Position numbers and translations under genes: made by a program. This document shows, piece after piece, positions 1-64,000 of a stretch of 64,000 nucleotides of DNA. How positions within the stretch are numbered: the first letter of the stretch is position 1; each line of letters begins with the position of its first letter. Below the pieces are notes generated by a model that had not been told where the DNA came from, ran no database searches, and saw nothing but the letters and a program-made list of their open reading frames with translations. The stretch comes from Pseudomonas oryzihabitans (GTDB taxonomy: Bacteria > Pseudomonadota > Gammaproteobacteria > Pseudomonadales > Pseudomonadaceae): the NCBI RefSeq assembly GCF_024652905.1, contig NZ_CP102428.1:2864501-2928500 (forward strand), in the 5' to 3' direction.

Positions 1-2325
1 CTTGACCGCCAGGCGCCCACCGGCGACGCGCGGGGTATCGGCCAGGCCGAACAGCTCCTGCAACCGCACCGCCAGCACCGGCGGGTGCTCACTGTAGTCC
101 AGGCGGATGTTGGAGCCGGAGGGTACCGCCAGGGTACGCGGGGCCAGCTCGTCCAGCTGCCGCGGCAGCGGCCAGGGCAGTAGCCCCTGGAGCATGTCTG
201 CCAGATCCAGATTGGCGAAGTGGGCCAGGCGGGTGACGCGGTCCAGGTAGGGCAGCAGCCAGTCTTCCAGGTTGGCCAGCAGGGCCGCGTCGCTGACGTC
301 CGGCCAGTCGCTCGCCTGCTTCTGCTGCAGATCCAGCTGGCGCAGCAAGGTCAGCCGCGCCTGCCACTGGCGTAACTCCGGTGTCCAGGGCAGCAACTCC
401 AGGCCCTTGCGCCGCACCAATCCCAACAGCGCGCGGCTGCGGGCCGCGGCGTCCAGGTTCTTCAGCGGTTCGCGACTCAGCACCAGCTGGCCGACCCGTC
501 GCTGGCGCTCGGCGCGCAGGACGCCTTCGCGCTCGTCCCAGTCCAATTCATCGTGGCTCACGACCTGCTCGGCCAGCGGCCCCTCGAACAATGCCGGATC
601 CAGTTCGGCGGCCAGGTAGATGCGCTCCTCGCGCTGCCCCTGGCGACTGCCCAGGTCGGCCACCACCAGCCAGGGCGATTTCATCAGCCCGTCTGGCTCG
701 CCAAAGCTGGCGGCCCGACCATTGGCCAGGCGATAGTCCTGGCCGCCGGCCTTGCGCTGCTGGGCGATGCGATCCGGATAGGCGCAGGCCAGCAGGGCGC
801 CGGTCCAGCGCGGGTGCTCGGGATCGTCCACTGGCCGCTCGGCCTGGCCACGCAGCAGGCCACGGTACTGACGGACCAGCTGGCGAATGCGCGCCACCCC
901 GCCGCGCGGGCCGCGCCCCTCACCGGCCAGGAGCAGCAGACGGGTATGCAGGTCGGCGCCCTGCCCCGGGGCCAGGTCGCGCTCGCCCAGCAGCGCAGCG
1001 ATCGCGCAGGCGCGCTCGGCCAGGCCCCAGGCCTGACCACGCAACAGTAGGTGCGCGAGTCGGGGATGGGCCGGTAGGCCGCTCATGGCCTGCCCGTGGC
1101 TGGTGAGCACACCCTGAGCGTCCAGGGCACCCAGGCGCATCAGCAGGTCGCGGGCCTGGGCCAGGGCGGCGGCGGGCGGCGCATCGAGCCAGGCCAGCTC
1201 CTCGGCGCTCATGCCCCAGCGCGCCAGTTGCAGGGCCAGCCCGGCCAGATCGGCCTGGAGGATCTCGGCGTTGTCGTAGGCCGGCAACTGCTGGTGCAGC
1301 TCTTCCGACCAGAGGCGATAGCAGACGCCCGGCTCCAGGCGACCGGCGCGGCCCTGGCGCTGGGTGGCCGAGGCGCGGGAGATACGGCGGGTGGTCAGGC
1401 GGGTCATGCCGCTGCCGGGATCGAAGGCCGGCACCCGCGCCAGGCCCGCGTCCACCACCACCCGCACCCCTTCGATGGTCAGGCTGGTCTCGGCGATATT
1501 GGTGGCCAGCACCACCTTGCGGCTGCCGGCCGGCGCCGGCTCGATGGCGGCGCGCTGGGCCGCCAGCTCCAGCTCGCCATGCAGCGGACAGAGCAACACC
1601 CCGGCAGGCAGCTGCTCCGTCAGGCGCTCGGCGGTGCGCCGGATCTCCGCCTGCCCGGGCAGGAATACCAGCAGGCTGCCAGTTTCCTCGTCCAATGCCT
1701 GCAACACTGTGGCGGCCACCCGCGCTTCCAGGCGCTCGTCCTGGCCGAGCGGTCGACTCCAGCGGGTCGTGACCGGAAACATCCGGCCTTCGCTGCGCAC
1801 CACCGGCGCCTCGCCGAGCAAGGCAGCGAGACGCTCGCCTTCCAGGGTGGCGGACATCACCAGCACCTTGAGCGGCGTATCGCGCAGCAGTTCGCGCCCG
1901 CTCAGGGTCAGCGCCAGGGCCAGATCGGCGTCCAGGCTGCGCTCGTGGAATTCATCGAAGATCACCAGGCCGACACCGTCCAGCGCCGGATCGTCCTGCA
2001 GCCGGCGGGTAAGGATGCCCTCGGTGACCACCTCGATGCGGGTGCGCGGACCTACCCGGCTCTCCAGGCGGATGCGATAGCCCACCGTCTCGCCGACGCC
2101 TTCGCCCAGCTCCGCGGCCAGGCGCTCGGCCGCGGCGCGCGCTGCCAGCCGGCGCGGCTCCAGCAGCAGGATGCGCTGACCGGCCAGCCAGGGTTCGTCC
2201 AGCAGCGCCAGGGGCACCCGGGTGGTCTTGCCGGCGCCGGGCGGCGCTTCCAGCACGCAGTCATCGCGGTGGGCGAGGGCCTGGCGCAGCTCGGGCAGGA
2301 CAACATCGATGGGCAAGGGCGTCAT
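1..2325 (-). CDS. hrpB: ATP-dependent helicase HrpB (3' end cut by window edge)
   Basis: DEAH-box RNA/DNA helicase of the HrpB family; its cellular role in Pseudomonas is poorly defined. The ORF starts at an ATG at 2325 and runs open to base 1, giving 775 codons of a protein usually near 840 residues, so the C-terminus is missing. Walker A GAGKTT is at residues 30-35, the DEFH box at 124-127, SAT at 158-160 and the motif VI QRQGRAGR at 322-329. The C-terminal half reads as the HrpB-specific region. It is monocistronic as far as seen and divergent from the lipoprotein gene at 2428, with about 100 bp between the two starts. Identification is firm; only the missing end is unknown. Confidence 0.96.
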   Translation of the reverse strand, partial: MTPLPIDVVLPELRQALAHRDDCVLEAPPGAGKTTRVPLALLDEPWLAGQRILLLEPRRLAARAAAERLAAELGEGVGETVGYRIRLESRVGPRTRIEVVTEGILTRRLQDDPALDGVGLVIFDEFHERSLDADLALALTLSGRELLRDTPLKVLVMSATLEGERLAALLGEAPVVRSEGRMFPVTTRWSRPLGQDERLEARVAATVLQALDEETGSLLVFLPGQAEIRRTAERLTEQLPAGVLLCPLHGELELAAQRAAIEPAPAGSRKVVLATNIAETSLTIEGVRVVVDAGLARVPAFDPGSGMTRLTTRRISRASATQRQGRAGRLEPGVCYRLWSEELHQQLPAYDNAEILQADLAGLALQLARWGMSAEELAWLDAPPAAALAQARDLLMRLGALDAQGVLTSHGQAMSGLPAHPRLAHLLLRGQAWGLAERACAIAALLGERDLAPGQGADLHTRLLLLAGEGRGPRGGVARIRQLVRQYRGLLRGQAERPVDDPEHPRWTGALLACAYPDRIAQQRKAGGQDYRLANGRAASFGEPDGLMKSPWLVVADLGSRQGQREERIYLAAELDPALFEGPLAEQVVSHDELDWDEREGVLRAERQRRVGQLVLSREPLKNLDAAARSRALLGLVRRKGLELLPWTPELRQWQARLTLLRQLDLQQKQASDWPDVSDAALLANLEDWLLPYLDRVTRLAHFANLDLADMLQGLLPWPLPRQLDELAPRTLAVPSGSNIRLDYSEHPPVLAVRLQELFGLADTPRVAGGRLAVK

Positions 2326-2427
2326 GGGGCTCGGCCGGTGGTCTCAACGGGGCGGGCAGTATAAAGCGTCTCGCCCGCCGTGATTCCGGCCGCTATAGTG
2401 GCGTCCTCATCCAACCGGAGGTTGTCT

Positions 2428-2853
2428 ATGTCGATGCGTACCCGCGCGGTGTGTGGCGTCCTCGCCGCCGCCCTGTTCACCCAGCTGACCGCTTGCGGCT
2501 CGCTGTTCTATCCCGAGCGCCGCGGCCAGATCACCGGCAGTGGCCGGATCGATCCGGGCATCGTCGCCCTCGATGCCATCGGCCTGCTGTTCTACATCAT
2601 TCCCGGCCTGATCGCCTTTGGCGTGGACTTCGCCACCGGCGCCATCTACCTGCCCGACAACAAGCGCGCCGAGGTCGATCCGAGCGAGCTGAACAAGGCG
2701 GTGAACCCGGACGGCAGCGTTGATCGCGCGCGCCTCAAGGCCATCATCCAGCAGGCTACCGGTCACAACCTGCCGCTGGACGATCCGCGCCTGCTGCAGC
2801 GCAGCGGCAGCAACGAGCAGCTCGCCAGCCTGGGTCTCGCGCCGCGCGCCTGA
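2428..2853 (+). CDS. small lipoprotein of unknown function
   Basis: A 141-residue predicted lipoprotein. Residues 4-22 form a signal peptide ending in the lipobox LTAC with Cys23 as the lipidation site. A hydrophobic stretch around residues 45-67 (LLFYIIPGLIAFGVDFATGA) resembles a short membrane hairpin. The C-terminal part is polar and carries an NPDGSVDRARL segment. The chosen ATG has CCGGAG upstream; an earlier in-frame ATG at 2380 would put charged sequence before the signal peptide. Its stop overlaps the fieF start by one base (TGATG), so the two are probably co-transcribed and translationally coupled. I do not recognise a named family and assign no function. Confidence 0.85.
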   Translation: MSMRTRAVCGVLAAALFTQLTACGSLFYPERRGQITGSGRIDPGIVALDAIGLLFYIIPGLIAFGVDFATGAIYLPDNKRAEVDPSELNKAVNPDGSVDRARLKAIIQQATGHNLPLDDPRLLQRSGSNEQLASLGLAPRA

Positions 2854-3767
2854 TGAGCGACCCACACCGCACCGAGCGGCTCCTGCGTCGCGCCACCGCC
2901 GCCTCGGTAGCGGTGGCGACGACGCTGATCCTGGCCAAGGCCGTGGCCTGGTGGTTCAGCGGCTCGGTCAGTCTGCTCGCCGGCCTGACCGATTCGCTGC
3001 TCGATGGCCTGGCCTCGGTGTTCAACCTGCTGGCGGTGCACTACGCCCTCAAGCCCGCGGACGACGACCACCGCTACGGTCATGGCAAGGCCGAATCCCT
3101 GGCCGGCATCGCCCAGGCGGTGTTCATCGGCGTCAGCGCCGTACTCATCGCCTGGCAGGCCATCGGTCGCCTGCAGCAACCCGAGCCCCTTGGCGCCCAT
3201 GCCCTGGGTATCGTCGTCACCCTGTTTTCCCTGGTCCTGACCGCCGTGCTGGTGGCCTACCAGCAACACGTCATCCGTCTCACCGATTCCACGGTGGTCC
3301 GCGCCGACGCTCTGCACTATCGCTCCGACCTGCTGCTCAACGTCGGCATCCTGATCGCCCTGGCGCTGACCGGCTTCGGCTGGTACTGGCTGGATCCGCT
3401 GTTCGGCCTGGCCATCGCCCTCTACATCCTCTGGAGCGCCTATGGCATCGCCCGTGACTCCTTCGGCGTGCTGATGGACCAGGAACTGCCCGCCGACATC
3501 AGCGAGCACATGCTGCAGCTGGCCTGCCAGGTACCCGGTGTGATCGGTGCCCATGACTTGCGTACCCGTCTCTCCGGCAATCACTGGTTCGTGCAACTGC
3601 ACCTGGAGCTGCCGGGGCAGATGAGCCTGTCCCGCGCTCATGTGCTGTGCGACGAAGTGGAAGCGGCCATCCGCGCCGAGTACCCCCAGGCCGAGGTGCT
3701 GGTCCACGCCGATCCGCTGGATGCGCCCGACGTGCCCCATCGTCATCCGCTGCCGCCCGCCACCTGA
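2853..3767 (+). CDS. fieF: cation diffusion facilitator, FieF/YiiP type
   Basis: Inner-membrane proton/divalent-metal antiporter (Zn, Fe, possibly Cd efflux), 304 residues, the usual FieF length. Six membrane segments are followed by a cytoplasmic ferredoxin-like domain. The transport site residues of YiiP are conserved: Asp47 and Asp51 in TM2 (LLAGLTDSLLDG) and His155/Asp159 in TM5 (ALHYRSDL). The loop motif DDDHRYGHGK after TM2 is diagnostic. The C-terminus contains several His and Asp residues (HADPLDAPDVPHRHP) consistent with the regulatory metal sites. It overlaps the preceding lipoprotein stop by one base. Exact metal preference cannot be read from sequence. Confidence 0.94.
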   Translation: MSDPHRTERLLRRATAASVAVATTLILAKAVAWWFSGSVSLLAGLTDSLLDGLASVFNLLAVHYALKPADDDHRYGHGKAESLAGIAQAVFIGVSAVLIAWQAIGRLQQPEPLGAHALGIVVTLFSLVLTAVLVAYQQHVIRLTDSTVVRADALHYRSDLLLNVGILIALALTGFGWYWLDPLFGLAIALYILWSAYGIARDSFGVLMDQELPADISEHMLQLACQVPGVIGAHDLRTRLSGNHWFVQLHLELPGQMSLSRAHVLCDEVEAAIRAEYPQAEVLVHADPLDAPDVPHRHPLPPAT

Positions 3768-3846
3768 GCGGAACCCGGCACCGTTGCGCTCCCTCGAATC
3801 TGCATAGCCTGATTTGAGAGCGTCCCAGACGGCGCCGGAGCCCACC

Positions 3847-5376
3847 ATGAAAACCCTGCACCCGGTCGCGCGCCTCGCCGACCTGCGCGAAGACCGTGGC
3901 ACCGCGGTCAAGATCGAAGACATCGAAATCCTGCTACTGCGCGTCGGCGACCAGGTGCGGGCCTTCCAGGCCCACTGTCCCCATGCCGGTGCCCCGCTGG
4001 CCGAGGGCGCCGTCTGCCAGGGGCGGCTGGTCTGTCCCTGGCACAAGGCGAGCTTTGCCGTCGACGATGGCAGCCTATGCGAACCGCCGGCGCTGGACGC
4101 CCTGCAGCGCTATCCGGTGGAGGTGCGCGATGGTGAGGTGCTGGTCGGTACCCAGCCACTGCCCTCACAAGCGGCCGAAACCCAAAGTGACGAGCGCCTG
4201 CTCGTCGTCGTTGGCGCCGGCGCCGCAGGCACGGCCGCCGCCGCTGCCCTGCGTGAGTTCGGCTTTGGCGGTCGCCTCTTGCTGGTCGGCCAGGAACCGG
4301 GCGAGCCCTATGATCGGACCGCCCTGTCCAAATTCGTCCTCCAGGGCGACAAGGCCCCCGACGAAGCGCCGCCGCTGCGCGAGGCCGACTTCTTCCGTCA
4401 GCAGCACATCGAACGCCTGCACGCCGAGGTGACTCGCCTGGATCCCCAGACCCGCCAGCTGGAACTCGCCAACGGCCAGACCCTGACCTACGACGGCTGT
4501 GTTCTCGCCACCGGTGGTGAACCCAGGCCGCTTGACGTTCCCGGCGCCGACCTCAAGGGCATCCAACTGTTGCGGACCCGCGCTGACGCGGCCGCCATCC
4601 TGGCCGACTTGCCCGCCGAGGGCCGCGCGGTGATCGTCGGTGCCAGCTTCATCGGCCTGGAAGCCGCCTCCGCCTTGCGCAAGCAGGGCCTGGCGGTGGA
4701 CGTGGTCTCCCCCGCCTCCCTACCCTTCGTCAAGCAGATGGGCGAGACCCTGGGCCAGCACTTCAAGACCCTGCACGAGGCCAATGGCGTCATCTTCCAC
4801 GCGCCCAGCGAGGTGATCGGCTTCGAAGGCGAGGGTCAGGTCCGCCAGGTCAGGCTCAAGGACGGTACCCGCCTACCCGCCGACCTAGTACTGGTGGGTA
4901 CCGGTATCGCCCCGGCGACTGCCTTCCTCGTCAACCTGCCCCTGGCCGACGACGGCAGCGTCCCGGTCGACGGCCAGCTCAGGGCCGCCGAGGGTCTCTA
5001 CGCCGTCGGCGATCTGGCCACCTTCCCCTATGCCGGCCGGCCGACCCGGATCGAGCACTGGCGCCTGGCTCAGCAGCACGGCCGCCTGGCAGCACGTAAT
5101 CTGCTCGGCGAGGCCGAGGCCTATGCCGACGTCCCCTTCTTCTGGACCCTGCACCACGGCAAGCGTTACGAATACCTCGGCCACCCCCGCCAGTGGGATG
5201 ACATGCACCTCGACGGCAGCCTGGGTGATCAGACCTTCGTCGCCCTGTTGCTGGCCGAGGATCTGGTAGTGGGTGTAGTCGCCTGCCAACGAGAGCGTGC
5301 CACCGCCATCCTGTCCCAGCGTCTGCGCCAGCCGCTGGGACGCGCCGAGGCCCTGGACATCGTCCAGGCCAACTGA
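3847..5376 (+). CDS. Rieske [2Fe-2S] / FAD-dependent NAD(P)H oxidoreductase fusion (AIF-like)
   Basis: A 509-residue protein with an N-terminal Rieske domain (about 1-103) fused to an FAD/NAD-binding pyridine-nucleotide-disulfide reductase. The Rieske ligands are Cys44-His46 (CPHAG) and Cys63-His66 (CPWH). The FAD site GAGAAG is at 123-128 and the NAD(P)H site VGASFIG at about 263-269. The C-terminal domain matches the reductase C domain of AIF and ferredoxin reductases. Expected chemistry is electron transfer from NAD(P)H through FAD and the built-in Fe-S centre; the acceptor is unknown. The ATG at 3847 was chosen over an upstream in-frame start because the Rieske domain begins here. It is followed after 9 bp by a phosphoesterase gene in what looks like a three-gene operon. 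Confidence 0.92.
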   Translation: MKTLHPVARLADLREDRGTAVKIEDIEILLLRVGDQVRAFQAHCPHAGAPLAEGAVCQGRLVCPWHKASFAVDDGSLCEPPALDALQRYPVEVRDGEVLVGTQPLPSQAAETQSDERLLVVVGAGAAGTAAAAALREFGFGGRLLLVGQEPGEPYDRTALSKFVLQGDKAPDEAPPLREADFFRQQHIERLHAEVTRLDPQTRQLELANGQTLTYDGCVLATGGEPRPLDVPGADLKGIQLLRTRADAAAILADLPAEGRAVIVGASFIGLEAASALRKQGLAVDVVSPASLPFVKQMGETLGQHFKTLHEANGVIFHAPSEVIGFEGEGQVRQVRLKDGTRLPADLVLVGTGIAPATAFLVNLPLADDGSVPVDGQLRAAEGLYAVGDLATFPYAGRPTRIEHWRLAQQHGRLAARNLLGEAEAYADVPFFWTLHHGKRYEYLGHPRQWDDMHLDGSLGDQTFVALLLAEDLVVGVVACQRERATAILSQRLRQPLGRAEALDIVQAN

Positions 5377-5385
5377 GGAGCTGCC

Positions 5386-5856
5386 ATGGCCAATCCCTAT
5401 CGCATCGGCCTGATCGCCGACACCCATGGTCTGCTTCGGCCGCAGGCTCTGGAGGCCCTGGCCGGCAGCGATTTCATCCTGCACGCTGGCGACATCGGCA
5501 AGCCGGAGATCCTCGACGCCCTGCGCGAGCTGGCACCTCTGGCCGTGGTCCGGGGCAACAACGACGACGTGCCCTGGGCCGATGACATCCCCGAGCGCGT
5601 CACTCTGACTTTGGCCGGGGTCAACGTCCATATGCTGCACATCCTGCCGGAGCTCGACCTGGAGACCGCCGGCGCCGCAGTGCGCGTGGTGGTCAGCGGG
5701 CACTCGCACAAGCCGCTGATCGAAACGCGTGATGGCGTACTCTACGTCAACCCCGGCAGCGCCGGCCCACGGCGCTTTCGGTTGCCAATCAGCGTCGGCC
5801 GCCTGACCCTGGACGCCGGCCAGATCCAGGCCGAGATCCTGGAACTCACTTCCTGA
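5386..5856 (+). CDS. YfcE/MJ0936-type metallophosphoesterase
   Basis: A 156-residue calcineurin-like phosphodiesterase of the small YfcE/YmdB type, expected to bind two metal ions and cleave phosphodiesters. Visible metal ligands are D12-x-H14 (ADTHG), GD at 35-36, GNND at 57-60 and GHSHKP at 105-110, in canonical order. The C-terminal NPGS motif (VNPGSAGPRR) is also typical. It lies 9 bp after the Rieske reductase and 10 bp before the flavin reductase, so all three probably share a transcript. The physiological substrate is unknown. Confidence 0.92.
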   Translation: MANPYRIGLIADTHGLLRPQALEALAGSDFILHAGDIGKPEILDALRELAPLAVVRGNNDDVPWADDIPERVTLTLAGVNVHMLHILPELDLETAGAAVRVVVSGHSHKPLIETRDGVLYVNPGSAGPRRFRLPISVGRLTLDAGQIQAEILELTS

Positions 5857-5866
5857 AGGAACCCCG

Positions 5867-6487
5867 ATGAGCATCGACTACTACTCCTACGAACCCGCCC
5901 AGGGCCATGGCCTGCCCCACGATCCCTTCAACGCCATCGTCGCGCCGCGCCCCATTGGCTGGATCTCTTCGCAAAGCGAAGCCGGCATCCTCAACCTGGC
6001 GCCCTACAGCTTCTTCAACGCCTTCAACTACAAGCCGCCGCTGATCGGCTTTTCCAGCCAGGGCTACAAGGACAGCGTGGCCAATATCGAGCGCACCGGT
6101 GAATTCGTCTGGAATCTGGCCACCCGCGAACTGGCCGAGGAGATGAACGCCAGCAGCGCCATGGTCGGGCCGGAGGTGGACGAATTCGCCCTGGCCGGCC
6201 TCGAGCCCGCACCCTCCACCCTCGTCAAGGTGCCACGGGTCGCTCGGGCCCAGGTGGCCTTCGAATGCAAGTTGAGCCAGATCGTACGGCTCAAGACCGC
6301 TGCCGGTGACGACCTGGACCAATGGCTGGTACTGGGCGAGGTGGTCGCCGCCCATATCGACAAGCGCCTGCTCAAGGATGGCATCTACCAGACCGCGGCC
6401 GCTCGTCCCATCGTGCGGGGCGGTGGCCCGGCCGACTATTTCGAGATCACCGAGGCCGCGCTGTTCCGCATGCGCCGTCCGGACTGA
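5867..6487 (+). CDS. flavin reductase-like FMN-binding protein
   Basis: A 206-residue flavoredoxin/flavin-reductase-domain protein. The N-terminus contains the family pattern of FMN-binding proteins (PFNAIVAPRPIGWIS, residues 19-33) and the NLAPYSFFNAF loop that follows. The C-terminal segment DYFEITEAALFRM is typical of the DIM6/NTAB group. It is the last gene of a probable operon with the Rieske/FAD reductase and the phosphoesterase and ends just before a strong bidirectional terminator. This suggests a redox module in which the reductase and this FMN protein act together, but no partner or substrate can be named. Confidence 0.88.
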   Translation: MSIDYYSYEPAQGHGLPHDPFNAIVAPRPIGWISSQSEAGILNLAPYSFFNAFNYKPPLIGFSSQGYKDSVANIERTGEFVWNLATRELAEEMNASSAMVGPEVDEFALAGLEPAPSTLVKVPRVARAQVAFECKLSQIVRLKTAAGDDLDQWLVLGEVVAAHIDKRLLKDGIYQTAAARPIVRGGGPADYFEITEAALFRMRRPD

Positions 6488-6508
6488 CCGGCTCGCTCCG
6501 GAATGCAA

Positions 6509-6540
6509 AACGGCGCCCTTGGGCGCCGTTGTTGTTCTCG
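6509..6540. terminator. bidirectional rho-independent terminator
   Basis: An inverted repeat AACGGCGCC / GGCGCCGTT (6509-6517 and 6522-6530) is flanked by an A-run on the left and TGTTGTT on the right. It lies between the convergent genes ending at 6487 and 6547 and can serve both. Confidence 0.85.
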
Positions 6541-6546
6541 CGAGGG

Positions 6547-7485
6547 CTAATTCGCCGCACTGACGCGGAAATTCAGGCGCGGGAAATGCACCTGGATGGC
6601 CCCCAGCTGCTCATCGTGGCGACGGATCACCAGGGCTTCGCTATCGGCATGGACCAGCTCACCCACCACGGGATCCACGCCATAGTCGGTCGCCGCCACG
6701 CTCACTCGCTCGCCCCAGGCAAAGCCCTCCACGGCCAGCGCCTGGTCACGCGGCAAGGCCACCGGCTCCGCCGTCCTGGCGATCTCCAGCGCCTCGGCGG
6801 CACCGAGATCCTCGTGGGTACCGTGGCCGAAACCCAGCACTCGGGCGAACCAGGCGGCGATCTCGGGGCGCTCGTCGATCAAGGGCGCCAGCTGCGGCGT
6901 GCTCTTGAGGAACCAGAAATTGTGAGCCAGGGCGATGTCGGCCACCGAGGGCGCGCCGAAGAGGAATTCACCGGAGGCACGCTGGAGCTGGATCTCCAAC
7001 CGGGTCAGCAGGGTCGGCAACTGCTGCCGGGCCTGCTCGGGGCTGAGGCGGTTCAGGCTGCCGCCGCTGAACAGCGCCTTGCGGTCATCCAGAAAGGCCT
7101 GGGCCTGCTCCGGCGGCAGGCTGGCCAGGCGCGGCCCCATGATCTCCGGCTGGAACATCAGCGCCACGGCGTGCTGGAACAGCACCGAGTCCGCCCAGCC
7201 GGCAAAGGCGGCCACGACCGCCTCCTGGCCTTCCGGGAACAACGCCGGCACGGCCTTTTCCGCCTCCAGGCGGCGAGCGATCAGGGCCGTGTCGCAATAG
7301 ACGTCCGCGCCCACCTGCAGCACCGGCGTCCTGCGATATCCACCGGTGAGGGTCACCAACTCGGGCTTGGGCAGCATCCGCGGAATGATCACCGAACGCC
7401 AGGCCAGCCCCTTGAAGCCCAGCAGCAGGCGCGCCTTCTCGGCGAAGGGCGATTGCCAGTAGTGATGCAGAATCAGCTCGGACAT
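6547..7485 (-). CDS. glutathione S-transferase family protein
   Basis: A 312-residue protein with an N-terminal thioredoxin-like GST domain (residues 1-80: [20 protein letters not shown], then TP-V pattern RRTPVLQVG and the [10 protein letters not shown] segment) and a longer than usual helical C-terminal part that ends in an extra beta-rich 80 residues. Standard GSTs have about 200-220 residues, so the last ~100 are an extension. The start overlaps the 3' end of the GIY-YIG gene by 13 bp, so it is translated from the pcs transcript. Glutathione use and substrate are not shown by sequence. Confidence 0.88.
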
Positions 7486-7793
7486 GACAGCACTCCTGAA
7501 TCAGCCTCGGACAGGGTGCCGGACAGGGCCAGCACCAGGGATTCCTTGGCTCGTTTGGGTAGCTTCTTGATCTGGATTTCGCGGCGCAGGGCGGCCGACT
7601 TGTCGCCGCAGGCTTCCACATAGACCAGCGCCTGGGCCGGGCTGGAGGCGAAGAAGCGGGCACCGCGGCCACTGCGGTGCTGGGCAAAACGGCGCTCGGG
7701 ATCATCGCTGATGCCGCAATAGAGCGCCTGATTCTCGGCACGCACTAGGTAGACATACCAGGTGCGCGCGGGTGGCAGGGGGACGTCGCTCAC
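7473..7793 (-). CDS. small GIY-YIG nuclease domain protein (UPF0213/YhbQ-like)
   Basis: A 106-residue protein with a stand-alone GIY-YIG domain. The two hallmark strands are WYVYLVR (12-18) and LYCGISDD (24-31), with Arg34 and a downstream Glu72 in the expected catalytic positions. The GTG at 7793 is proposed as start: it lies 2 bp after the pcs stop and gives the usual length for the family; no ATG precedes the domain. The gene sits between pcs and a GST and overlaps the latter by 13 bp. Related proteins are thought to be structure-specific nucleases with roles in DNA processing, but the function of this small type is poorly known. Confidence 0.87.
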
Positions 7794-7795
7794 CG

Positions 7796-8512
7796 TCAGG
7801 CGAACCACTCCCGGGCGGTACGCCAGACGCACACGCCGACGAAGTAGATGCCGCTGGCGAACCAGAGCACCATCAGCCACAGCGGCTTGTCGGGATGCAC
7901 GAACACCATCATGGCACTGCTGAGCAGCCAGATGGAGGTCACGGTGATGTTCACCGCCATCAGCTGGCGCACGCGGAAGGGATGCAGGAACTTGACCCGG
8001 GTCAGAGTCAGAGCGGCCAGTACCAGCACCACCGCCATGCTGAACCAGGGCGCCAGGTCCAGCACGTAGAAATACAGCGCCACCACGTTCCAGGCCGCGG
8101 GAAAACCGACGAAATAGTTGTCGGCGCTCTTCATGTTCACATTGCAGAAACAGAACAGCGACGACAATAGGATGATGCCCACCGCCACCAGCTCGAAGTG
8201 CGGCGGCAAGGGGACGAAGCGATAGATGAAGATGGCTGGAATGAACACGTAGGTCAGGTAGTCGACCACCAGGTCCAGCGCCGAACCGTCGAAGTGGGGC
8301 AGTACCCGCTTGACCTCGAACTTGCGCGCCAGGGTGCCGTCGAGCCCGTCGACGAGCAGGGCGATGCCGAGCCACATCAGGCAACCCTTGGGTTGACCGT
8401 CGACCAAAGCGAGCAGCGCCAGAAGCGCGAGGATCACACCACTGGAGGTCACCGCATGGGCGCCCCAGGCCTTGGCTTTTGTCAGCATGAGCGGATGGGA
8501 AATGGAGTTCAC
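7796..8512 (-). CDS. pcs: phosphatidylcholine synthase
   Basis: Integral inner-membrane CDP-alcohol phosphatidyltransferase that condenses CDP-diacylglycerol with choline to make phosphatidylcholine in one step. The protein is 238 residues, the size of bacterial Pcs, with about eight membrane segments. The catalytic motif is D55-G-x-D58-G-x2-A-R63 followed by G76-x3-D80-x3-D84; the enlarged 12-residue gap between AR and G is the Pcs version of the family motif. The GTG at 8512 (MNSISHPL) has a GAGAGA stretch upstream and is preferred to an internal ATG at 8488. The presence of this gene predicts a PC-containing membrane when choline is available, a trait of host-associated pseudomonads. Confidence 0.93.
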
Positions 8513-8718
8513 GGGCGTCTCTCTATGATGACGGCTTCGACTGCCCGGCGCACCGCTCGTTCTAGCGATGCGCTGCGAAATCGACAATGAAGCCGGTGAA
8601 CGGCAAGGCGGACCTTGACCGCCGACCCCGGAAACCGGGCGCCAAACATCGAGGATACCGCGCCTTGAGGTCCTTTGCCCGCCTTCCCGCCGAACGCCCG
8701 TGATTGGGTTCGCAGGTA

Positions 8719-8748
8719 GACCGGGGCGGATGGGTGTCCACCCCGGTC
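8719..8748 (-). terminator. possible terminator after aapP
   Basis: GACCGGGG (8719-8726) and CCCCGGTC (8741-8748) form an 8-bp stem immediately after the aapP stop codon. On the minus strand it is followed only by TCTACC, so a U-tract is lacking and it may be an mRNA-end hairpin rather than a strong terminator. Confidence 0.5.
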
Positions 8749-8753
8749 GCGTC

Positions 8754-9521
8754 TCAGTGCAGGATCTGCCCGAGGAACAGGCGCGTACGCTCATTCTGCG
8801 GGTTGTCGAAGAACTGGTCCGGAGCGGCCTGCTCGACGATTTCACCCTTGTCCATGAAGATCACCCGGTTGGCCACAGTGCGGGCAAAGCCCATCTCGTG
8901 AGTCACGCAGAGCATGGTCATGCCGTCCTGGGCCAGACCGATCATGGTGTCCAGCACCTCCTTCACCATCTCCGGGTCGAGCGCCGAGGTCGGCTCATCG
9001 AACAGCATGATGCGCGGCTGCATGCACAGCGCCCGGGCGATGGCCACGCGCTGCTGCTGGCCACCGGACAGCTGGCCCGGAAACTTGTGGGCCTGCTCGG
9101 GAATGCGCACCCGCTGCAGGTAGTGCATGGCGATCTCTTCGGCCTGCTTCTTCGGCAGCTTGCGCACCCACATGGGCGCCAGGGTGCAGTTCTGCAGCAC
9201 GGTCAGGTGCGGGAAGAGGTTGAAGTGCTGGAAAACCATGCCGACTTCGCTGCGAATGGTCTCGATCTGCTTGAGATCGTTGGTCAGCTCGGTGCCGTCG
9301 ACGATGATCTGGCCCTTCTGGTGCTCTTCCAGGCGATTGATGCAGCGGATGGTGGTGGACTTGCCCGAGCCGGACGGTCCGCACAGCACGATGCGCTCGC
9401 CCTGGGTGACGGTCAGGTTGATGTCCTTGAGCACGTGGAACTGGCCGTACCACTTGTTCACGTCCTTGAGCTGGATCATGACCTTGCTGCTGTCGACCGG
9501 CTGCTTGTTGCTTACGTTCAT
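8754..9521 (-). CDS. aapP: general L-amino acid ABC transporter, ATP-binding protein
   Basis: A 255-residue ATPase of the polar amino-acid ABC family that powers uptake through AapQ and AapM. Walker [10 protein letters not shown] is at 48-56, the Q-loop Gln at 98, the signature LSGGQQQR at 151-158 and Walker B IMLFDEP at 171-177. It is the last gene of the aapJQMP operon, 10 bp after aapM. Closest known relatives are the Aap/Bzt glutamate, glutamine, aspartate and asparagine or broad L-amino-acid systems. A perfect palindrome follows its stop. Confidence 0.95.
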
Positions 9522-9531
9522 CTGTTGACTC

Positions 9532-10632
9532 CTAACGCTTGTGGCCGGTGTTCAGCTTGCGCTCCAGACGGGCGGAGTAGCTGGACATGGCGAAACAGAA
9601 AATCCAGAAGACCAGGGCGGCGAACACATAGCCTTCGGTGGACAGACCAGGCCAGGCCGGGTCGGAGGTGGCGCGCTTGATGCTGTTGAGCAGGTCGAAC
9701 AGGCCGATGATGACCACCAGGCTCGAATCCTTGAACAGCGCGATGAAGGTGTTGACGATGCCTGGGATCACCAGCTTGAGCGCCTGCGGCAGGATCACCA
9801 GGCCGGTGGTCCGCCAGTAGCCCAGCCCCATGGCCGCAGCGGCTTCGTACTGGCCCTTGGGAATGGCCTGCATGCCACCCCGCACCACCTCGGCGATATA
9901 GGCCGCCTCGAAGATGATCACCATGACGATGGCGCGCAACAGCTTGTCGAGGTTCATGCCATCGGGCAGGAACAGCGGCAGCATCACCGACGACAGGAAC
10001 AGCACCGTGATCAACGGGATACCCCGCCAGAACTCGATCATGGTCACGCAGATGACCTTGATCGCCGGCAGCTTGGAGCGCCGTCCCAGGGCCAGCAGAA
10101 TGCCCAGCGGCAAGGCGCCGACGATACCCACGGCGGCGATCACCACGGTCAGCATCAGGCCGCCCCACTCGGTGGTGGGCACCACGCGCAGACCGAAACC
10201 GCCATACAGCAGCCAGAAGGCCACCAGCGGATAGATCACCAGCAGGGCCAGACCGTAACGGGCCTTGTGCTTGAAACTGTCGAGGAACAGCGGGATGGCG
10301 CCGATCACGGCGATCACCACGGTCAGATCCACACGCCAGCGCTGATCGCCGGGGTAGAAGCCGTACATGAACTGCCCGAAGCGCTCCTTGATGAACACCC
10401 AGCAGGCGCCACCCGGGGCGCAATCGGCACGGGTGCTGCCGCTCCAGGTGGCATTGATGAAGGCCCAGTTCACCACCGGCGGCACGATCAGCCAGACGAG
10501 GTAGAGACCGAACAGCGTCAGCAGGGTATTGCCGATGCTGGAAAACAGATTGCCTCGAATCCAGGCCAGGGCACCGACGCTGGAAGGCGGCGGCGGCAGG
10601 TCCGGTTTGAAGGTATGGGTCTGGTTACTCAT
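9532..10632 (-). CDS. aapM: general L-amino acid ABC transporter permease AapM
   Basis: A 366-residue membrane permease of the His/Glu/Gln/Arg/opine family. The C-terminal 200 residues contain the conserved EAA loop (EAAAAMGLGYWRTTGLVILPQ), which contacts the ATPase. The N-terminal half holds two or three extra membrane segments and a periplasmic insert with a cysteine pair (ADCAPGGACW), as in AapM and BztC. It has a clear AAGGAG site upstream and is 9 bp from aapQ. AapQ and AapM are expected to form a heterodimeric channel in the inner membrane. Confidence 0.95.
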   Translation of the reverse strand: MSNQTHTFKPDLPPPPSSVGALAWIRGNLFSSIGNTLLTLFGLYLVWLIVPPVVNWAFINATWSGSTRADCAPGGACWVFIKERFGQFMYGFYPGDQRWRVDLTVVIAVIGAIPLFLDSFKHKARYGLALLVIYPLVAFWLLYGGFGLRVVPTTEWGGLMLTVVIAAVGIVGALPLGILLALGRRSKLPAIKVICVTMIEFWRGIPLITVLFLSSVMLPLFLPDGMNLDKLLRAIVMVIIFEAAYIAEVVRGGMQAIPKGQYEAAAAMGLGYWRTTGLVILPQALKLVIPGIVNTFIALFKDSSLVVIIGLFDLLNSIKRATSDPAWPGLSTEGYVFAALVFWIFCFAMSSYSARLERKLNTGHKR

Positions 10633-10641
10633 ACGCGCTCC

Positions 10642-11829
10642 TTAACGCTCGATCAGCGCGATGCGCTTGTTGTACCAGTTCATCAGGATACTGATGCTGA
10701 TGCTGATGGCCAGGTAGACGCTCATGGTGATGGCCATGGTCTCGATGGCCTGGCCGGTCTGGTTCAGGACGGTGCCGGCGAACAGCGCCACCATCTCCGG
10801 ATAGCCCACCGCGGCGCCCAGCGAGGAGTTCTTCATCAGGTTCAGATACTGGTTGGTCAGTGGCGGAATGATCACCCGCAAGGCCTGGGGAATGATCACC
10901 AGCCGCAAGGTCAGGCCCGGACGCAGCCCCAGGGAGCTGGCCGCCTCGGTCTGACCGTGGCTGACCGCCTGGATACCACCGCGCACCGTCTCGCCGATGA
11001 AGGCCGCGGTATAGACCGACAGGGCCAATGCCAGGGAGACCAGCTCGGGGATGATCACCCAGCCGCCGCGCAGGTTGAAGCCCTGCAATTCCGGTACTTC
11101 CCAGTGCAACGGCCTGCCGAAGACCAGGGCCGCCAGCAGAGGGATCCCGATCAGCAGCGCCAGCACGGTCCACAGCACCGGAAAGCGCTGGCCGGTGGCA
11201 TGCCGCCGTTTGCGCGCCCAGCGCACCACCACCACGCTGGCGACGATGGCGATCAGCAGCGCGATCAGACCGGGCAAAAAGCCGGCATCGGCGATCGGCG
11301 CTGGCATGTACAGGCCGCGGTTGTTGACGAAGAAGGCATCGCCCAGGGTCAGGCTCTGGCGCGGACCCGGCAGCGGCGCGAGCACGGCGAAATAGACGAA
11401 GAAGATCAGCAGCAGCGGCGGAATGTTGCGGAAGGTCTCGATATAGACCGTGGCGACCTTGCGCAGCAGCCAGTTGTTCGACAACCGCGCCACACCCACG
11501 CTGAAGCCGATGATGGTCGCCAGGAAGATGCCGATGACCGACACCAGCAGGGTGTTGAGCAGACCGACCAGGAAGACGCGCCCGTAGGTATCGCCTTCGC
11601 TGTACGGAATCAGGTGCTGGGGAATGCCGAAGCCGGCGGTGTTGTTGAGAAAGCCGAAGCCGGAGGTGATGCCCCGGTTGGCGAGGTTGGTCTGGGTGTT
11701 GTCGAACAGGAACCAGCCGAAGGCCACCACGGCGACCACGGCCACGATCTGGAACAGCCAGGAGCGTACCTGCGGGTCGGTGAGCAGCGACCCACGGACC
11801 GGTGCGGACGGTTTGCTAACGTTTTGCAT
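10642..11829 (-). CDS. aapQ: general L-amino acid ABC transporter permease AapQ
   Basis: A 395-residue permease, larger than a typical 220-residue amino-acid permease because of an N-terminal extension with extra membrane segments, as usual in the Aap/Bzt group. The EAA loop reads EAASSLGLRPGLTLRLVIIPQ near residue 310. Segments such as TAAFIGETVRGGIQAV and LTNQYLNLMKNSSLGAAVGY are characteristic of the family. The gene follows aapJ after a 100-bp spacer that contains a strong hairpin, and precedes aapM by 9 bp. Function with AapM is to pass amino acids delivered by AapJ. Confidence 0.95.
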   Translation of the reverse strand: MQNVSKPSAPVRGSLLTDPQVRSWLFQIVAVVAVVAFGWFLFDNTQTNLANRGITSGFGFLNNTAGFGIPQHLIPYSEGDTYGRVFLVGLLNTLLVSVIGIFLATIIGFSVGVARLSNNWLLRKVATVYIETFRNIPPLLLIFFVYFAVLAPLPGPRQSLTLGDAFFVNNRGLYMPAPIADAGFLPGLIALLIAIVASVVVVRWARKRRHATGQRFPVLWTVLALLIGIPLLAALVFGRPLHWEVPELQGFNLRGGWVIIPELVSLALALSVYTAAFIGETVRGGIQAVSHGQTEAASSLGLRPGLTLRLVIIPQALRVIIPPLTNQYLNLMKNSSLGAAVGYPEMVALFAGTVLNQTGQAIETMAITMSVYLAISISISILMNWYNKRIALIER

Positions 11830-11848
11830 CTACTTGGAGCCTCATTAA

Positions 11849-11889
11849 ATTCTCGCCCCACAGCGCGGTCAGCGCTGCAGGGCGAGAAT
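11849..11889 (-). other. intra-operon mRNA hairpin between aapJ and aapQ
   Basis: ATTCTCGCCC (11849-11858) pairs perfectly with GGGCGAGAAT (11880-11889), and an inner stem CAGCGC / GCGCTG (11861-11866, 11872-11877) closes on a 5-nt loop. No U-tract follows on the minus strand. This position, after the binding-protein gene, is where stabilising or partial-termination hairpins raise the amount of binding protein over permease in many ABC operons. Confidence 0.75.
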
Positions 11890-11929
11890 CTGCACATCCG
11901 GAAGGTGTTCGGCGACTAAGGCGCCGAGA

Positions 11930-12958
11930 TCAACGGACCGGCGGGGCGTACTGCAGACCGCCTGCATTCCACAGGGCGTTGAGGCCACGCTTGATCTTCA
12001 GGTCGCTGCCCATGCCGACGTTGCGCTCGAAGACTTCGCCGTAGTTGCCCACCTGCTTGACGATCTTCACCGCCCAGTCCTTCGGCAGCTTCAGATCCTT
12101 GCCGAATTCGCCATCGGCGCCGAGCAGACGACGCACGTCAGGGTTCTTGGAGTCCTTGGCCTGGGCTTCGACGTTGGCAGAGGTCAGACCCAGCTCTTCG
12201 GCGTTGACCATGGCGAACAGCGACCACTTGACCACGGTCAGCCAGTCTTCGTCGCCACGCCGCACGGCCGGTGCCAGCGGCTCCTTGGAGATCACCTCGG
12301 GCAGCACGACGTAGTCGTCGGGCTTGGACAGCTTGTTGCGCTGGGCGTACAGCTGCGACTGGTCGGAGGTCAGGACGTCGCAACGACCGGCTTCCAGCGA
12401 CTTGGCGCTCTCGTCCGAGGTGCTGTAGGTGATGGGGGTGAACTTCATGCCGTTGGAACGGAAGTAGTCGGCCAGGTTGAGTTCGGTGGTGGTACCGGCC
12501 TGGATGCACACGGTGGCGCCGTCCAGTTCCTTAGCGCTCTTCACACCCAGCTTATTGCTCACCAGGAAGCCCTGGCCGTCATAGTAGGTGACGCCGGCGA
12601 AGATCAGACCCATGCCGCCATCGCGGGAGCTGGTCCAGGTGGTGTTGCGCGACAGCACGTCGATCTCGCCGGATTGCAGCGCGGTGAAACGCTCCTTGGC
12701 GGTCAGGGGAGTGAAGCGAACCTTGGTGGAGTCACCGAAGACCGCAGCGGCCACGGCGCGGCAGACGTCGACGTCGATGCCCTTGTAGTCACCCTTGGAG
12801 TCGGTGAAGGAGAAGCCCGGCAGGCCATCGCTGACGCCGCATTGCACGAAACCTTTGTTCTTCACCGCATCCAGGGTAGCGCCTGCGTGAGCCATGCCGG
12901 ACAGGCCAAGAGCAGCGGCGGTGGTCAGAATTGCCAGGGTAGACTTCACCATCTTCAT
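11930..12958 (-). CDS. aapJ: general L-amino acid ABC transporter periplasmic binding protein
   Basis: A 342-residue solute-binding protein of the SBP family 3. A Sec signal peptide spans residues 1-25 with a SGMAHA cleavage site before GATLDAVKNKG. The segment GVSDGLPGFSFTDSKGDYKGIDVDVCRAVAAAVFGD is the family-3 N-terminal lobe signature in the AapJ/BztA version. It captures amino acids in the periplasm and feeds AapQM. It is first in the operon, with AAGTGGAGC as ribosome site, and lies about 190 bp downstream of a sigma54-type promoter candidate. The next gene, aapQ, is separated by a hairpin. Confidence 0.95.
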   Translation of the reverse strand: MKMVKSTLAILTTAAALGLSGMAHAGATLDAVKNKGFVQCGVSDGLPGFSFTDSKGDYKGIDVDVCRAVAAAVFGDSTKVRFTPLTAKERFTALQSGEIDVLSRNTTWTSSRDGGMGLIFAGVTYYDGQGFLVSNKLGVKSAKELDGATVCIQAGTTTELNLADYFRSNGMKFTPITYSTSDESAKSLEAGRCDVLTSDQSQLYAQRNKLSKPDDYVVLPEVISKEPLAPAVRRGDEDWLTVVKWSLFAMVNAEELGLTSANVEAQAKDSKNPDVRRLLGADGEFGKDLKLPKDWAVKIVKQVGNYGEVFERNVGMGSDLKIKRGLNALWNAGGLQYAPPVR

Positions 12959-13986
<1,028 letters not shown>

Positions 13987-14079
13987 AGACCGAATCGCCG
14001 AGCCGTTGCGTTTTTGGAAACCGGTCGACAGTTTGCGGAATCCGGGCACGAATGGAGGCCCGGACAGGGCCAAGCGAAC

Positions 14080-14106
14080 GAACTTTGAGGTACCCATCCG
14101 GTCCAG
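14080..14106 (+). promoter_or_regulatory. possible AlgU (sigma22/sigmaE) promoter before the GGDEF gene
   Basis: GAACTT at 14080-14085 is followed after 16 bp by TCCAG at 14102-14106, close to the AlgU pattern GAACTT-N16/17-TCTGA. It lies about 80 bp before the start of the cyclase gene. The -35 match is perfect but the -10 match is partial. Confidence 0.35.
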
Positions 14107-14185
14107 TAGGGGTGCCTGAAGGTCGTGATGTGCATGGAGCAGCTATGGCCCGAGTTTTCCTTTCAGCCCCCGGGGTGATCCTTTG

Positions 14186-15136
14186 ATGGCTGCCCCCTTG
14201 TCGGCCTGGCTGGCCGAAGTACCGGTCGCTTCCCTGAAGGACCTGCGCCTGTTCAAGGGCGTGGAGACCTACCTGCTGGAAGCCCTGATCGCCCGCTCGG
14301 CCACCCGCAGTCTGGTCGCCGGTGAGTGCCTGCTCTCGCCCGCCATGATCAACCAGTACATGTACCTCATCCTGGAAGGTCGCCTGCGAGTCCACCTGGG
14401 CTCGCCGGAAAATCCGCCCATCTATCTGCTCGGCCCAGGCGAATGCTCGGGCGAGATCAGCTTCATGGACAGCGAGCGGCCCAGCGCCCACGTCATCGCC
14501 GAAGCCGACACCCAGGTGCTCTGCCTGCATCGCGACCTGGTGCTGGAGCTGATCGAGCGTTCTTCCAAGGCCATGCACAACCTGCTCGGCATCCTCTGTG
14601 AGCGGATGCGCCGTGGCAACCAGCTCATCGTCGACACCGAACGCAACGCCAATGTCGATACGCTGACCGGCCTGTTCAATCGGCGGCGCCTCGAGCAGCT
14701 GTTCGAGCGCGAGAGCACTCGTTGCGCCTTCAATCGGCAGCCCCTGAGCCTGCTGATGCTGGATGTCGATCACTTCAAGCGCTACAACGACACCCATGGT
14801 CATCTGGCGGGCGACTATGCCCTGTGCCTGGTCGCCAATACCCTGCGCGACCAGTTGAGACCCAAGGACAGCATGGCGCGCTATGGGGGCGAGGAGTTCG
14901 TCATCCTGTTGCCGGAAATCGATCGCGACGAGGCGATCGCCATTGCCGAGCGCCTGCGCCAGAGCCTGGCGGAGATCAAGGATTTCTATTCACCCTGCGG
15001 CAAGCTGCCGGGCGTCACCGTGTCCATTGGACTGGCGCAGATGCGCAAGGCCGATTCCCTGGACGAACTGGTCGGGCGCGCGGACAAGTCGCTCTATCAG
15101 GCCAAGGATGCCGGGCGCAATCGGATCAGCGGCTGA
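14186..15136 (+). CDS. cyclic-nucleotide-binding-like / GGDEF diguanylate cyclase
   Basis: A 316-residue soluble protein. Residues 18-140 form a Crp-type cyclic-nucleotide-binding domain (YLILEGRLRVHLG ... GECSGEISFMDSERPSAHVIAEADTQVLCL). Residues 160-316 are a GGDEF domain with an intact GGEEF at 234-238 and an RPKD inhibitory site at 225-228, so it should make cyclic-di-GMP and be product-inhibited. ATG 14186 was chosen over the TTG directly before it. The sensory domain lacks a helix-turn-helix and may bind a nucleotide or act as a structural switch. A possible AlgU promoter is upstream. It is monocistronic, about 95 bp before rhlB. Confidence 0.92.
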   Translation: MAAPLSAWLAEVPVASLKDLRLFKGVETYLLEALIARSATRSLVAGECLLSPAMINQYMYLILEGRLRVHLGSPENPPIYLLGPGECSGEISFMDSERPSAHVIAEADTQVLCLHRDLVLELIERSSKAMHNLLGILCERMRRGNQLIVDTERNANVDTLTGLFNRRRLEQLFERESTRCAFNRQPLSLLMLDVDHFKRYNDTHGHLAGDYALCLVANTLRDQLRPKDSMARYGGEEFVILLPEIDRDEAIAIAERLRQSLAEIKDFYSPCGKLPGVTVSIGLAQMRKADSLDELVGRADKSLYQAKDAGRNRISG

Positions 15137-15231
15137 GCGGATTGCGCTTGCGTTCGGCAGGTAGTTGTTGCCGGGCACGTAGGTTGCTTTACACTGCGGT
15201 CTCATTCCGCTTTCGATGATCGAGACCCTCC

Positions 15232-16725
15232 GTGCTCAAGGCACTCAAAAAATTTCTGGGCAAGGATCAAGAGGTCGCTCAGCCGACCCCCTCCCCTGCG
15301 CCCCAAGCTACCCCCAGCGCCGCTCCTGAAGCCCCCTCCTCTCCTGCCCCGATCGCGCCCGAGCCCCAGGCCGAGCGTGCGCCGCGCAAACCGCGTACCC
15401 CAGGCGAAACCCGCAGCCAGGAATCCCGCCCCCAGGAGCCGCGCGCCCAGGTGGAAAAATCCGCCAAGCCACGTCGCGAACGCAGCCCGCGCAAGCCCAA
15501 GCCGATCGACACCTGGAAACTGGAAGACTTCGCCGTCGAGCCCCAGGAAGGCAAGACGCGCTTCCACGACTTCAAGCTGGATCCGCGGCTGATGCACGGC
15601 ATCCACGACCTCGGCTTTCCCTACTGCACGCCGATCCAGGCGCAGGTGCTGGGTTTCACCCTCAAGGGCAAGGACGCCATCGGCCGCGCCCAGACCGGCA
15701 CGGGCAAGACCGCGGCCTTCCTGATCTCGACGATCACCCAGCTGTTGACCACCCCGCCGCCCAAGGAAAGGTACATGGGCGAGCCGCGAGCGCTGATCAT
15801 CGCGCCGACCCGCGAGCTGGTGGTGCAGATCGCCAACGACGCTCTGGATCTGGCCAAGTACACCGGCCTGAACGTCATGAGCTTTGTCGGCGGCATGGAC
15901 TTCGACAAGCAGCTCAAGCAGCTCGAAGCGCGCTATTGCGACATCCTGGTCGCCACCCCGGGCCGTCTGCTGGACTTCAACCAGCGCGGCGAGGTGCATC
16001 TGGACATGGTCGAGGTCATGGTGCTGGACGAGGCCGACCGCATGCTGGACATGGGCTTCATTCCCCAGGTTCGCCAGATCATCCGCCAGACGCCGCCCAA
16101 GAGCGAACGCCAGACCCTGCTGTTCTCCGCCACCTTCACCGACGACGTGATGAACCTGGCGCGGCAGTGGACCACCGATCCGGCCATCGTCGAGATCGAG
16201 CCGGAAAACGTGGCCAGCGACACCGTCGAGCAGCACGTCTATGCCGTGTCCTCCAGCGACAAGTATCGCCTGCTCTACAATCTGGTCGCCCAGAACAACT
16301 GGGAGCGGGTGATGGTGTTCGCCAACCGTCGCGACGAGGTGCGCCGCATCGAAGAACGCCTGACCAAGGACGGCATCAGCGCCGCCCAGATGTCCGGCGA
16401 TGTGCCCCAGCACAAGCGCATCAAGACCCTGGAAGGCTTCCGCGCCGGCAAGATCCGCGTGCTGGTGGCCACCGACGTGGCCGGTCGCGGCATTCACGTC
16501 GACGGCATCAGCCACGTGATCAACTTCACCCTACCGGAAGACCCGGACGACTACGTGCACCGCATCGGTCGTACCGGTCGTGCCGGCGCCAGCGGTACCT
16601 CCATCAGCTTCGCCGGTGAGGACGACGCCTTCGCCCTGCCGCCCATCGAAACCCTGCTGGGGCGCAAGATCGGTTGCGAGATGCCGCCAGCCGAGTTGCT
16701 CAAGCCGGTCCCGCGGCAGCGCTGA
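15232..16725 (+). CDS. rhlB: ATP-dependent RNA helicase RhlB (DEAD box)
   Basis: A 497-residue DEAD-box helicase that unwinds RNA in the degradosome and in mRNA turnover. Residues 1-85 are a basic, Pro/Ala/Arg-rich disordered extension following a conserved [11 protein letters not shown] start. The helicase core carries AQTGTGKT (153-160), DEAD (266-269), SAT (299-301) and HRIGRTGR (443-450). The start is GTG at 15232. Pseudomonas RhlB has this N-terminal extension in place of the longer E. coli C-terminal tail. Downstream, between it and the convergent moaE, lie three palindromic repeats rather than a simple terminator. Confidence 0.95.
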
Positions 16726-16760
16726 GTAGCGCTGCCCCACCACGGCTCCTACGGGCCGCG

Positions 16761-16851
16761 GTAGGTTGGGCTGAGCGCAGCGAAGCCCAACATTGCCTCG
16801 AGGGCCGCCACTGTTGGGCTTCGACGATGGAACCGTCTCAACCCAACCTAC
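16761..16851 (-). repeat. palindromic repeat family A, copy 1
   Basis: A 91-bp element with outer arms GTAGGTTGGG / CCCAACCTAC and inner arms AAGCCCAACA / TGTTGGGCTT, the arms of one side containing TGAGCGCAGCG and of the other CGACGATGG. It is the reverse orientation of the two copies at 37660-37859. It lies between convergent rhlB and moaE. Confidence 0.9.
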
Positions 16852-16862
16852 GGTCTATCATG

Positions 16863-16897
16863 GCCATGACTGCGATAAGACAGTCGCTCCTACAAGA
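16863..16897 (+). repeat. REP-like palindrome (GCTCCTAC type)
   Basis: TCATGGCCATGACTGCGATA followed by AGACAGTCGCTCCTACAAG forms a short imperfect hairpin ending in GCTCCTAC, the terminal motif shared by many Pseudomonas REP sequences. Relatives are at 37556-37640. Confidence 0.6.
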
Positions 16898-16902
16898 TAG
16901 GT

Positions 16903-16982
16903 CGTAGAGTGGATGACGGCGCAGCCTCATCCACCAACAGCCGGAGCACTACGTGGAAAACGCTGTGCGGTTTTCCCCTACG
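16903..16982 (-). repeat. composite palindromic repeat overlapping the moaE stop
   Basis: Two hairpins make an 80-bp element: GGATGA / TCATCC (about 16911-16933) and GGAAAACGC / GCGGTTTTCC (about 16954-16977). The outer ends are CGTAG and CTACG. The final CTACG supplies the TAG stop of moaE at 16978-16980. Confidence 0.7.
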
Positions 16983-17430
16983 TCGTCCAACGCCCCGCGG
17001 CGTCTTGGTCGCTGGCACGCCCATCCACCCAGCGCGGGCCCTCGGATGTGTCCTCCTTCTTCCAGAAGGGTGCGCGGGTCTTGAGATAGTCCATCACGAA
17101 ATTGCAGGCCTCGAAGGCCGCCTGGCGATGGGCGCTGGCGGTACCGACGAAGACGATGGGTTCGCCCGGCTCCAGGCGACCGATGCGATGCAGGATATCG
17201 ACGTTAAGCAGCGGCCAGCGCTGATTCGCCTCTTCGACGATGCGCGCCAGGGCCTTCTCGGTCATGCCGGGAAAGTGCTCGAGGAACAGCCCGCCGACGT
17301 CGCGCCCAGCGTTGAAGTCCCGTACATAACCGACGAAACCCACCACGGCACCGATGCCGGTGTTGGCGGCATGCAGGGCATTGAGCTCCTGGCCAGGATC
17401 GAAAGCCGCAGCCTGTACACGAATGGCCAT
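16978..17430 (-). CDS. moaE: molybdopterin synthase catalytic subunit
   Basis: A 150-residue MoaE that, with thiocarboxylated MoaD, converts precursor Z (cPMP) to molybdopterin in the cytoplasm. Diagnostic segments are GAVVGFVGYVRDFN (26-39), LEHFPGMTEKAL and HRIGRLEPGEPIVFVGTASAHR, with Arg and Lys residues of the active site including the KKEDTSEGPRW near the end. It is the last gene of moaCDE, 2 bp after moaD. Its stop codon is provided by an adjoining palindromic repeat, so the extreme C-terminus (AGRWTT) may have been altered by repeat insertion. Confidence 0.95.
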   Translation of the reverse strand: MAIRVQAAAFDPGQELNALHAANTGIGAVVGFVGYVRDFNAGRDVGGLFLEHFPGMTEKALARIVEEANQRWPLLNVDILHRIGRLEPGEPIVFVGTASAHRQAAFEACNFVMDYLKTRAPFWKKEDTSEGPRWVDGRASDQDAAGRWTT

Positions 17431-17432
17431 GC

Positions 17433-17684
17433 CTAGCCTCCGGTCACGGTGGGAAAGAAGGCGACTTCGTCGCCATCGCGCAGCGGCTCGGCCAGCCCGC
17501 AGAGTTCTTCATTGCGGGCGCACATGAGACCGCGCTCGCCCAGAGTCTCGGTCCAGATTCCACCGCGCTGGACCAGGTGCTCGCGCAGGTCGCCAACGGT
17601 GGCCAGATCAGGCTCCCAGGCCAGACTGTCCTCGGCGAGACCCAACACCTCGCGATAGCGGGCGAAGAATTGCACGCGGATCAT
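17433..17684 (-). CDS. moaD: molybdopterin synthase sulfur carrier subunit
   Basis: An 83-residue ubiquitin-fold protein ending in the essential Gly-Gly (FPTVTGG), whose C-terminus is adenylated and thiocarboxylated to give sulfur to MoaE. The core [16 protein letters not shown] is canonical. The ATG at 17684 overlaps the moaC stop by four bases (ATGA); a longer open frame upstream is out of family. It forms the moaCDE operon with its neighbours; moaA and moaB are not in this window. Confidence 0.95.
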
Positions 17685-18160
17685 GCCGGCTGCTCCTCGG
17701 CGCGGAAGTGGCCACTCTTGCCGCCGTTCTTTTCCAGCAGGCGTACCGCCTCGATGGTCATGCCCCGATCGACCGCCTTGCACATGTCGTAAAGGGTCAG
17801 GGCCGCGACACTGGCTGCGGTCAGGGCCTCCATCTCCACCCCGGTCTGCCCGGACAGCTTGCAGGTGGCGGTGATCCGCACCGCATCGGGCGCTTCCGCG
17901 GCCAGCTGGACCTTGACGCCGGTCAGCATCAGCGGATGGCAGAGCGGGATGAGATCGGCGGTCTTCTTGGCTGCCTGGATGCCGGCGACACGGGCCACGG
18001 CGAAGACATCGCCCTTGGGGTGGCCGCCGCTCTGGATCAGGTCGAGGGTTTCCGGACGCATGCGCACCCGGGCTTCGGCGGTGGCTTCACGGAAGGTCAC
18101 CTGCTTGTCGGTGACATCGACCATGTTGGCACGGCCTTGGGAATCGAGATGGGTCAGCAC
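17681..18160 (-). CDS. moaC: cyclic pyranopterin monophosphate synthase
   Basis: A 159-residue MoaC, which with MoaA turns GTP into cyclic pyranopterin monophosphate, the first step of molybdenum cofactor synthesis. Conserved stretches include [27 protein letters not shown] (residues 74-81) and [23 protein letters not shown] with the catalytic Asp-Met-Cys-Lys. The start [16 protein letters not shown] matches the family. It is first in the moaCDE operon and overlaps moaD by 4 bp. A CCTTTCC ribosome site complement is just upstream. Confidence 0.95.
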
Positions 18161-18241
18161 GGCATGACTCCTGGAAAGGACCTGCCATTGTAGACCTGCG
18201 GCTAGGGATTTGATCCCCGCCCGTGACCAGACGGGGATCGT

Positions 18242-18384
18242 GGGCTGTGTCTAAAAAAGTGCCTGCGCTCGGTCATGCTGCGTTAAAAATCCGTTCGGAA
18301 TGCTCATTTACCACTCGTAAACTCCGCTTCCTCACGGATTTTTGCCTTGCTTGACCTTCGCTCGGCTACTTTTCAGACAAGCCC
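18242..18384. repeat. long hairpin element with invariant 40-nt core, copy C1
   Basis: About 143 bp. The outer arms GGGCTGTGTCTAAAAAAGT (18242-18260) and ACTTTTCAGACAAGCCC (18368-18384) pair imperfectly; an inner stem AAAAATCCGT / ACGGATTTTT-like pairs at 18284-18293 and 18333-18342. The centre 18295-18334 is a 40-nt stretch identical, as reverse complement, to 45450-45489. It sits just downstream of the PhoH gene (stop 18391) and before moaC, and could also act in transcription termination of phoH. Confidence 0.85.
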
Positions 18385-18390
18385 TAGCAC

Positions 18391-19782
18391 TTACAGATGG
18401 GACTCTGCGTATTCGGCGAGGATGGACCGGGGTACGCCCTGCAGGGTGATGTGCACTCCGTGGTTGAAGCCCTTGAAGCGCTCGGACAGGTAGGTGAGAC
18501 CCGAGCTGGTGGCGGAAAGGTAAGGCGTATCGATCTGCGCCAGGTTGCCCAGACAGATCACCTTGGAGCCGCTACCGGCGCGGGTGATGATGGTCTTCAT
18601 CTGGTGTGGCGTGAGGTTCTGGCATTCGTCGATGAGGATCAGACTCTGCTGGAAGCTGCGACCGCGGATGTAGTTCAGCGATTTGAACTGCAACGGCACC
18701 TTGCTGAGGATGTAGTCCACGCTGCCGTGGGGGTTGTGGTCGTCCATGTGCAGGGCTTCGAGGTTGTCGGTGATGGCGCCCAACCAGGGCTCCATCTTCT
18801 CGGCCTCGGTCCCGGGCAGGAAGCCGATGTCCTCGTCCAGGCCCTGGACGCTGCGGGTGGCGATGATCCGCCGGTATCTCTTGGTGACCATGGTCTGCTC
18901 GATGGCCGCGGCCAGCGCCAGGATGGTCTTGCCCGAACCCGCCGCACCGGTCAGGTTGACCAGGTGGATATCCGGCTCCAGCAGGGCGAACAGCGCCAGC
19001 GCCTGGTAGATGTCCCGCGGCTTCAGTCCCCAGGCTTCCTGGTGCATCAGGGGCTCCTGGTGCATGTCGAGCAGGATCACCTCGCCGTCACGCACCGCCT
19101 TGACCCAGCCGACGAAGCCCTGCTCGTCGAGCACGAAGTCATTGACGTTGAACGGCGGCATTTCGGCCGACAGCTGCACCCGGTGCCAGACCCGGCCCAG
19201 CTCCTGCCGGCTTTCCACCTTGCTCACGTTGTCCCAGAAGGACCCCGGCAGGTTGTGATAACCCTGGGACAGCAGGGAGACATCATCGAGCAACTGGTCG
19301 GTCTGGTAGTCCTCGGCGGCGATGCCGCAACCACGCGCCTTGAGGCGCATGTTGATGTCCTTGGTGACCAGCACCACCCGCTCCTGGGGATGCTGGGTGC
19401 GCAATTCAACGAGCTGGTTGATGATGCGGTTGTCGTTGATGTCGTCGGGCAGGCAGGCCATGGGCCCGGCGCGACGCCCCATGAGAATGGACAGCCGCCC
19501 CTTGGCCTCGCCCTTGCCGCGGGGGATGGGCACGCCCCGCTCGACGTCCTCGGGCGAGGATTCGGCCAGGACACTGTCGATCAGGCGGATCGCCTGCCGG
19601 CATTCGGCGGCAACGTTGTGCTTGCCGGTCTTGAGCTTGTCGAGTTCCTCCAGGACCGTCATGGGGATGGCGACGTGATGCTCCTCGAAATTGAGCAGCG
19701 CGTTGGGATCGTGGATCAGTACGTTGGTGTCGAGCACATAGAGGGTGGGCTGGGTGGGGCGGGAACGTCCGTGATCATCCAT
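18391..19782 (-). CDS. PIN domain / PhoH-like ATPase (PhoH2 type)
   Basis: A 463-residue protein with an N-terminal PIN ribonuclease domain (about 12-150; LDTNVLIHD with Asp18, and acidic TKDINMR near 140) and a C-terminal PhoH helicase-like ATPase. Walker A GAAGSGKT is at 279-286 and the DECQN Walker B at 385-389. The combination is the PhoH2/YlaK type, described in other bacteria as an RNA unwinding and cleaving enzyme. It is monocistronic, with a 354-bp upstream region and the C1 hairpin element right after its stop. Despite the name it is not tied to phosphate regulation here. Confidence 0.93.
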   Translation of the reverse strand: MDDHGRSRPTQPTLYVLDTNVLIHDPNALLNFEEHHVAIPMTVLEELDKLKTGKHNVAAECRQAIRLIDSVLAESSPEDVERGVPIPRGKGEAKGRLSILMGRRAGPMACLPDDINDNRIINQLVELRTQHPQERVVLVTKDINMRLKARGCGIAAEDYQTDQLLDDVSLLSQGYHNLPGSFWDNVSKVESRQELGRVWHRVQLSAEMPPFNVNDFVLDEQGFVGWVKAVRDGEVILLDMHQEPLMHQEAWGLKPRDIYQALALFALLEPDIHLVNLTGAAGSGKTILALAAAIEQTMVTKRYRRIIATRSVQGLDEDIGFLPGTEAEKMEPWLGAITDNLEALHMDDHNPHGSVDYILSKVPLQFKSLNYIRGRSFQQSLILIDECQNLTPHQMKTIITRAGSGSKVICLGNLAQIDTPYLSATSSGLTYLSERFKGFNHGVHITLQGVPRSILAEYAESHL

Positions 19783-20136
19783 ACTCGGTCACCTCGTAGA
19801 AACGCTTGACTCGCAAGCCTGTCGACGGAGCGCCAGAACGACGCTCCGCGGCGAAAGGTGCCGTCGCTCCAGCAACGGGTTCACGGACCGGCCAACATGA
19901 GGGCACGGGACCCGAGAGATGCGACGGACACTTCGGTAATAACGCAAAAGACCTGAGGCACAAAAGCTTTTTTTGGCCGCGTCCAATTTTTTTCACGGAC
20001 CTGTCGATGTTGCCGCCCGACCCGGCAACCTCGCCCCGAGACCGTGGTCAATACCTATCGACTCCATCGGCAAGGCCCACTGGAGCCGAGCGGCGGAGAC
20101 TTCTAGAATGGCGCCTCGCCCAGAGGAGCCAAGCCG
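19783..20136. other. intergenic region phoH / yaaA
   Basis: A 354-bp divergent promoter region. A perfect 7-bp inverted repeat CGGAGCG / CGCTCCG is at 19826-19832 and 19842-19848, in the phoH leader. An A/T-rich stretch with two T-runs is at 19965-19990. TAGAAT at 20104-20109 is a possible -10 for yaaA, but no good -35 is visible. No credible gene is present. Confidence 0.5.
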
Positions 20137-20916
20137 ATGCTGATGGTGATTTCCCCCGCCAAGACGCTGGACTACAGCACACCGCCCAGCACGTCCCGCC
20201 ATACCCTGCCGCAATACCTGGAGCACTCCCGCGAACTGATCGACGGACTTCGCCAGCTCGCGCCGGCAGAGGTCGCCGCGCTCATGGGGGTGTCCGACAA
20301 GATCGCCACCCTCAATGTCGCCCGCTTCGGCAGCTGGACCCCGGACTTCACGCCGGAGAATGCCAAGCAGGCGCTGCTGGCGTTCAAGGGTGATGTCTAC
20401 ACCGGCCTTGCCGCCGAGGACTTCCAGGAAGACGACTTCGATTTCGCCCAGCGGCACCTGCGCATGCTGTCCGGACTCTATGGCCTGCTGCGCCCGCTGG
20501 ACCTGATGCAGCCCTATCGGCTGGAAATGGGCACCAAGTTCGCCAATGCACGCGGCAAGGACCTCTATGCCTTCTGGGGCGAGCGTATCAGCGACTGGCT
20601 CAAGGCGGATCTCGCGGCCCAGGGGGACGACGTCCTGCTTAATCTGGCCTCGAACGAATATTTCAGCGCGGTGCGCCGGGCGCGCCTGCAGGCCCGCGTC
20701 GTGGATGTGGAATTTCGCGATCTCAAGAATGGCGACTACAAGATCATCAGCTTCTACGCCAAGAAGGCGCGCGGCCTGATGGCGCGGCACGTGATCAAGC
20801 AGCGCGTCTCCACGGTGGACGAGTTGCGCGAGTTCGGTGACCAGGGCTATCGCTACTCGACCGAGTGCTCCTCGGCCGACACGCTGGTGTTCCTGCGCGA
20901 TACACCGCCGGATTAG
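20137..20916 (+). CDS. yaaA: peroxide stress protein YaaA
   Basis: A 259-residue DUF328/UPF0246 protein. The start [13 protein letters not shown], the block [24 protein letters not shown] and the end [18 protein letters not shown] are family hallmarks. In E. coli YaaA is induced by OxyR and lowers free iron during peroxide stress, and it binds DNA. A GAGGAGCC ribosome site precedes the ATG. It stands alone between phoH and algA; no OxyR site was identifiable by eye. Confidence 0.94.
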
Positions 20917-21314
20917 CCGGGCGAATCGACGGATGGCACAATTGCCCGCACGCTGGGCCACCGAACTGGCTAGAGGGTCACATTCGACGCCTGCCATCCG
21001 TGAAAGACTGTCATCTCCCTCCAATAAAAAAGGTTTCAGCCCCGTAGCGGAGAGGTTTCAGGCGACAAAAGTTGCCGGACATCTCAAAATCGCTGCCTTT
21101 CCGGAAAAAGGAAATTTTGCTGAGAACCACTTTCGTTTGATTCTGTCTTTGTCTGGTCCTTGCCCTAGGCCATGATGGCCAATGGCAATCAGTCCGCACG
21201 TTCAATTTGTACCGGTCGACGCTTCGGCCGGTTGATCTTTTCGAAGCATGGACGCTTCGTCCCGACCTCAGGGACAGCGGCCACAAATCAGCAGACGCTG
21301 AAGGAGTAACGCCC
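20917..21314. other. intergenic region upstream of algA-type gene
   Basis: A 398-bp non-coding leader region, AT-rich between 21020 and 21140. It contains a small perfect hairpin GGCGAC-AAAA-GTTGCC-like at 21062-21077 and an imperfect palindrome ACCGGTCGACGCTTCGGCCGG around 21222. A GAACCA with TCT spacing resembles an AlgU promoter only weakly. No gene is supported; a long 5' leader or several promoters are likely. Confidence 0.45.
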
Positions 21315-22775
21315 ATGATTCCCGTCATCCTGTCCGGTGGTAGCGGCTCGCGACTCTGGCCCCTCTCGCGCAAGCTCTACCCCAAGCAGTTCCTGGCCCT
21401 GACCAGCGAACAGACCATGTTCCAGGAGACCATCAATCGCCTGGGCTGCGAGGGCAGCATCGATTGCCCCATCATCGTCTGCAACGCCGAACACCGTTAC
21501 CTGGTGGAAGAGCAGCTCAAGGCCGTCGAGTGCAAGCCGCAGGCGCTGATCATGGAGCCCTTCGGTCGCAACACCGCGCCGGCCGTGGCCATCGCTGCCA
21601 TGCAACTGGTCGCTGACGGCAAGGACGACCTGATGCTCGTGCTGCCCGCCGATCACGTGATCGAGGACGAAGCCGAATTCAAGGCCGCCCTGCAACAAGC
21701 CGCCGCCGCCGCCGAGCGTGGCGAGATGGTGCTGTTCGGCATTCCGGCCACCGCGCCCGAGACCGGTTACGGCTACATCAAGACCGGCTCCAACGACGGT
21801 CTGCCCCAGGGCGTGTCCCGCGTCGAGCGCTTCGTCGAGAAGCCCGATGCCGTCACCGCCACCGAGTACGTGGCCTCCGGCGACTACTGCTGGAACAGCG
21901 GCATCTTCCTGTTCCGCGCCAGCCGTTTCCTGGAAGAGCTGAAGAAGCACGACACCGACATCTATGACACCTGCCTGCTGGCGCTGGAGCGCAGCAGCAT
22001 CGACGGCATCAACATCAGCATCGATGCCGCTACCTTCGCCGTCTGCCCGGACAATTCCATCGACTACGCCGTGATGGAAAAGACCACCCGCGCCTGCGTG
22101 GTGCCCATGAGCGCCGGCTGGAACGATGTCGGTTCCTGGTCCGCGCTGTGGGACGTCCATGCCAAGGACAACAACGGCAACGTCATCAAGGGCGACGTCG
22201 TGCTGCATGACAGCCGTAACTGCCTGGTGCACGGCAACGGCAAGCTGGTGACCCTGGTCGGTCTGGAAAACGTGGTCGTGGTGGAAACCAAGGACGCGGT
22301 CATGATCGCCCACAAGGACAAGGTCCAGGACGTCAAGAAGCTGGTCAATGCCCTCGAGAAGCAGAATCGCAACGAGGTCAAGGCGCACCAGGAAGTCTTC
22401 CGTCCCTGGGGTTCCTACGACTCCATCGACATGGGCCAGCGTTTCCAGGTCAAGCGCATCACCGTCAAGCCGGGCGCTCAGCTGTCGCTGCAGATGCACC
22501 ACCACCGTGCCGAACACTGGATCGTGGTCTCCGGTACCGCCGAGGTCACCTGTGACGACAAGGTCTTCCTGCTGACCGAAAACCAGTCCACCTACCTGCC
22601 GATGACCTCCGTGCACCGCCTGGCCAACCCCGGCAAGGTACCGCTGGAGCTGATCGAAGTGCAGTCCGGTGGCTACCTGGGCGAAGACGACATCGTCCGC
22701 TTCGAAGACATCTACGGCCGCGTCGACACCCAGGCCCTGGAAGTTGCCAAGGCCGGCAAGGCGCCCACGCGCTAA
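21315..22775 (+). CDS. algA: mannose-1-phosphate guanylyltransferase / mannose-6-phosphate isomerase
   Basis: A 486-residue bifunctional enzyme making GDP-mannose for alginate, Psl or LPS. The N-terminal nucleotidyltransferase domain begins MIPVILSGGSGSRLWPLSR, with GGSGSRLWPLSR at 8-19 and FVEKPD near 175; the C-terminal cupin isomerase domain carries QMHHHRAEHW near residue 400. It is closer to AlgA than to the PslB form, which has an N-terminal extension. Start ATG 21315 has a perfect AAGGAG. There are no alginate or LPS genes beside it, so it is a stand-alone GDP-mannose source whose polymer cannot be told here. Confidence 0.9.
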   Translation: MIPVILSGGSGSRLWPLSRKLYPKQFLALTSEQTMFQETINRLGCEGSIDCPIIVCNAEHRYLVEEQLKAVECKPQALIMEPFGRNTAPAVAIAAMQLVADGKDDLMLVLPADHVIEDEAEFKAALQQAAAAAERGEMVLFGIPATAPETGYGYIKTGSNDGLPQGVSRVERFVEKPDAVTATEYVASGDYCWNSGIFLFRASRFLEELKKHDTDIYDTCLLALERSSIDGINISIDAATFAVCPDNSIDYAVMEKTTRACVVPMSAGWNDVGSWSALWDVHAKDNNGNVIKGDVVLHDSRNCLVHGNGKLVTLVGLENVVVVETKDAVMIAHKDKVQDVKKLVNALEKQNRNEVKAHQEVFRPWGSYDSIDMGQRFQVKRITVKPGAQLSLQMHHHRAEHWIVVSGTAEVTCDDKVFLLTENQSTYLPMTSVHRLANPGKVPLELIEVQSGGYLGEDDIVRFEDIYGRVDTQALEVAKAGKAPTR

Positions 22776-22796
22776 GCACTGCCAACAGGCACCAAA

Positions 22797-22828
22797 CAGA
22801 CACCGGCTCAGGCCGGTGTCTGTGTTTT
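22797..22828 (+). terminator. rho-independent terminator after algA
   Basis: An 11-bp perfect stem CAGACACCGGC / GCCGGTGTCTG (22797-22807, 22812-22822) with a 4-nt loop is followed by TGTTTT. Confidence 0.9.
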
Positions 22829-22892
22829 CGGCAGCCGCTCGGCAAAACGGGTTAGGCTTGTCGTTTCCCCTTTTCGCCATCGGATCCGCCGC

Positions 22893-23756
22893 ATGACCGC
22901 TCCCACCCTGCTCCGCCTCGCTCAACTGGACGAGGCGCTGGCCGCCTATGACGGCTTCATCCTCGACCTCTGGGGCGTGCTGATCGACGGCTACGAGACC
23001 TTTCCCGGTGCTCGCGCCTGGCTGGAGCGTCGCGCCGCCGAGGGCAAGCCGGTGTGGTTCCTCAGCAATGCCTCCCGCGATGCAGACGGCATGGTCGAAG
23101 AGCTGGGCAAGCTGGGCGTGTCGCGCGACCTCTTCGCCGGCATCACCACCTCGGGCCAGCTGGCCATCGACGCCTTTCAACAAGACCCTAAATTTCGCAC
23201 TGGTGGCATCTACCTCTCCGGTCCTGGCACCGGCCAGGTCGGCTGGCCCGCGGAGATCCGCGAGCGCTTCGTCGAGGATATCGACCAGGCCGCCATCATC
23301 CTCGGCGTCGGCAGCTTTCCGGAAGACGAGCTGGAGACCCGCTTCGCGCCCTTGGCGACTGCCCTGGACAAGCCTTTTCTCTGCGCCAACCCGGATCGCA
23401 ACGTGGTGTCCGGGGGTCTACCCTTCTATGCGGCCGGCAAGCTGGCCGATCGTTTCGCCGCCCTGGGTGGCACGGTCACCTGGTATGGCAAGCCCGATCC
23501 CTATGCCTTCCATTGCGCGGCAGGGGCGCTGGCCGAACGGGGTGCCAGGCACCTGCTGTTCGTCGGCGACTCCCTGGTGACCGATGTGCCCGGTGCAGTG
23601 GCGGCAGGTATCGACTGCCTCTGGCTGGCCACAACTGGCATCCACCGCGAGGCGCTTGGGCTGGGCTTCAACCAGGAGCCGACCCGCGAGGGTCTCGAGC
23701 CGCTGCTCAGGCAACATCCCGAGCGCCCGCGCTTCGCCGCGGCCGGTCTGGCCTAA
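22893..23756 (+). CDS. HAD-superfamily class IIA hydrolase (TIGR01459-like)
   Basis: A 287-residue NagD-like HAD phosphatase. Motif I is DLWGVLIDG (25-33) with Asp25 as the nucleophile; motif II threonine/serine follows in WFLSNASRDADG, and motif III/IV is GDSLVTDVPGAVAAG near residue 225. The Trp in DLWG is typical of the TIGR01459 subgroup. Substrate is unknown; related enzymes dephosphorylate small sugar or pyridoxal phosphates. It is 25 bp upstream of the 2-hydroxyacid dehydrogenase and probably co-transcribed. Confidence 0.88.
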   Translation: MTAPTLLRLAQLDEALAAYDGFILDLWGVLIDGYETFPGARAWLERRAAEGKPVWFLSNASRDADGMVEELGKLGVSRDLFAGITTSGQLAIDAFQQDPKFRTGGIYLSGPGTGQVGWPAEIRERFVEDIDQAAIILGVGSFPEDELETRFAPLATALDKPFLCANPDRNVVSGGLPFYAAGKLADRFAALGGTVTWYGKPDPYAFHCAAGALAERGARHLLFVGDSLVTDVPGAVAAGIDCLWLATTGIHREALGLGFNQEPTREGLEPLLRQHPERPRFAAAGLA

Positions 23757-23781
23757 TCCTTTTCCGTACGCCGAGGTATCG

Positions 23782-24756
23782 ATGAGCAAGAAGCACGTAA
23801 TGGTCTTCAACCGCCTGCCCGAAGAACTGGTGGAGCGTCTGCGCCAGCACTTCACGGTCGAGGTGATCCCCTTCAGTGCCAACATCGACCTCTTCGCCGC
23901 CTCCGCGGCCAAGGCCCAAGGCCTGATCGGCGCCAGTCGCAAGCTCGGCGAGCAGGAACTGGAGATGGCCACCACCCTGGAAGCCATCGCCAGCGTTTCG
24001 GTCGGCTACGACAGCTATGACGTGGACTACCTGACCGAGCGCGGCATCCTGCTCACCAACACCCCTGACGTATTGACCGACACCACCGCCGACCTGGGCT
24101 TCACCCTGCTGATGAGCGCCGCCCGGCGGGTGCCGGAGCTGGACGCCTTCGTCAAGGCCGGCCTCTGGCGCAAGGGCATCGGCGAAGAGCATTTCGGCAC
24201 CGACATCCATGGCCGCACCCTGGGCATCGTCGGGGCCGGTCGCATCGGCGCCGCCATCGCCAAGCGTGGCCACTTCGGCTTCGACATGCCGATCCTCTAC
24301 ACCGCCAACAGTGCCAAGCCCGAGCTGGAAGAGCAGATGGGTGCCCAGCGCCGCGAGCTGGACGAGCTGCTCAGGGAAGCCGACTTCGTCTGCCTGGTGG
24401 TGCCCCTGTCGGCCGCTACCGAAGGACTCATAGGGGCACGCGAGTTGGGCCTGATGAAGTCCAGCGCCATCCTGATCAACCTGGCGCGCGGCCCGGTCAT
24501 CGACGAGGCGGCGCTGATCGAGGCGCTGCGCAGTGGCCAGATCCGTGGCGCGGGCCTGGACGTCTATACCCGCGAACCGCTGGAGGCCTCGCCGCTGTTC
24601 GAGCTGCCCAACGTGGTGACCCTGCCGCACATCGGCTCGGCCACCCACGAGACCCGCTACGCCATGGCCGAACGCGCGGTGAACAACCTGATCGCTGCCC
24701 TCGAAGGCAAGCAGCCGACCGATCTGGTCAATCCCGCCGCCCTGGACCACCGCTAG
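23782..24756 (+). CDS. D-isomer specific 2-hydroxyacid dehydrogenase (GhrB/2-ketogluconate reductase type)
   Basis: A 324-residue NAD(P)-dependent reductase of glyoxylate, hydroxypyruvate or 2-ketogluconate. The Rossmann motif GAGRIG (about 152-157) and the catalytic Arg (NLARGPVID), Glu (YTREPLE) and His (LPHIGSAT) are all present. The start at 23782 (MSKKHVMVFN) was chosen because the upstream open frame overlaps the HAD gene and lacks similarity. Length and motifs fit GhrB/KguD. The upstream HAD phosphatase could act on a related phosphorylated acid, as in a damage-clearing pair, but that is inference. Confidence 0.9.
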   Translation: MSKKHVMVFNRLPEELVERLRQHFTVEVIPFSANIDLFAASAAKAQGLIGASRKLGEQELEMATTLEAIASVSVGYDSYDVDYLTERGILLTNTPDVLTDTTADLGFTLLMSAARRVPELDAFVKAGLWRKGIGEEHFGTDIHGRTLGIVGAGRIGAAIAKRGHFGFDMPILYTANSAKPELEEQMGAQRRELDELLREADFVCLVVPLSAATEGLIGARELGLMKSSAILINLARGPVIDEAALIEALRSGQIRGAGLDVYTREPLEASPLFELPNVVTLPHIGSATHETRYAMAERAVNNLIAALEGKQPTDLVNPAALDHR

Positions 24757-24986
24757 GCGCTGATCGCCCACCGCCAGCCCAGGCGGCGTGCCGTCCGGCC
24801 GCTTAAAGGCTATACTGCCGCGCCGCTCTCGGGTCGGCCGCCCTGGCCGGGTGGGCCTCTCTCAGTGTGTCAGGCCACCCCTCCGATCGGGCCCCTTCGC
24901 GGCCCGGTCCGTGCGACCCGAATTGCGCGCCCGTCTCGCCACCGCCCGTGGTCGAGACGCAAGAAACCGCCAAGAGGAGCGCGTAC

Positions 24987-26507
24987 ATGACCGTGATCAA
25001 GCAGGATGACCTGATCCAGAGCGTTGCCGACGCCCTGCAGTTCATCTCCTATTACCACCCCGTCGATTTCATCCAGGCCATGCACGAGGCCTATCTGCGC
25101 GAAGAATCCGCCGCCGCGCGCGACTCCATCGCCCAGATCCTGATCAACTCGCGGATGTGCGCCACCGGCCATCGGCCGATCTGCCAGGACACCGGCATCG
25201 TCACCGTCTTCGCCAAGGTCGGCATGGACGTGCGTTGGGACGGCGCCACCCTGAGCCTGGACGAGATGATCAACGAGGGCGTCCGTCGCGCCTACAACCT
25301 GCCGGAAAACGTCCTGCGCGCCTCGATCCTGGCCGACCCGGCCGGTGCCCGCAAGAACACCAAGGACAACACCCCGGCGGTGATCCACTACCAGATCATT
25401 TCCGGTAACACCGTGGAGATCGACGTCGCGGCCAAGGGCGGCGGCTCCGAGAACAAGTCGAAGATGGCCATGCTCAACCCGTCCGACTCCATCGTCGACT
25501 GGGTGCTCAAGACCGTGCCGACCATGGGCGCCGGCTGGTGCCCGCCGGGCATGCTGGGCATCGGCATCGGCGGCACCGCCGAGAAGGCCGCGGTGCTGGC
25601 CAAGGAATCGCTGATGGACGAGATCGACATCCATGAGCTCAAGGCCCGCGGCCCGCAGAATCGCCTGGAAGAGTTGCGCCTGGAGATCTTCGACAAGGTC
25701 AACCAGCTGGGCATCGGCGCCCAGGGCCTGGGCGGCCTGACCACGGTGCTGGACGTCAAGATCAAGGATTACCCGACCCACGCCGCCTCCCTGCCGGTGT
25801 GCATGATCCCCAACTGCGCCGCCACCCGTCACGCCCACTTCGTGCTCGACGGCTCCGGCCCCGCCAGCCTGGAGGCACCGCCGCTGGACGCCTATCCGGA
25901 AATCGTCTGGGAAGCCGGTCCGAGTGCCCGTCGCGTCGACCTCGACACCCTGACCCCGGAAGAGGTGCAGAGCTGGCAGCCCGGCGAGACCGTGCTGCTC
26001 AACGGCAAGATGCTCACCGGACGCGATGCCGCCCACAAGCGCATGGTCGACATGCTCAACAAGGGCGAGCCCCTGCCGGTGGACCTCAAGGGCCGCTTCA
26101 TCTACTACGTCGGTCCAGTCGATCCGGTGGGCGACGAGGTGGTCGGCCCGGCCGGTCCCACCACGGCGACCCGCATGGACAAGTTCACCCGTCAGATCCT
26201 CGACCAGACCGGCCTGCTGGGCATGATCGGCAAGTCCGAGCGCGGTCCCATCGCCATCGAGGCGATCAAGGACCACAAGGCGGTCTACCTGATGGCCGTG
26301 GGCGGCGCCGCCTACCTGGTGGCCCAGGCCATCAAGGGCGCCCAGGTGCTGGCCTTCCCGGAACTGGGGATGGAAGCCATCTATGAGTTCGAGGTGAAGG
26401 ACATGCCGGTGACCGTAGCCGTGGACACCCGTGGCGAATCGGTGCACATCACCGGTCCGCAGCTGTGGCAGAAGAAGATCGCCGACAGCCTCGCCGTCGA
26501 GATCTAG
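24987..26507 (+). CDS. fumA: class I (iron-sulfur) fumarate hydratase
   Basis: A 506-residue single-chain class I fumarase that interconverts fumarate and malate in the TCA cycle with an oxygen-sensitive [4Fe-4S] cluster. Candidate cluster cysteines are Cys66 (ICQDTG), Cys185 (GWCPPG) and Cys272 (CMIPNC). The alpha-type half (to about 290) and beta-type half (MLTGRDAAHKRM, GPTTATRMD) are fused. ATG 24987 has AGAGGAG upstream. A TATACT at 24811 is a weak -10 candidate in the 230-bp upstream region. A strong terminator follows. Confidence 0.95.
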   Translation: MTVIKQDDLIQSVADALQFISYYHPVDFIQAMHEAYLREESAAARDSIAQILINSRMCATGHRPICQDTGIVTVFAKVGMDVRWDGATLSLDEMINEGVRRAYNLPENVLRASILADPAGARKNTKDNTPAVIHYQIISGNTVEIDVAAKGGGSENKSKMAMLNPSDSIVDWVLKTVPTMGAGWCPPGMLGIGIGGTAEKAAVLAKESLMDEIDIHELKARGPQNRLEELRLEIFDKVNQLGIGAQGLGGLTTVLDVKIKDYPTHAASLPVCMIPNCAATRHAHFVLDGSGPASLEAPPLDAYPEIVWEAGPSARRVDLDTLTPEEVQSWQPGETVLLNGKMLTGRDAAHKRMVDMLNKGEPLPVDLKGRFIYYVGPVDPVGDEVVGPAGPTTATRMDKFTRQILDQTGLLGMIGKSERGPIAIEAIKDHKAVYLMAVGGAAYLVAQAIKGAQVLAFPELGMEAIYEFEVKDMPVTVAVDTRGESVHITGPQLWQKKIADSLAVEI

Positions 26508-26520
26508 GTTCCGCCCCACG

Positions 26521-26550
26521 AAAAAGCCCAGCCCAGTGCTGGGCTTTTCT
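26521..26550. terminator. bidirectional terminator fumA / nitrilase gene
   Basis: AAAAGCCCAGC / GCTGGGCTTTT (26522-26532, 26538-26548) forms an 11-bp perfect stem with A and T runs on either side, between the convergent genes ending at 26507 and 26554. Confidence 0.92.
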
Positions 26551-26553
26551 CGT

Positions 26554-27438
26554 TCAGCGCCTGGGTTCCAGCACTTGCCACTGCTCCGGCCAGTCGCGAC
26601 GTATGAACACCTGGCCATGGGTCCGCACCTGCCGCACCTCGTCCAGATCGAGGTCGGCATAGAGCCACTGGCTGACGTCTGGACAGAGTTCTGCGCTCTG
26701 GGCGATCACGCCGTCCGCGGGCATGCCACGATCCGGCGGGACGAAGAGGCCGGCCCGACCGACATTTTCGTCCAATGCCGGCGACCAGGGCGCCAAACCT
26801 ACCGTCGGCGACTGCAAGACGGCGACCTGGCTCTCCAGCGCCCGGGCCTGGGCACCGATCCGTACTCGGTGAAAGCCGGCGACGGTATCGGTGCAACTCG
26901 GCACCAGAATCAGGTCCGCGCCCGCTTCGGCTAGGTGGCGGGCCAGCAGCGGGAATTCGCTGTCGTAGCAGATCAGGATGCCAAGACGCCCGAGGGCCGT
27001 ATCGAATACTCGCAAGCCTTCGCGGCCGCTGGAGATGTTCCACTCTTCCCGCTCGAAGCGGGTCATCATCAGCTTGTCCTGATGGCCCAGGCAGCCCTCG
27101 GGACCGAACAGCCAGGCGCGATTGCGGTATTGGCCGTCGCTATCGAGGACGGGAAGCGAACCGGGCAATAGGTACAGCCGCAGCCGGCGCGCCAGGCTTT
27201 CACAGAGGTCGCGCCAAGCCGGAATCAGTGGCTGGATGCCGGCAATGGAGCCCTGCAGATCGCTGCGCTCGTCGGGAGGCAGCTGGCCGCTGAGCACCAG
27301 GCCGGCGTATTCGGGCAGCAGCAGGAGTTGGCTACCCCTGGCGGCAGCGGCCTCGCAGAGTTCTGTGAGGTGCGCGGCATAGGCGTCCCAGGTCTCCAGC
27401 AATTCGATGGCGTATTGGCAGGCGGCCAGGCGGATCAT
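26554..27438 (-). CDS. carbon-nitrogen hydrolase (nitrilase superfamily)
   Basis: A 294-residue amidase-type hydrolase. The catalytic triad is Glu43 (LPEYAG), Lys122 (DKLMMTRFE) and Cys157 (ICYDSEFP), all intact. It is translationally coupled to the GNAT acetyltransferase upstream by an ATGA overlap. In other bacteria a GNAT domain and a nitrilase domain of this kind are found fused in one protein, which suggests the two act in one pathway. The amide substrate is unknown. Confidence 0.9.
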   Translation of the reverse strand: MIRLAACQYAIELLETWDAYAAHLTELCEAAAARGSQLLLLPEYAGLVLSGQLPPDERSDLQGSIAGIQPLIPAWRDLCESLARRLRLYLLPGSLPVLDSDGQYRNRAWLFGPEGCLGHQDKLMMTRFEREEWNISSGREGLRVFDTALGRLGILICYDSEFPLLARHLAEAGADLILVPSCTDTVAGFHRVRIGAQARALESQVAVLQSPTVGLAPWSPALDENVGRAGLFVPPDRGMPADGVIAQSAELCPDVSQWLYADLDLDEVRQVRTHGQVFIRRDWPEQWQVLEPRR

Positions 27439-28022
27439 GGCAACTCCTTGAGCCAGAAGGTCATGGGTTTGGGCGATTCGGCCATCTCGTCGAGATCCTG
27501 CCAGAAGTAGTGGGTCAGCAATTTCGGATGCTCGACGAAGCCCTCGCCATGCCAGAGGCCGTGCAGAGGTCGATAACCTACTGGACGGCGCGGATGGTCA
27601 TCCGGGCGCTGCACGGCGCAGAAGGCGCACCAGGTGAAGCGCCCCAATTGCCGGGCCCGCGCCTCGCGCTCGGCAAAGAAGCGCCGGCCGAATCCCTGGC
27701 CCCGATAGGCCGGCAGCAAGAGGGATTCACCGAAGTAGTAGATCCGTTCCACCGGCCAGCCCTGGGCGCGGAAGGGCTGCTGGAACTCCGCGGTCTCGTC
27801 CGCCAGCGGCAAGGCGGTCGCGGCACCCACCACCCGCCCGGCATCGCGAACCAACATGCAAAGGCTGTCCGGCGCCTCCGCATAGGTCTGCAGATAGCGG
27901 GACTCGTAGTCCAGAGTGCCGTCGTAGAGATAGGGAAACTCGCGAAAGACCGCGATGCGCAATTCGGCGAGTTCGGGAATCAGCGGGGTGATGGCAGCGC
28001 CGTGGAGGAGTTGGATGTCCAT
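27435..28022 (-). CDS. GNAT family N-acetyltransferase
   Basis: A 195-residue acetyltransferase. The acetyl-CoA binding P-loop is YRGQGFG (106-112), preceded by the beta-strand region YYFGESLLLP. The N-terminal EFPYLYDGTLDYE is characteristic of the GNAT partner of nitrilase-type hydrolases. Its last codon overlaps the hydrolase start by four bases. It is divergent from a SnoaL-like gene with about 105 bp between starts. Acceptor substrate unknown. Confidence 0.88.
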   Translation of the reverse strand: MDIQLLHGAAITPLIPELAELRIAVFREFPYLYDGTLDYESRYLQTYAEAPDSLCMLVRDAGRVVGAATALPLADETAEFQQPFRAQGWPVERIYYFGESLLLPAYRGQGFGRRFFAEREARARQLGRFTWCAFCAVQRPDDHPRRPVGYRPLHGLWHGEGFVEHPKLLTHYFWQDLDEMAESPKPMTFWLKELP

Positions 28023-28127
28023 GGACTCTTCTGGTTAAGCAGGAGACGTGAATGGCTATGTCGGCCTCGTAGCGGCACCCTACCATGTGCGGGCAAAGCC
28101 ATTTTTTCGTCCACGACAGGAACCGCC

Positions 28128-28529
28128 ATGACCACGACCGACCTCATCGACGCCTATTACGCCGCCTTCAATGCCGGCGACATGGACATCTTTCTGGAGT
28201 TGCTCACCGAGGATGTGGTCCACGACATCAACCAGGGCGAGCGTCAGGTGGGCAAGGCCGCCTTCGCGGCCTTCATGGCGCACATGAATCGCTGCTATCG
28301 CGAACGCCTGACCGACCTGGTCGTCATGGCCGAACCCAGCGGGCGCCGCGCCGCCGCCGAATTCGTCATCCACGGCGAGTACCTGGCTAGCGACGAAGGC
28401 CTGCCACCGGCCAGCGGCCAGACCTATCGCCTGCCGGTAGGGGCCTTCTTCGAGATCCGCGACGGCAAGGTGGCGCGGGTGACCAACTACTACAACCTCA
28501 ACGACTGGATAGCCCAGGTCGGCGGCTGA
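28128..28529 (+). CDS. SnoaL-like / ketosteroid isomerase-related (NTF2 fold) protein
   Basis: A 133-residue NTF2-fold protein. The pattern LIDAYYAAFNAGDMDIFLELLTEDVVHDIN and the end VGAFFEIRDGKVARVTNYYNLNDWI place it in the SnoaL-like group, which includes isomerases and cyclases but also many uncharacterised proteins. The longer upstream open frame is antisense to the GNAT gene and was rejected as part of this gene. GACAGG precedes the ATG. No specific substrate can be assigned. Confidence 0.85.
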   Translation: MTTTDLIDAYYAAFNAGDMDIFLELLTEDVVHDINQGERQVGKAAFAAFMAHMNRCYRERLTDLVVMAEPSGRRAAAEFVIHGEYLASDEGLPPASGQTYRLPVGAFFEIRDGKVARVTNYYNLNDWIAQVGG

Positions 28530-28603
28530 CGTCCGTCAGTTGACGGGAGCGCCGTCCCGTCGGCAGGGGTCGCATGGAAACCACCCCTGACCCAGGAGTT
28601 TCC

Positions 28604-28972
28604 ATGCCCACCCTTCCCAGCGATTCCGTCTGCAGCCTGGCCCCCGTCTTCGCCATCCAGCCCGATCAGGTCGAGGCCTTCAAGCGCCTGGGCGAGGCCA
28701 TGCTGCAGCGCACCCAGAGCGAACCCGGCTGCCTCTACTACGGTTTCTGCTACGACGGCGCCACAGCGCGTTGCCGCGAGGGCTACCGCGATGCCCAGGC
28801 GCTGCTGGCCCACCTGGACAACGTCGGCGATCTGCTGGAACAGGCCCAGGCCATCGCCACCCTGGAGCGCTTCGAGGTATTCGGCGCGGCCGATCAGCTG
28901 AAGCAGCTACGCGAGCCGCTGGCGGCGCTGAACGCCCGCTTCTTCGTCATGGCCGCAGGCTTCCGCCGCTAG
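28604..28972 (+). CDS. antibiotic biosynthesis monooxygenase (ABM) domain protein
   Basis: A 122-residue dimeric alpha/beta-barrel protein. The ABM signature is LYYGFCYDGATARCREGYRDAQALLAHL with the preceding EAMLQRTQSEPGC. The start at 28604 has AGGAG at 28594. Its 3' end overlaps the convergent acyltransferase by 26 bp. Such proteins are small cofactor-free oxygenases or stress proteins (YgiN-like); function here is unknown. Confidence 0.85.
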   Translation: MPTLPSDSVCSLAPVFAIQPDQVEAFKRLGEAMLQRTQSEPGCLYYGFCYDGATARCREGYRDAQALLAHLDNVGDLLEQAQAIATLERFEVFGAADQLKQLREPLAALNARFFVMAAGFRR

Positions 28973-30251
28973 CCTGGGGTGGCTTCTGCGGCGGCGCCAG
29001 ACGCGGCAGCAGCACCTTGAGAATGCGCTTGCGGGTCGGCACCACCAGCCGCTCCTGGAACAGCACGCAGAGCACCACCACCGCCAGCAGGAACAGCCAA
29101 TACCATTCGATGGAATTGGTATAGGCCCCGGCGGCGGCGATGCAGACCTCGCGATTACCGCTGAGACAGGCTTTAAGATCGCCGCCGATCAACTGCTCCA
29201 GGGTCATGTAGATGCCCGACAGGGGCACGTGCAGGGCGAACATCGACAGCGAGGCCGCGCCCAGCCGCGGTGACCAGTGACGGATGCGCTCACTGGCCGG
29301 CTCCTGAGCCAGCGCGGCCAGGTAGACCAGGATCAGTTGCGACGGCAGGAACAGGCCGTTATGGAACAGGAAGTACCAGAACTTGGGCCCATGGGTGAAC
29401 AGTGCCGTACCCAGGGCGAAGCTCAGGACCAGGTAGCTCGCCAAGAGCACCCGCTGCCGCTCCGACGGTGCCCAGCCTCGCTCGTACTGGCGGCGAAAGA
29501 TGGCATACAGCAGGATGCCGGCGAGAAACTCCGGCAAACGGAACAAGGGCACCCGCTGCAGGAGGCCGGTGAAAGGCATGCCGTAGTTCTGGTTGGCGAT
29601 CACCAGCAGCGGCGGGATCAGATAGAGCGCCCAGACCAGCAGCAACAGCTGCCAGGGACGTTCGCTGGTCATCAGCCGCGGTGCCAGCTTGGGAAAGGTC
29701 AGATAGAAGAAGAACAGCGCCGAGATCGACCAGAGCGGCGCATTGAAGGTGAGATAGTAGGGATTCCAGGCCTGCAGCATGAACAGTTGCAGCACGGCGT
29801 TGAAGGCCAGCTCCACGTTGGTCATGAAGTGCTGGAACAGCTCGGGATTGGTCCGTGCCAGGGGCTCGTTGGTGTCGAACACCACGAAGCGGATGCTGGC
29901 CGTGGCCGCACCCGGCGGTATGCCGAGGCTGCCGATCCAGGTCACCACCGCCATCGCCAGCAGCAGCGCGAAGATATGGATCGGATAGAGGTTGGCGAAC
30001 CTCTTGACCCAGAAGCTGCGCGCCGGCTCGCGCAGGCTGCCACGGCCGCAATAGACATGGGCGAGCAGAAAGCCGGAGAGCACGAAGAAGGTGCTGGTGG
30101 CGAAGAAGCCCATACTGGTGATCTCGTCCAGCAGGGGGATGGTCTTGCGCTCGGGATAGAAATGGATGGTGTGGTAGACGACCACATAGAAACCCATCAG
30201 GAACCTGAGCCACTCCAGACCGATGAAGCGGTGTTTATCTAAAGTCTGCAC
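28947..30251 (-). CDS. acyltransferase 3 family membrane protein
   Basis: A 434-residue inner-membrane O-acyltransferase (OafA/YrhL/NodX class) with about ten membrane helices. The N-terminal block GLEWLRFLMGFYVVVYHTIHF includes the conserved Arg and the catalytic-like His of the family; GFFATSTFFVLSGFLLAHVY and RFANLYPIHIFAL follow. Such enzymes acetylate or acylate surface glycans, exopolysaccharide or LPS. It ends inside the ABM gene on the other strand by 26 bp. There is no adjacent glycan cluster, so the target is unknown. Confidence 0.9.
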   Translation of the reverse strand: MQTLDKHRFIGLEWLRFLMGFYVVVYHTIHFYPERKTIPLLDEITSMGFFATSTFFVLSGFLLAHVYCGRGSLREPARSFWVKRFANLYPIHIFALLLAMAVVTWIGSLGIPPGAATASIRFVVFDTNEPLARTNPELFQHFMTNVELAFNAVLQLFMLQAWNPYYLTFNAPLWSISALFFFYLTFPKLAPRLMTSERPWQLLLLVWALYLIPPLLVIANQNYGMPFTGLLQRVPLFRLPEFLAGILLYAIFRRQYERGWAPSERQRVLLASYLVLSFALGTALFTHGPKFWYFLFHNGLFLPSQLILVYLAALAQEPASERIRHWSPRLGAASLSMFALHVPLSGIYMTLEQLIGGDLKACLSGNREVCIAAAGAYTNSIEWYWLFLLAVVVLCVLFQERLVVPTRKRILKVLLPRLAPPQKPPQASGGSLRP

Positions 30252-30346
30252 TAAGGCGTTACTCGTCTGGCCTCGTCCGCGGGACGATGGGTCCGGCCTA
30301 CCTGCACCGGATCGGTTATGTTACCCGCACCTGACCACCAGGGCTG

Positions 30347-31501
30347 CTAACCGCGCCCCAGTACACCGATCACCAAGCGATCCAGCGAACCCCATAGCCA
30401 CTCGCGCGCCCGTCGCCACCAGGGACGACTGCGCCAGAATTCCAGGGTGATCTCGCGGCTCTGGGCGAAATCCTTGACGAAGCTGGCCGCCACCGCCTGG
30501 CTCAGACCGCGATCCACCGCCTCGACATTGGCCTCCAGGTTGAATCTCAGATTCCAGTGATCGAAATTGCAGGAGCCGACGCTGACCCAGTGGTCCACCA
30601 GCACCATCTTGGCGTGGATGAACCTGGGCTGGTATTCGTAGATGCGCACGCCCGCGCGCAACAGGCTGCGGTAGTAGCGCTGCCCGGCGAAGCGCACCGG
30701 CGGATTGTCGGTATGGCGACCGGTGAGCAACAGGCGCACGTCGACGCCGCGCCGCGCGGCGCGCCGCAAGGCCCAGCGCACGCGCCAGGTCGGCAGAAAG
30801 TAGGGTGTAGCGAACCAGATGCGCTCCTGGCCACCCACCAGGGCGCGGATCAAGGCCTGCAGGATGTCGCGGTGCTGACGGGCATCGGCATAGGCGACCC
30901 GGCCCTGCCCTTCTTGGGCAACGGGCGGCGGCGGTGGACGCTCGTGTCCCCGCCGCGGTCGCGGCTTCCAGGCGCGGCGGCGACGGACCGCTTCCCATTG
31001 CCGCTCGAACAGGGCCAGCCAGTCCGCCACCAGCGGACCCTGGATACGCACCATCACCTCGTGCCAGTTGCAGTCGCTCTTGGCCGGATCCCAGAAGTCA
31101 TCGGTCGCGCCGCTGCCACCGACAAAGGCCTCTTCGCCGTCGATAACGAAGATCTTGCGATGATCGCGGTGCAGGTTGTGCAAGCCATGGCCGAAGCGCA
31201 CGGGATTGAAGAGCCGCAGCTCGGCGCCCGCCTCTTCCAGCTGGCGGCGCAAACCGGCGTCCATCCGCAGGGTACCGAAGCCGTCGAACAGGCAGCGCAC
31301 CACGACGCCCCGACGGGCCGCCTCGGTCAGCGCCACGAGCAGCTGCTCGGAGCAACTGCCGGCTTCCACCAGATAGAGTTCGACATCGATCTGGCGACTG
31401 GCGCCAGCGATGGATTCGAGCATGGCCGGAAAGAACCGACCGCCGTCCACCAGCAATTCGAACCTGTTGTTTTCCCGCCATGGAAAGACGGCGCCCCGCA
31501 T
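30347..31501 (-). CDS. clsB: phospholipase D-family cardiolipin synthase (ClsB-like)
   Basis: A 384-residue protein with two HKD motifs, HRKIFVID (114-121) and HAKMVLVD (296-303), and no N-terminal membrane helices, the layout of ClsB/YbhO. It joins phosphatidyl groups to make cardiolipin or phosphatidylglycerol. An arginine- and proline-rich linker (about 175-200) separates the two halves. ATG 31501 with AGGAAG upstream was preferred to an upstream in-frame start at 31618 that adds unrelated sequence. A second, ClsA-type gene is at 58514, so the cell has at least two cardiolipin synthases. Confidence 0.9.
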   Translation of the reverse strand: MRGAVFPWRENNRFELLVDGGRFFPAMLESIAGASRQIDVELYLVEAGSCSEQLLVALTEAARRGVVVRCLFDGFGTLRMDAGLRRQLEEAGAELRLFNPVRFGHGLHNLHRDHRKIFVIDGEEAFVGGSGATDDFWDPAKSDCNWHEVMVRIQGPLVADWLALFERQWEAVRRRRAWKPRPRRGHERPPPPPVAQEGQGRVAYADARQHRDILQALIRALVGGQERIWFATPYFLPTWRVRWALRRAARRGVDVRLLLTGRHTDNPPVRFAGQRYYRSLLRAGVRIYEYQPRFIHAKMVLVDHWVSVGSCNFDHWNLRFNLEANVEAVDRGLSQAVAASFVKDFAQSREITLEFWRSRPWWRRAREWLWGSLDRLVIGVLGRG

Positions 31502-31659
31502 GCTTCCTACTCCGTGCCTGTGGCCATTGCATAAGAAGGCGCGGACGAAGGTTCGTTCAGTGGCGGTCGTGGTTTGGCTGGCGAGTGCCGGCCTGGGAAG
31601 TCTCGCCAGCCCTGGCACGCCGCCTGCCCGACGGCCTGCGCCGATGGACGGCGGCGCGC

Positions 31660-33798
31660 CTAGAGCGTCGGCTCGGGGCGCCGGGAGATCCAGTCCACCT
31701 GCTGCGGGAAGCGTCCGGTCAGCTCGGCGCTCAATGGCCGGGAAACCAGGAAGCCCTGCATGATCTCGCAGCCATGCTCAAGCAGCCAATCGCGCTGTTC
31801 CAGAGTCTCCACCCCTTCGGCGATGACCTCCAGATCCAGGTTGCGGCCCAGTTCGAGGATGGTGCTGACGATGGCGGCATCGCGCGAGGAATCCAGCATG
31901 TTGGCAATGAACAGCTGATCGATCTTGAGGGTATCCAGTTCGAAGTGACGCAGATAGGCCAGCGAAGAATAGCCGGTGCCGAAGTCGTCCACCGCGATAC
32001 GCACGCCCAGCGCCCGCAGTTGTGACAGCTGCGCCCGGGTGTAGTCGATGTCGTGCATCAGTGCCGATTCGGTCACCTCGATTTCCAGCTGCTCGGGCCG
32101 CAGCTGGTGGGTCTCGATGATCTGGCGCAGACTCTCCGTCAGTTGCGGCATGCCGAATTGCACCGGGCTGAGGTTGATGCTCAGCAGCAGTTCGTCGCCA
32201 TAGATCTCCTGCAGGGACTGCAGCTTGGTCGCGCCTTCGCGGAAGATCCAGTCACCGATGCGGTTGATCAGCCGGGTCTCTTCCAGCAGCGGGATGAAGA
32301 CACTGGGCGAGACCTTGCCGGCCACCGTGTGCTCCCAGCGCAGCAACGCCTCGAAGCCACGCAGGCGACCGTCGCGCAGATAGACCTGCGGCTGGTAGGC
32401 GAGCACGAAATCCTTGTTGTCGATGGCATTGCGCACGCTTTCTTCGAGCATCAGCCGGGAACGGGCACGGCCATTCATTTCCGGCGAGAAGAAACGGTAT
32501 TGCTGACGACCGCCACGCTTGGCCTCGTACATGGCGATGTCGGCCGAGCGCAACAGGCCGTCCACGGTGTGGCCGCAGTCGGGATAGCTGGCGATGCCGA
32601 TGCTGGCGCCCAGGCTGACCTCCATGCCGTCGATGCGATGCACCGTGGCCAGCAGCTCCAGCAGCTTTTCGGCGACCCGGGCGGCATCCTCGGGATGCTC
32701 CAGGGAATCGAGCAGTGCAGTGAATTCGTCACCGCCCATGCGCGCCAGGATGTCATAGGGCCGCATGCAACTCTTGAGCTGCTCGGCGACGATGCACAGC
32801 ACCCGGTCACCCGCTTCGTGGCCGAGGGAATCGTTGATGCGCTTGAAGCCATCGAGATCGATGTAGAGCACGGCCATGCGTTTGCCGTTGCGACCGCTGC
32901 GCGCCAGCGCCGCTTCCAGCGTCTGGTTGAAGCCGCGGCGATTGAGCAGGCCGGTCAGGGCATCGGTGACGGCCTGGGATTCCAGTTGGTCCTGCAACTC
33001 GCGCATGCGCGACATGTCCAGGGCGATGATGACCATGGCCCGTTGCATGCGTGGCAGCGGCGCACAGGACAGCGCCACCGGCAGGCTGTCGCCGCGGTTG
33101 GTACGCAGGCGCGCGTCGTGCAAGCGATAGGTCTCGCGGCGGTCGTAGTGCTCCATGAAGGGCGAGGTCTGCCAGTCGTCGAGACCGCTGCCGCCTTCGA
33201 GGAAGTCGAGAAAGTTGGCGTGTACCAGGTCGCTGACGCTGCATCTCAACATGCGGGCGATGGCGGCGTTGGCGAAGGTCACCCGACCCTGCTCGTTGAC
33301 GGTGAGGATGCCCTCGGCGGCGTTGTCGAGCAGCGAGTCGCTGAACGACTTGGCCAGCTCCAGCTGCTGGGTGGCCTGCAGCAACTCGCGGCGATTGCGC
33401 TCGTGATCGAGCAACGAGCGCACCTTGTGCCTGAGGATGTTGGGATCGACGGGCTTGAGCAGGTAGTCCACCGCACCGGTGGCATAGCCGCGCAGCACCG
33501 ATTCGTAGGAGTGGGCTTCAGCGGAGACGAAGATGATCGGCGTGAAGCGGGTGCGCAGGTTGCTGCGCATGATGCGCGCCACCTCGAAGCCGTCCATGAT
33601 CGGCATCTGGACGTCGAGCAGGACCAGGTCCACGGTTTCGTCCAGCAGGTATTGCAAGGCGCGCTCACCCGAGGCGGCGGTGATCACCCGCCAGTTCCCG
33701 ACCTCCAGCACGGCCTGCATGGCGAACAGGTTCTCCTGACGATCGTCGACCACCAGCAACACCGGGCCTTGTTCTGTCTGCGGCAACGGGCACTCCAT
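31660..33798 (-). CDS. response-regulator c-di-GMP protein: REC-PAS-GGDEF-EAL
   Basis: A 712-residue soluble protein. An N-terminal receiver domain (about 12-130; DD18-19 and phospho-acceptor Asp62 in LLDVQMP) is followed by a PAS domain (about 150-265), GGDEF (GGDEF at 355-359 with an RPYD inhibitory site at 346-349) and EAL (EALLRW 483-488; DDFGTGYSSL near 620). Both catalytic motifs look intact, so it may make or break c-di-GMP depending on phosphorylation. No cognate kinase is adjacent. The ATG at 33798 was preferred to the TTG directly upstream; AGAAGAGG precedes it. Confidence 0.93.
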   Translation of the reverse strand: MECPLPQTEQGPVLLVVDDRQENLFAMQAVLEVGNWRVITAASGERALQYLLDETVDLVLLDVQMPIMDGFEVARIMRSNLRTRFTPIIFVSAEAHSYESVLRGYATGAVDYLLKPVDPNILRHKVRSLLDHERNRRELLQATQQLELAKSFSDSLLDNAAEGILTVNEQGRVTFANAAIARMLRCSVSDLVHANFLDFLEGGSGLDDWQTSPFMEHYDRRETYRLHDARLRTNRGDSLPVALSCAPLPRMQRAMVIIALDMSRMRELQDQLESQAVTDALTGLLNRRGFNQTLEAALARSGRNGKRMAVLYIDLDGFKRINDSLGHEAGDRVLCIVAEQLKSCMRPYDILARMGGDEFTALLDSLEHPEDAARVAEKLLELLATVHRIDGMEVSLGASIGIASYPDCGHTVDGLLRSADIAMYEAKRGGRQQYRFFSPEMNGRARSRLMLEESVRNAIDNKDFVLAYQPQVYLRDGRLRGFEALLRWEHTVAGKVSPSVFIPLLEETRLINRIGDWIFREGATKLQSLQEIYGDELLLSINLSPVQFGMPQLTESLRQIIETHQLRPEQLEIEVTESALMHDIDYTRAQLSQLRALGVRIAVDDFGTGYSSLAYLRHFELDTLKIDQLFIANMLDSSRDAAIVSTILELGRNLDLEVIAEGVETLEQRDWLLEHGCEIMQGFLVSRPLSAELTGRFPQQVDWISRRPEPTL

Positions 33799-33981
33799 CA
33801 AGCCTCTTCTCCCCGCGGCGTCTGCCGCCGTGCAGCAGCCATGCGCGGCTGGCTACCCCTTCCCTTCGTGTCCGTTATGCGATGTGTCGCTCCAACCCTA
33901 CTAGCGTAGCAGCCGGACAGACACCTGCCGCCTGCAATTTGACAGGAGGGGGCCTTCGCGACGTCTATCAGAGCGCAAAAT

Positions 33982-34023
33982 GAAAAAGCAGTTTCCGCAA
34001 CCCTTCACCAAGGTGCGGAAACT
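33982..34023 (-). terminator. rho-independent terminator after the OmpA lipoprotein gene
   Basis: AGTTTCCGCA (33990-33999) and TGCGGAAACT (34014-34023) form a 10-bp stem; on the minus strand it runs into GCTTTTTCATTTT. It ends the gene whose stop is at 34049. Confidence 0.9.
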
Positions 34024-34048
34024 ACGGGTCGCGGGCGACGAGCGGTCA

Positions 34049-34744
34049 CTATTGGGCGGGGGTGCCAGTAGCGCCGGGCAGGGGACGCAGGTTGACCTCG
34101 ACGCGGCGATTCTGCGCCCGACCATCGGCGGTGGCATTGCTGGCGATGGGCGCATCGGGACCGGCGCCACGGGTGCTCAACCGCGCCGTGGGTACGCCCT
34201 GGGCGGTCAGGTAGCCGGCGACATTCTGGGCGCGGCGCTGGGACAGTTCGACGTTGTGGGCGCGGCTGCCGGTGCTGTCGGTATAGCCGACGATCTCGAT
34301 GCTGTTCTGATCGAACTGCTTGAAGGAATTGGCCAGATCGTTCAGCGGCTTGTAGAAGCTGTTGGCGATATCGGCGGAATCGGTGGCGAAGGTGATGTTG
34401 CCCGGCATGATCAGCTTGATGTCATCGCCCTGACGCTGCACCTCGACACCGGTATTTTCCATCTGCCGACGCAATTCGGCTTCCTGGCGATCGGCGTAGT
34501 AACCGTAGCCGGCAGCGGCTGCGCCCACGGCAGCGGCGCCGATCAGCGCGCCCTTGCCCCGATGGTTGTGATCGATGGCGGCACCGGCGACGGCACCGGC
34601 CAAGGCACCCAGGCCACCGTACTTGGCGGTCTTGGAGGTGCCACCGCTGACCTGACCCTGGTTTTCGTAGGGATTGGGGGATGCGCATCCAGCCAGGGTG
34701 GCCAGGGCCAGGCTGGCGAGAAGGATACGGGTGGGCAGCGCCAT
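34049..34744 (-). CDS. OmpA family lipoprotein (YiaD-like)
   Basis: A 231-residue outer-membrane lipoprotein. Signal peptide residues 1-19 end in LAGC with Cys20 as lipidation site. Residues 40-85 hold glycine-rich hydrophobic stretches (GGLGALAGAVAGAA, GALIGAAAVGAAAAGYGY) of the glycine-zipper type. The C-terminal OmpA/Pal domain binds peptidoglycan (EIVGYTDSTGSRAHNVELSQRRAQNV). The ATG has AAGGAG. It likely ties outer membrane to the cell wall. TAGAAT at 34793-34798 (minus strand) is a possible -10. It is monocistronic with its own terminator. Confidence 0.92.
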   Translation of the reverse strand: MALPTRILLASLALATLAGCASPNPYENQGQVSGGTSKTAKYGGLGALAGAVAGAAIDHNHRGKGALIGAAAVGAAAAGYGYYADRQEAELRRQMENTGVEVQRQGDDIKLIMPGNITFATDSADIANSFYKPLNDLANSFKQFDQNSIEIVGYTDSTGSRAHNVELSQRRAQNVAGYLTAQGVPTARLSTRGAGPDAPIASNATADGRAQNRRVEVNLRPLPGATGTPAQ

Positions 34745-34915
34745 GTCTTTACTCCTTGAAATCCATCGCGGCGGACAGGGCCGCTCCTGGCAATTCTAGC
34801 TATGTGATCTGAATCGCAACTGAACGAGGCGGTAGCCACGGACACTTATCGCGATAGTGAGCCTCTAAGCCCACGATAGCCAGAATTGAAGATAGATAGC
34901 TTGCATATCGATTTT

Positions 34916-34946
34916 TTGCGATCTAAGGTTCGGTAGAACCCAATAT
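34916..34946 (+). promoter_or_regulatory. possible promoter/operator of the arsR cassette
   Basis: TTGCGA (34916-34921) and CAATAT (34941-34946) are spaced by 19 bp, with a dyad GGTTC-GGTA-GAACC at 34927-34940 between them. A dyad in an over-long spacer is a common repressor/activator arrangement. The gene start at 34962 lacks a clear ribosome site. This is a candidate self-regulation site for the ArsR protein. Confidence 0.35.
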
Positions 34947-34961
34947 GACGATACGACCGCA

Positions 34962-35252
34962 ATGGACGAGATCCTCAAGGCCCTGGCTAATCCCCTGCGT
35001 TGTCAGATCCTGGGCTGGCTGCGTGATCCCCAGCAGTATTTTCCGCACCAGGAACACGACCTGGGGACGGGCGTCTGCGCCGGGCAGATCGAGGCACGCG
35101 CCGGCCTGTCGCAGTCCACGGTCTCGGCGCATCTGGCCGTATTGACCCGTGCCGGCCTGGTCACCACGCGGCGCATCGGCCAATGGGTGTTCTACCAACG
35201 CGACGAGGCCGCCATTCAGGCCTTTCTGCAACGTCTCGCTCGCGAACTCTAG
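34962..35252 (+). CDS. ArsR-family winged-helix transcriptional regulator
   Basis: A 96-residue ArsR/SmtB repressor. The helix-turn-helix is IEARAGLSQSTVSAHLAVLTRAGLV (about 47-71), followed by the beta-wing TTRRIGQWVFYQRDEAA. It has only two cysteines (Cys29-equivalent LRCQ and CAGQ) and lacks the ELCVCDL metal-binding motif of arsenic sensors, so it probably does not sense arsenite. It is first in a three-gene unit with an MFS exporter and an Old Yellow Enzyme, both of which it presumably represses. The inducer may be an electrophilic or aromatic compound, as inference from the cargo. Confidence 0.9.
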   Translation: MDEILKALANPLRCQILGWLRDPQQYFPHQEHDLGTGVCAGQIEARAGLSQSTVSAHLAVLTRAGLVTTRRIGQWVFYQRDEAAIQAFLQRLAREL

Positions 35253-35268
35253 TCTGCAAGGAATCCTG

Positions 35269-36432
35269 ATGCCCGCTTCCCTCATCGTGCTGGCGCTGAG
35301 CGCTTTCGCCATCGGCACCACCGAATTCGTCATCATGGGGCTGCTGCCCAATGTCGCCGCCGATCTCGGCGTGTCCATCCCTAGCGCCGGCTGGCTGGTC
35401 ACCGGCTATGCCCTGGGTGTGGCCGTCGGCGCGCCCTTCATGGCGCTGGCCACGGCCCACTGGCCGCGCAAGCGCGCCCTGCTCGCCCTGATGGGCATCT
35501 TCATCGTCGGCAACCTGCTCTGCGCGGTGGCCAGTGGCTACAACATGCTGATGCTGGCCCGGGTGGTCACGGCGCTCTGCCACGGTGCCTTCTTTGGCAT
35601 TGGCGCCGTGGTGGCCGCGAGCCTGGTGCCGGAGAATCGCCGCGCCTCGGCGGTGGCCCTGATGTTCACCGGTCTGACCCTGGCCAATGTGCTGGGCGTG
35701 CCCTTGGGCACCGCCCTCGGCCAGGCCGCCGGCTGGCGTTCGACCTTCTGGGCGGTGGTGGCGATCGGCGTGGTCGCCCTGATCGGTCTCTGGCGGGTCC
35801 TACCCACCGATCGCAACCAGCCGCGCGCCGATCTGCGCCGGGAGTTGCTCGCCCTGCGCGGCCTGGGCTTCTGGTTGGCGCTGTCGATGACAGTGTTCTT
35901 CGCGGCCTCCATGTTCGCCCTCTTCACCTATGTCGCGCCGCTGCTGCAGGAGGTCACCGGCGTCTCGCCCCGTGGCGTCACCGGCACCCTGCTGTTGATC
36001 GGCCTGGGCCTGACCCTGGGCAACTTCATCGGCGGTCGGCTGGCCGACTGGCGCCTGGCCACCAGCCTGGTGGGCATCTTCGTCGCCCTGGCGCTGACCT
36101 CCGCCGCCCTGCGCTGGACCGGCCAGGCCTTCCTGCCCGCCGAGATCACCCTCTTCCTCTGGGCCGCGGCCGCCTTCGCCGCCGTACCGGCCCTGCAGAT
36201 CAACGTGGTCACCTTCGGCAAGGACGCGCCGAATCTGGTCTCGACCCTCAACATCGGCGCCTTCAACGTGGGCAACGCCCTCGGCGCCTGGGTCGGTGGC
36301 CTGGTGATCGATCACGGTCTGGGTCTTACCGCGGTACCCCTCGCCGCCAGCGGGCTCGCCCTGCTGGCCCTCATCGCCACCCTGCTGACCGCCAGCCAGG
36401 CCCGCAAGAGCGGCCTGGCGACCGCCAGCTAA
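35269..36432 (+). CDS. MFS transporter (DHA1/AraJ-like drug:H+ antiporter)
   Basis: A 387-residue, 12-helix major facilitator of the AraJ/PbuE type. The signature between helices 1 and 2, FAIGTTEFVIMGLLPNVA, and the helix 2-3 motif MALATAHWPRKRALL are characteristic. It should export a small organic molecule. ATG 35269 with AAGGAAT was chosen; the open frame extends 40 codons into arsR without similarity. It lies 16 bp after arsR and 15 bp before the alkene reductase, so all three are one operon. Confidence 0.92.
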   Translation: MPASLIVLALSAFAIGTTEFVIMGLLPNVAADLGVSIPSAGWLVTGYALGVAVGAPFMALATAHWPRKRALLALMGIFIVGNLLCAVASGYNMLMLARVVTALCHGAFFGIGAVVAASLVPENRRASAVALMFTGLTLANVLGVPLGTALGQAAGWRSTFWAVVAIGVVALIGLWRVLPTDRNQPRADLRRELLALRGLGFWLALSMTVFFAASMFALFTYVAPLLQEVTGVSPRGVTGTLLLIGLGLTLGNFIGGRLADWRLATSLVGIFVALALTSAALRWTGQAFLPAEITLFLWAAAAFAAVPALQINVVTFGKDAPNLVSTLNIGAFNVGNALGAWVGGLVIDHGLGLTAVPLAASGLALLALIATLLTASQARKSGLATAS

Positions 36433-36447
36433 TCAAGAGAGCTAGCC

Positions 36448-37497
36448 ATGACTCAGCTGTTCGAGCCGATCAAGATCGGCGCCCTGGAACTGCCCAACCG
36501 CGTCATCATGGCGCCCCTCACCCGCTGTCGCGCCGAACCGGGCCGGGTTCCGGGCGATCTGATGGTCGAGTACTACGTGCAACGCGCATCCGCCGGCCTG
36601 ATCATCACCGAGGCCACCTCGGTAGATCCCATGGGCGTGGGTTATCCCGACACCCCCGGCATCTGGTCCGACGCCCAGGTGGCCGGCTGGCAACGGGTGA
36701 CCACTGCCGTGCACAAGGCCGGTGGCCGCATCGTGCTGCAACTCTGGCATGTGGGCCGCATCTCCGACCCCCGCTACCTCGACGGCGAACTGCCGGTGGC
36801 GCCGAGCGCCATCGCCGCCCAGGGCCACGTCAGCCTGCTGCGCCCCAAGCGTGACTATGTCACCCCGCGGGCGCTGGAAACCGCCGAGATCCCCGGCATC
36901 GTCGCCGCCTATCGCCATGGCGCCGAGAACGCCAAGCGCGCCGGGTTTGATGGCGTCGAGGTCCACGGGGCCAACGGCTATCTGCTCGACCAGTTCCTGC
37001 AGAGCGACACCAACCAGCGTACCGACAATTATGGCGGCTCCATCGAGAATCGCGCCCGGCTGCTGCTGGAAGTGACCGATGCCTGCATCAATGTCTGGGG
37101 CGCCGATCGCGTCGGCGTGCACCTGTCCACCCGTGGCGACATGCACACCATGGGCGACAGCGACCCCGCCGCCACCTTCGGCCATGTCGCCCGCGAACTG
37201 GGCCAGCGCCAGGTCGCCTTCATCTGCATCCGCGAAGCGGCCGGCAGCGACAGCCTGGGCCCGGACCTCAAGGCGGCCTTCGGCGGCGTCTACATCGCCA
37301 ACGAGAAATTCGACAAAGCCAAGGCCAATGCCTGGCTGGACGAAGGCAAGGCCGATGCCGTGGCTTTCGGCGTGCCCTTCATCGCTAACCCGGACCTGCC
37401 GCAACGCCTGGAGCAGGATGCCCCGCTCAATGAGCCGCACCCGGATACCTTCTACAGCAAGGGCCCGGTAGGCTACATCGACTATCCGCGGCTGTAA
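36448..37497 (+). CDS. nemA: alkene reductase, Old Yellow Enzyme family (NemA/XenB-like)
   Basis: A 349-residue FMN-dependent ene-reductase that reduces N-ethylmaleimide, nitrate esters, nitroaromatics and activated alkenes with NADPH. The barrel start FEPIKIGALELPNRVIMAPLTRCRA, the substrate loop GRIVLQLWHVGRI and the FMN-site block GFDGVEVHGANGYLLDQF followed by TNQRTDNYGGS are the OYE hallmarks; the end GPVGYIDYPRL matches the XenB group. It is the last gene of the ArsR-MFS cassette. A terminator and then the palindromic repeats follow. Confidence 0.93.
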   Translation: MTQLFEPIKIGALELPNRVIMAPLTRCRAEPGRVPGDLMVEYYVQRASAGLIITEATSVDPMGVGYPDTPGIWSDAQVAGWQRVTTAVHKAGGRIVLQLWHVGRISDPRYLDGELPVAPSAIAAQGHVSLLRPKRDYVTPRALETAEIPGIVAAYRHGAENAKRAGFDGVEVHGANGYLLDQFLQSDTNQRTDNYGGSIENRARLLLEVTDACINVWGADRVGVHLSTRGDMHTMGDSDPAATFGHVARELGQRQVAFICIREAAGSDSLGPDLKAAFGGVYIANEKFDKAKANAWLDEGKADAVAFGVPFIANPDLPQRLEQDAPLNEPHPDTFYSKGPVGYIDYPRL

Positions 37498-37513
37498 TTT
37501 TCCCGCCGACAAG

Positions 37514-37540
37514 AAAAGCCCGCCGATTGGCGGGCTTTTT
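37514..37540. terminator. terminator after the alkene reductase gene
   Basis: AAAAGCCCGCC / GGCGGGCTTTT (37514-37524, 37529-37539) is an 11-bp stem with a GATT loop and flanking A and T runs. Confidence 0.93.
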
Positions 37541-37555
37541 CATGGGGATTCAGGT

Positions 37556-37640
37556 TTATCGCGGCCATGGGCCGCTCCTACGGTAATGTCTGAACCTGTA
37601 GGAGCGACTGCATCGGCGGACCGTCATGGCAGTGATGCCC
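37556..37640. repeat. REP-like palindromes (GCTCCTAC / GTAGGAGC)
   Basis: TTATCGCGGCCATGGGCCGC ending in TCCTACG (37556-37582) and CTGTAGGAGCGACTGCATCG (from about 37596) with a downstream CATGGCAGTGATG form two facing REP-like units. They resemble the unit at 16863-16897 and share the GCTCCTAC end common in Pseudomonas REPs. Confidence 0.6.
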
Positions 37641-37659
37641 CTAACGTCCCGGCATCAAC

Positions 37660-37755
37660 CGTAGGTTGGGCTGAGACGGTTTTATCGTCGAAGCCCAACA
37701 GTCATGGGCACGGCCCACCCATGTTGGGGTTCGCTGCGCTCAGCGCCAACCTACG
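37660..37755 (+). repeat. palindromic repeat family A, copy 2
   Basis: A 96-bp element: outer arms CGTAGGTTGG / CCAACCTACG, inner arms AAGCCCAACA / TGTTGGGGTT, left arm containing TGAGACGG and ATCGTCG, right arm TCGCTGCGCTCAGCG. It is a direct tandem partner of copy 3, 8 bp away, between the convergent alkene reductase and mutT/TMP-synthase genes. Confidence 0.92.
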
Positions 37756-37763
37756 TCAGGAGC

Positions 37764-37859
37764 CGTAGGTTGGGTTGAGACGGCTCCATCGTCGAAGCCC
37801 AACAGGCACGAGCCCGGTGCATCCCTGTTGGGCTTCGCTGCGCTCAGCGCCAACCTACG
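37764..37859 (+). repeat. palindromic repeat family A, copy 3
   Basis: A 96-bp near-copy of 37660-37755 in the same orientation; differences cluster in the central 25-nt spacer and the TGAGACGG-to-ATCGTCG region. Its last bases, CCTACG, contain the TAG stop codon (37855-37857, minus strand) of the adjacent fusion gene. Confidence 0.92.
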
Positions 37860-38802
37860 CCGGTGTAGGCCAGAACGCGCGGATCGCCGCCACGCCCTGG
37901 GCGCCGGCCTGCCAGGCGCCGGTGAGGTCGGCATCGCCCAGCCCTCCCAGCAGATAGGCCGGCAGGTTGCAGTCGGCTAGCAGTTGCTGGGCCTTGACCC
38001 AGCCCAGGGTCGGGGCGCCGGGGTGGCTGGCGGTGGGCATCACCGGCGACAGGGTGACGAAGTCCACCCCCATCTGCTGGGCGAGGGCCAGTTCTTCGGC
38101 GTCGTGGCAGGAGGCCGCCAGCAGGCGCTGTTCCGGAAAGGGTCGCCCATTGGGCGCATAACGACGCAGTTGCTCGGCGGTCAGGTGCCAGCCAGCCGCG
38201 GGGAAATCCCCCAGCCACTCCAGCGGACCTTTGAGCATCAGCTGGGCGCGGCCGGTGCAGAGCCCCTGGACGTCGCCGGCCAGGTCGCGGTACTGGGGAT
38301 CGAAGTTGTCCGGCGTGCGCAGCTGGACCAGGCGGATGCCGCTGTCCAGCGCTCGATGCAGGCCGTTGAGCAACTCCGCGGTGGTCAGCTCGCCGGGGGT
38401 GATGAGATAGCGGTCTGGCAGCCGCGCCGCCTGGACGATGGGTCGGTTGGCTGCGGGAAAGTCATAATCGAGCAGCGCGCGCGGGGCGACCCAGGCCAAG
38501 GGCTGGCCCTCGGCGCCGTGGGCGTCGCCGGTGAAGGCGTCCACCTGCCAGACGTCCAGCAGCACCGCCTGGTCGGGATAGTCGTGGCGGACCTGCAACA
38601 GCGGGCGGGCCGCAGTCACCCTGATGCCCAGCTCTTCGGCCAGTTCGCGTTCGAGCGCCACGGCCGGGGCCTCACCGGCCTCGACCTTGCCCCCCGGAAA
38701 TTCCCAGAGTCCGCCCTGGTGCTTGTGCGCGGGGCGTTGGGCGATAAGGATCTGCCCCTGGGAATTGCGAATCACCGCGGCAACCACATGCAGACGAGTC
38801 AT
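37855..38802 (-). CDS. Nudix hydrolase (MutT) / thiamine-phosphate synthase-like fusion
   Basis: A 315-residue two-domain protein. Residues 1-130 are a MutT Nudix domain (8-oxo-dGTP diphosphatase type) with the Nudix box complete: Gly38-x5-Glu44-x7-Arg52-Glu53-LAEELG. Residues 132-315 resemble TMP synthase ThiE (LVQLRTP, LLAASCH, VDFVTLSPVMPTASHPG, AYLLGGLG). The second domain is divergent and its activity is uncertain. The fusion is common in pseudomonads beside argJ and secA. Its stop codon falls in a palindromic repeat. It overlaps the upstream GST gene by 4 bp. Confidence 0.93.
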   Translation of the reverse strand: MTRLHVVAAVIRNSQGQILIAQRPAHKHQGGLWEFPGGKVEAGEAPAVALERELAEELGIRVTAARPLLQVRHDYPDQAVLLDVWQVDAFTGDAHGAEGQPLAWVAPRALLDYDFPAANRPIVQAARLPDRYLITPGELTTAELLNGLHRALDSGIRLVQLRTPDNFDPQYRDLAGDVQGLCTGRAQLMLKGPLEWLGDFPAAGWHLTAEQLRRYAPNGRPFPEQRLLAASCHDAEELALAQQMGVDFVTLSPVMPTASHPGAPTLGWVKAQQLLADCNLPAYLLGGLGDADLTGAWQAGAQGVAAIRAFWPTPA

Positions 38803-39437
38803 GCGCTCTGCTCCTCCGTTTCAGCCTCCGCCAACCAGCGCTGGAAGGCCGGCCAGGCGTAGATGGTTTCGACATAGGCGGCCGCCTCGGCCGACAGTTC
38901 CACCCCGTAGCTGCGGAAGCGGCTGGCGACCGGGGCATAGAAGGCATCGGCGATGGTCGGCGTACCGAACAGATAAGGGCCCTGCTGGCCATAGCGCTCG
39001 CGGCATTCGCGCCACAGGCGCTGGATGCGCTGGATGTCTTCCACCGCCTCGGCGGTGGTCGACTTCAGCCGCTGGCGGCGACGCAGGTCCATGGGCAGCT
39101 CGCGGCGCAGGGCGAGGAAACCACTGTGCATCTCGGCGCACAGGGCGCGGGCATGGGCGCGGGCCAGGGTGTCCGCCGGCCACAGCCCAGCGTCGGGATA
39201 GGCCTCGGCGAGATACTCGACGATGGCCAGGGAGTCCCAGATGGTGCCCTCTTCCAGCTTGAGCACCGGCACCTTGCCGGTAGGCGACTGGGCCTTGAGC
39301 AAGGCGCGGCTGTTGGGGGTATAGAGCGGGATCGATACCTCTTCAAAGGCAGCGCCGCTGAGCTCCATGGCCAGCCAGGCGCGTAGCGACCAGGAGGAGA
39401 AATTCTTGTTGCCGATCACGAGTTGCAGCTGGGACAT
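38799..39437 (-). CDS. glutathione S-transferase family protein
   Basis: A 212-residue GST of typical length. The N-terminal domain has the serine-type active-site segment GNKNFSSWSLRAWLAMELSG (Ser14/15), the TGKVPVLKLE cis-proline region and EGTIWDSLAIVEYLAE. Overlaps the mutT/TMP-synthase start by four bases (ATGA), so the pair is coupled. Conserved next to argJ-secA in pseudomonads. Substrate unknown. Confidence 0.9.
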   Translation of the reverse strand: MSQLQLVIGNKNFSSWSLRAWLAMELSGAAFEEVSIPLYTPNSRALLKAQSPTGKVPVLKLEEGTIWDSLAIVEYLAEAYPDAGLWPADTLARAHARALCAEMHSGFLALRRELPMDLRRRQRLKSTTAEAVEDIQRIQRLWRECRERYGQQGPYLFGTPTIADAFYAPVASRFRSYGVELSAEAAAYVETIYAWPAFQRWLAEAETEEQSA

Positions 39438-39519
39438 GCGGGGATTCCTCGAAACGATGCGGCCCGCGAGGACCGCCGCAGGTGCCCGCCGGAGCGGACG
39501 CCCAGGCGTCGGGTAGCCG

Positions 39520-40737
39520 TCAGGTACGGTACTCGGCGTTGATCTTCACATAGTCGTGGGAGAGGTCGGTGGTCCAGATGGTCTCGCTGTGGCTGCCGCG
39601 ACCCAGCTCGATGCGGATCTCGATCTCGGCCTGGGCCATGACCCGCGCGCCCTGCTCTTCGGTGTAGGTGGCCGCGCGACCGCCCTGCTGGCAGATCTGC
39701 ACGCCACCGAGGAAGACGTCGATCAGGCTGACATCCAGTTGGGGCACGCCGGCCCTGCCGACGGCGGCGAGGATGCGGCCCCAGTTGGGATCGGAGGCGA
39801 ACAGCGCGGTCTTGATCAGCGGCGAGTGAGCGACGGCGTAGCCGACGTCCAGGCACTCCTGGGCATTGCCGCCGCCATTGACCTGCACGGTGACGAACTT
39901 GGTGGCACCCTCGCCGTCCCGCACGATGGCCTGGGCCAGTTCGGCGAACACTGCGAACACCGCCTCGCGCAGCTGCTCGAAGGCCGCACCGCTGGGCTGG
40001 GCGATTTCCGCCATGGCCGCCTGGCCGGTGGCCACCAGCATGCAGCAGTCGTTGGTGGAGGTGTCGCCGTCAATGGTGATGCGGTTGAAGGAGCGATTGG
40101 CGGCATCGGCCAGCAGGTCCTGCAGCAGGCCCCGGGCGACCTTGGCGTCGGTAGCTACGTAGCCCAGCATGGTCGCCATGTTCGGCTTGATCATGCCCGC
40201 GCCCTTACTGATACCGGTCACGGTGACGGTGGTGCCGTCCACCTGGAACTGGCGGCTGGCGCCCTTGGGCAGGGTGTCGGTGGTCATGATGCCGGTGGCG
40301 GCGGCGGCCCAGTTGTCTTCGGCCAGGTCGGCCAGGGCAGCCGGCAGCGCAGCTTCGATCTTTTCCACCGGCAACGGCTCGCCGATCACGCCGGTGGAGA
40401 ACGGCAGCACCGCTTCCTCGCCGACGCTGGCCAGAGTCGCCAGGGTCTTGGTGGTGCGCTCGGCCGCGGCCAGGCCCGGCTGGCCGGTACCGGCGTTGGC
40501 ATTGCCGGTGTTGGTCAGCAGGTAGCGGACGGGGCCAGCGAAGCGCTGACGGGCGATGATGACCGGCGCCGCGCAGAAGGCGTTCAGGGTAAAGACCCCG
40601 GCCACGCTGGAGCCTTCGGCACAGCGCATCACCACCACATCCTTGCGCCCGGGGCGCTTGATGCCGGCAGAGGCGATACCGAGTTCGAAACCGGGAACCG
40701 GGTGCAGCGTGGAGAGCGGACCGAGACCGACAGCCAT
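39520..40737 (-). CDS. argJ: bifunctional glutamate N-acetyltransferase / ornithine acetyltransferase
   Basis: A 405-residue ArgJ that moves acetyl groups from N-acetylornithine to glutamate in cyclic arginine synthesis, and also makes N-acetylglutamate from acetyl-CoA. The autocleavage site is Ala188-Thr189 (KPNMATMLGY), giving alpha and beta chains with the new N-terminal Thr as nucleophile. The end ELGRGSHSETIWTTDLSHDYVKINAEYRT is canonical. ATG 40737 is chosen; upstream frame to 40836 is out of family. It follows secA after a terminator and precedes the GST. Confidence 0.95.
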   Translation of the reverse strand: MAVGLGPLSTLHPVPGFELGIASAGIKRPGRKDVVVMRCAEGSSVAGVFTLNAFCAAPVIIARQRFAGPVRYLLTNTGNANAGTGQPGLAAAERTTKTLATLASVGEEAVLPFSTGVIGEPLPVEKIEAALPAALADLAEDNWAAAATGIMTTDTLPKGASRQFQVDGTTVTVTGISKGAGMIKPNMATMLGYVATDAKVARGLLQDLLADAANRSFNRITIDGDTSTNDCCMLVATGQAAMAEIAQPSGAAFEQLREAVFAVFAELAQAIVRDGEGATKFVTVQVNGGGNAQECLDVGYAVAHSPLIKTALFASDPNWGRILAAVGRAGVPQLDVSLIDVFLGGVQICQQGGRAATYTEEQGARVMAQAEIEIRIELGRGSHSETIWTTDLSHDYVKINAEYRT

Positions 40738-40754
40738 GGGAAAACTCCAGTGAA

Positions 40755-40794
40755 AGAAAAGGAAACGCCGCGAGCGGAAAACCGGTCGCGGCGT
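40755..40794 (-). terminator. terminator between secA and argJ
   Basis: ACGCCGCGA (40765-40773) and TCGCGGCGT (40786-40794) form a 9-bp stem with an inner CCGGTTTTCCG; on the minus strand TTCCTTTTCTTTC follows, immediately before argJ's ribosome site. Confidence 0.85.
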
Positions 40795-40924
40795 GGAAAT
40801 CAGCCTTCCAGCGCCCGCCTCGCCCAGCCTGGGCAAAGGGCGCAGACAGCCTAGCGGGTGGAGTTTACAACCTGTCGGCGGCTATGCCGACCGGTTGCCG
40901 TCGCCGCGGCTGCCTGGGCAGGTC

Positions 40925-43666
40925 TCAGTCGAGCTTGCCGTGGCACTGCTTGTACTTCTTGCCGGAACCGCAGGGGCACGGCTCGTTGCGACCGATCTTC
41001 TGGTCGTTGCGCTGGGGCTGCAAGGGCACCACGGTGTCCTCGCCCTGCTCGTCCTCGAGCACCTCGGGGTCGACCAGCGAAGGCGCCTCGGCGTGCTGGA
41101 ACTGCATACGCTCGGCCAGGGCTTCGGCCTCGCGGCGCATGCGCTCCTCTTCCTCGACCGGATCCTCGCGGCGCACCTGGACGTGGGACAGCACGCGGAT
41201 GGTGTCGCGCTTGATGCTTTCCAGCAGCTCCTGGAACAGGGTGAAGGACTCGCGCTTGTATTCCTGCTTGGGGTTCTTCTGGGCGTAGCCGCGCAGATGG
41301 ATACCGTGGCGCAGGTGGTCCATGGTGGTGAGGTGGTCCTTCCAGAGGTCGTCGACCACCCGCAGCAGCATCTGCTTCTCGAAGTTGCGCAGGGCTTCGC
41401 GACCGGCCATGTCTTCCTTTTCCATGTAGGCCGCTTCGAGCTGCTCGAGGATCTTCACCCGCAGGGTGTCCTCGTACAGTTTGTCATCCTCGTCCAGCCA
41501 CTGGCCGATGGGCAGCTGCAGGCCAAAGACGCTGTACAGCTCGGCTTCCAGACCAGGGATGTCCCACTGCTCGGGTAGCGATTGCGGCGGGATGTGCTCG
41601 TTGATCACCTGGGTCAGGGTTTCCTCGCGGAAGCCCTTGATGGTGTCGCCGACGTCTTCGTTGGCCAGCAGGGTGTCGCGCATGTGATAGATCACCTTGC
41701 GCTGCTCGTTGGCCACGTCATCGTATTCCAACAGCTGCTTGCGGATGTCGAAGTTGCGGCCTTCGACCTTGCGCTGCGCCTTTTCGATGGCGTTGGTGAC
41801 CATGCGGTGCTCGATGGCCTCGCCGCCCTGCATGCCCAGGGCCTTCATGAAGTTCTTCACCCGGTCGGAGGCGAAGATGCGCATCAGGCTGTCTTCCAGC
41901 GACAGGTAGAAACGGCTGGAGCCCGGGTCGCCCTGGCGACCGGCACGGCCGCGCAGCTGATTGTCGATCCGGCGGGATTCGTGGCGCTCGGAGGCGATCA
42001 CATGCAGGCCCCCGGCGTCGATGACCTGTTTATGACGCGCCTGCCAGGCGGCCTTGATCGCGGCGATCTGCTCCTCGGTGGGATTCTCCAGGGCCGCGAC
42101 TTCTACTTCCCAGTTGCCGCCGAGCAAAATGTCGGTACCGCGACCGGCCATGTTGGTGGCGATGGTCACGGCACCCGGACGACCGGCCTGGGCGATGATC
42201 TCGGCCTCCCGTTCGTGGTACTTGGCGTTGAGCACCTTGTGCTCGATGCCGGCCTGGGTCAGCAGCTGGTCGACGTACTCGGAGCTCTCGATGGAGGCGG
42301 TACCCACCAGCACCGGACGGCCTTCGGCCTGGCACTGTTTCACGTCCTCGATGATCGCCTGGTACTTCTCGGCCTGGGTCAGGTAGACCAGGTCGTTGAA
42401 GTCCTTACGGGCGACCTCGCGGTGGGTCGGGATCACCAGCACGTCGAGGTTGTAGATCTGGCGGAACTCGAAGGCCTCGGTGTCGGCGGTACCGGTCATG
42501 CCACCGAGCTTGTTGTAGAGGCGGAAGTAGTTCTGGAAGGTGGTCGAGGCCAGGGTCTGGCTCTCGGGCTGGATCGGCAGTCCTTCCTTGGCCTCGATGG
42601 CCTGGTGCAGGCCTTCGGAAAGACGGCGACCCGGCATGGTCCGGCCGGTGTGCTCGTCGATCAGCAGTACCTGGTCCTGCTGGACGATGTACTCGACGTT
42701 GCGATGGAACAGGGTATGGGCGCGCAGACCGGCGAACACGTGGGTCAAGAGGCCCAGGTTGTGCGCCGAATAGAGGCTCTCGCCCTCGGCCAGCAGCCCG
42801 ACTTCGGTGAGCATCTCCTCGATGTACTGGTGACCCAGTTCGGTGATCTCCACCTGGCGGGTCTTTTCATCGATGGTGTAGTGGCCGACCTGGGTCGGAT
42901 TGCCTTCCTCTTCCTCGATGTGCTGCTGCAGACGCGGGATCAGCAGGTTGATCTTCTGATAGAGCTCGGAGCTGTCTTCGGCCTGGCCGGAGATGATCAG
43001 CGGAGTCCGGGCTTCGTCGATGAGGATGGAGTCCACCTCGTCGACCACCGCGAAGTTCAGCTCGCGCTGGTACTTCTCGGCCATGCTGAAAGCCATGTTG
43101 TCGCGCAGATAGTCGAAGCCGAATTCGTTGTTGGTGCCGTAGGTGATGTCCGAGGCATAGGCGGCGCGTTTCTCTTCCGGCGGCTGGAACGGCAGGATGA
43201 TGCCCACCGACAGGCCGAGGAATTCGTACAGCGGCCGCATCCAGTTGGCGTCGCGGCGGGCCAGGTAGTCGTTCACCGTGACCACGTGGACGCCCTTGCC
43301 GGACAGCGCATTGAGGTAGACCGGCAGGGTGCCCACCAGGGTCTTGCCCTCGCCGGTACGCATCTCGGCGATCTTGCCTTCGTGCAGCGCGGCGCCACCG
43401 ATCAGCTGGACGTCGAAGTGGCGCATGCCCATGACGCGCTTGCCCGCCTCGCGGACCACCGCGAAGGCTTCCGGCATCAGGGCATCGAGGGACTCGCCCT
43501 TGGCCACACGCTGCTTGAATTCCTCGGTCTTGGCGCGCAGTTGCTCGTCGCTCAGGGAGGCAATCTGGGATTCCAACGCATTGGTGGCCACCACGACCTT
43601 GCCTAGGCGTTTGACATCTCGTTCGTTCTTGCTTCCAAAGAATTTCTTCAACAAAGGCGCAAACAT
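40925..43666 (-). CDS. secA: preprotein translocase motor subunit SecA
   Basis: A 913-residue SecA, the ATPase that pushes unfolded proteins through SecYEG. Walker A is TGEGKT (104-109), the DEAD-like region [17 protein letters not shown] and the motif [15 protein letters not shown] and [20 protein letters not shown] are present. The C-terminal zinc-binding tail [17 protein letters not shown] (Cys897, Cys899, Cys908, His909) is complete. Start ATG 43666 gives the usual [11 protein letters not shown]; the upstream open frame was rejected. It is divergent from dciA, as in P. aeruginosa. Confidence 0.97.
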
Positions 43667-43900
43667 ATCGACTGGAATTCTTCCGCTGGAATGAGGGGAG
43701 CGAAACGGGCGGCAAGGCCTCTGCAGAGCCTGGCCAGACGCCTGGGCGCGGGGGTTGAAACCCGCGGTGTCCCGCAATGGTAATCGGGCATTCTACTCGG
43801 AAATGCCGATGAGGAAAGAACGACGGGCCCCTGGCCGCCAGGACGCCAGAGCGATCTGTTACCATCGGCGTCCTCTCTTCGCCCATCGCGAGTCCTGCGC

Positions 43901-44359
43901 ATGGCCTTTCGTCCGCTCAACGCCGTCGCTCCCGCTGCCCTGCTGCGCCAGGCCAAACCGCTCAAGGCGCTGTTTCGCGAGGCCGAGCGACTGGGTCGGC
44001 TGCAACAATTGCTGGAAGAGCAGCTGCAACCCGCTGCCCGCCCCCATTGCCGGGTGGCCAGCTGGCGCGAGGGCACGCTGCTGTTGGTGGTCAACGACGC
44101 CCACTGGGCGACGCGGCTGCGCTATCAACAGCGCCGTCTGCTCCGGCTGCTGCAACAGGCGCCGGAGTTCGTTGGCCTGACGCGTCTGCAGTTCAAGATG
44201 CAGCCGAGTCCCGGCGTCGCCACCCGCGCCCGGCCGGTGCGCCAGGTCAGCCAGGTGGGCGCCGACAGCCTGCGTGAAGTCGCGGCCGGGATCCGCGACC
44301 CCAAGCTCAAGGCCGCCCTGGAGCGGCTGGCCAGTCGCACCGGCCAGGTCGCGGACTAG
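43901..44359 (+). CDS. dciA: DciA family protein (DUF721), replicative helicase loader/regulator
   Basis: A 152-residue DUF721 protein. The KH-like core FREAERLGRLQQLLEEQLQPAARPHCRVASWREGTLLLVVNDAHWATRLRYQQRRLLRLLQ (about 25-85) is the DciA domain. DciA recruits or loads DnaB in bacteria lacking DnaC, established in Pseudomonas. A basic, disordered C-terminal tail follows. It is next to secA and divergent from it. It ends 3 bp from the convergent yjiA gene. Confidence 0.9.
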   Translation: MAFRPLNAVAPAALLRQAKPLKALFREAERLGRLQQLLEEQLQPAARPHCRVASWREGTLLLVVNDAHWATRLRYQQRRLLRLLQQAPEFVGLTRLQFKMQPSPGVATRARPVRQVSQVGADSLREVAAGIRDPKLKAALERLASRTGQVAD

Positions 44360-44362
44360 GCC

Positions 44363-45355
44363 TCAGGCCTTGGCCACCGCCCGCTCGAAGGCGGCGCGGA
44401 TGCGCTCTTCCGGCAGGTCCATGCCGATCAGCACCACACGACTTTCGCGCTCTTCGCCTGGGAGCCAGTCACGCTCCCAGTCGGCGGCATAGATCTGCTG
44501 CACGCCCTGGAACAGCAGGCGGCGGTCCTCGCCGGCGATATTCAGCAGACCCTTGTAGCGCAGCAGGTCACAGCCGAGGGTATCGAGCAGCATCTCCATC
44601 ACGCTGCTGATCTTGGCCTGGTCGAAGGGCCGGGACTCGCGGATGGCGATGGACTGGATGCGCTCGGTAAGGCTGACCGCTTCCGACACCGGCCGCAGCG
44701 GGCGGAACAGCGTCGGTGGCGCCAGGTCTTCGTCGTGCAGGTTGAAGCCGCGGATGTCCAGCAACTCCGCCAGCTCGATGCGGCCGTGGTCGACATGGCG
44801 AATCGGCGCGCGACGATTGATGCGTTGCAGGCGATTCTCCAGCGCCTCGACGGTCGCCGGTTCGGCCAGGTCGAGCTTGGTCAGCAGCAGGCGATCGGCG
44901 AAACCGATCTGCGCCTGCAGCAGCGGATCGCTCAGCTGCTCGCTGGCGTGGACGGCGTCCACCAGGGTCAGCACTCCATCGAGCAGATAACGCTCGCGCA
45001 GGAGGTCGTCGGTAAAGAAGGTCTGGGCCACCGGACCGGGATCGGCCAGGCCCGTGCATTCCACAACCAGGCGCTCGAAGTCCAGCTCGCCGCTGTCCAG
45101 CCGCTCCAGCAGCACGGTCAGGGCATAGGCCAGGTCCTTGCTGCCGGTGCAGCAGACGCAGCCGTTGGCCACCTTCATCAGTTGCACGGCACCGGCGTCT
45201 TCGAGCAATTCGCCGTCGACGTCCAGGGCGCTGAATTCGTTTTCGATCACGGCGATCTTGAGACCGTGCTCGGCTTGCAGGATGTGCTTGAGCAGGGTGG
45301 TCTTGCCGGCGCCGAGAAAGCCGGTCAGGACGGTGACGGGGATGGGTTCACGCAT
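44363..45355 (-). CDS. yjiA: CobW/COG0523-family GTPase YjiA
   Basis: A 330-residue P-loop GTPase of the CobW/YjiA metal-chaperone family. Walker A GFLGAGKTT is at 12-20 and the metal motif GCVCC at 64-68 (Cys65, Cys67, Cys68). The C-terminal CobW domain follows (about 220-330). It is the last gene of the cstA-yjiX-yjiA unit, the same order as E. coli btsT-yjiX-yjiA. Two hairpins, a terminator-like stem and the C2 repeat element, lie between it and yjiX. Role is probably metal delivery, target unknown. Confidence 0.93.
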   Translation of the reverse strand: MREPIPVTVLTGFLGAGKTTLLKHILQAEHGLKIAVIENEFSALDVDGELLEDAGAVQLMKVANGCVCCTGSKDLAYALTVLLERLDSGELDFERLVVECTGLADPGPVAQTFFTDDLLRERYLLDGVLTLVDAVHASEQLSDPLLQAQIGFADRLLLTKLDLAEPATVEALENRLQRINRRAPIRHVDHGRIELAELLDIRGFNLHDEDLAPPTLFRPLRPVSEAVSLTERIQSIAIRESRPFDQAKISSVMEMLLDTLGCDLLRYKGLLNIAGEDRRLLFQGVQQIYAADWERDWLPGEERESRVVLIGMDLPEERIRAAFERAVAKA

Positions 45356-45375
45356 GGGAAACTCCAGACAGAAAG

Positions 45376-45398
45376 AGGCCGGGCTTGGAGCCCGGCCT
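45376..45398 (-). terminator. terminator-like hairpin just before yjiA
   Basis: AGGCCGGGCT / AGCCCGGCCT (45376-45385, 45389-45398) forms a perfect 10-bp stem with a 3-nt loop; on the minus strand CTTTCTGTCTGG follows, 20 bp before the yjiA ATG. It should cut readthrough from cstA-yjiX into yjiA unless controlled. Confidence 0.7.
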
Positions 45399-45543
45399 TA
45401 GAACCTGCTCACGATCTCGCGAGCTAGAGACAAACAAGGCGAAAATGGCTGAGGAAGCGGAGTTTACGAGTGGTAAATGAGCATTCCGAAGGCATTTTCA
45501 ACGCCGTTTGGCCGACGCGCAGCAGATCGTGAACAGGTTCTTA
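45399..45543. repeat. long hairpin element with invariant 40-nt core, copy C2
   Basis: About 145 bp. Outer arms AGAACCTGCTCACGATCT (45400-45417) and AGATCGTGAACAGGTTCT (45524-45541) pair with one mismatch, and an inner stem GAAAATGGCT / AGGCATTTTC pairs around 45441-45450 and 45490-45499. The core 45450-45489 is identical to 18295-18334 on the other strand. It lies inside an operon, between yjiX and yjiA. Confidence 0.9.
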
Positions 45544-45556
45544 GGGTGATCCTGGG

Positions 45557-45760
45557 TCAGCAGCAGCGGATGGCGCCCGACTTGCCGCCACCGTAACGCG
45601 CCTCCTGGCGCTCACGGAAGAAGGCTTCGTAGCTCATCACCGGCTGGTCCGGGTGCTTGCCGCGCATGTGCTCGACATAGGTGTCGTAGTCGGGCATGCC
45701 CACCAGCATCTTGGCGGCCTGCCCGAGGTATTTGCCCATGCGACCCAGGTCATTGAACAT
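45557..45760 (-). CDS. yjiX: YjiX/YbdD family small protein (DUF466)
   Basis: A 67-residue protein of the YbdD/YjiX family, which always accompanies CstA/BtsT transporters. The sequence [19 protein letters not shown] (22-40) followed by [11 protein letters not shown] and a terminal RCC is diagnostic. It lies 12 bp after cstA. Its biochemical role is not known; genetic data elsewhere link YbdD to CstA-dependent pyruvate uptake. Confidence 0.92.
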
Positions 45761-45772
45761 GAAGATTCTCCT

Positions 45773-47830
45773 TTAGGCGCCCGCTACCGGCTGGAAGGGG
45801 GTCTCGCGATCGGTCCGCTCGGGCTTGGCCAGCGCAGCGCGACCGACCTTGATGGAAAAGAACAGGATGCTCATCACCACCACCAGGAACAGCACCGACA
45901 GGGTGGCGTTGGTGTAGGCGTTGAAGACGATGTGCTGCATCTGTTCCATGCTCTTGGCCGGGGCGATCACCTGCCCCTGGGCCATGGCGGTGCTGTACTT
46001 CTTGGCCAGGGCCAGGAAGCCGACCGCCGGATTCGAATCGAACAGCTTGATCAGGCTGGCGGTGGTGGTGCAGATCAGCAGCCAGACGGCCGGCACCAGG
46101 GTGACCCAGACATAGCGCTGGCGCTTCATCTTGATCAGCACCACCGAGCCCAGCATCAGGGCGATACCGGCGAGCATCTGGTTGGAGATACCGAACAGCG
46201 GCCAGAGGGTGTTGATGCCACCCAGCGGATCGACCACGCCCTGATACAGCAGCCAGCCCCAGAGGGCGACGCAACCGGCGGTGCCGATGACGTTGGCGGT
46301 CCAGGAGTCGGTCTTCTTCAGCGCCGGCACGAAGCTGCCCAGCAGGTCCTGCAGCATGAAGCGTCCGGCGCGGGTACCGGCGTCCACCGCGGTGAGGATG
46401 AACAGCGCCTCGAACAGGATGGCGAAGTGGTACCAGAAGGCCATGGTGTTCTCGCCCGGCAGCACGTTGTGCATGATCTGGGCGATGCCCACCGCCAGGG
46501 TGGGAGCACCACCGGCACGGGCCAGGATGGTGTGCTCACCGATCTCGGTGGCGGTGGCCTGCAGCATCTCGGGCGTCACCACGAAGCCCCAGGTGCTGAT
46601 CTTGGCGGCCACCGACACCACGTCGGCGCCGACCACGGCGGCCGGGCTGTTCATGGCGAAGTAGACGCCGGGCTCGATCACCGAGGCGGCGACCATGGCC
46701 ATGATGGCGACAAAGGACTCCATCAGCATGGCGCCGTAGCCGATGTAGCGGGCATGGGTTTCCTTGGCGATCAGCTTGGGCGTGGTGCCCGAGCTGATCA
46801 GCGCATGGAAGCCGGACACCGCGCCACAGGCGATGGTGATGAACAGGAAGGGGAACAGGGTGCCCTTCCACACCGGACCGGTGCCGTCGACGAACTGGGT
46901 CAGGGCCGGCATCTTGAGCATCGGCATGGTCACCAGGATGCCGATGGCCAGGGCGATAATGGTGCCGATCTTGAGGAAGGTGGACAGGTAGTCACGCGGA
47001 GCCAGCACCAGCCAGACCGGCAGCACGGCGGCGACGAAGCCGTAGCCGATCAGCATCCAGGTGATCTGCACGCCGGTGAAGGTGAAGGCCGGACCCCAGA
47101 CCGGATCGGCGGCGACCAGGCCGCCCACCCAGATGGACGCCAGCAGCAGCACCACCCCAATCAGCGAGATCTCGCCGATGCGACCGGGGCGGATGTATCT
47201 CATGTAGACGCCCATGAACATGGCGATCGGCAGGGTGGCGATCACCGTGAACATGCCCCAGGGGCTCTCGGCCAGGGCCTTGACCACGATCAGCGCCAGC
47301 ACCGCGAGGATGATGATCATGATCAGGAAGCAGCCGAACAGGGCGATGGTGCCAGGGATGCGTCCCATTTCCTCGCGCACCATGTCGCCCAGGGAGCGAC
47401 CGTTGCGGCGGGTGGAGAGGAACAGGATCATGAAGTCCTGCACCGCGCCGGCGAAGACCACCCCGGCGATCAGCCAGAGGGTGCCGGGCAGATAGCCCAT
47501 CTGGGCGGCGAGCACGGGACCGACCAGCGGACCGGCACCGGCGATGGCGGCGAAGTGGTGGCCGAAGAGGATGTGCTTGTTGGTGGGGACGTAGTCCAGA
47601 CCGTCGTTGTTGAGCACGGCGGGCGTGGCCCGTCTGGCGTCGAGGCCCATCACCTTGGTGGCGATGAACAGGCTGTAGTAGCGGTAGGCAACGAGGTAGA
47701 TCGCCACGGCGGCGACCACAATCCAGAGGGCGTTGATCGCTTCGCCTCGACTCAGCGCCACGGTACCCAGCGCGAAGGCGCCCAGTACGGCAACGGCGAA
47801 CCAGGCTAGATGGCTGGCCATTCGGGTCAT
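45773..47830 (-). CDS. cstA: carbon starvation protein CstA / BtsT-type pyruvate or peptide transporter
   Basis: A 685-residue inner-membrane transporter of the CstA family with about 16 membrane helices. Hallmarks are NDGLDYVPTNKHILFGHHFAAIAGAGPLVGPVLAAQMGYLPG (about 65-106) and the CstA-specific blocks GLWPLFGISNQMLAGIAL near residue 575. CstA and BtsT take up pyruvate and, in some bacteria, peptides. ATG 47830 has AGGAG. The operon order cstA-yjiX-yjiA matches E. coli btsT; a divergent two-component system lies 165 bp upstream and is the likely regulator. Confidence 0.94.
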   Translation of the reverse strand: MTRMASHLAWFAVAVLGAFALGTVALSRGEAINALWIVVAAVAIYLVAYRYYSLFIATKVMGLDARRATPAVLNNDGLDYVPTNKHILFGHHFAAIAGAGPLVGPVLAAQMGYLPGTLWLIAGVVFAGAVQDFMILFLSTRRNGRSLGDMVREEMGRIPGTIALFGCFLIMIIILAVLALIVVKALAESPWGMFTVIATLPIAMFMGVYMRYIRPGRIGEISLIGVVLLLASIWVGGLVAADPVWGPAFTFTGVQITWMLIGYGFVAAVLPVWLVLAPRDYLSTFLKIGTIIALAIGILVTMPMLKMPALTQFVDGTGPVWKGTLFPFLFITIACGAVSGFHALISSGTTPKLIAKETHARYIGYGAMLMESFVAIMAMVAASVIEPGVYFAMNSPAAVVGADVVSVAAKISTWGFVVTPEMLQATATEIGEHTILARAGGAPTLAVGIAQIMHNVLPGENTMAFWYHFAILFEALFILTAVDAGTRAGRFMLQDLLGSFVPALKKTDSWTANVIGTAGCVALWGWLLYQGVVDPLGGINTLWPLFGISNQMLAGIALMLGSVVLIKMKRQRYVWVTLVPAVWLLICTTTASLIKLFDSNPAVGFLALAKKYSTAMAQGQVIAPAKSMEQMQHIVFNAYTNATLSVLFLVVVMSILFFSIKVGRAALAKPERTDRETPFQPVAGA

Positions 47831-47950
47831 GCTTGTTCTCCTGCCGCGCATCTGTGACCGCGGCGATACTTGTTATTGTGAGAGCCCACAGCGGAGCCAT
47901 ATTACTATCGGCGGCTCGACGCGACAGCGAAATTCGCAGAACTACCCAAG

Positions 47951-47978
47951 GCCCGCTACGTAGTTCTACGTAGCGGGC
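47951..47978. promoter_or_regulatory. perfect palindrome / tandem CTACGTAG sites between cstA and the kinase gene
   Basis: GCCCGCTACGTA (47951-47962) and TACGTAGCGGGC (47967-47978) form a 12-bp perfect inverted repeat. It contains CTACGTAG twice (47956-47963, 47966-47973), each itself a palindrome. It lies 18 bp before the histidine-kinase ATG and about 120 bp from the cstA start. This looks like an operator for a dimeric regulator, such as the LuxR-type protein encoded at 49366, or an mRNA leader hairpin. Confidence 0.6.
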
Positions 47979-47995
47979 AGTCCGGACAGGTGCCG

Positions 47996-49369
47996 ATGCA
48001 ACTCAAATACAAGATGGTCGCCCTCGGCCTCCTGCCGCTCCTGCTGGCGGTGGCAGCGGTCTGCCTGGTGGTGTTGGAACAGAGCCAGCGCCTGGGCGAG
48101 CAGCAGGCGCGCCTGCTCGAACACAGCATCCTCGGCAGCAAGAAGACCGAGTTGCGCAACTATGTGGAGATGGGCGTCAGTGCCATCCAGCCCCTGTATG
48201 GCAGCGGCCGCGACGACGACGAAACCCGGGCCAGGGTACTGGCGCTGCTGGCCAGTCTGAATTTCGGCAGCGACGGCTACTTCTTCGTCTACGACCAGCA
48301 TGGCCGCAACCTCATGCATCCACGCCAGCCCGAATTGGTCGGGCGCGACCTCTGGCAACTGACCGACGGCAACGGCCTGCTGGTGATCCAGGCGCTGCTC
48401 AAGAGCGCCCGCGAAGGCGACGGCTTCCAGCGCTATGGCTGGCAGAAGCCTTCCAGTGGGCAGATGGCGGAAAAGCTGGCCTACGTGACCCAGCTAGAGC
48501 GTTGGGGTTGGGTGCTGGGCACCGGCCTCTATCTGGATGACGTGGACGCCGCCCTCGCCCAGGTGCGCCACGACGTGGCCGCCGGCATCCGCACGACCCT
48601 GTTGGCCAGCGCCGGGGTGGCCCTGGTGGCGGTGCTGCTGGTATTCGCCGGCGGACTGACCCTCAACGTCAGCGAACATCGCCTGGCCGATCGCAAGCTC
48701 AAGCAGCTGACCCAGAGGCTCATCACCTCCCAGGAAGAGGAACGCTCCCGACTGTCACGGGAATTGCACGACGGCATCAGCCAGTTGCTGGTGTCCATCA
48801 AATTCCAGTTCGAGCTGGCCAGCCGCGAGCTCGGCGCGAGCAAGCCCAGCGCCGGCGAGACCCTGCGCGAAGGCACCCAGCGCCTGGCGGCGGCCATCGG
48901 CGAGATCCGTCGCATCTCCCACGACCTGCACCCTTCGCTGCTGGATACCCTCGGCCTGCCTGCCGCCCTGGGCCAGCTGGTGGAGGAGTTCCGCCAGCGC
49001 AGCGGCCTGAACGTGGACTATCGGCAGACCCTCGACGACAGTCCCGCCGGCGGCGACATGGACGTCGCCCTGTTCCGTATCGTCCAGGAGGCCCTGACCA
49101 ACATCGAACGCCATGCCGCGGCCCAGCGGGTGGTCATCGACCTGCAGCGGCGCGGGCGCTGGATCTGCCTGACCGTGCACGATGATGGCCGCGGCTTCGA
49201 TACCGGCCAGGTGGAACGCCTCAGCGGCGGCATCGGCCTGCGTAACATCCGTGAGCGGGTGGAGCTGTTCGGCGGTCGTTGCGCCATCCAGTCCGGGCCC
49301 GGCGGCACGACCCTGGACGTGGTTCTGCTACGCTCGGACCTCCCGGCCGACGAGGAAAGCCCGACATGA
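47996..49369 (+). CDS. Cache-domain sensor histidine kinase (HisKA_3, NarX-like)
   Basis: A 457-residue inner-membrane kinase. TM1 is residues 8-27; a periplasmic single Cache domain (about 30-195) contains GSDGYFFVYDQHGRNLMHP and WGWVLGTGLYLDD; TM2 is about 198-224. The HisKA_3 phosphorylation site is His258 (SRELHDGISQ), followed by the ATPase motifs VQEALTNIERHA and DDGRGF. Cache domains of this kind bind small carboxylates, which fits control of the divergent pyruvate-type transporter cstA. ATG 47996 is preferred to GTG 47990 because ACAGG is then correctly spaced. Stop overlaps the regulator start (ATGA). Confidence 0.92.
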   Translation: MQLKYKMVALGLLPLLLAVAAVCLVVLEQSQRLGEQQARLLEHSILGSKKTELRNYVEMGVSAIQPLYGSGRDDDETRARVLALLASLNFGSDGYFFVYDQHGRNLMHPRQPELVGRDLWQLTDGNGLLVIQALLKSAREGDGFQRYGWQKPSSGQMAEKLAYVTQLERWGWVLGTGLYLDDVDAALAQVRHDVAAGIRTTLLASAGVALVAVLLVFAGGLTLNVSEHRLADRKLKQLTQRLITSQEEERSRLSRELHDGISQLLVSIKFQFELASRELGASKPSAGETLREGTQRLAAAIGEIRRISHDLHPSLLDTLGLPAALGQLVEEFRQRSGLNVDYRQTLDDSPAGGDMDVALFRIVQEALTNIERHAAAQRVVIDLQRRGRWICLTVHDDGRGFDTGQVERLSGGIGLRNIRERVELFGGRCAIQSGPGGTTLDVVLLRSDLPADEESPT

Positions 49370-50004
49370 CGCCCATCCGCATCCTCCTGGTCGACGACCA
49401 TGCCCTGGTCCGCGCCGGCGTGCGGGCGTTGCTGGGCACCATCGAGCGCTTCGCGGTGGTCGGCGAGGCCGGTAGCGGCGCGGAAGCCCTCGATCTGCTG
49501 GCGCGTCTCGATCCGGACATCCTGCTGGTGGACATCGGCCTCAAGGACATCAACGGCCTGGAGCTGACTGCCCTGATCGCCGAACGCGCACCCCGTGCCC
49601 GGGTGTTGATCCTGAGCATGTACGACAATCGCGAATACGTCAGTACCTCGCTGCGGGTGGGCGCGGCCGGCTATGTACTCAAGGATGCCCCCTCGGAGGA
49701 AATCATCGCCGCGGTGGAAGCCCTGGCGGTCGGCGGACGCTTCTACAGCAGCGCCATCGCGGCCCGCCTGGGTGAAGGGGGGACCCACGAAGGGGAACTC
49801 ACCCCCCGGGAACGCCAGGTGCTGTTGCTCATGGCCCAGGGCCTCAACAACAAGACCATGGCGCAGCAGCTGGGGCTCAGCGTGCGGACGGTGGAGACCC
49901 ATCGCCTGAGCATCCGCCGCAAGCTGGACATCCAGAAGCCGGCCGATCTGGTCCGCCATGCGCGCGAGTACGGCTGGCGCCCCGAAGGTGCGTCCAACGT
50001 CTGA
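49366..50004 (+). CDS. LuxR/FixJ-type response regulator
   Basis: A 212-residue NarL/FixJ response regulator. The receiver has Asp10-Asp11 and the phosphorylation site Asp56 (LLVDIGLKD); residues 145-187 hold the LuxR helix-turn-helix LTPRERQVLLLMAQGLNNKTMAQQL. Overlaps its kinase by 4 bp, so they are a two-component pair. It probably binds the palindrome at 47951-47978 and regulates cstA-yjiX-yjiA and perhaps its own operon; this is inferred from position only. Confidence 0.93.
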   Translation: MTPIRILLVDDHALVRAGVRALLGTIERFAVVGEAGSGAEALDLLARLDPDILLVDIGLKDINGLELTALIAERAPRARVLILSMYDNREYVSTSLRVGAAGYVLKDAPSEEIIAAVEALAVGGRFYSSAIAARLGEGGTHEGELTPRERQVLLLMAQGLNNKTMAQQLGLSVRTVETHRLSIRRKLDIQKPADLVRHAREYGWRPEGASNV

Positions 50005-50150
50005 CCAGCAGGCCGCTGCTCGCGCCCAGGCGACCAATGAGCCCTCTCCTTCTGGCTCCGCCGGTCACCGCCGGCTACCCTTCCAGGAGTAGTCGATACG
50101 AGACGGCCCCGGTCGTCTACAGTGATCAGGAAACCTCAGGAAGACCTTCC

Positions 50151-50516
50151 ATGAACGACACCAACGAGCGTCGCCGCTTTACCCGTTTCACCTTCGATGC
50201 CCCTGCGCAGTTGCACCAGGGTGAGCGCCAGTGGGCGGCGCCCGTGGACGACATCTCGCTCAAGGGCGTGCTGCTGGCCCGACCTGCCGATTGGTCGAAT
50301 CAGTCACGCGCGGCCTATGAGTTACGCATCCGGCTCAATGACGAGACCCAGGTGACCATGGGCGTGGAGCTGGTACGGGAAACCCCGGAGCAACTGGCCT
50401 TCGCCTGTCGCCAGATCGACCTGGATTCCATCAGCCACCTGCGCCGGCTGGTAGAACTGAACCTCGGCGACGAGACCCTGCTGGAGCGCGAGTTGGCAGC
50501 GTTGGGTACACCCTGA
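50151..50516 (+). CDS. PilZ domain protein (c-di-GMP receptor)
   Basis: A 121-residue single-domain PilZ protein. Both c-di-GMP contact motifs are present: RRRFTR (7-12) for RxxxR and DISLKG (34-39) for D/NxSxxG. It is expected to bind c-di-GMP in the cytoplasm and control a motility or polysaccharide target. AGGAAG is upstream of ATG 50151; the earlier open frame is unrelated. Palindromic repeats follow its stop. Confidence 0.92.
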   Translation: MNDTNERRRFTRFTFDAPAQLHQGERQWAAPVDDISLKGVLLARPADWSNQSRAAYELRIRLNDETQVTMGVELVRETPEQLAFACRQIDLDSISHLRRLVELNLGDETLLERELAALGTP

Positions 50517-50531
50517 GCGAGGCCTTGCCAA

Positions 50532-50621
50532 GGTGGGTTGAGCGAAAGCGAAGCCTAACGGTGCGCGAGTTCAACCCTGGTTGTTGGGCTTCGACGATGG
50601 AGCCGTCTCAGCCCAACCTAC
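50532..50621 (-). repeat. palindromic repeat family A, copy 4
   Basis: A 90-bp element with GTGGGTTGAGCGAAAGCGAAG on the left and TGTTGGGCTTCGACGATGG-AGCCGTCTCA-CCCAACCTACG-type arms on the right. It starts 16 bp after the PilZ gene and is in tandem with copies 5 and 6 at a period of about 107 bp. Confidence 0.9.
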
Positions 50622-50639
50622 GGCATCGATAGCCTCATG

Positions 50640-50730
50640 GATTGGGTTTAGCGAAAGCGAAGCCCAACGGTGCTTGGGTCTGAATCCGCCTGCTGGGCTT
50701 CGACGGTGGAGCCGTCTCAACCCAACCTAC
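50640..50730 (-). repeat. palindromic repeat family A, copy 5
   Basis: A 91-bp tandem copy with TTGGGTTTAGCGAAAGCGAAG left and CTGGGCTTCGACGGTGG-CGTCTCAACCCAACCTAC right arms. The link GCATCGATAGCCTC before it (50622-50635) recurs after it (50732-50745). Confidence 0.9.
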
Positions 50731-50744
50731 TGCATCGATAGCCT

Positions 50745-50778
50745 CGTAGGTTGGGTTGAGCGAAAGCGAAGCCCAACG
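50745..50778 (+). repeat. palindromic repeat family A, copy 6 (half unit)
   Basis: CGTAGGTTGGGTTGAGCGAA followed by AGCGAAGCCCAACG: the left half of a family A element only. It ends 4 bp before the copB stop codon, so the right half is missing or was never acquired. Confidence 0.85.
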
Positions 50779-50782
50779 GCGC

Positions 50783-51493
50783 TTAGAACTCCAGATGCAG
50801 ACCCACCACCAGCCGGGCGTCGTGGGTGTCTTCGCCCTCTTCGCGCGCCATGGCGGCGGTGTTGCCGTGGGTCGCGTTCCAGGATACCCCGACATAGGGC
50901 GCCACCTCCGGGGTCACCTGATACCTCAGGCGCAGCCCGGCTTCGCTTTCGGCGAAGCCGGCGCCCTGGCCACGGGCCTCGTCGTTGCGACCGTAGAAAT
51001 TGAGCTCGGTGTGGGGCTGCAGGATCAGCCGCTGGGTCAGGGCCCAGTCGTATTCGGCCTCCAGACGCAGGGCGGTCTGGTTGTTCTCGCCAAGGAAAGC
51101 GGTGATCTCGATGTCGAGATCCTCGGGATCGTGCTCCTGGATCCCCAGGGCGGCCCAGGTCTGCGGCGAGCCGGGTTTGAAATCCTGGCGAATGCCGGCC
51201 ACGCTGCCCCAGCCCTTGGCCAGCGCGTGCCCCCAGAGGGCCTGCACCTCGGCCTGCTCGGTGTGGCCATTGGTGCGTTCGCCCTGGCTGCGGAAATCCA
51301 GCCGATTGGCGCCACCGCCAAGGGCCCAGCCTTCCAGATCCCAGTTGAAGACACTGCCCTCGTCGGCGTGCTGCCATTCCAGCTGATCCACCTCCAGGCT
51401 GGCCGGGGCGGAACTGCTGGGATCGGCGGCCTGCACCAGGGTGCTGATAGCAAAGCTGGCAAAGAGTACGGAAAGCGGGAGCAGACGAGACAT
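50783..51493 (-). CDS. copB: copper resistance protein B (outer-membrane CopB/PcoB family), orphan
   Basis: A 236-residue outer-membrane protein of the CopB/PcoB family. A signal peptide (1-22, ISTLVQA cleavage) is followed by a beta-barrel with the family signatures DWDLEG-like [23 protein letters not shown] (about 51-73) and [14 protein letters not shown]. It ends in LHLEF with the aromatic C-terminal residue of outer-membrane barrels. It lacks the long Met/His-rich N-terminal region of plasmid CopB, so it is a short form. No copA, copC or copRS gene is adjacent; the upstream neighbour is radA. Confidence 0.88.
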
Positions 51494-51579
51494 GGCGGGT
51501 ATCCAGGGTCATGGAAGCGCCTGATAGACCACCCTGCCCCACCGAGAGTTTTAAAAAATATTACAAAGGCCGCGCCAGG

Positions 51580-52941
51580 CTATTCGAACAGTGCATCCAG
51601 TGCCTGCTCCAATCGAGTCACGGCCACCACCTGCAGACCGGGCGGCGGATCCTTGGGCGCGTTGCCCTTGGGCACGATGGCGCGCTTGAAGCCGTGCTTG
51701 GCCGCTTCCTTGAGACGCTCCTGGCCACTGGGTACCGGACGGATTTCGCCGGACAGGCCGATCTCGCCGAACACCAGCAGATCGTGCGGCAGTGCGCGGT
51801 CCCTCAGGCTGGAGATCACCGCCGACATCAGCGCCAGGTCCACCGCCGTCTCCAGCACCTTGACCCCGCCGACCACGTTGATGAAGACGTCCTGGTCGTA
51901 GGTGGGGATGCTGCCGTGACGGTGCAGCACCGCCAGCAGCATGGCCAGGCGATTCTGGTCCAGGCCCACGGTGACCCGGCGCGGGTTGGCCAGGTGACTG
52001 GTGTCCACCAGCGCCTGCACCTCCACCAGCATGGGCCGCGAACCCTCCCAGGTCGCCATGACCACACTGCCCGCCACTGCCTCCTGGGCACGATTGAGAA
52101 AGATCGCCGAAGGGTTGGAAACCTCCTTGAGGCCTTTATCGGTCATGCCGAACACGCCCAGCTCGTTGACCGCGCCGAAGCGATTCTTCACCGCTCTGAG
52201 CATGCGCAGACGGCCGTCCGATTCGCCCTCGAAATAGAGCACGGTGTCGACCATGTGCTCCAGCACCCGTGGTCCGGCCAGGGCGCCTTCCTTGGTGACG
52301 TGGCCAACCAGAAAGATGGCGGTACCGGTCTGCTTGGCGAAACGTACCAGCAGGGCCGCGCTCTCGCGCACCTGGGCCACGCCACCTGGGGCGGATTGCA
52401 GTTGCTCGGTGAAGATGGTCTGGATGGAGTCGATCACCATGACCCGCGGCTTTTCCTGGCGGGCGGTGGCGACGATGGTCTCGATGCAGGTCTCGGTCAT
52501 GACCTTGAGCTTGTCTTCCGGCAGACCCAGGCGCCGGGCGCGCATGGCCACCTGTTGCTGGGATTCCTCGCCGGTGACATAGAGCGCTGGCATGCGCGCG
52601 GCCAGATGACAGAGGGTCTGCAGCAGGATGGTGGACTTGCCGATGCCGGGATCACCGCCGATCAGCACCACGGAGCCGTCCACCAGGCCGCCACCCAGCA
52701 CCCGGTCGAGTTCGGTGGAATCGGTGGTGAAGCGCGGGGTTTCCTCGACGCTGACCTCGGCCAGGGTCTTGATGGTCGCCTGCGCCCCGGCCCAGCCAGC
52801 GCGCCCGGAGGGTACGGCGGAGGTCTCGACGACGGTTTCCACCAGGGTGTTCCAGGCACCGCACTCGCCGCACTGACCCGCCCACTTGGGAAAGGTGGCG
52901 CCGCATTCGGTGCAGCCGTAGAGACGCTTGGCCTTGGCCAT
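51580..52941 (-). CDS. radA: DNA repair protein RadA
   Basis: A 453-residue RadA/Sms, which helps RecA by driving D-loop extension in recombination. An N-terminal zinc finger (Cys10, Cys13, Cys24, Cys27) is followed by a RecA-like ATPase with Walker A GDPGIGKST (96-104) and the RadA-specific KNRFG motif at 252-256, then a Lon-like C-terminal domain ending at residue 453. ATG 52941 (MAKAKRLYGC) was chosen over upstream codons. An 86-bp spacer separates it from copB. Confidence 0.95.
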   Translation of the reverse strand: MAKAKRLYGCTECGATFPKWAGQCGECGAWNTLVETVVETSAVPSGRAGWAGAQATIKTLAEVSVEETPRFTTDSTELDRVLGGGLVDGSVVLIGGDPGIGKSTILLQTLCHLAARMPALYVTGEESQQQVAMRARRLGLPEDKLKVMTETCIETIVATARQEKPRVMVIDSIQTIFTEQLQSAPGGVAQVRESAALLVRFAKQTGTAIFLVGHVTKEGALAGPRVLEHMVDTVLYFEGESDGRLRMLRAVKNRFGAVNELGVFGMTDKGLKEVSNPSAIFLNRAQEAVAGSVVMATWEGSRPMLVEVQALVDTSHLANPRRVTVGLDQNRLAMLLAVLHRHGSIPTYDQDVFINVVGGVKVLETAVDLALMSAVISSLRDRALPHDLLVFGEIGLSGEIRPVPSGQERLKEAAKHGFKRAIVPKGNAPKDPPPGLQVVAVTRLEQALDALFE

Positions 52942-53003
52942 GGCGGAATTCTCCAGTCGAGAAAGGAAGGTTCCCAGCATATCACGACTGGATGCATAGA
53001 CAG

Positions 53004-53034
53004 TAAAAAGGCGCGATCCCAGGGGAGCGCGCCT
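53004..53034 (-). terminator. terminator downstream of the gene at 53057
   Basis: AGGCGCG (53009-53015) and CGCGCCT (53028-53034) form a stem; on the minus strand CTTTTTACTG follows. It separates the small periplasmic gene from radA. Confidence 0.85.
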
Positions 53035-53056
53035 CTCTCAAAAGCGGGCTTGAGCC

Positions 53057-53326
53057 TTAGTTACCCTCGCCACCCGGCTGACGCAGCATGGTCAGGGCCT
53101 GGTTGGCCTGGGCGATGCACTTCTTCTCATCGCCGGCCTTCTGGGCGGCCATGGCGTTCTTGCGGAAGTCGGCGATCTGCTGGGCCTGGGAGCTGCCCGG
53201 GCCGATCATGTTGGTCTTCATCTTGCTGGCGTCATCCAGCTTCTGCAACTGCACCGCGCACAGATCCTTGGCGAACACAGGGGCGGTGGCGAACATCATT
53301 AGGGCGATCAGGGCGGTACGCTTCAT
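53057..53326 (-). CDS. small exported protein of unknown function
   Basis: An 89-residue protein with a Sec signal peptide (MKRTALIALMMFATAPVFA, cleavage before KDLC) and a mature part of about 70 residues with two cysteines (DLCAVQ and EKKCIAQ), probably a periplasmic disulfide. The mature part looks mostly helical. ATG 53326 has GAGG upstream; the longer open frame adds unrelated residues. It has its own terminator. I do not recognise the family; comparable short proteins are common in pseudomonads. Confidence 0.75.
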   Translation of the reverse strand: MKRTALIALMMFATAPVFAKDLCAVQLQKLDDASKMKTNMIGPGSSQAQQIADFRKNAMAAQKAGDEKKCIAQANQALTMLRQPGGEGN

Positions 53327-53476
53327 GGGGACATCCTCATTGGGGAGGGCCAGGTAGGCCGGATAAACCTCGCTCACCCCACGAAACTCGTCTGGGGTAA
53401 CCCATTGACCGTCAGGCATCGTTGGTCGTTCAGCGTGCCATCATCGGCGTTTACCCTCGGGCCAGCTGCTCTGGGA

Positions 53477-53686
53477 CTAGTGCTTGAGCGTCGAAATCAT
53501 CGCCGCATCGCCACGCATCCAGACCGGCAACGCCTGTTGCCAACGCTCCTGTTCGAGCAGTTGCAGGTCGGCCAAAAGTCGGCTGTATTCGGCGAATTCC
53601 TGTTGGACGCGACGGCGTTGCGCGTCCACGGCCGCTTCGGTGATCCACAGGTGCCACTGCTGGTACATCGCCACTTCGTCGGTCAT
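53477..53686 (-). CDS. small hypothetical protein
   Basis: A 69-residue cytoplasmic protein, aromatic- and Gln/Glu-rich (YQQWHLW, EQERWQQAL). It begins MTDEVAMYQQW with a strong GAGGAG ribosome site seven bases before the ATG at 53686, which is why I call it a real gene rather than the longer frame to 53779. It lies between two other short reverse-strand genes. No family recognised. Confidence 0.65.
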   Translation of the reverse strand: MTDEVAMYQQWHLWITEAAVDAQRRRVQQEFAEYSRLLADLQLLEQERWQQALPVWMRGDAAMISTLKH

Positions 53687-53781
53687 CGGCTCCTCTCCTG
53701 GGAGGCCATGATGGCAACGCCGGCGGCCCTTGCCAATCGCACTAAGGTGGGGCTCGACCCTGCAGATCGAGCCCGACACAG

Positions 53782-54021
53782 CTAGGACGGGTATTTCAGC
53801 TGCTGAGCGATTTTGTCCTTGAGCAGGACACGCTCACGACGCAGACGACCCAACTCCTCGTCGCCGCTGGATTCTTCCACTTCTTCCAGATCGAGGATCT
53901 GCTGATCGAGCTTCGCGTAGTCTTCCAGCAGCTTGGCGAAGGCCGCATCGGTCTGGGGACGGCTGTCCAGCTGCTCGGCGTATTCGGGAAAGTCTTTGTG
54001 CAGGTCGTGTTTGGCAACCAT
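53782..54021 (-). CDS. YdcH family (DUF465) small protein
   Basis: A 79-residue coiled-coil protein of the DUF465/YdcH family. The sequence MVAKHDLHKDFPEYAEQLDSR followed by LRRERVLLKDKIAQQLK at the end is typical. AAGGAG stands nine bases before ATG 54021. It is divergent from mscL. Function of the family is unknown. Confidence 0.88.
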   Translation of the reverse strand: MVAKHDLHKDFPEYAEQLDSRPQTDAAFAKLLEDYAKLDQQILDLEEVEESSGDEELGRLRRERVLLKDKIAQQLKYPS

Positions 54022-54246
54022 CAGAGGCTCCTTGGGGTGAGAGATAGAGGTCGCGAGGGCCGCAGCTCTCGTCGTACAAGGGTGGACCCAGTCCTTTCGA
54101 CAAAGTGCGACAGCCACGACCAGCTGCCGATTCGCTGACGATTTGACGCTGGCGGGGAACCTAGAGACCGTCAGCAAGGTTCCAAACCCGAGCGAAGCGA
54201 GCACAATCGTCTATCGTCTCTTCGAAACCATCCAAAGGAGTGCAGC

Positions 54247-54696
54247 ATGAGCATCATTGCCGAGTTCAAGAAATTCGCCATGAGAGGCAACGTGGTCGAC
54301 CTGGCGGTCGGCATCATCCTGGGCGCGGCTTTCGGCAAGATCGTGTCGTCCTTTGTAGCCGACATCATCACACCGCCGCTGGGGTTGCTGTTAGGGGGCG
54401 TGGATTTCTCCCAGCTGGCCATCACCCTGAGGGCTGCCATAGGTGACCAACCGGCCGTGGTCATGTCCTACGGCAAATTCCTGCAGACCATCTTCGACTT
54501 CGTGATCATCGCCTTTGCCATCTTCATGGCGATCAAGGTGCTCAACCGCCTGCGCCTGCACCAGGATGCCGCGCCCTCTGGCCCGACCAAGGACCAGGTG
54601 CTGCTGACGGAGATCCGCGATCTGCTGAAAGAGCAAAACAGCCAGGCGACCGCGGCCCCTGTCGTCAAACAGGAACCGCCGATCACCCCGCAGTAG
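54247..54696 (+). CDS. mscL: large-conductance mechanosensitive channel
   Basis: A 149-residue inner-membrane channel that opens under membrane tension during hypo-osmotic shock. The start [46 protein letters not shown] contains the pore helix with the conserved GIILGAAFG gate; the second helix is [20 protein letters not shown], with the cytoplasmic bundle near [17 protein letters not shown] precedes the ATG. An inverted repeat GGAACCT / AGGTTCC (54156-54162, 54177-54183) is in its upstream region. Confidence 0.97.
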
Positions 54697-54709
54697 AAAC
54701 CTGCTGGAT

Positions 54710-54730
54710 CCCGCCTCGCTAGGAGGCGGG
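54710..54730. terminator. hairpin at the convergent ends of mscL and the TerC/CorC gene
   Basis: CCCGCCTC (54710-54717) and GAGGCGGG (54723-54730) pair across a 5-nt loop that includes the stop codon of the reverse gene at 54719. No strong T-run follows on either strand. Confidence 0.6.
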
Positions 54731-56272
54731 TCGCTCCAGGCGGATCCAGCCGATCCGTCGATCCTTGACCGATTCCACCGTCAGCTGCCAGCCCTGGTAT
54801 TCCAGGCGATCACCAGCCACCGGCAGGCGGCCCAGCAGGTCCACCACCAGGCCGCCCAGGGTCTGGTAGTCGTCGTTTTCCGTGATCTGGAAACCGGTGC
54901 GCTGGGCCAGGGGATGCAGATTCAGACCGCCGCTGGCGCGATAGCCGTTCTCCACCCTTTCCAGCTCCGGCAGGCTCTCCTCGCTGGCATCCGGCAGTTC
55001 GCCGGCAATGGCCTCGAGGATGTCGGTCAGGGTCAGCAGGCCTTCGAAGCCACCGAATTCGTTGACCACGAAGGCCACGTGGGTGGAGGCCGCGCGCAGC
55101 TGTTCCAAGGCACCTAGCACCGTGGCCTGGGCCGGCAGGTGGATGGGGGTGCGCACCCGGGCGCGCAGGTCCGGTGACTGGCCCTGGAGGATGTCGGCGA
55201 ACAGCTCTTTCTTGTGGACATAGCCCAGGGGCTCGTCGATGTTGCCATTGACCACCAACGGCAACCGCGAGTGAGCCGAGGCCAGCAGTTGCTCGTGCAG
55301 TCGTTCCGGCGGAGCGTCGGCATCGAGGATGTCGACGTCGGCGCGGGCGGTCATCACCGTACGCACCGGGCGTTCGCCCAATTGCAGCACGCCACTGATC
55401 ATCAGGCGCTCACGGCGATCGAAGACCGGGCCTTCGCCCTTCTCGCCTTCCATCAGTTCGGCGATGTCCTCGTCCACCTCGTCTTCGCGCAAACGACCAC
55501 CCAGCAGGCGCAACACGGCCTGGGAGGTCCGCGCACGCATGCCGAGCCGCTCGTGCATCTGCCGCTTGCGCTTCCAGCGCACCACCTGGTTGGCCAGCTC
55601 GATAAGGATCGAGAAGCCGATGGCGGCGTACAGATAGCCCTTGGGAATGTGGAAGCCCAAGCCTTCGGCGGTCAGGCTCAGACCGATCATCATCAGGAAG
55701 CCCAGACACAGCATGATCACCGTGGGGTGGGCGTTGACGAAGGCGGTCAGCGGCTTGCTCGCCACCAGCATCAGACCGATGGAGATGATCACGGCGATCA
55801 TCATCACGCTCAGGTGCTCGACCATGCCCACGGCGGTGATGACGGCGTCCAGCGAGAACACGGCGTCGAGCACCACGATCTGCGCCACCACCGGCCAGAA
55901 GGCGGCGTAGGTCCGGCTGCCACCGGTCTTGTGGGTATGGCCCTCGATGCGTTCGTGCAGCTCGGTGGTGGCCTTGAACAGCAGGAAGATGCCGCCGAAC
56001 AGCATGATGAGGTCACGACCGGAGAAGGCCTTGCCGAAGACCTCGAACAGCGGTTCGGTGAGGGTGACCATCCAGGAGATGCTGGCCAGCAGGCCCAGAC
56101 GCATGATCAACGCCAGCGACAGGCCGATGACCCGTGCCTTGTCACGCTGCGCCGGAGGCAGCTTGTCGGCGAGGATGGCGATGAAGACGAGGTTGTCGAT
56201 GCCCAGGACGATTTCCAGGACGATCAGGGTCAGCAGCCCCAACCAGGCGGTGGGATCGGAGATCCATTCCAT
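54719..56272 (-). CDS. TerC-type membrane protein with CBS pair and CorC/HlyC domain (YoaE/YegH-like)
   Basis: A 517-residue inner-membrane protein. The N-terminal TerC domain (about 1-230) has seven to eight helices with [21 protein letters not shown] and the acidic [15 protein letters not shown], which bind metal in this family. Two CBS domains (about 300-420) and a CorC/HlyC C-terminal domain (430-517) follow. Such YoaE/YegH proteins may move metals or adjust divalent cations in the exoenzyme pathway; the exact substrate is not known. ATG 56272 (MEWISDP) has GGAGG 10 bases upstream. Confidence 0.92.
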
Positions 56273-56505
56273 TAGCGGTATGCCTCCGCAAGAGAGGGCC
56301 GGACGGCCACGGAGGAAAGACAACGGGAGGGGGTGTTGGCCGCGCCTGGCCAGGAGGCCGGGGGCGGCTCGGATCTGTCACTGCTCATCGGAACTCGAAA
56401 GGTAGCCTTGGAAATTCCGATCCTAGAGCAAGGCGGGGCCAAAGCTAAAGGTCCAACCTTTTCCAATTGTGAAGAAAACGTAAAGACGCCCGGATAACTT
56501 CCCGG

Positions 56506-57282
56506 TTACCAGTAGTTTTCCACCGCCACCTGGCCGGGTCGGCGACTCAGGGCCAGCTGCAGATCGCGGGTCTTGAGCAGCTGGCGGGTGTCGTCGACCA
56601 TCTCGGGATTGCCGCAGATGAGGATCCGCGAGTGCTCGGGCGACAGCGTGACGCCGGCGGCGCGTTCCAGCTTGCCGTTCTCGATCAGGGTGGTGATGCG
56701 GCCGCGCAGGGCGCCGGGGTGATCCTCGCGGGTGACCACCGGGACATAGACCAGGCGGTCGGTGAGGCCTTCGAGGTGCTCCACCTGGCCGTAGCCGTTG
56801 ATGACGTCCTGGTAGGCCAGGTCGCGGGCCTCGCGCACGCTGTAGACCAGCACGATGCGTTCGAAGCGCTCCCAGGTGTCGGGTTCCTGCAGCATGGACA
56901 GGAAGGGTGCCAGGCCCGTGCCGGTGGCCAGCAGCCAGAGATCCCGACCGCCGCCGAAGCGCTCCAGGGTGAGATAGCCATAGGGCTGCTTTTCCACCAG
57001 CAGCTCGTCGCCCTCGCGCAGGCGGCTCAGCTCGCTGGTGAAGGCGCCACCAGGCACCACGATGGAAAAGAATTCGAGGAATTCATCGTGAGGTGCCGAG
57101 ACCATGGAATAGGCGCGCCAGACGATGTCGCCATCGGCCTTGCGCACGCCCAGGCGGGCGAATTGGCCGGCGCGAAAGCGATAGCGCGGGTCGCGGGTGG
57201 TCCTCAGGCTGAAGAGGTTGTCGCTCCAGGGCCAGACGGCGGTGATCGTCTCGCGGGTGAACTTGTCTTCGGTGGCGGTCAT
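56506..57282 (-). CDS. fpr: ferredoxin/flavodoxin-NADP(+) reductase
   Basis: A 258-residue FAD enzyme that passes electrons between NADPH and ferredoxin or flavodoxin, also used against oxidative stress. FAD-site motifs FRAGQFARLG and WRAYSMVSAP (about 37-61), the NADP-site GTGLAPFLSML and ICGNPEMVDD and the aromatic end VAVENYW are those of the bacterial Fpr. ATG 57282 is chosen; the upstream frame is in the reverse of rlmG. Divergent from rlmG with 72 bp between starts. Confidence 0.94.
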   Translation of the reverse strand: MTATEDKFTRETITAVWPWSDNLFSLRTTRDPRYRFRAGQFARLGVRKADGDIVWRAYSMVSAPHDEFLEFFSIVVPGGAFTSELSRLREGDELLVEKQPYGYLTLERFGGGRDLWLLATGTGLAPFLSMLQEPDTWERFERIVLVYSVREARDLAYQDVINGYGQVEHLEGLTDRLVYVPVVTREDHPGALRGRITTLIENGKLERAAGVTLSPEHSRILICGNPEMVDDTRQLLKTRDLQLALSRRPGQVAVENYW

Positions 57283-57354
57283 ACTGGCCTCTTTTTCCCG
57301 ATTGCTTAGAGCCATTGTCCCGCACTGGGCCGCCGATAAACACCGACAGAAACC

Positions 57355-58485
57355 ATGCCTTCTCTCGTCTCGCCCTTCGCCACCCTCGAACTCGACCGTC
57401 AGCCACCGCGTCGCGACGATCCCCTGCAGGCCTTCGACGCCGCCGACGAGTACCTCCTGCAGCAGGTCGCCGAGGGCGGCCTGGCTCCCGCCACCCGGGT
57501 GCTGGTGCTCAACGACGCCTTTGGCGCCCTGGCCGTGAGCCTGGCCGGCCATGCCCAGGTGACCTCCAGTGGCGATTCGCACCTGGCGGCCCTGGCCCTG
57601 GCGGCGAATCTGGCACGCAATGGCCTCGCCGCCGATGCGGTCACCTTCGTCCCGGCCAGCGAGGCGACGGATGGGCCCTTCGATCTGGTGCTGATACGGG
57701 TGCCCAAGACCCTGGCCCTGCTGGAAGAACAGCTGATCAGCCTGCACGGCCAGTTGGCGCCGGACGCTCAGGTGATCGCCGGCGGCATGCTCAAGCATCT
57801 GCCCCGCGCCGCTGGCGACCTGCTGGAGCGGCACATCGGCCCGGTACAGGCCTCGCTGGCGGTGAAGAAAGCCCGACTGCTATCTGCCACGCCCGCGTCG
57901 CGGCCGGCGGTAGCCTCGCCCTACCCAAGTCGTTATCGCCTGGATGCACCGCCGCTGACCCTGGTCAACCATGCCAATGTCTTCTGCCGCGAGGGTCTGG
58001 ACATCGGTACCCGCGCCTTCCTGCCGCACCTGCCCCAGGGTCTGGGCCAGGCCCGGGTAGCCGATCTCGGTTGCGGCAACGGCGTGCTGGCCCTGGCCTG
58101 TGCCCTGGCCAATCCGGAGGCGCACTTCACCCTGGTGGACGAGTCCTACATGGCGGTGCAGTCGGCGCAAGAGAACTGGACCGCGGCCTTCGGCGATCGA
58201 CCGGTGGCGATCCGCGCCGCCGACGGCCTGGCCGAGCAGCCGCCGCGGTCGCTGGAGCTGATCCTCTGCAATCCGCCGTTCCACCAGCAACAGGTGGTGG
58301 GCGATTTCCTCGCCTGGCGCATGTTCCAGCAGGCCCGTGCGGCCTTGAGCGAACAGGGCGAACTCTGGCTGGTGGGCAATCGCCACCTGGGTTACCACGT
58401 CAAGCTCAAGCGACTGTTCAAGCGCGTCGAACAGATCGCGGCCACGCCGAAATTCGTGATACTCAAGGCGGTCCAACCCCTCTGA
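57355..58485 (+). CDS. rlmG: 23S rRNA (guanine(1835)-N(2))-methyltransferase
   Basis: A 376-residue SAM-dependent RNA methyltransferase of the RsmC/RlmG type that methylates G1835 of 23S rRNA. The SAM site [17 protein letters not shown] is in the C-terminal half (about 235-255) and the catalytic NPPFHQ at 306-311. The N-terminal half is a degenerate methyltransferase-like domain, as usual in RlmG. It is divergent from fpr and precedes the cardiolipin synthase gene by 28 bp, with which it may be co-transcribed. Confidence 0.93.
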
Positions 58486-58513
58486 CATAAATCCGGAGAA
58501 GAGAGCCGCCCGC

Positions 58514-59953
58514 GTGCCATCCCTGCCCCTCGATCTCCACTACATCGCCCTGGTGCTCGAACTGATCGGCATCAGCGCAGCGATCCACGCCATCGTTACG
58601 GTGCGTACCGCCCAGGGCGCCATGGCCTGGGCCATGGCGCTGGTGTTCATGCCCTTGCTCAGCCTGATTCCCTATCTGGTATTCGGCCGGCGCCGCTTCG
58701 ACAGCTATGTGAAGGCACGGCGCCAGGCCGACGAGGAGATGGCGCGCCAGGCCGCCGAGCTGGACTGGCGGCCCTGGATCGCCGAGGCCATGGCCGCCCA
58801 GCAGTGCAGCGCGGCCAACCGCAAGCTCAAGGCCATGACCGCCCTCACCGGCACCCCCTGCGTCGCCAACAACCAGGTGCGGCTGCTGATCAACGGCGAG
58901 GAAACCTTCGCCGCCATCCTCACGGCCATCCGCGGGGCGCAGAAGGTGGTGCTGGTGCAGTTCTTCATCATCCACGACGACGCCCTCGGTCTGGCCTTGC
59001 AGAACACCCTGCTCGACCGCGCCCGCGCCGGAGTCCAGGTCTTTCTGCTGTACGACGCCATCGGCAGCCATGCCCTGCCGCGCGCCTATGTGGAAAAGCT
59101 GCGCGAGGCCGGGTGCGAGGTGAAGGGCTTCAGCAACCGCCGCGGACTGATCAACCGATTCCAGGTCAACTTCCGCAACCACCGCAAGATCGTGATCGTG
59201 GATGGCGAGGTGGGCTTCACCGGCGGGCTCAACGTCGGCGACGAATACATGGGCCTCAAGCCGCCCCTGGCGCCCTGGCGCGATACCCATCTGGAACTGC
59301 GCGGCCCGGCCCTGGCCACCCTGCAGGAGACCTTCGCCCAGGACTGGTACTGGGTGACCCGGCGGCTGCCCACCCTGCTGCTGCCGGAACGCTACGAGGA
59401 CGGCGGGGTGCTCTGTCAGGTGGTGCCCAGCGGCCCGGCGGACGACCAGGAGACCTGCTCGCTGTTCTTCGTCGAGGCTATCCATTCGGCGCGCCACCGG
59501 GTCTGGATCACCACGCCCTATTTCATTCCCGACGAAGCCGTCTCGGCGGCCCTGCGCCTGGCCGCCCTGCGCGGGGTCGACGTGCGCATCCTCCTGCCCT
59601 CGCGACCGGACCACAAGGTGGTCTATGCCGCCTCCTACCTCTATGCCTTCGAGGCGGTGCACGCCGGGGTGCGGGTGTTCCGCTACGGTCCGGGCTTCCT
59701 GCACCAGAAGGTGGTGCTGATCGACGAGGACGTGGCCGCGGTGGGCAGCGCCAACCTGGACAACCGCTCCTTCCGCCTCAACTTCGAGGTCATGGTGATG
59801 GTGATGGACGTCCCCTTCGCCTGGGAGGTGCGCAAGATGCTGGAGCAGGACTTCAGTCGCTCCCGCGAACTCACCCCCGAGGACAACGCCGCCCTGCGCC
59901 GCTGGCGGCGGGTGGCCATGCGCGTGGCGCGGGTGTTTTCGCCGGTGCTCTAG
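58514..59953 (+). CDS. clsA: cardiolipin synthase, ClsA type
   Basis: A 479-residue membrane-bound cardiolipin synthase. Two N-terminal hydrophobic segments (about 8-60) anchor it; the two HKD motifs are HRKIVIVD (223-230) and HQKVVLID (397-404). It makes cardiolipin from two phosphatidylglycerol molecules. The start is GTG at 58514, with GAGAAGAG upstream and the standard [15 protein letters not shown] beginning. It lies 28 bp after rlmG. Confidence 0.94.
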
Positions 59954-60039
59954 AACCCCGGAACCCGCTCTGCGACGGCCCGGTCCGATGCCCCATGGCG
60001 CCTCACCCGGAGCGCCCCGCGCCCCCGGAGTCGCCCACC

Positions 60040-60924
60040 ATGCCATCCTTTTCGCCGCTGCGTTGCGTCTGCCTGCTGGCGGGCGGTCTGGCCCTGGAGG
60101 CCACCGCCGCGCCACGCAGCGTGCCGTCCATCGAGAGCGAAGACGCCGCCCTGGGTAGCGTGGAGGTCAGCGAAACGTCCGGGCGGTTCCATCCGCAACT
60201 GGGCGTGGACGTGCGCAACGGTGACTTTTCCCGTGGCAACTACGATGACGATGCGGCCAGCCTCGATCGCATCCCACTGCACGTCCAGGCGGGTTTCGCC
60301 CTGGATCTGCATCAGGGGGTCGACGGCAGCGCCGATGCCTGGCTGGTGTTCAGCAGCAGCAATGGCCTGCACAGCCCTTCCAGCGAGGAACGGGTCAGCC
60401 CGCGGCGCTGGTACGAGAGCAACAACCTGTTGGGCCTGGTGGTGTCACCAGCCGAGGGTCTGAGGGTCGGCTTCGTCTACACGGTCAAGAGCAGCCCCAA
60501 CGACGTCGCCGCCACCACGCAAGAGGCCAGCCTGACCCTGGCCTATCAGGCCGATACGGGCCTGGGCGCCTGGCGCCCGGGGCTGGCGGTGACCACCCGC
60601 ACCCAGGGCGACAGCGGTCTCTATACCCAGGGCAGCCTGGAGCCGGGGTTAGATCTCACCCCAGGCGGTCTGCGCCTGAGTTTCCCCAGTGCCCTAGGGG
60701 TGGGCTGGAACGGCTTCTACGGACCGGATTCCGGAGACCGCCTCTATGCCCGCACCGGCCTGGCGCTGGAGCAACCGTTCCGCTGGGGCGACACCCGCTG
60801 GAGCGCTCGGGCCGAGGCCCTGGCGCTCTACCGCGACGGTGCCCTGCGCGAGTTGGGCGGTCCGGAGGGCGAGACCGACGGCGTGGTGCCCCAGGTGACC
60901 CTCAGCCTGTCCATGGCCTACTAG
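60040..60924 (+). CDS. exported beta-barrel-like protein of unknown function
   Basis: A 294-residue protein with a signal peptide (1-24, LEATAA cleavage) and a mature part rich in alternating beta-strand patterns (DAWLVFSSSNGL, LRVGFVYTVKSS, ASLTLAYQADTG, WSARAEALALYRDG), ending in a tyrosine (LSMAY). This is consistent with an outer-membrane barrel. CCGGAG precedes ATG 60040. It shares its last base pairs with the convergent glutaminase (CTAG, 60921-60924). I do not recognise the family. Confidence 0.75.
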   Translation: MPSFSPLRCVCLLAGGLALEATAAPRSVPSIESEDAALGSVEVSETSGRFHPQLGVDVRNGDFSRGNYDDDAASLDRIPLHVQAGFALDLHQGVDGSADAWLVFSSSNGLHSPSSEERVSPRRWYESNNLLGLVVSPAEGLRVGFVYTVKSSPNDVAATTQEASLTLAYQADTGLGAWRPGLAVTTRTQGDSGLYTQGSLEPGLDLTPGGLRLSFPSALGVGWNGFYGPDSGDRLYARTGLALEQPFRWGDTRWSARAEALALYRDGALRELGGPEGETDGVVPQVTLSLSMAY

Positions 60925-61862
60925 CCCAACGGCGCCACCCCAAGGCCCTCGACCAGAGTTTCGAGGGCGCGCAGGCCGGCCACCGAGTTGCCATAGCTGT
61001 CCAGCCGCGGCGACCAGACACAGATGCTCATCTGCCCCGGGACGATGGCGACGATGCCGCCCCCGACCCCGCTCTTGCCCGGCAGGCCGACGCGCCAGGC
61101 GAAGTCGCCCGCGGCATCATAGAGGCCGCAGGTCAGCAGCAAGGCATTGAGCTGACGCGTCTGCTGGGGGGTTACCACCGCCTGACCATCCTGGGGATTA
61201 ACCCCACCGTTGGCCAGGAAGGCAAAGGCCCTGGCCACGTCGCTGCAGCTCATGGCCAGGGCGCAGCCATGGAAATAGACGTCGAGGACGTCGTTCACCT
61301 CGCTGTGGAGATTGCCGTAGGCCTTCATCAGATAGGCCAGGGCGGCGTTGCGCGCCTTATGGTCCATCTCCGAACGGGCTACCCGGTCGTCGAAATTGAT
61401 GGCTGGATTGCCGGCCAGGCGCCGCGCCTGCTCACGCATCATCCAGTGGATGGACATGATGCGTGACACCAGCAGTTCGCAGACCAGCACGGCGCCGGCA
61501 TTGATGAAGGGATTGCGCGGCACGCCCTTCTCTTCTTCCAGCTGGGCCATGGAATTGAAGGCATGGCCGGACGGCTCGCGGCCGACGCGGGTCCAGATGT
61601 CCGGCTCGTCCAGGCGCTGCATGGCGATCACCAGGTTGAGCACCTTGGAAATCGACTGGATGGAAAACGCCGTATCGGCCGCACCCGCACGCCAGACCTT
61701 GCCGTTGATGTCACAGACGGCGATGCCGAACTGATCCGGCGCCACCTCGGCCAGGGCCGGGATGTAGTCGGCCACCTCGCCTTCGCCGAAATGGCGCGGC
61801 GCGGCGGTAGCGATACGGTCGAGCAACGGCTGCAGCTGATGGCGATCGAAAAGCTCTGGCAT
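60921..61862 (-). CDS. glsA: glutaminase (beta-lactamase-fold, GlsA/GlsB type)
   Basis: A 313-residue glutaminase that releases ammonia from glutamine. The Ser-x-x-Lys catalytic dyad is Ser70-x-x-Lys73 (FSIQSISK), with EPSGHAFNS, NPFINAGA, and VGLPGKSGVGGGIVA further on, all canonical. ATG 61862 is chosen, a family-length start. It lies 49 bp after rstB on the same strand with no clear terminator between, so it may belong to an rstA-rstB-glsA unit. Possible role: ammonia production against acid, by analogy with E. coli. Confidence 0.93.
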   Translation of the reverse strand: MPELFDRHQLQPLLDRIATAAPRHFGEGEVADYIPALAEVAPDQFGIAVCDINGKVWRAGAADTAFSIQSISKVLNLVIAMQRLDEPDIWTRVGREPSGHAFNSMAQLEEEKGVPRNPFINAGAVLVCELLVSRIMSIHWMMREQARRLAGNPAINFDDRVARSEMDHKARNAALAYLMKAYGNLHSEVNDVLDVYFHGCALAMSCSDVARAFAFLANGGVNPQDGQAVVTPQQTRQLNALLLTCGLYDAAGDFAWRVGLPGKSGVGGGIVAIVPGQMSICVWSPRLDSYGNSVAGLRALETLVEGLGVAPLG

Positions 61863-61911
61863 GGCGAATCCAAGGCGGGCGGGGGCGCCAAGTGTAGGGG
61901 CCCTGGCGGCC

Positions 61912-63228
61912 TCAGGCGAGCCCCGCGGGCGCCTGCAGCGGCAGGCGGATCTCGAACCGCGCACCGCCTCGTGTACCGGCGCTCAGGTCCAGGCGGCCAG
62001 CCTGGTTTTCCACCGCGCGACGGCTGATGGCCAGGCCCAGGCCGAAACCGCCGGTGGCACGGTCACGGCTGCGATCCAGGCGGTAGAAGGGCTCGAAGAC
62101 CCGCTCGCGCTCGGCCTCGGGGATGCCTTCGCCATCGTCTTCCACCGCGATCAGCAACGCCTCGCCGTCACGGCGGACCGTTACCCAGACCTCACGCTGG
62201 CAATAGCGCAGCGCATTGCCGACGAGATTCTGCAGGGCGCGGGCCGTGAGCCGCGGGGCCAGCTCGACCCGCATGGGCGCCTGCGCCATGTCCAGGTGCA
62301 CCTCGACGCCGCGACGCTCCTGCTCCTCGGCGAAGTCGGCCAGCACGCTGTCGAGAAAGGCTTGGAGATCCAGGCCCAGGCGTTCGGGCGGCTGCTGACT
62401 GCTCTGCAGCCGGGCGAAGGACAGCAGTTCGTCGACCAGGGCATCCAGTTCGCGGACGTGGCGCACCAGTTGCTCCAGCTGCCGCTGGGTCTCGGTCGGC
62501 AGCGGATCGGCCTGCAGCAGCGCCAGGCCGAATTCCAGACGCGACAAGGGCGTGCGCAATTCGTGGGAGACGGCGTTGAGCAGGTCGCGCTGCTGGACGA
62601 TCAGCGCCTCCAGCTCCTGAGCCATGTCATCGAAGGCCCGCGCCAGCTCGCCGACATCCGAGCGCGGCGAGATGGCCGTACGCTCGCCCAGATGGCCCTT
62701 GCCCAGTCGTGCCGCGGTGCGCCGCAGCCGTTCCAGGTCGCGCCAGTGCGGACGTAGCCAGACATAGAGACAGATCAGCAGGGCCGCGCCGATCAGGGCG
62801 TTCATCGCCCAGTAGGTCAAGGCGATGTCGGTGGGCGCCTCGGGGATGCCGATCCACAGCACCTGATCTGCCGGCAGCGGCACCAGGGCCGCACTGGGTT
62901 CGCCATAGTCACCCAGGCGTACCCGTCGCTGGCCGGCAGCGAGGTCTGCGCGCTCCTCCAGACTGAGGGCCTGATCGTCGCGCGGGACCAGGCGCAGGCT
63001 GATGGGCGCCAGCTCCGCGGCCAGTTCGTCCTGCAGCGCCGGCCAGCGCTCCGGCGGCGTGGTGGTGAAGGCGCGCTGAACCAGGCTGAGCGGACCGTGC
63101 AACTGCTCCAGGGTATAGCGGCTGTAACGCTCGTCGAACACCTTGAGCAGCGCCTCGGGTACCAGGTAGCTGGCGGCGCCGTAGGTCACCAGCAGGATGA
63201 GGTAGAGGCGGACGAGGATCTTGAGCAT
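61912..63228 (-). CDS. rstB: sensor histidine kinase RstB-like
   Basis: A 438-residue membrane kinase. TM1 (residues 6-24) and TM2 (about 138-158) flank a periplasmic sensor of about 115 residues; a HAMP linker follows, then the HisKA domain with phosphorylated His222 (NAVSHELRTPLSRLEFG) and an HATPase with NALRYC, DDGEGIP and GFGLGLAI. This N-terminal layout and the SRLEFGLAL segment match RstB. Its start abuts the rstA stop at 63229. Signal unknown; RstB responds to acid and Mg in enterics. Confidence 0.9.
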   Translation of the reverse strand: MLKILVRLYLILLVTYGAASYLVPEALLKVFDERYSRYTLEQLHGPLSLVQRAFTTTPPERWPALQDELAAELAPISLRLVPRDDQALSLEERADLAAGQRRVRLGDYGEPSAALVPLPADQVLWIGIPEAPTDIALTYWAMNALIGAALLICLYVWLRPHWRDLERLRRTAARLGKGHLGERTAISPRSDVGELARAFDDMAQELEALIVQQRDLLNAVSHELRTPLSRLEFGLALLQADPLPTETQRQLEQLVRHVRELDALVDELLSFARLQSSQQPPERLGLDLQAFLDSVLADFAEEQERRGVEVHLDMAQAPMRVELAPRLTARALQNLVGNALRYCQREVWVTVRRDGEALLIAVEDDGEGIPEAERERVFEPFYRLDRSRDRATGGFGLGLAISRRAVENQAGRLDLSAGTRGGARFEIRLPLQAPAGLA

Positions 63229-63924
63229 CTATTCCCACTCGGCGCGAGACAGCAGATAACCCTTGCCCCAGACGGTCTTGATCCGTCGCGCTTCGCCAGG
63301 ATGCTCCTCGAAACGACGGCGCAGCTTGGAGATGGCCACGTCCACCGAGCGGTCGACGCCGTTGAATTCGATGCCGCGCAGTTGCTGGATCAGCTGGTCG
63401 CGGCTGAGCACCTCGCCGGCATGGCGCATGAGGACTGCCAGCAGGTTGAATTCAGTGGACGACAGCTCCACCAGCTGGTCGCGCCACCAGACCTGGCGCT
63501 CGCCCGGCAGCAACCGCAGCTGGCCGATAACCAGGCGATCATCGGTGGCCACCTCGCCCAGCTGGCAGCGGCGCAGCAGGGTGCGGATGCGCGCCAGCAG
63601 CACCCGCGGCTCGCAAGGCTTGCTGACGTAGTCGTCAGCACCGATCTCCAGCCCCAGCACCTGGTCGTGGCTGTCGTCCAAGGCGGTGAGCATCAAGATC
63701 GGCAGGCCCGGCTGGGCGGCGCGCAGCTGGCGGCAGACCTGCAGGCCATCCAGCCCCGGCAGCATGACATCGAGCACCACCAGCTGCGGGCACAGTCGCT
63801 GCACCGCGGCCAGGGCCTCGTCGCCACGGCCGATCACGGTCACGGCATAGCCCTGACGACCCAGGTAGGTAGCGATGAGGTCAGCCAGGGCGGCGTCGTC
63901 TTCGACGATGAGCAAGGGGATCAC
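63229..63924 (-). CDS. rstA: response regulator RstA-like (OmpR family)
   Basis: A 231-residue OmpR/PhoB-type regulator. The receiver has Glu8-Asp9-Asp10 and phosphorylation site Asp52 (LVVLDVMLP) and Lys102-equivalent in DYVSKPCEPR; the C-terminal winged helix contains LSSTEFNLLAVLMRHAGEVLSRDQLI and GVDRSVDVAISKLRRR. First gene of the probable rstA-rstB-glsA transcript. Promoter would lie in 63925-64000 or beyond; that stretch shows no clear promoter hexamers. Confidence 0.92.
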   Translation of the reverse strand: MIPLLIVEDDAALADLIATYLGRQGYAVTVIGRGDEALAAVQRLCPQLVVLDVMLPGLDGLQVCRQLRAAQPGLPILMLTALDDSHDQVLGLEIGADDYVSKPCEPRVLLARIRTLLRRCQLGEVATDDRLVIGQLRLLPGERQVWWRDQLVELSSTEFNLLAVLMRHAGEVLSRDQLIQQLRGIEFNGVDRSVDVAISKLRRRFEEHPGEARRIKTVWGKGYLLSRAEWE

Positions 63925-64000
63925 GGCAGCTCTTCATGGCGGCAAAGCCCGAGCATAGCCGAGCGCAGCACCGGCGGGCGCAGGCCTTAACACTCTTTCA
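63925..64000. other. window edge, upstream of rstA
   Basis: Seventy-six bases remain. I see no credible gene, hairpin or promoter in them; the rstA promoter may be here but is not identifiable. Confidence 0.5.

Follow-up and report, generated by a model that had tools for sequence, protein, structure and literature searches.

ERIC, also known as IRU or RU-1, is a 127-bp enterobacterial MITE that forms a single long hairpin, as do the elements described here. Its core, TCA-CTTAC-N4-GTAAG-CTCC, differs from the core TCA-TTTAC-N5-GTAAA-CTCC of the present family by one compensatory pair and one base of the loop, and the islands GCGTT and GCCTT lie on the same sides of the core in both. ERIC differs from the present family in its arms, ends, target duplications, host range, and length (127 bp versus 140–143 bp here). 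A further difference is that insertion sequence (IS) ends are identified for the present family, whereas no transposon for ERIC is named in the passages of the literature consulted. The distribution of ERIC is reportedly treated by Zo in 2011 and by Wilson and Sharp in 2006. Passages of a 2024 review place ERIC in Enterobacteriaceae and Vibrionaceae (PMC10969869), and passages of a 2008 survey list E. coli, Y. pestis, and V. cholerae for it and assign other families to P. aeruginosa and P. putida (PMC2267715). Here, in contrast, the host is Pseudomonas, and related loci occur in Halomonas, Nitrosomonadales, Alistipes, and one Rahnella.

RUP from S. pneumoniae and other IS-borne MITEs likewise have ends that match an IS, TA-containing targets, and no transposase. 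According to passages of a 2007 review, RUP goes with one IS, IS630-Spn1, and IS matches to other such repeats were unsought or unfound (PMC2229807), whereas here one core occurs with several IS. YPAL (RU-2) is likewise an intergenic hairpin repeat with target duplications, and is set apart by its description in the same passages as 168 bp long, with termini lacking TA and with internal inverted repeats (PMC2229807). REP and REPIN sequences are likewise mobile, non-autonomous intergenic palindromes in Pseudomonas; as described in part of the source, REPs are 20–40 bp long and GTAG- or CGTC-tagged (PMC3733652), whereas the elements here have IS5-type terminal repeats with duplications. Among the matches listed from the open-licence literature, none describes the present family, with the P. 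aeruginosa and P. putida survey families known by description only; matches to the right half of the core sequence were unrelated by title, and none relevant by title was listed for the left half. As set out below, the element C1 very probably belongs to a family of MITEs (short DNA transposons that lack a transposase gene, here built as one long imperfect hairpin) with IS5-type ends around a conserved cassette whose core is shared with ERIC, and would be moved in trans by an IS5-family transposase.

Elements C1 and C2 and their genome-wide family

The window, which is the whole 64-kb stretch of DNA that was analyzed, contains the following features, with the moaC-like, phoH-like, ybdD-like, and cobW-like genes named by eye from open reading frames (ORFs) without a family search.

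18242–18384, + strand: element C1, 143 bp, subfamily C, flanked by moaC-like and phoH-like genes
18242–18257, + strand: left terminal repeat of C1, GGGCTGTGTCTAAAAA, resembling the IS5-family end GGGTTTGTCTGAAAAG
18280–18284, + strand: left island GCGTT, conserved
18285–18294, + strand: left strand of the covarying inner stem
18304–18311, + strand: left half of the core, TCATTTAC
18312–18316: variable 5-nt loop of the C1 core
18317–18325, + strand: right half of the core, GTAAACTCC
18334–18343, + strand: right strand of the covarying inner stem
18344–18349, + strand: right island GCCTTG, conserved
18369–18384, − strand: right terminal repeat of C1, GGGCTTGTCTGAAAAG read inward, with 1 mismatch in 16 to an end of a congener's 908–909 bp IS5-family IS
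45398–45400, − strand: right copy of the TAA target duplication of C2
45401–45540, − strand: element C2, 140 bp, subfamily A, 3′ of the ybdD-like gene and 5′ of the cobW-like gene
45453–45487, − strand: core hairpin of C2, the same 35 nt as in C1
45541–45543, − strand: left copy of the TAA target duplication of C2

The initial annotation had described the central 40 nt of C1 (18295–18334) as the reverse complement of the center of a second element, and this identity in fact extends to 41 nt, from 18294. As it had also stated, the outer and inner arms differ in sequence between the two copies yet pair with each other within each copy, and the shared islands that it had pointed out are the GCGTT and GCCTTG adjoining the inner stem. 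The second element does exist, but not at the length of 145 bp given for it: C2 proper is 140 bp (45401–45540), accompanied by the 3-bp TAA duplication. The ends of both C1 (143 bp) and C2 (140 bp) pair, and both elements are short and lack a transposase gene. With up to three mismatches allowed, the core pattern matches only C1 and C2 within the window and was found in none of 100 shuffles. C1 is flanked by TG on the left and TA on the right and thus has no clean target duplication, and a pattern search found no terminator or promoter near it.

The exact core occurs 33 times in the whole genome, so the pattern is genome-wide. A covariance model built from 31 of these 33 copies gave 88 matches at no fewer than 74 distinct places (13 matches were the opposite strand of the same place and one partly overlapped another), a minimum number, since scoring covered 150 of 2074 candidates. 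When folded singly, most of the 33 copies form one long hairpin, with L005, L015, and L032 folding wholly or partly otherwise. Both ends lie within six mismatches of a 16-mer in 61 of the 74 copies, the other 13 being dropped, and the lengths of these 61 are mostly 140–142 bp; the shortest is 87 bp and the longest 227 bp, with inserts accounting for the greater lengths. The copies fall into three subfamilies (A, B, and C) that have a common inner cassette and different ends. This cassette consists, in order, of the island GCGTT, a stem, the core TCA-YTTAC-loop-GTAAR-CTCC, a stem, and the island GCCTTG. At 30 loci with long flanks, a simple ORF caller placed 17 elements between co-directional genes, 10 between convergent genes, and 3 between divergent genes, with a stop codon exactly at the element boundary on 17 of 60 sides; some of these stops may have been created by the insertion itself, with one site checked (L269).

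Inserts of 14–17 nt with a tiny hairpin (CTGGATCGCCAGCCCGG, TCGAGCGCGAGTCCGA) or of the form GCGGGGCCGCCTAGG occur at recurring sites within elements, and are present in the copy of one species and absent from the orthologous copy in another (L024/L232/L233, L018/L357, L295/L341, and L308/L369, which comprise C2 and other elements). A recurring insert of ~57–60 nt (GATTCGCTGGCGCTCACCCTTCGGGCCAGCC...) is found in the right arm of L005, L058, L059, and L342, and as its reverse complement in the left arm of L074, L094, and L167. ERIC is reported to carry inserts of about 70 bp, which these arm inserts recall.

Mobility and transposon ends

The C1 family is a mobile DNA element and not an RNA gene. 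Among 13 genomes of the genus, the C1 site is occupied in two (G000 and G001), holds an internally deleted copy in G010, is empty in seven, and is too diverged in three; the C2 site is occupied in four, lacks the element in six, and is unreadable in three. The remnant at the C1 site of G010 (L222) keeps subfamily C arms and is missing its center, as expected from palindrome-induced deletion. The clearest empty site is that of L269: G001 has AAC-TAA-GACGGG where the window's genome has AAC-TAA-[element]-TAA-GACGGG, a clean duplication of the TAA that serves the upstream gene as stop codon. The same site is also empty, in near sequences, in G006, G007, G009, G010, and G012; G011 has the element with inserts, G008 has ~660 other bases, G002–G004 show no flank match, and G005 carries an element of a different subfamily at the same spot (L032 versus L324). 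Another target site similarly holds different subfamilies in two species (L313 versus L359), and we read both cases as independent insertion or replacement. Target duplications vary with subfamily: perfect 3-bp duplications flank 16 of 42 subfamily A copies (15 TNA and 1 TCG; permuted mean 5.9, with 0 of 2000 permutations as high), TA is duplicated in 9 of 10 subfamily B copies, and a duplication is found in 1 of 9 subfamily C copies.

The transposase domain model PF01609 was searched in six genomes of the genus and matched in three (G007, G009, and G010); G000, G001, and G005 had no match. The window's genome had none at E ≤ 0.001, and its copies may therefore be stranded. Among the IS recovered, all placed in the IS5 family by PF01609, are some whose ends match the subfamily ends at 15–16 of 16 positions. 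The subfamily A partner (L253) is 846 bp long, has the two ends GAGCCTGTTCAAAATC and GAGCATGTTCAAAATC, and shows a TTA duplication; the subfamily B partners (L246 and L251) are 905 and 910 bp long with ends GGCTCTGTACGAAAAA or near; and the subfamily C partners (L250 and L254) are 908–909 bp long with ends GGGTTTGTCTGAAAAG or near, 1 mismatch in 16 from the right end of C1. Similarity between IS and element ends at ~17 bp from the terminus, so the elements are not plain deletion derivatives of the IS. A 909-bp IS5-family copy in G010 (L245, 1063–1971) has one C-type and one B-type end, each with the matching subterminal sequence, and looks like a hybrid of two IS. With the NCBIfam model NF033580 (IS5 family, cut-off 110), L245 scores 172.7 bits and L251 162.7 bits; the subfamily A IS, L253, is a fragment that scores 74.7 bits, below the cut-off. 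The subfamily C IS are identified by PF01609 only, at 66.4 bits for L250 and at 41.6 bits for L254, which has two stops inside; internal stops also occur in L246 and L252.

The 2-Mb genome G128 contains 185 copies, in what looks like a recent burst, and has elements nearly identical to those of Mariprofundales records. The element ends in G128 are GTAACTACTCAG, and perfect 8-bp duplications flank 5 of 11 loci examined (three in G128 and two in Mariprofundales records). A copy that lies inside an IS66 remnant in G128 also has a perfect 8-bp duplication, and the remnant's own end is GTAACTACTCAGCACCCC. This remnant matches PF03050 at 40.1 bits (cut-off 23.1) and NF033517 at 53.3 bits, below the cut-off of 180 because only 64 residues matched. 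A single cassette has thus been carried by both IS5-type and IS66-type ends, and element ends that match different transposons suggest what mobilizes each group. Some G128 copies (L205–L216) have an extra tail that ends in a second terminal repeat, with lengths of 121 versus about 153 bp. Two Bacteroidota genomes contain 43 and 7 matches to the 16-mer end, among them 7 and 1 inverted pairs at a spacing of exactly 120 bp; an inverted pair bounding an IS-sized insert, which would point to an autonomous IS, was not among the matches listed.

Arm pairing and the ERIC core

The initial annotation had taken the conserved loop and covarying stem as a signature of selection on structure, and the covariation is indeed far above shuffled controls in both alignments that we analyzed. 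In a MAFFT alignment of 31 of the genome's own copies, which leaves out two of the 33 that have inserts beside the core, 95.4% of cells are paired, versus 84.3% (sd 0.6) with shuffled and 31–51% with slid partners. Two-sided changes occur in 20 of 41 pairs, and one of five covariation measures, the number of further pair types, is unexceptional (63 of 500 shuffles as high). In a cross-taxon set of 95 model-fitted matches in 87 loci, 92.4% of cells are paired versus 69.9% when shuffled, and 38 of 41 pairs have two-sided changes; this alignment leans towards structure, the core had served to pick its loci, and two of its rows are opposite strands of each other (L141). Counting pairs whose commonest state is Watson-Crick, the 74 own copies have 81 G·T and 75 A·C mismatches in 2704 cells, and the 95 cross-taxon rows have 63 G·T and 83 A·C in 3188 cells. 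G·T is no commoner than A·C, which is not RNA-like because an RNA fold would favor G·U.

Copies at the same insertion site behave differently from copies at different sites. From 40 loci of G001 and six other genomes, we obtained 19 flank-matched pairs and used 14, of which three share C2 (one duplicate locus and four pairs with a different or unalignable element were left out). These same-site copies differ at 81 of 2001 sites, with 34 one-sided changes (8 to G·T, 15 to A·C, and 11 other) versus 5 two-sided changes in 665 pairs. In contrast, pairwise comparison of 20 subfamily A paralogues that are 8–15 sites apart gives 73 one-sided changes and 103 two-sided ones across 1953 pairs, although the two groups are imperfectly matched in divergence and the paralogue comparisons are non-independent. 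The arms thus covary between copies, and this covariation is lost in situ; we read this as pairing being maintained in transposing lineages and not in resident copies. A coding role was also considered, given that the reverse-strand core reads GGAG, hairpin, RTGA, often with an ORF running outward. In 208 non-identical elements, 74.5% are open for at least 15 codons in frame 0, 72.1% in frame 2, and 55.0% in mononucleotide shuffles; frame 2 is as open as frame 0 and the idea was dropped.

A scan of GTDB genome contigs for the exact core found at least 117 stretches, in Pseudomonas, Stutzerimonas, Azotobacter, Halomonas and relatives, Nitrosomonadales, Mariprofundales, one Oligoflexia, and one Rahnella, together with at least 25 Bacteroidota-labelled records (Alistipes, Rikenellaceae, Tannerella, and others), nearly all of them metagenome assemblies. 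Of 398 Pseudomonadota genomes, 53 contain the looser pattern TCAYTTACN{3,8}GTAARCTCC, and 0 of 398 contain its backward control. Matches of the form TCACTTAC-N4-GTAAGCTCC have the ERIC core, many of them in family f14, which is taken to be Enterobacteriaceae, with f9 and f16 taken to be Vibrio-like. In E. coli, an ERIC consensus retrieved three loci that represent two distinct copies, and these have GCGTT, the ERIC core, and GCCTT in the same order. With the islands defined as [CT]GTT on the left and GCCT[TCA] on the right within 32 nt, and playing no part in locus selection, both are present in 80 of the 113 named loci, in 8 of 11 panel loci of ERIC type and 11 of the 19 other panel loci, and in 2 of 2 E. 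coli copies; in reversed windows of the same four sets (named, other panel, ERIC-type panel, and E. coli), the left island alone occurs in 25, 4, 3, and 1 and the right alone in 8, 1, 1, and 0. Genomes G078, G264, and G270 have both core types, and L193 and L181 are intermediates in which GCGTTGG and GCCTTG accompany a core of ERIC type.

Model R2, trained on 57 rows that all have the TCATTTAC-type core and include one Rahnella row (L163), finds ERIC-type panel elements, themselves picked by core, at E values of 1e-5 to 0.03, except L188 (0.16). Against the E. coli ERIC loci it reaches E 0.1 only, through the core only, which is a weak point of the link, and model R1 gives no hit at E ≤ 1. Since the arms and ends are also unlike those of E. 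coli ERIC, the family is not classed as ERIC proper. A Rahnella (Enterobacterales) genome carries a Pseudomonas-type element (L163, 2567–2720) that R1 finds at E 5e-26, and both branches occur in Enterobacterales. The initial annotation knew of no named family for the element; we likewise found no name for the family itself, although it has the core of ERIC. The two probably share a common ancestor, and we call the family an ERIC-related MITE superfamily in which transposon ends would have been replaced and the core retained.

Alternative readings and proposed mechanism

The initial annotation had left the choice between a functional RNA and a non-autonomous mobile hairpin. The mobile hairpin is borne out by the empty sites, target duplications, and transposon-matching ends, and the functional RNA is not. 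A structured RNA, such as a 3′UTR or regulatory hairpin with its fold selected at each site, would account for the strong covariation in both alignments and for the position of 27 of 30 loci between co-directional or convergent genes, and ERIC hairpins change mRNA stability in Yersinia according to passages of the 2007 review (PMC2229807). We nevertheless regard it as very improbable: G·T and A·C mismatches are equally frequent, pairs are broken from one side between orthologous copies, most readable congeners have empty sites, and no Rfam model matches the element. Also improbable, if less so, is a core moved by its own enzyme, which would recognize the folded hairpin in a REP/RAYT-like manner and make the IS ends secondary. 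Conservation of the core whatever the ends, and a hairpin spanning the whole length, fit such an enzyme, but the target duplications (3-bp TNA, TA, or 8-bp) track the type of end.

The likeness to ERIC and across phyla could instead reflect convergence, with unrelated MITEs selected for the same core, for example as the site of a conserved DNA-bending protein. The outer arms, terminal repeats, and duplication lengths are wholly different between groups, and model R2 reaches E. coli ERIC only weakly and model R1 not at all, as described above, which favors convergence. Against this stand the islands at like places in both groups and the intermediates L193 and L181, and convergence seems rather unlikely.

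In the preferred reading, a MITE moved in trans, the outermost 16–17 bp on each side are terminal inverted repeats of IS5-family type. The IS5-family transposase that matches them would excise the element and insert it at TA or TNA sites, sometimes stop codons. The subfamilies carry the ends of different IS (three IS5-family types here and IS66 in Mariprofundales-type genomes) around one cassette. Complementarity of the arms could arise if one arm templates repair of the other, or if only symmetric copies transpose. Hairpin-templated repair is our preferred cause of symmetric end replacement, with gene conversion between copies as the alternative, and if one arm templates repair of the other, both ends would plausibly change in one step. 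The core would be retained if every transposing copy needs it, whichever enzyme acts. Most speculatively, the core and islands may have a role in transposition at the level of DNA.

Strong covariation without an RNA function is a caution for covariation-based RNA discovery. An ERIC relative with ends that match identified transposons also makes the mobilizer testable. Tentatively, and as something possible rather than probable, we suggest that the family is an ancient mobile hairpin module, with ERIC as its enterobacterial branch, that persists across phyla by switching transposase. The cassette would stay, and the two terminal repeats would change in concert to fit the active IS of the host (IS5 types or IS66), plausibly by arm-templated repair, and the core would be a transposase-independent signal for transposition or replication. 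For a parasite, keeping a MITE core through successive changes of transposase would be an unusual strategy.
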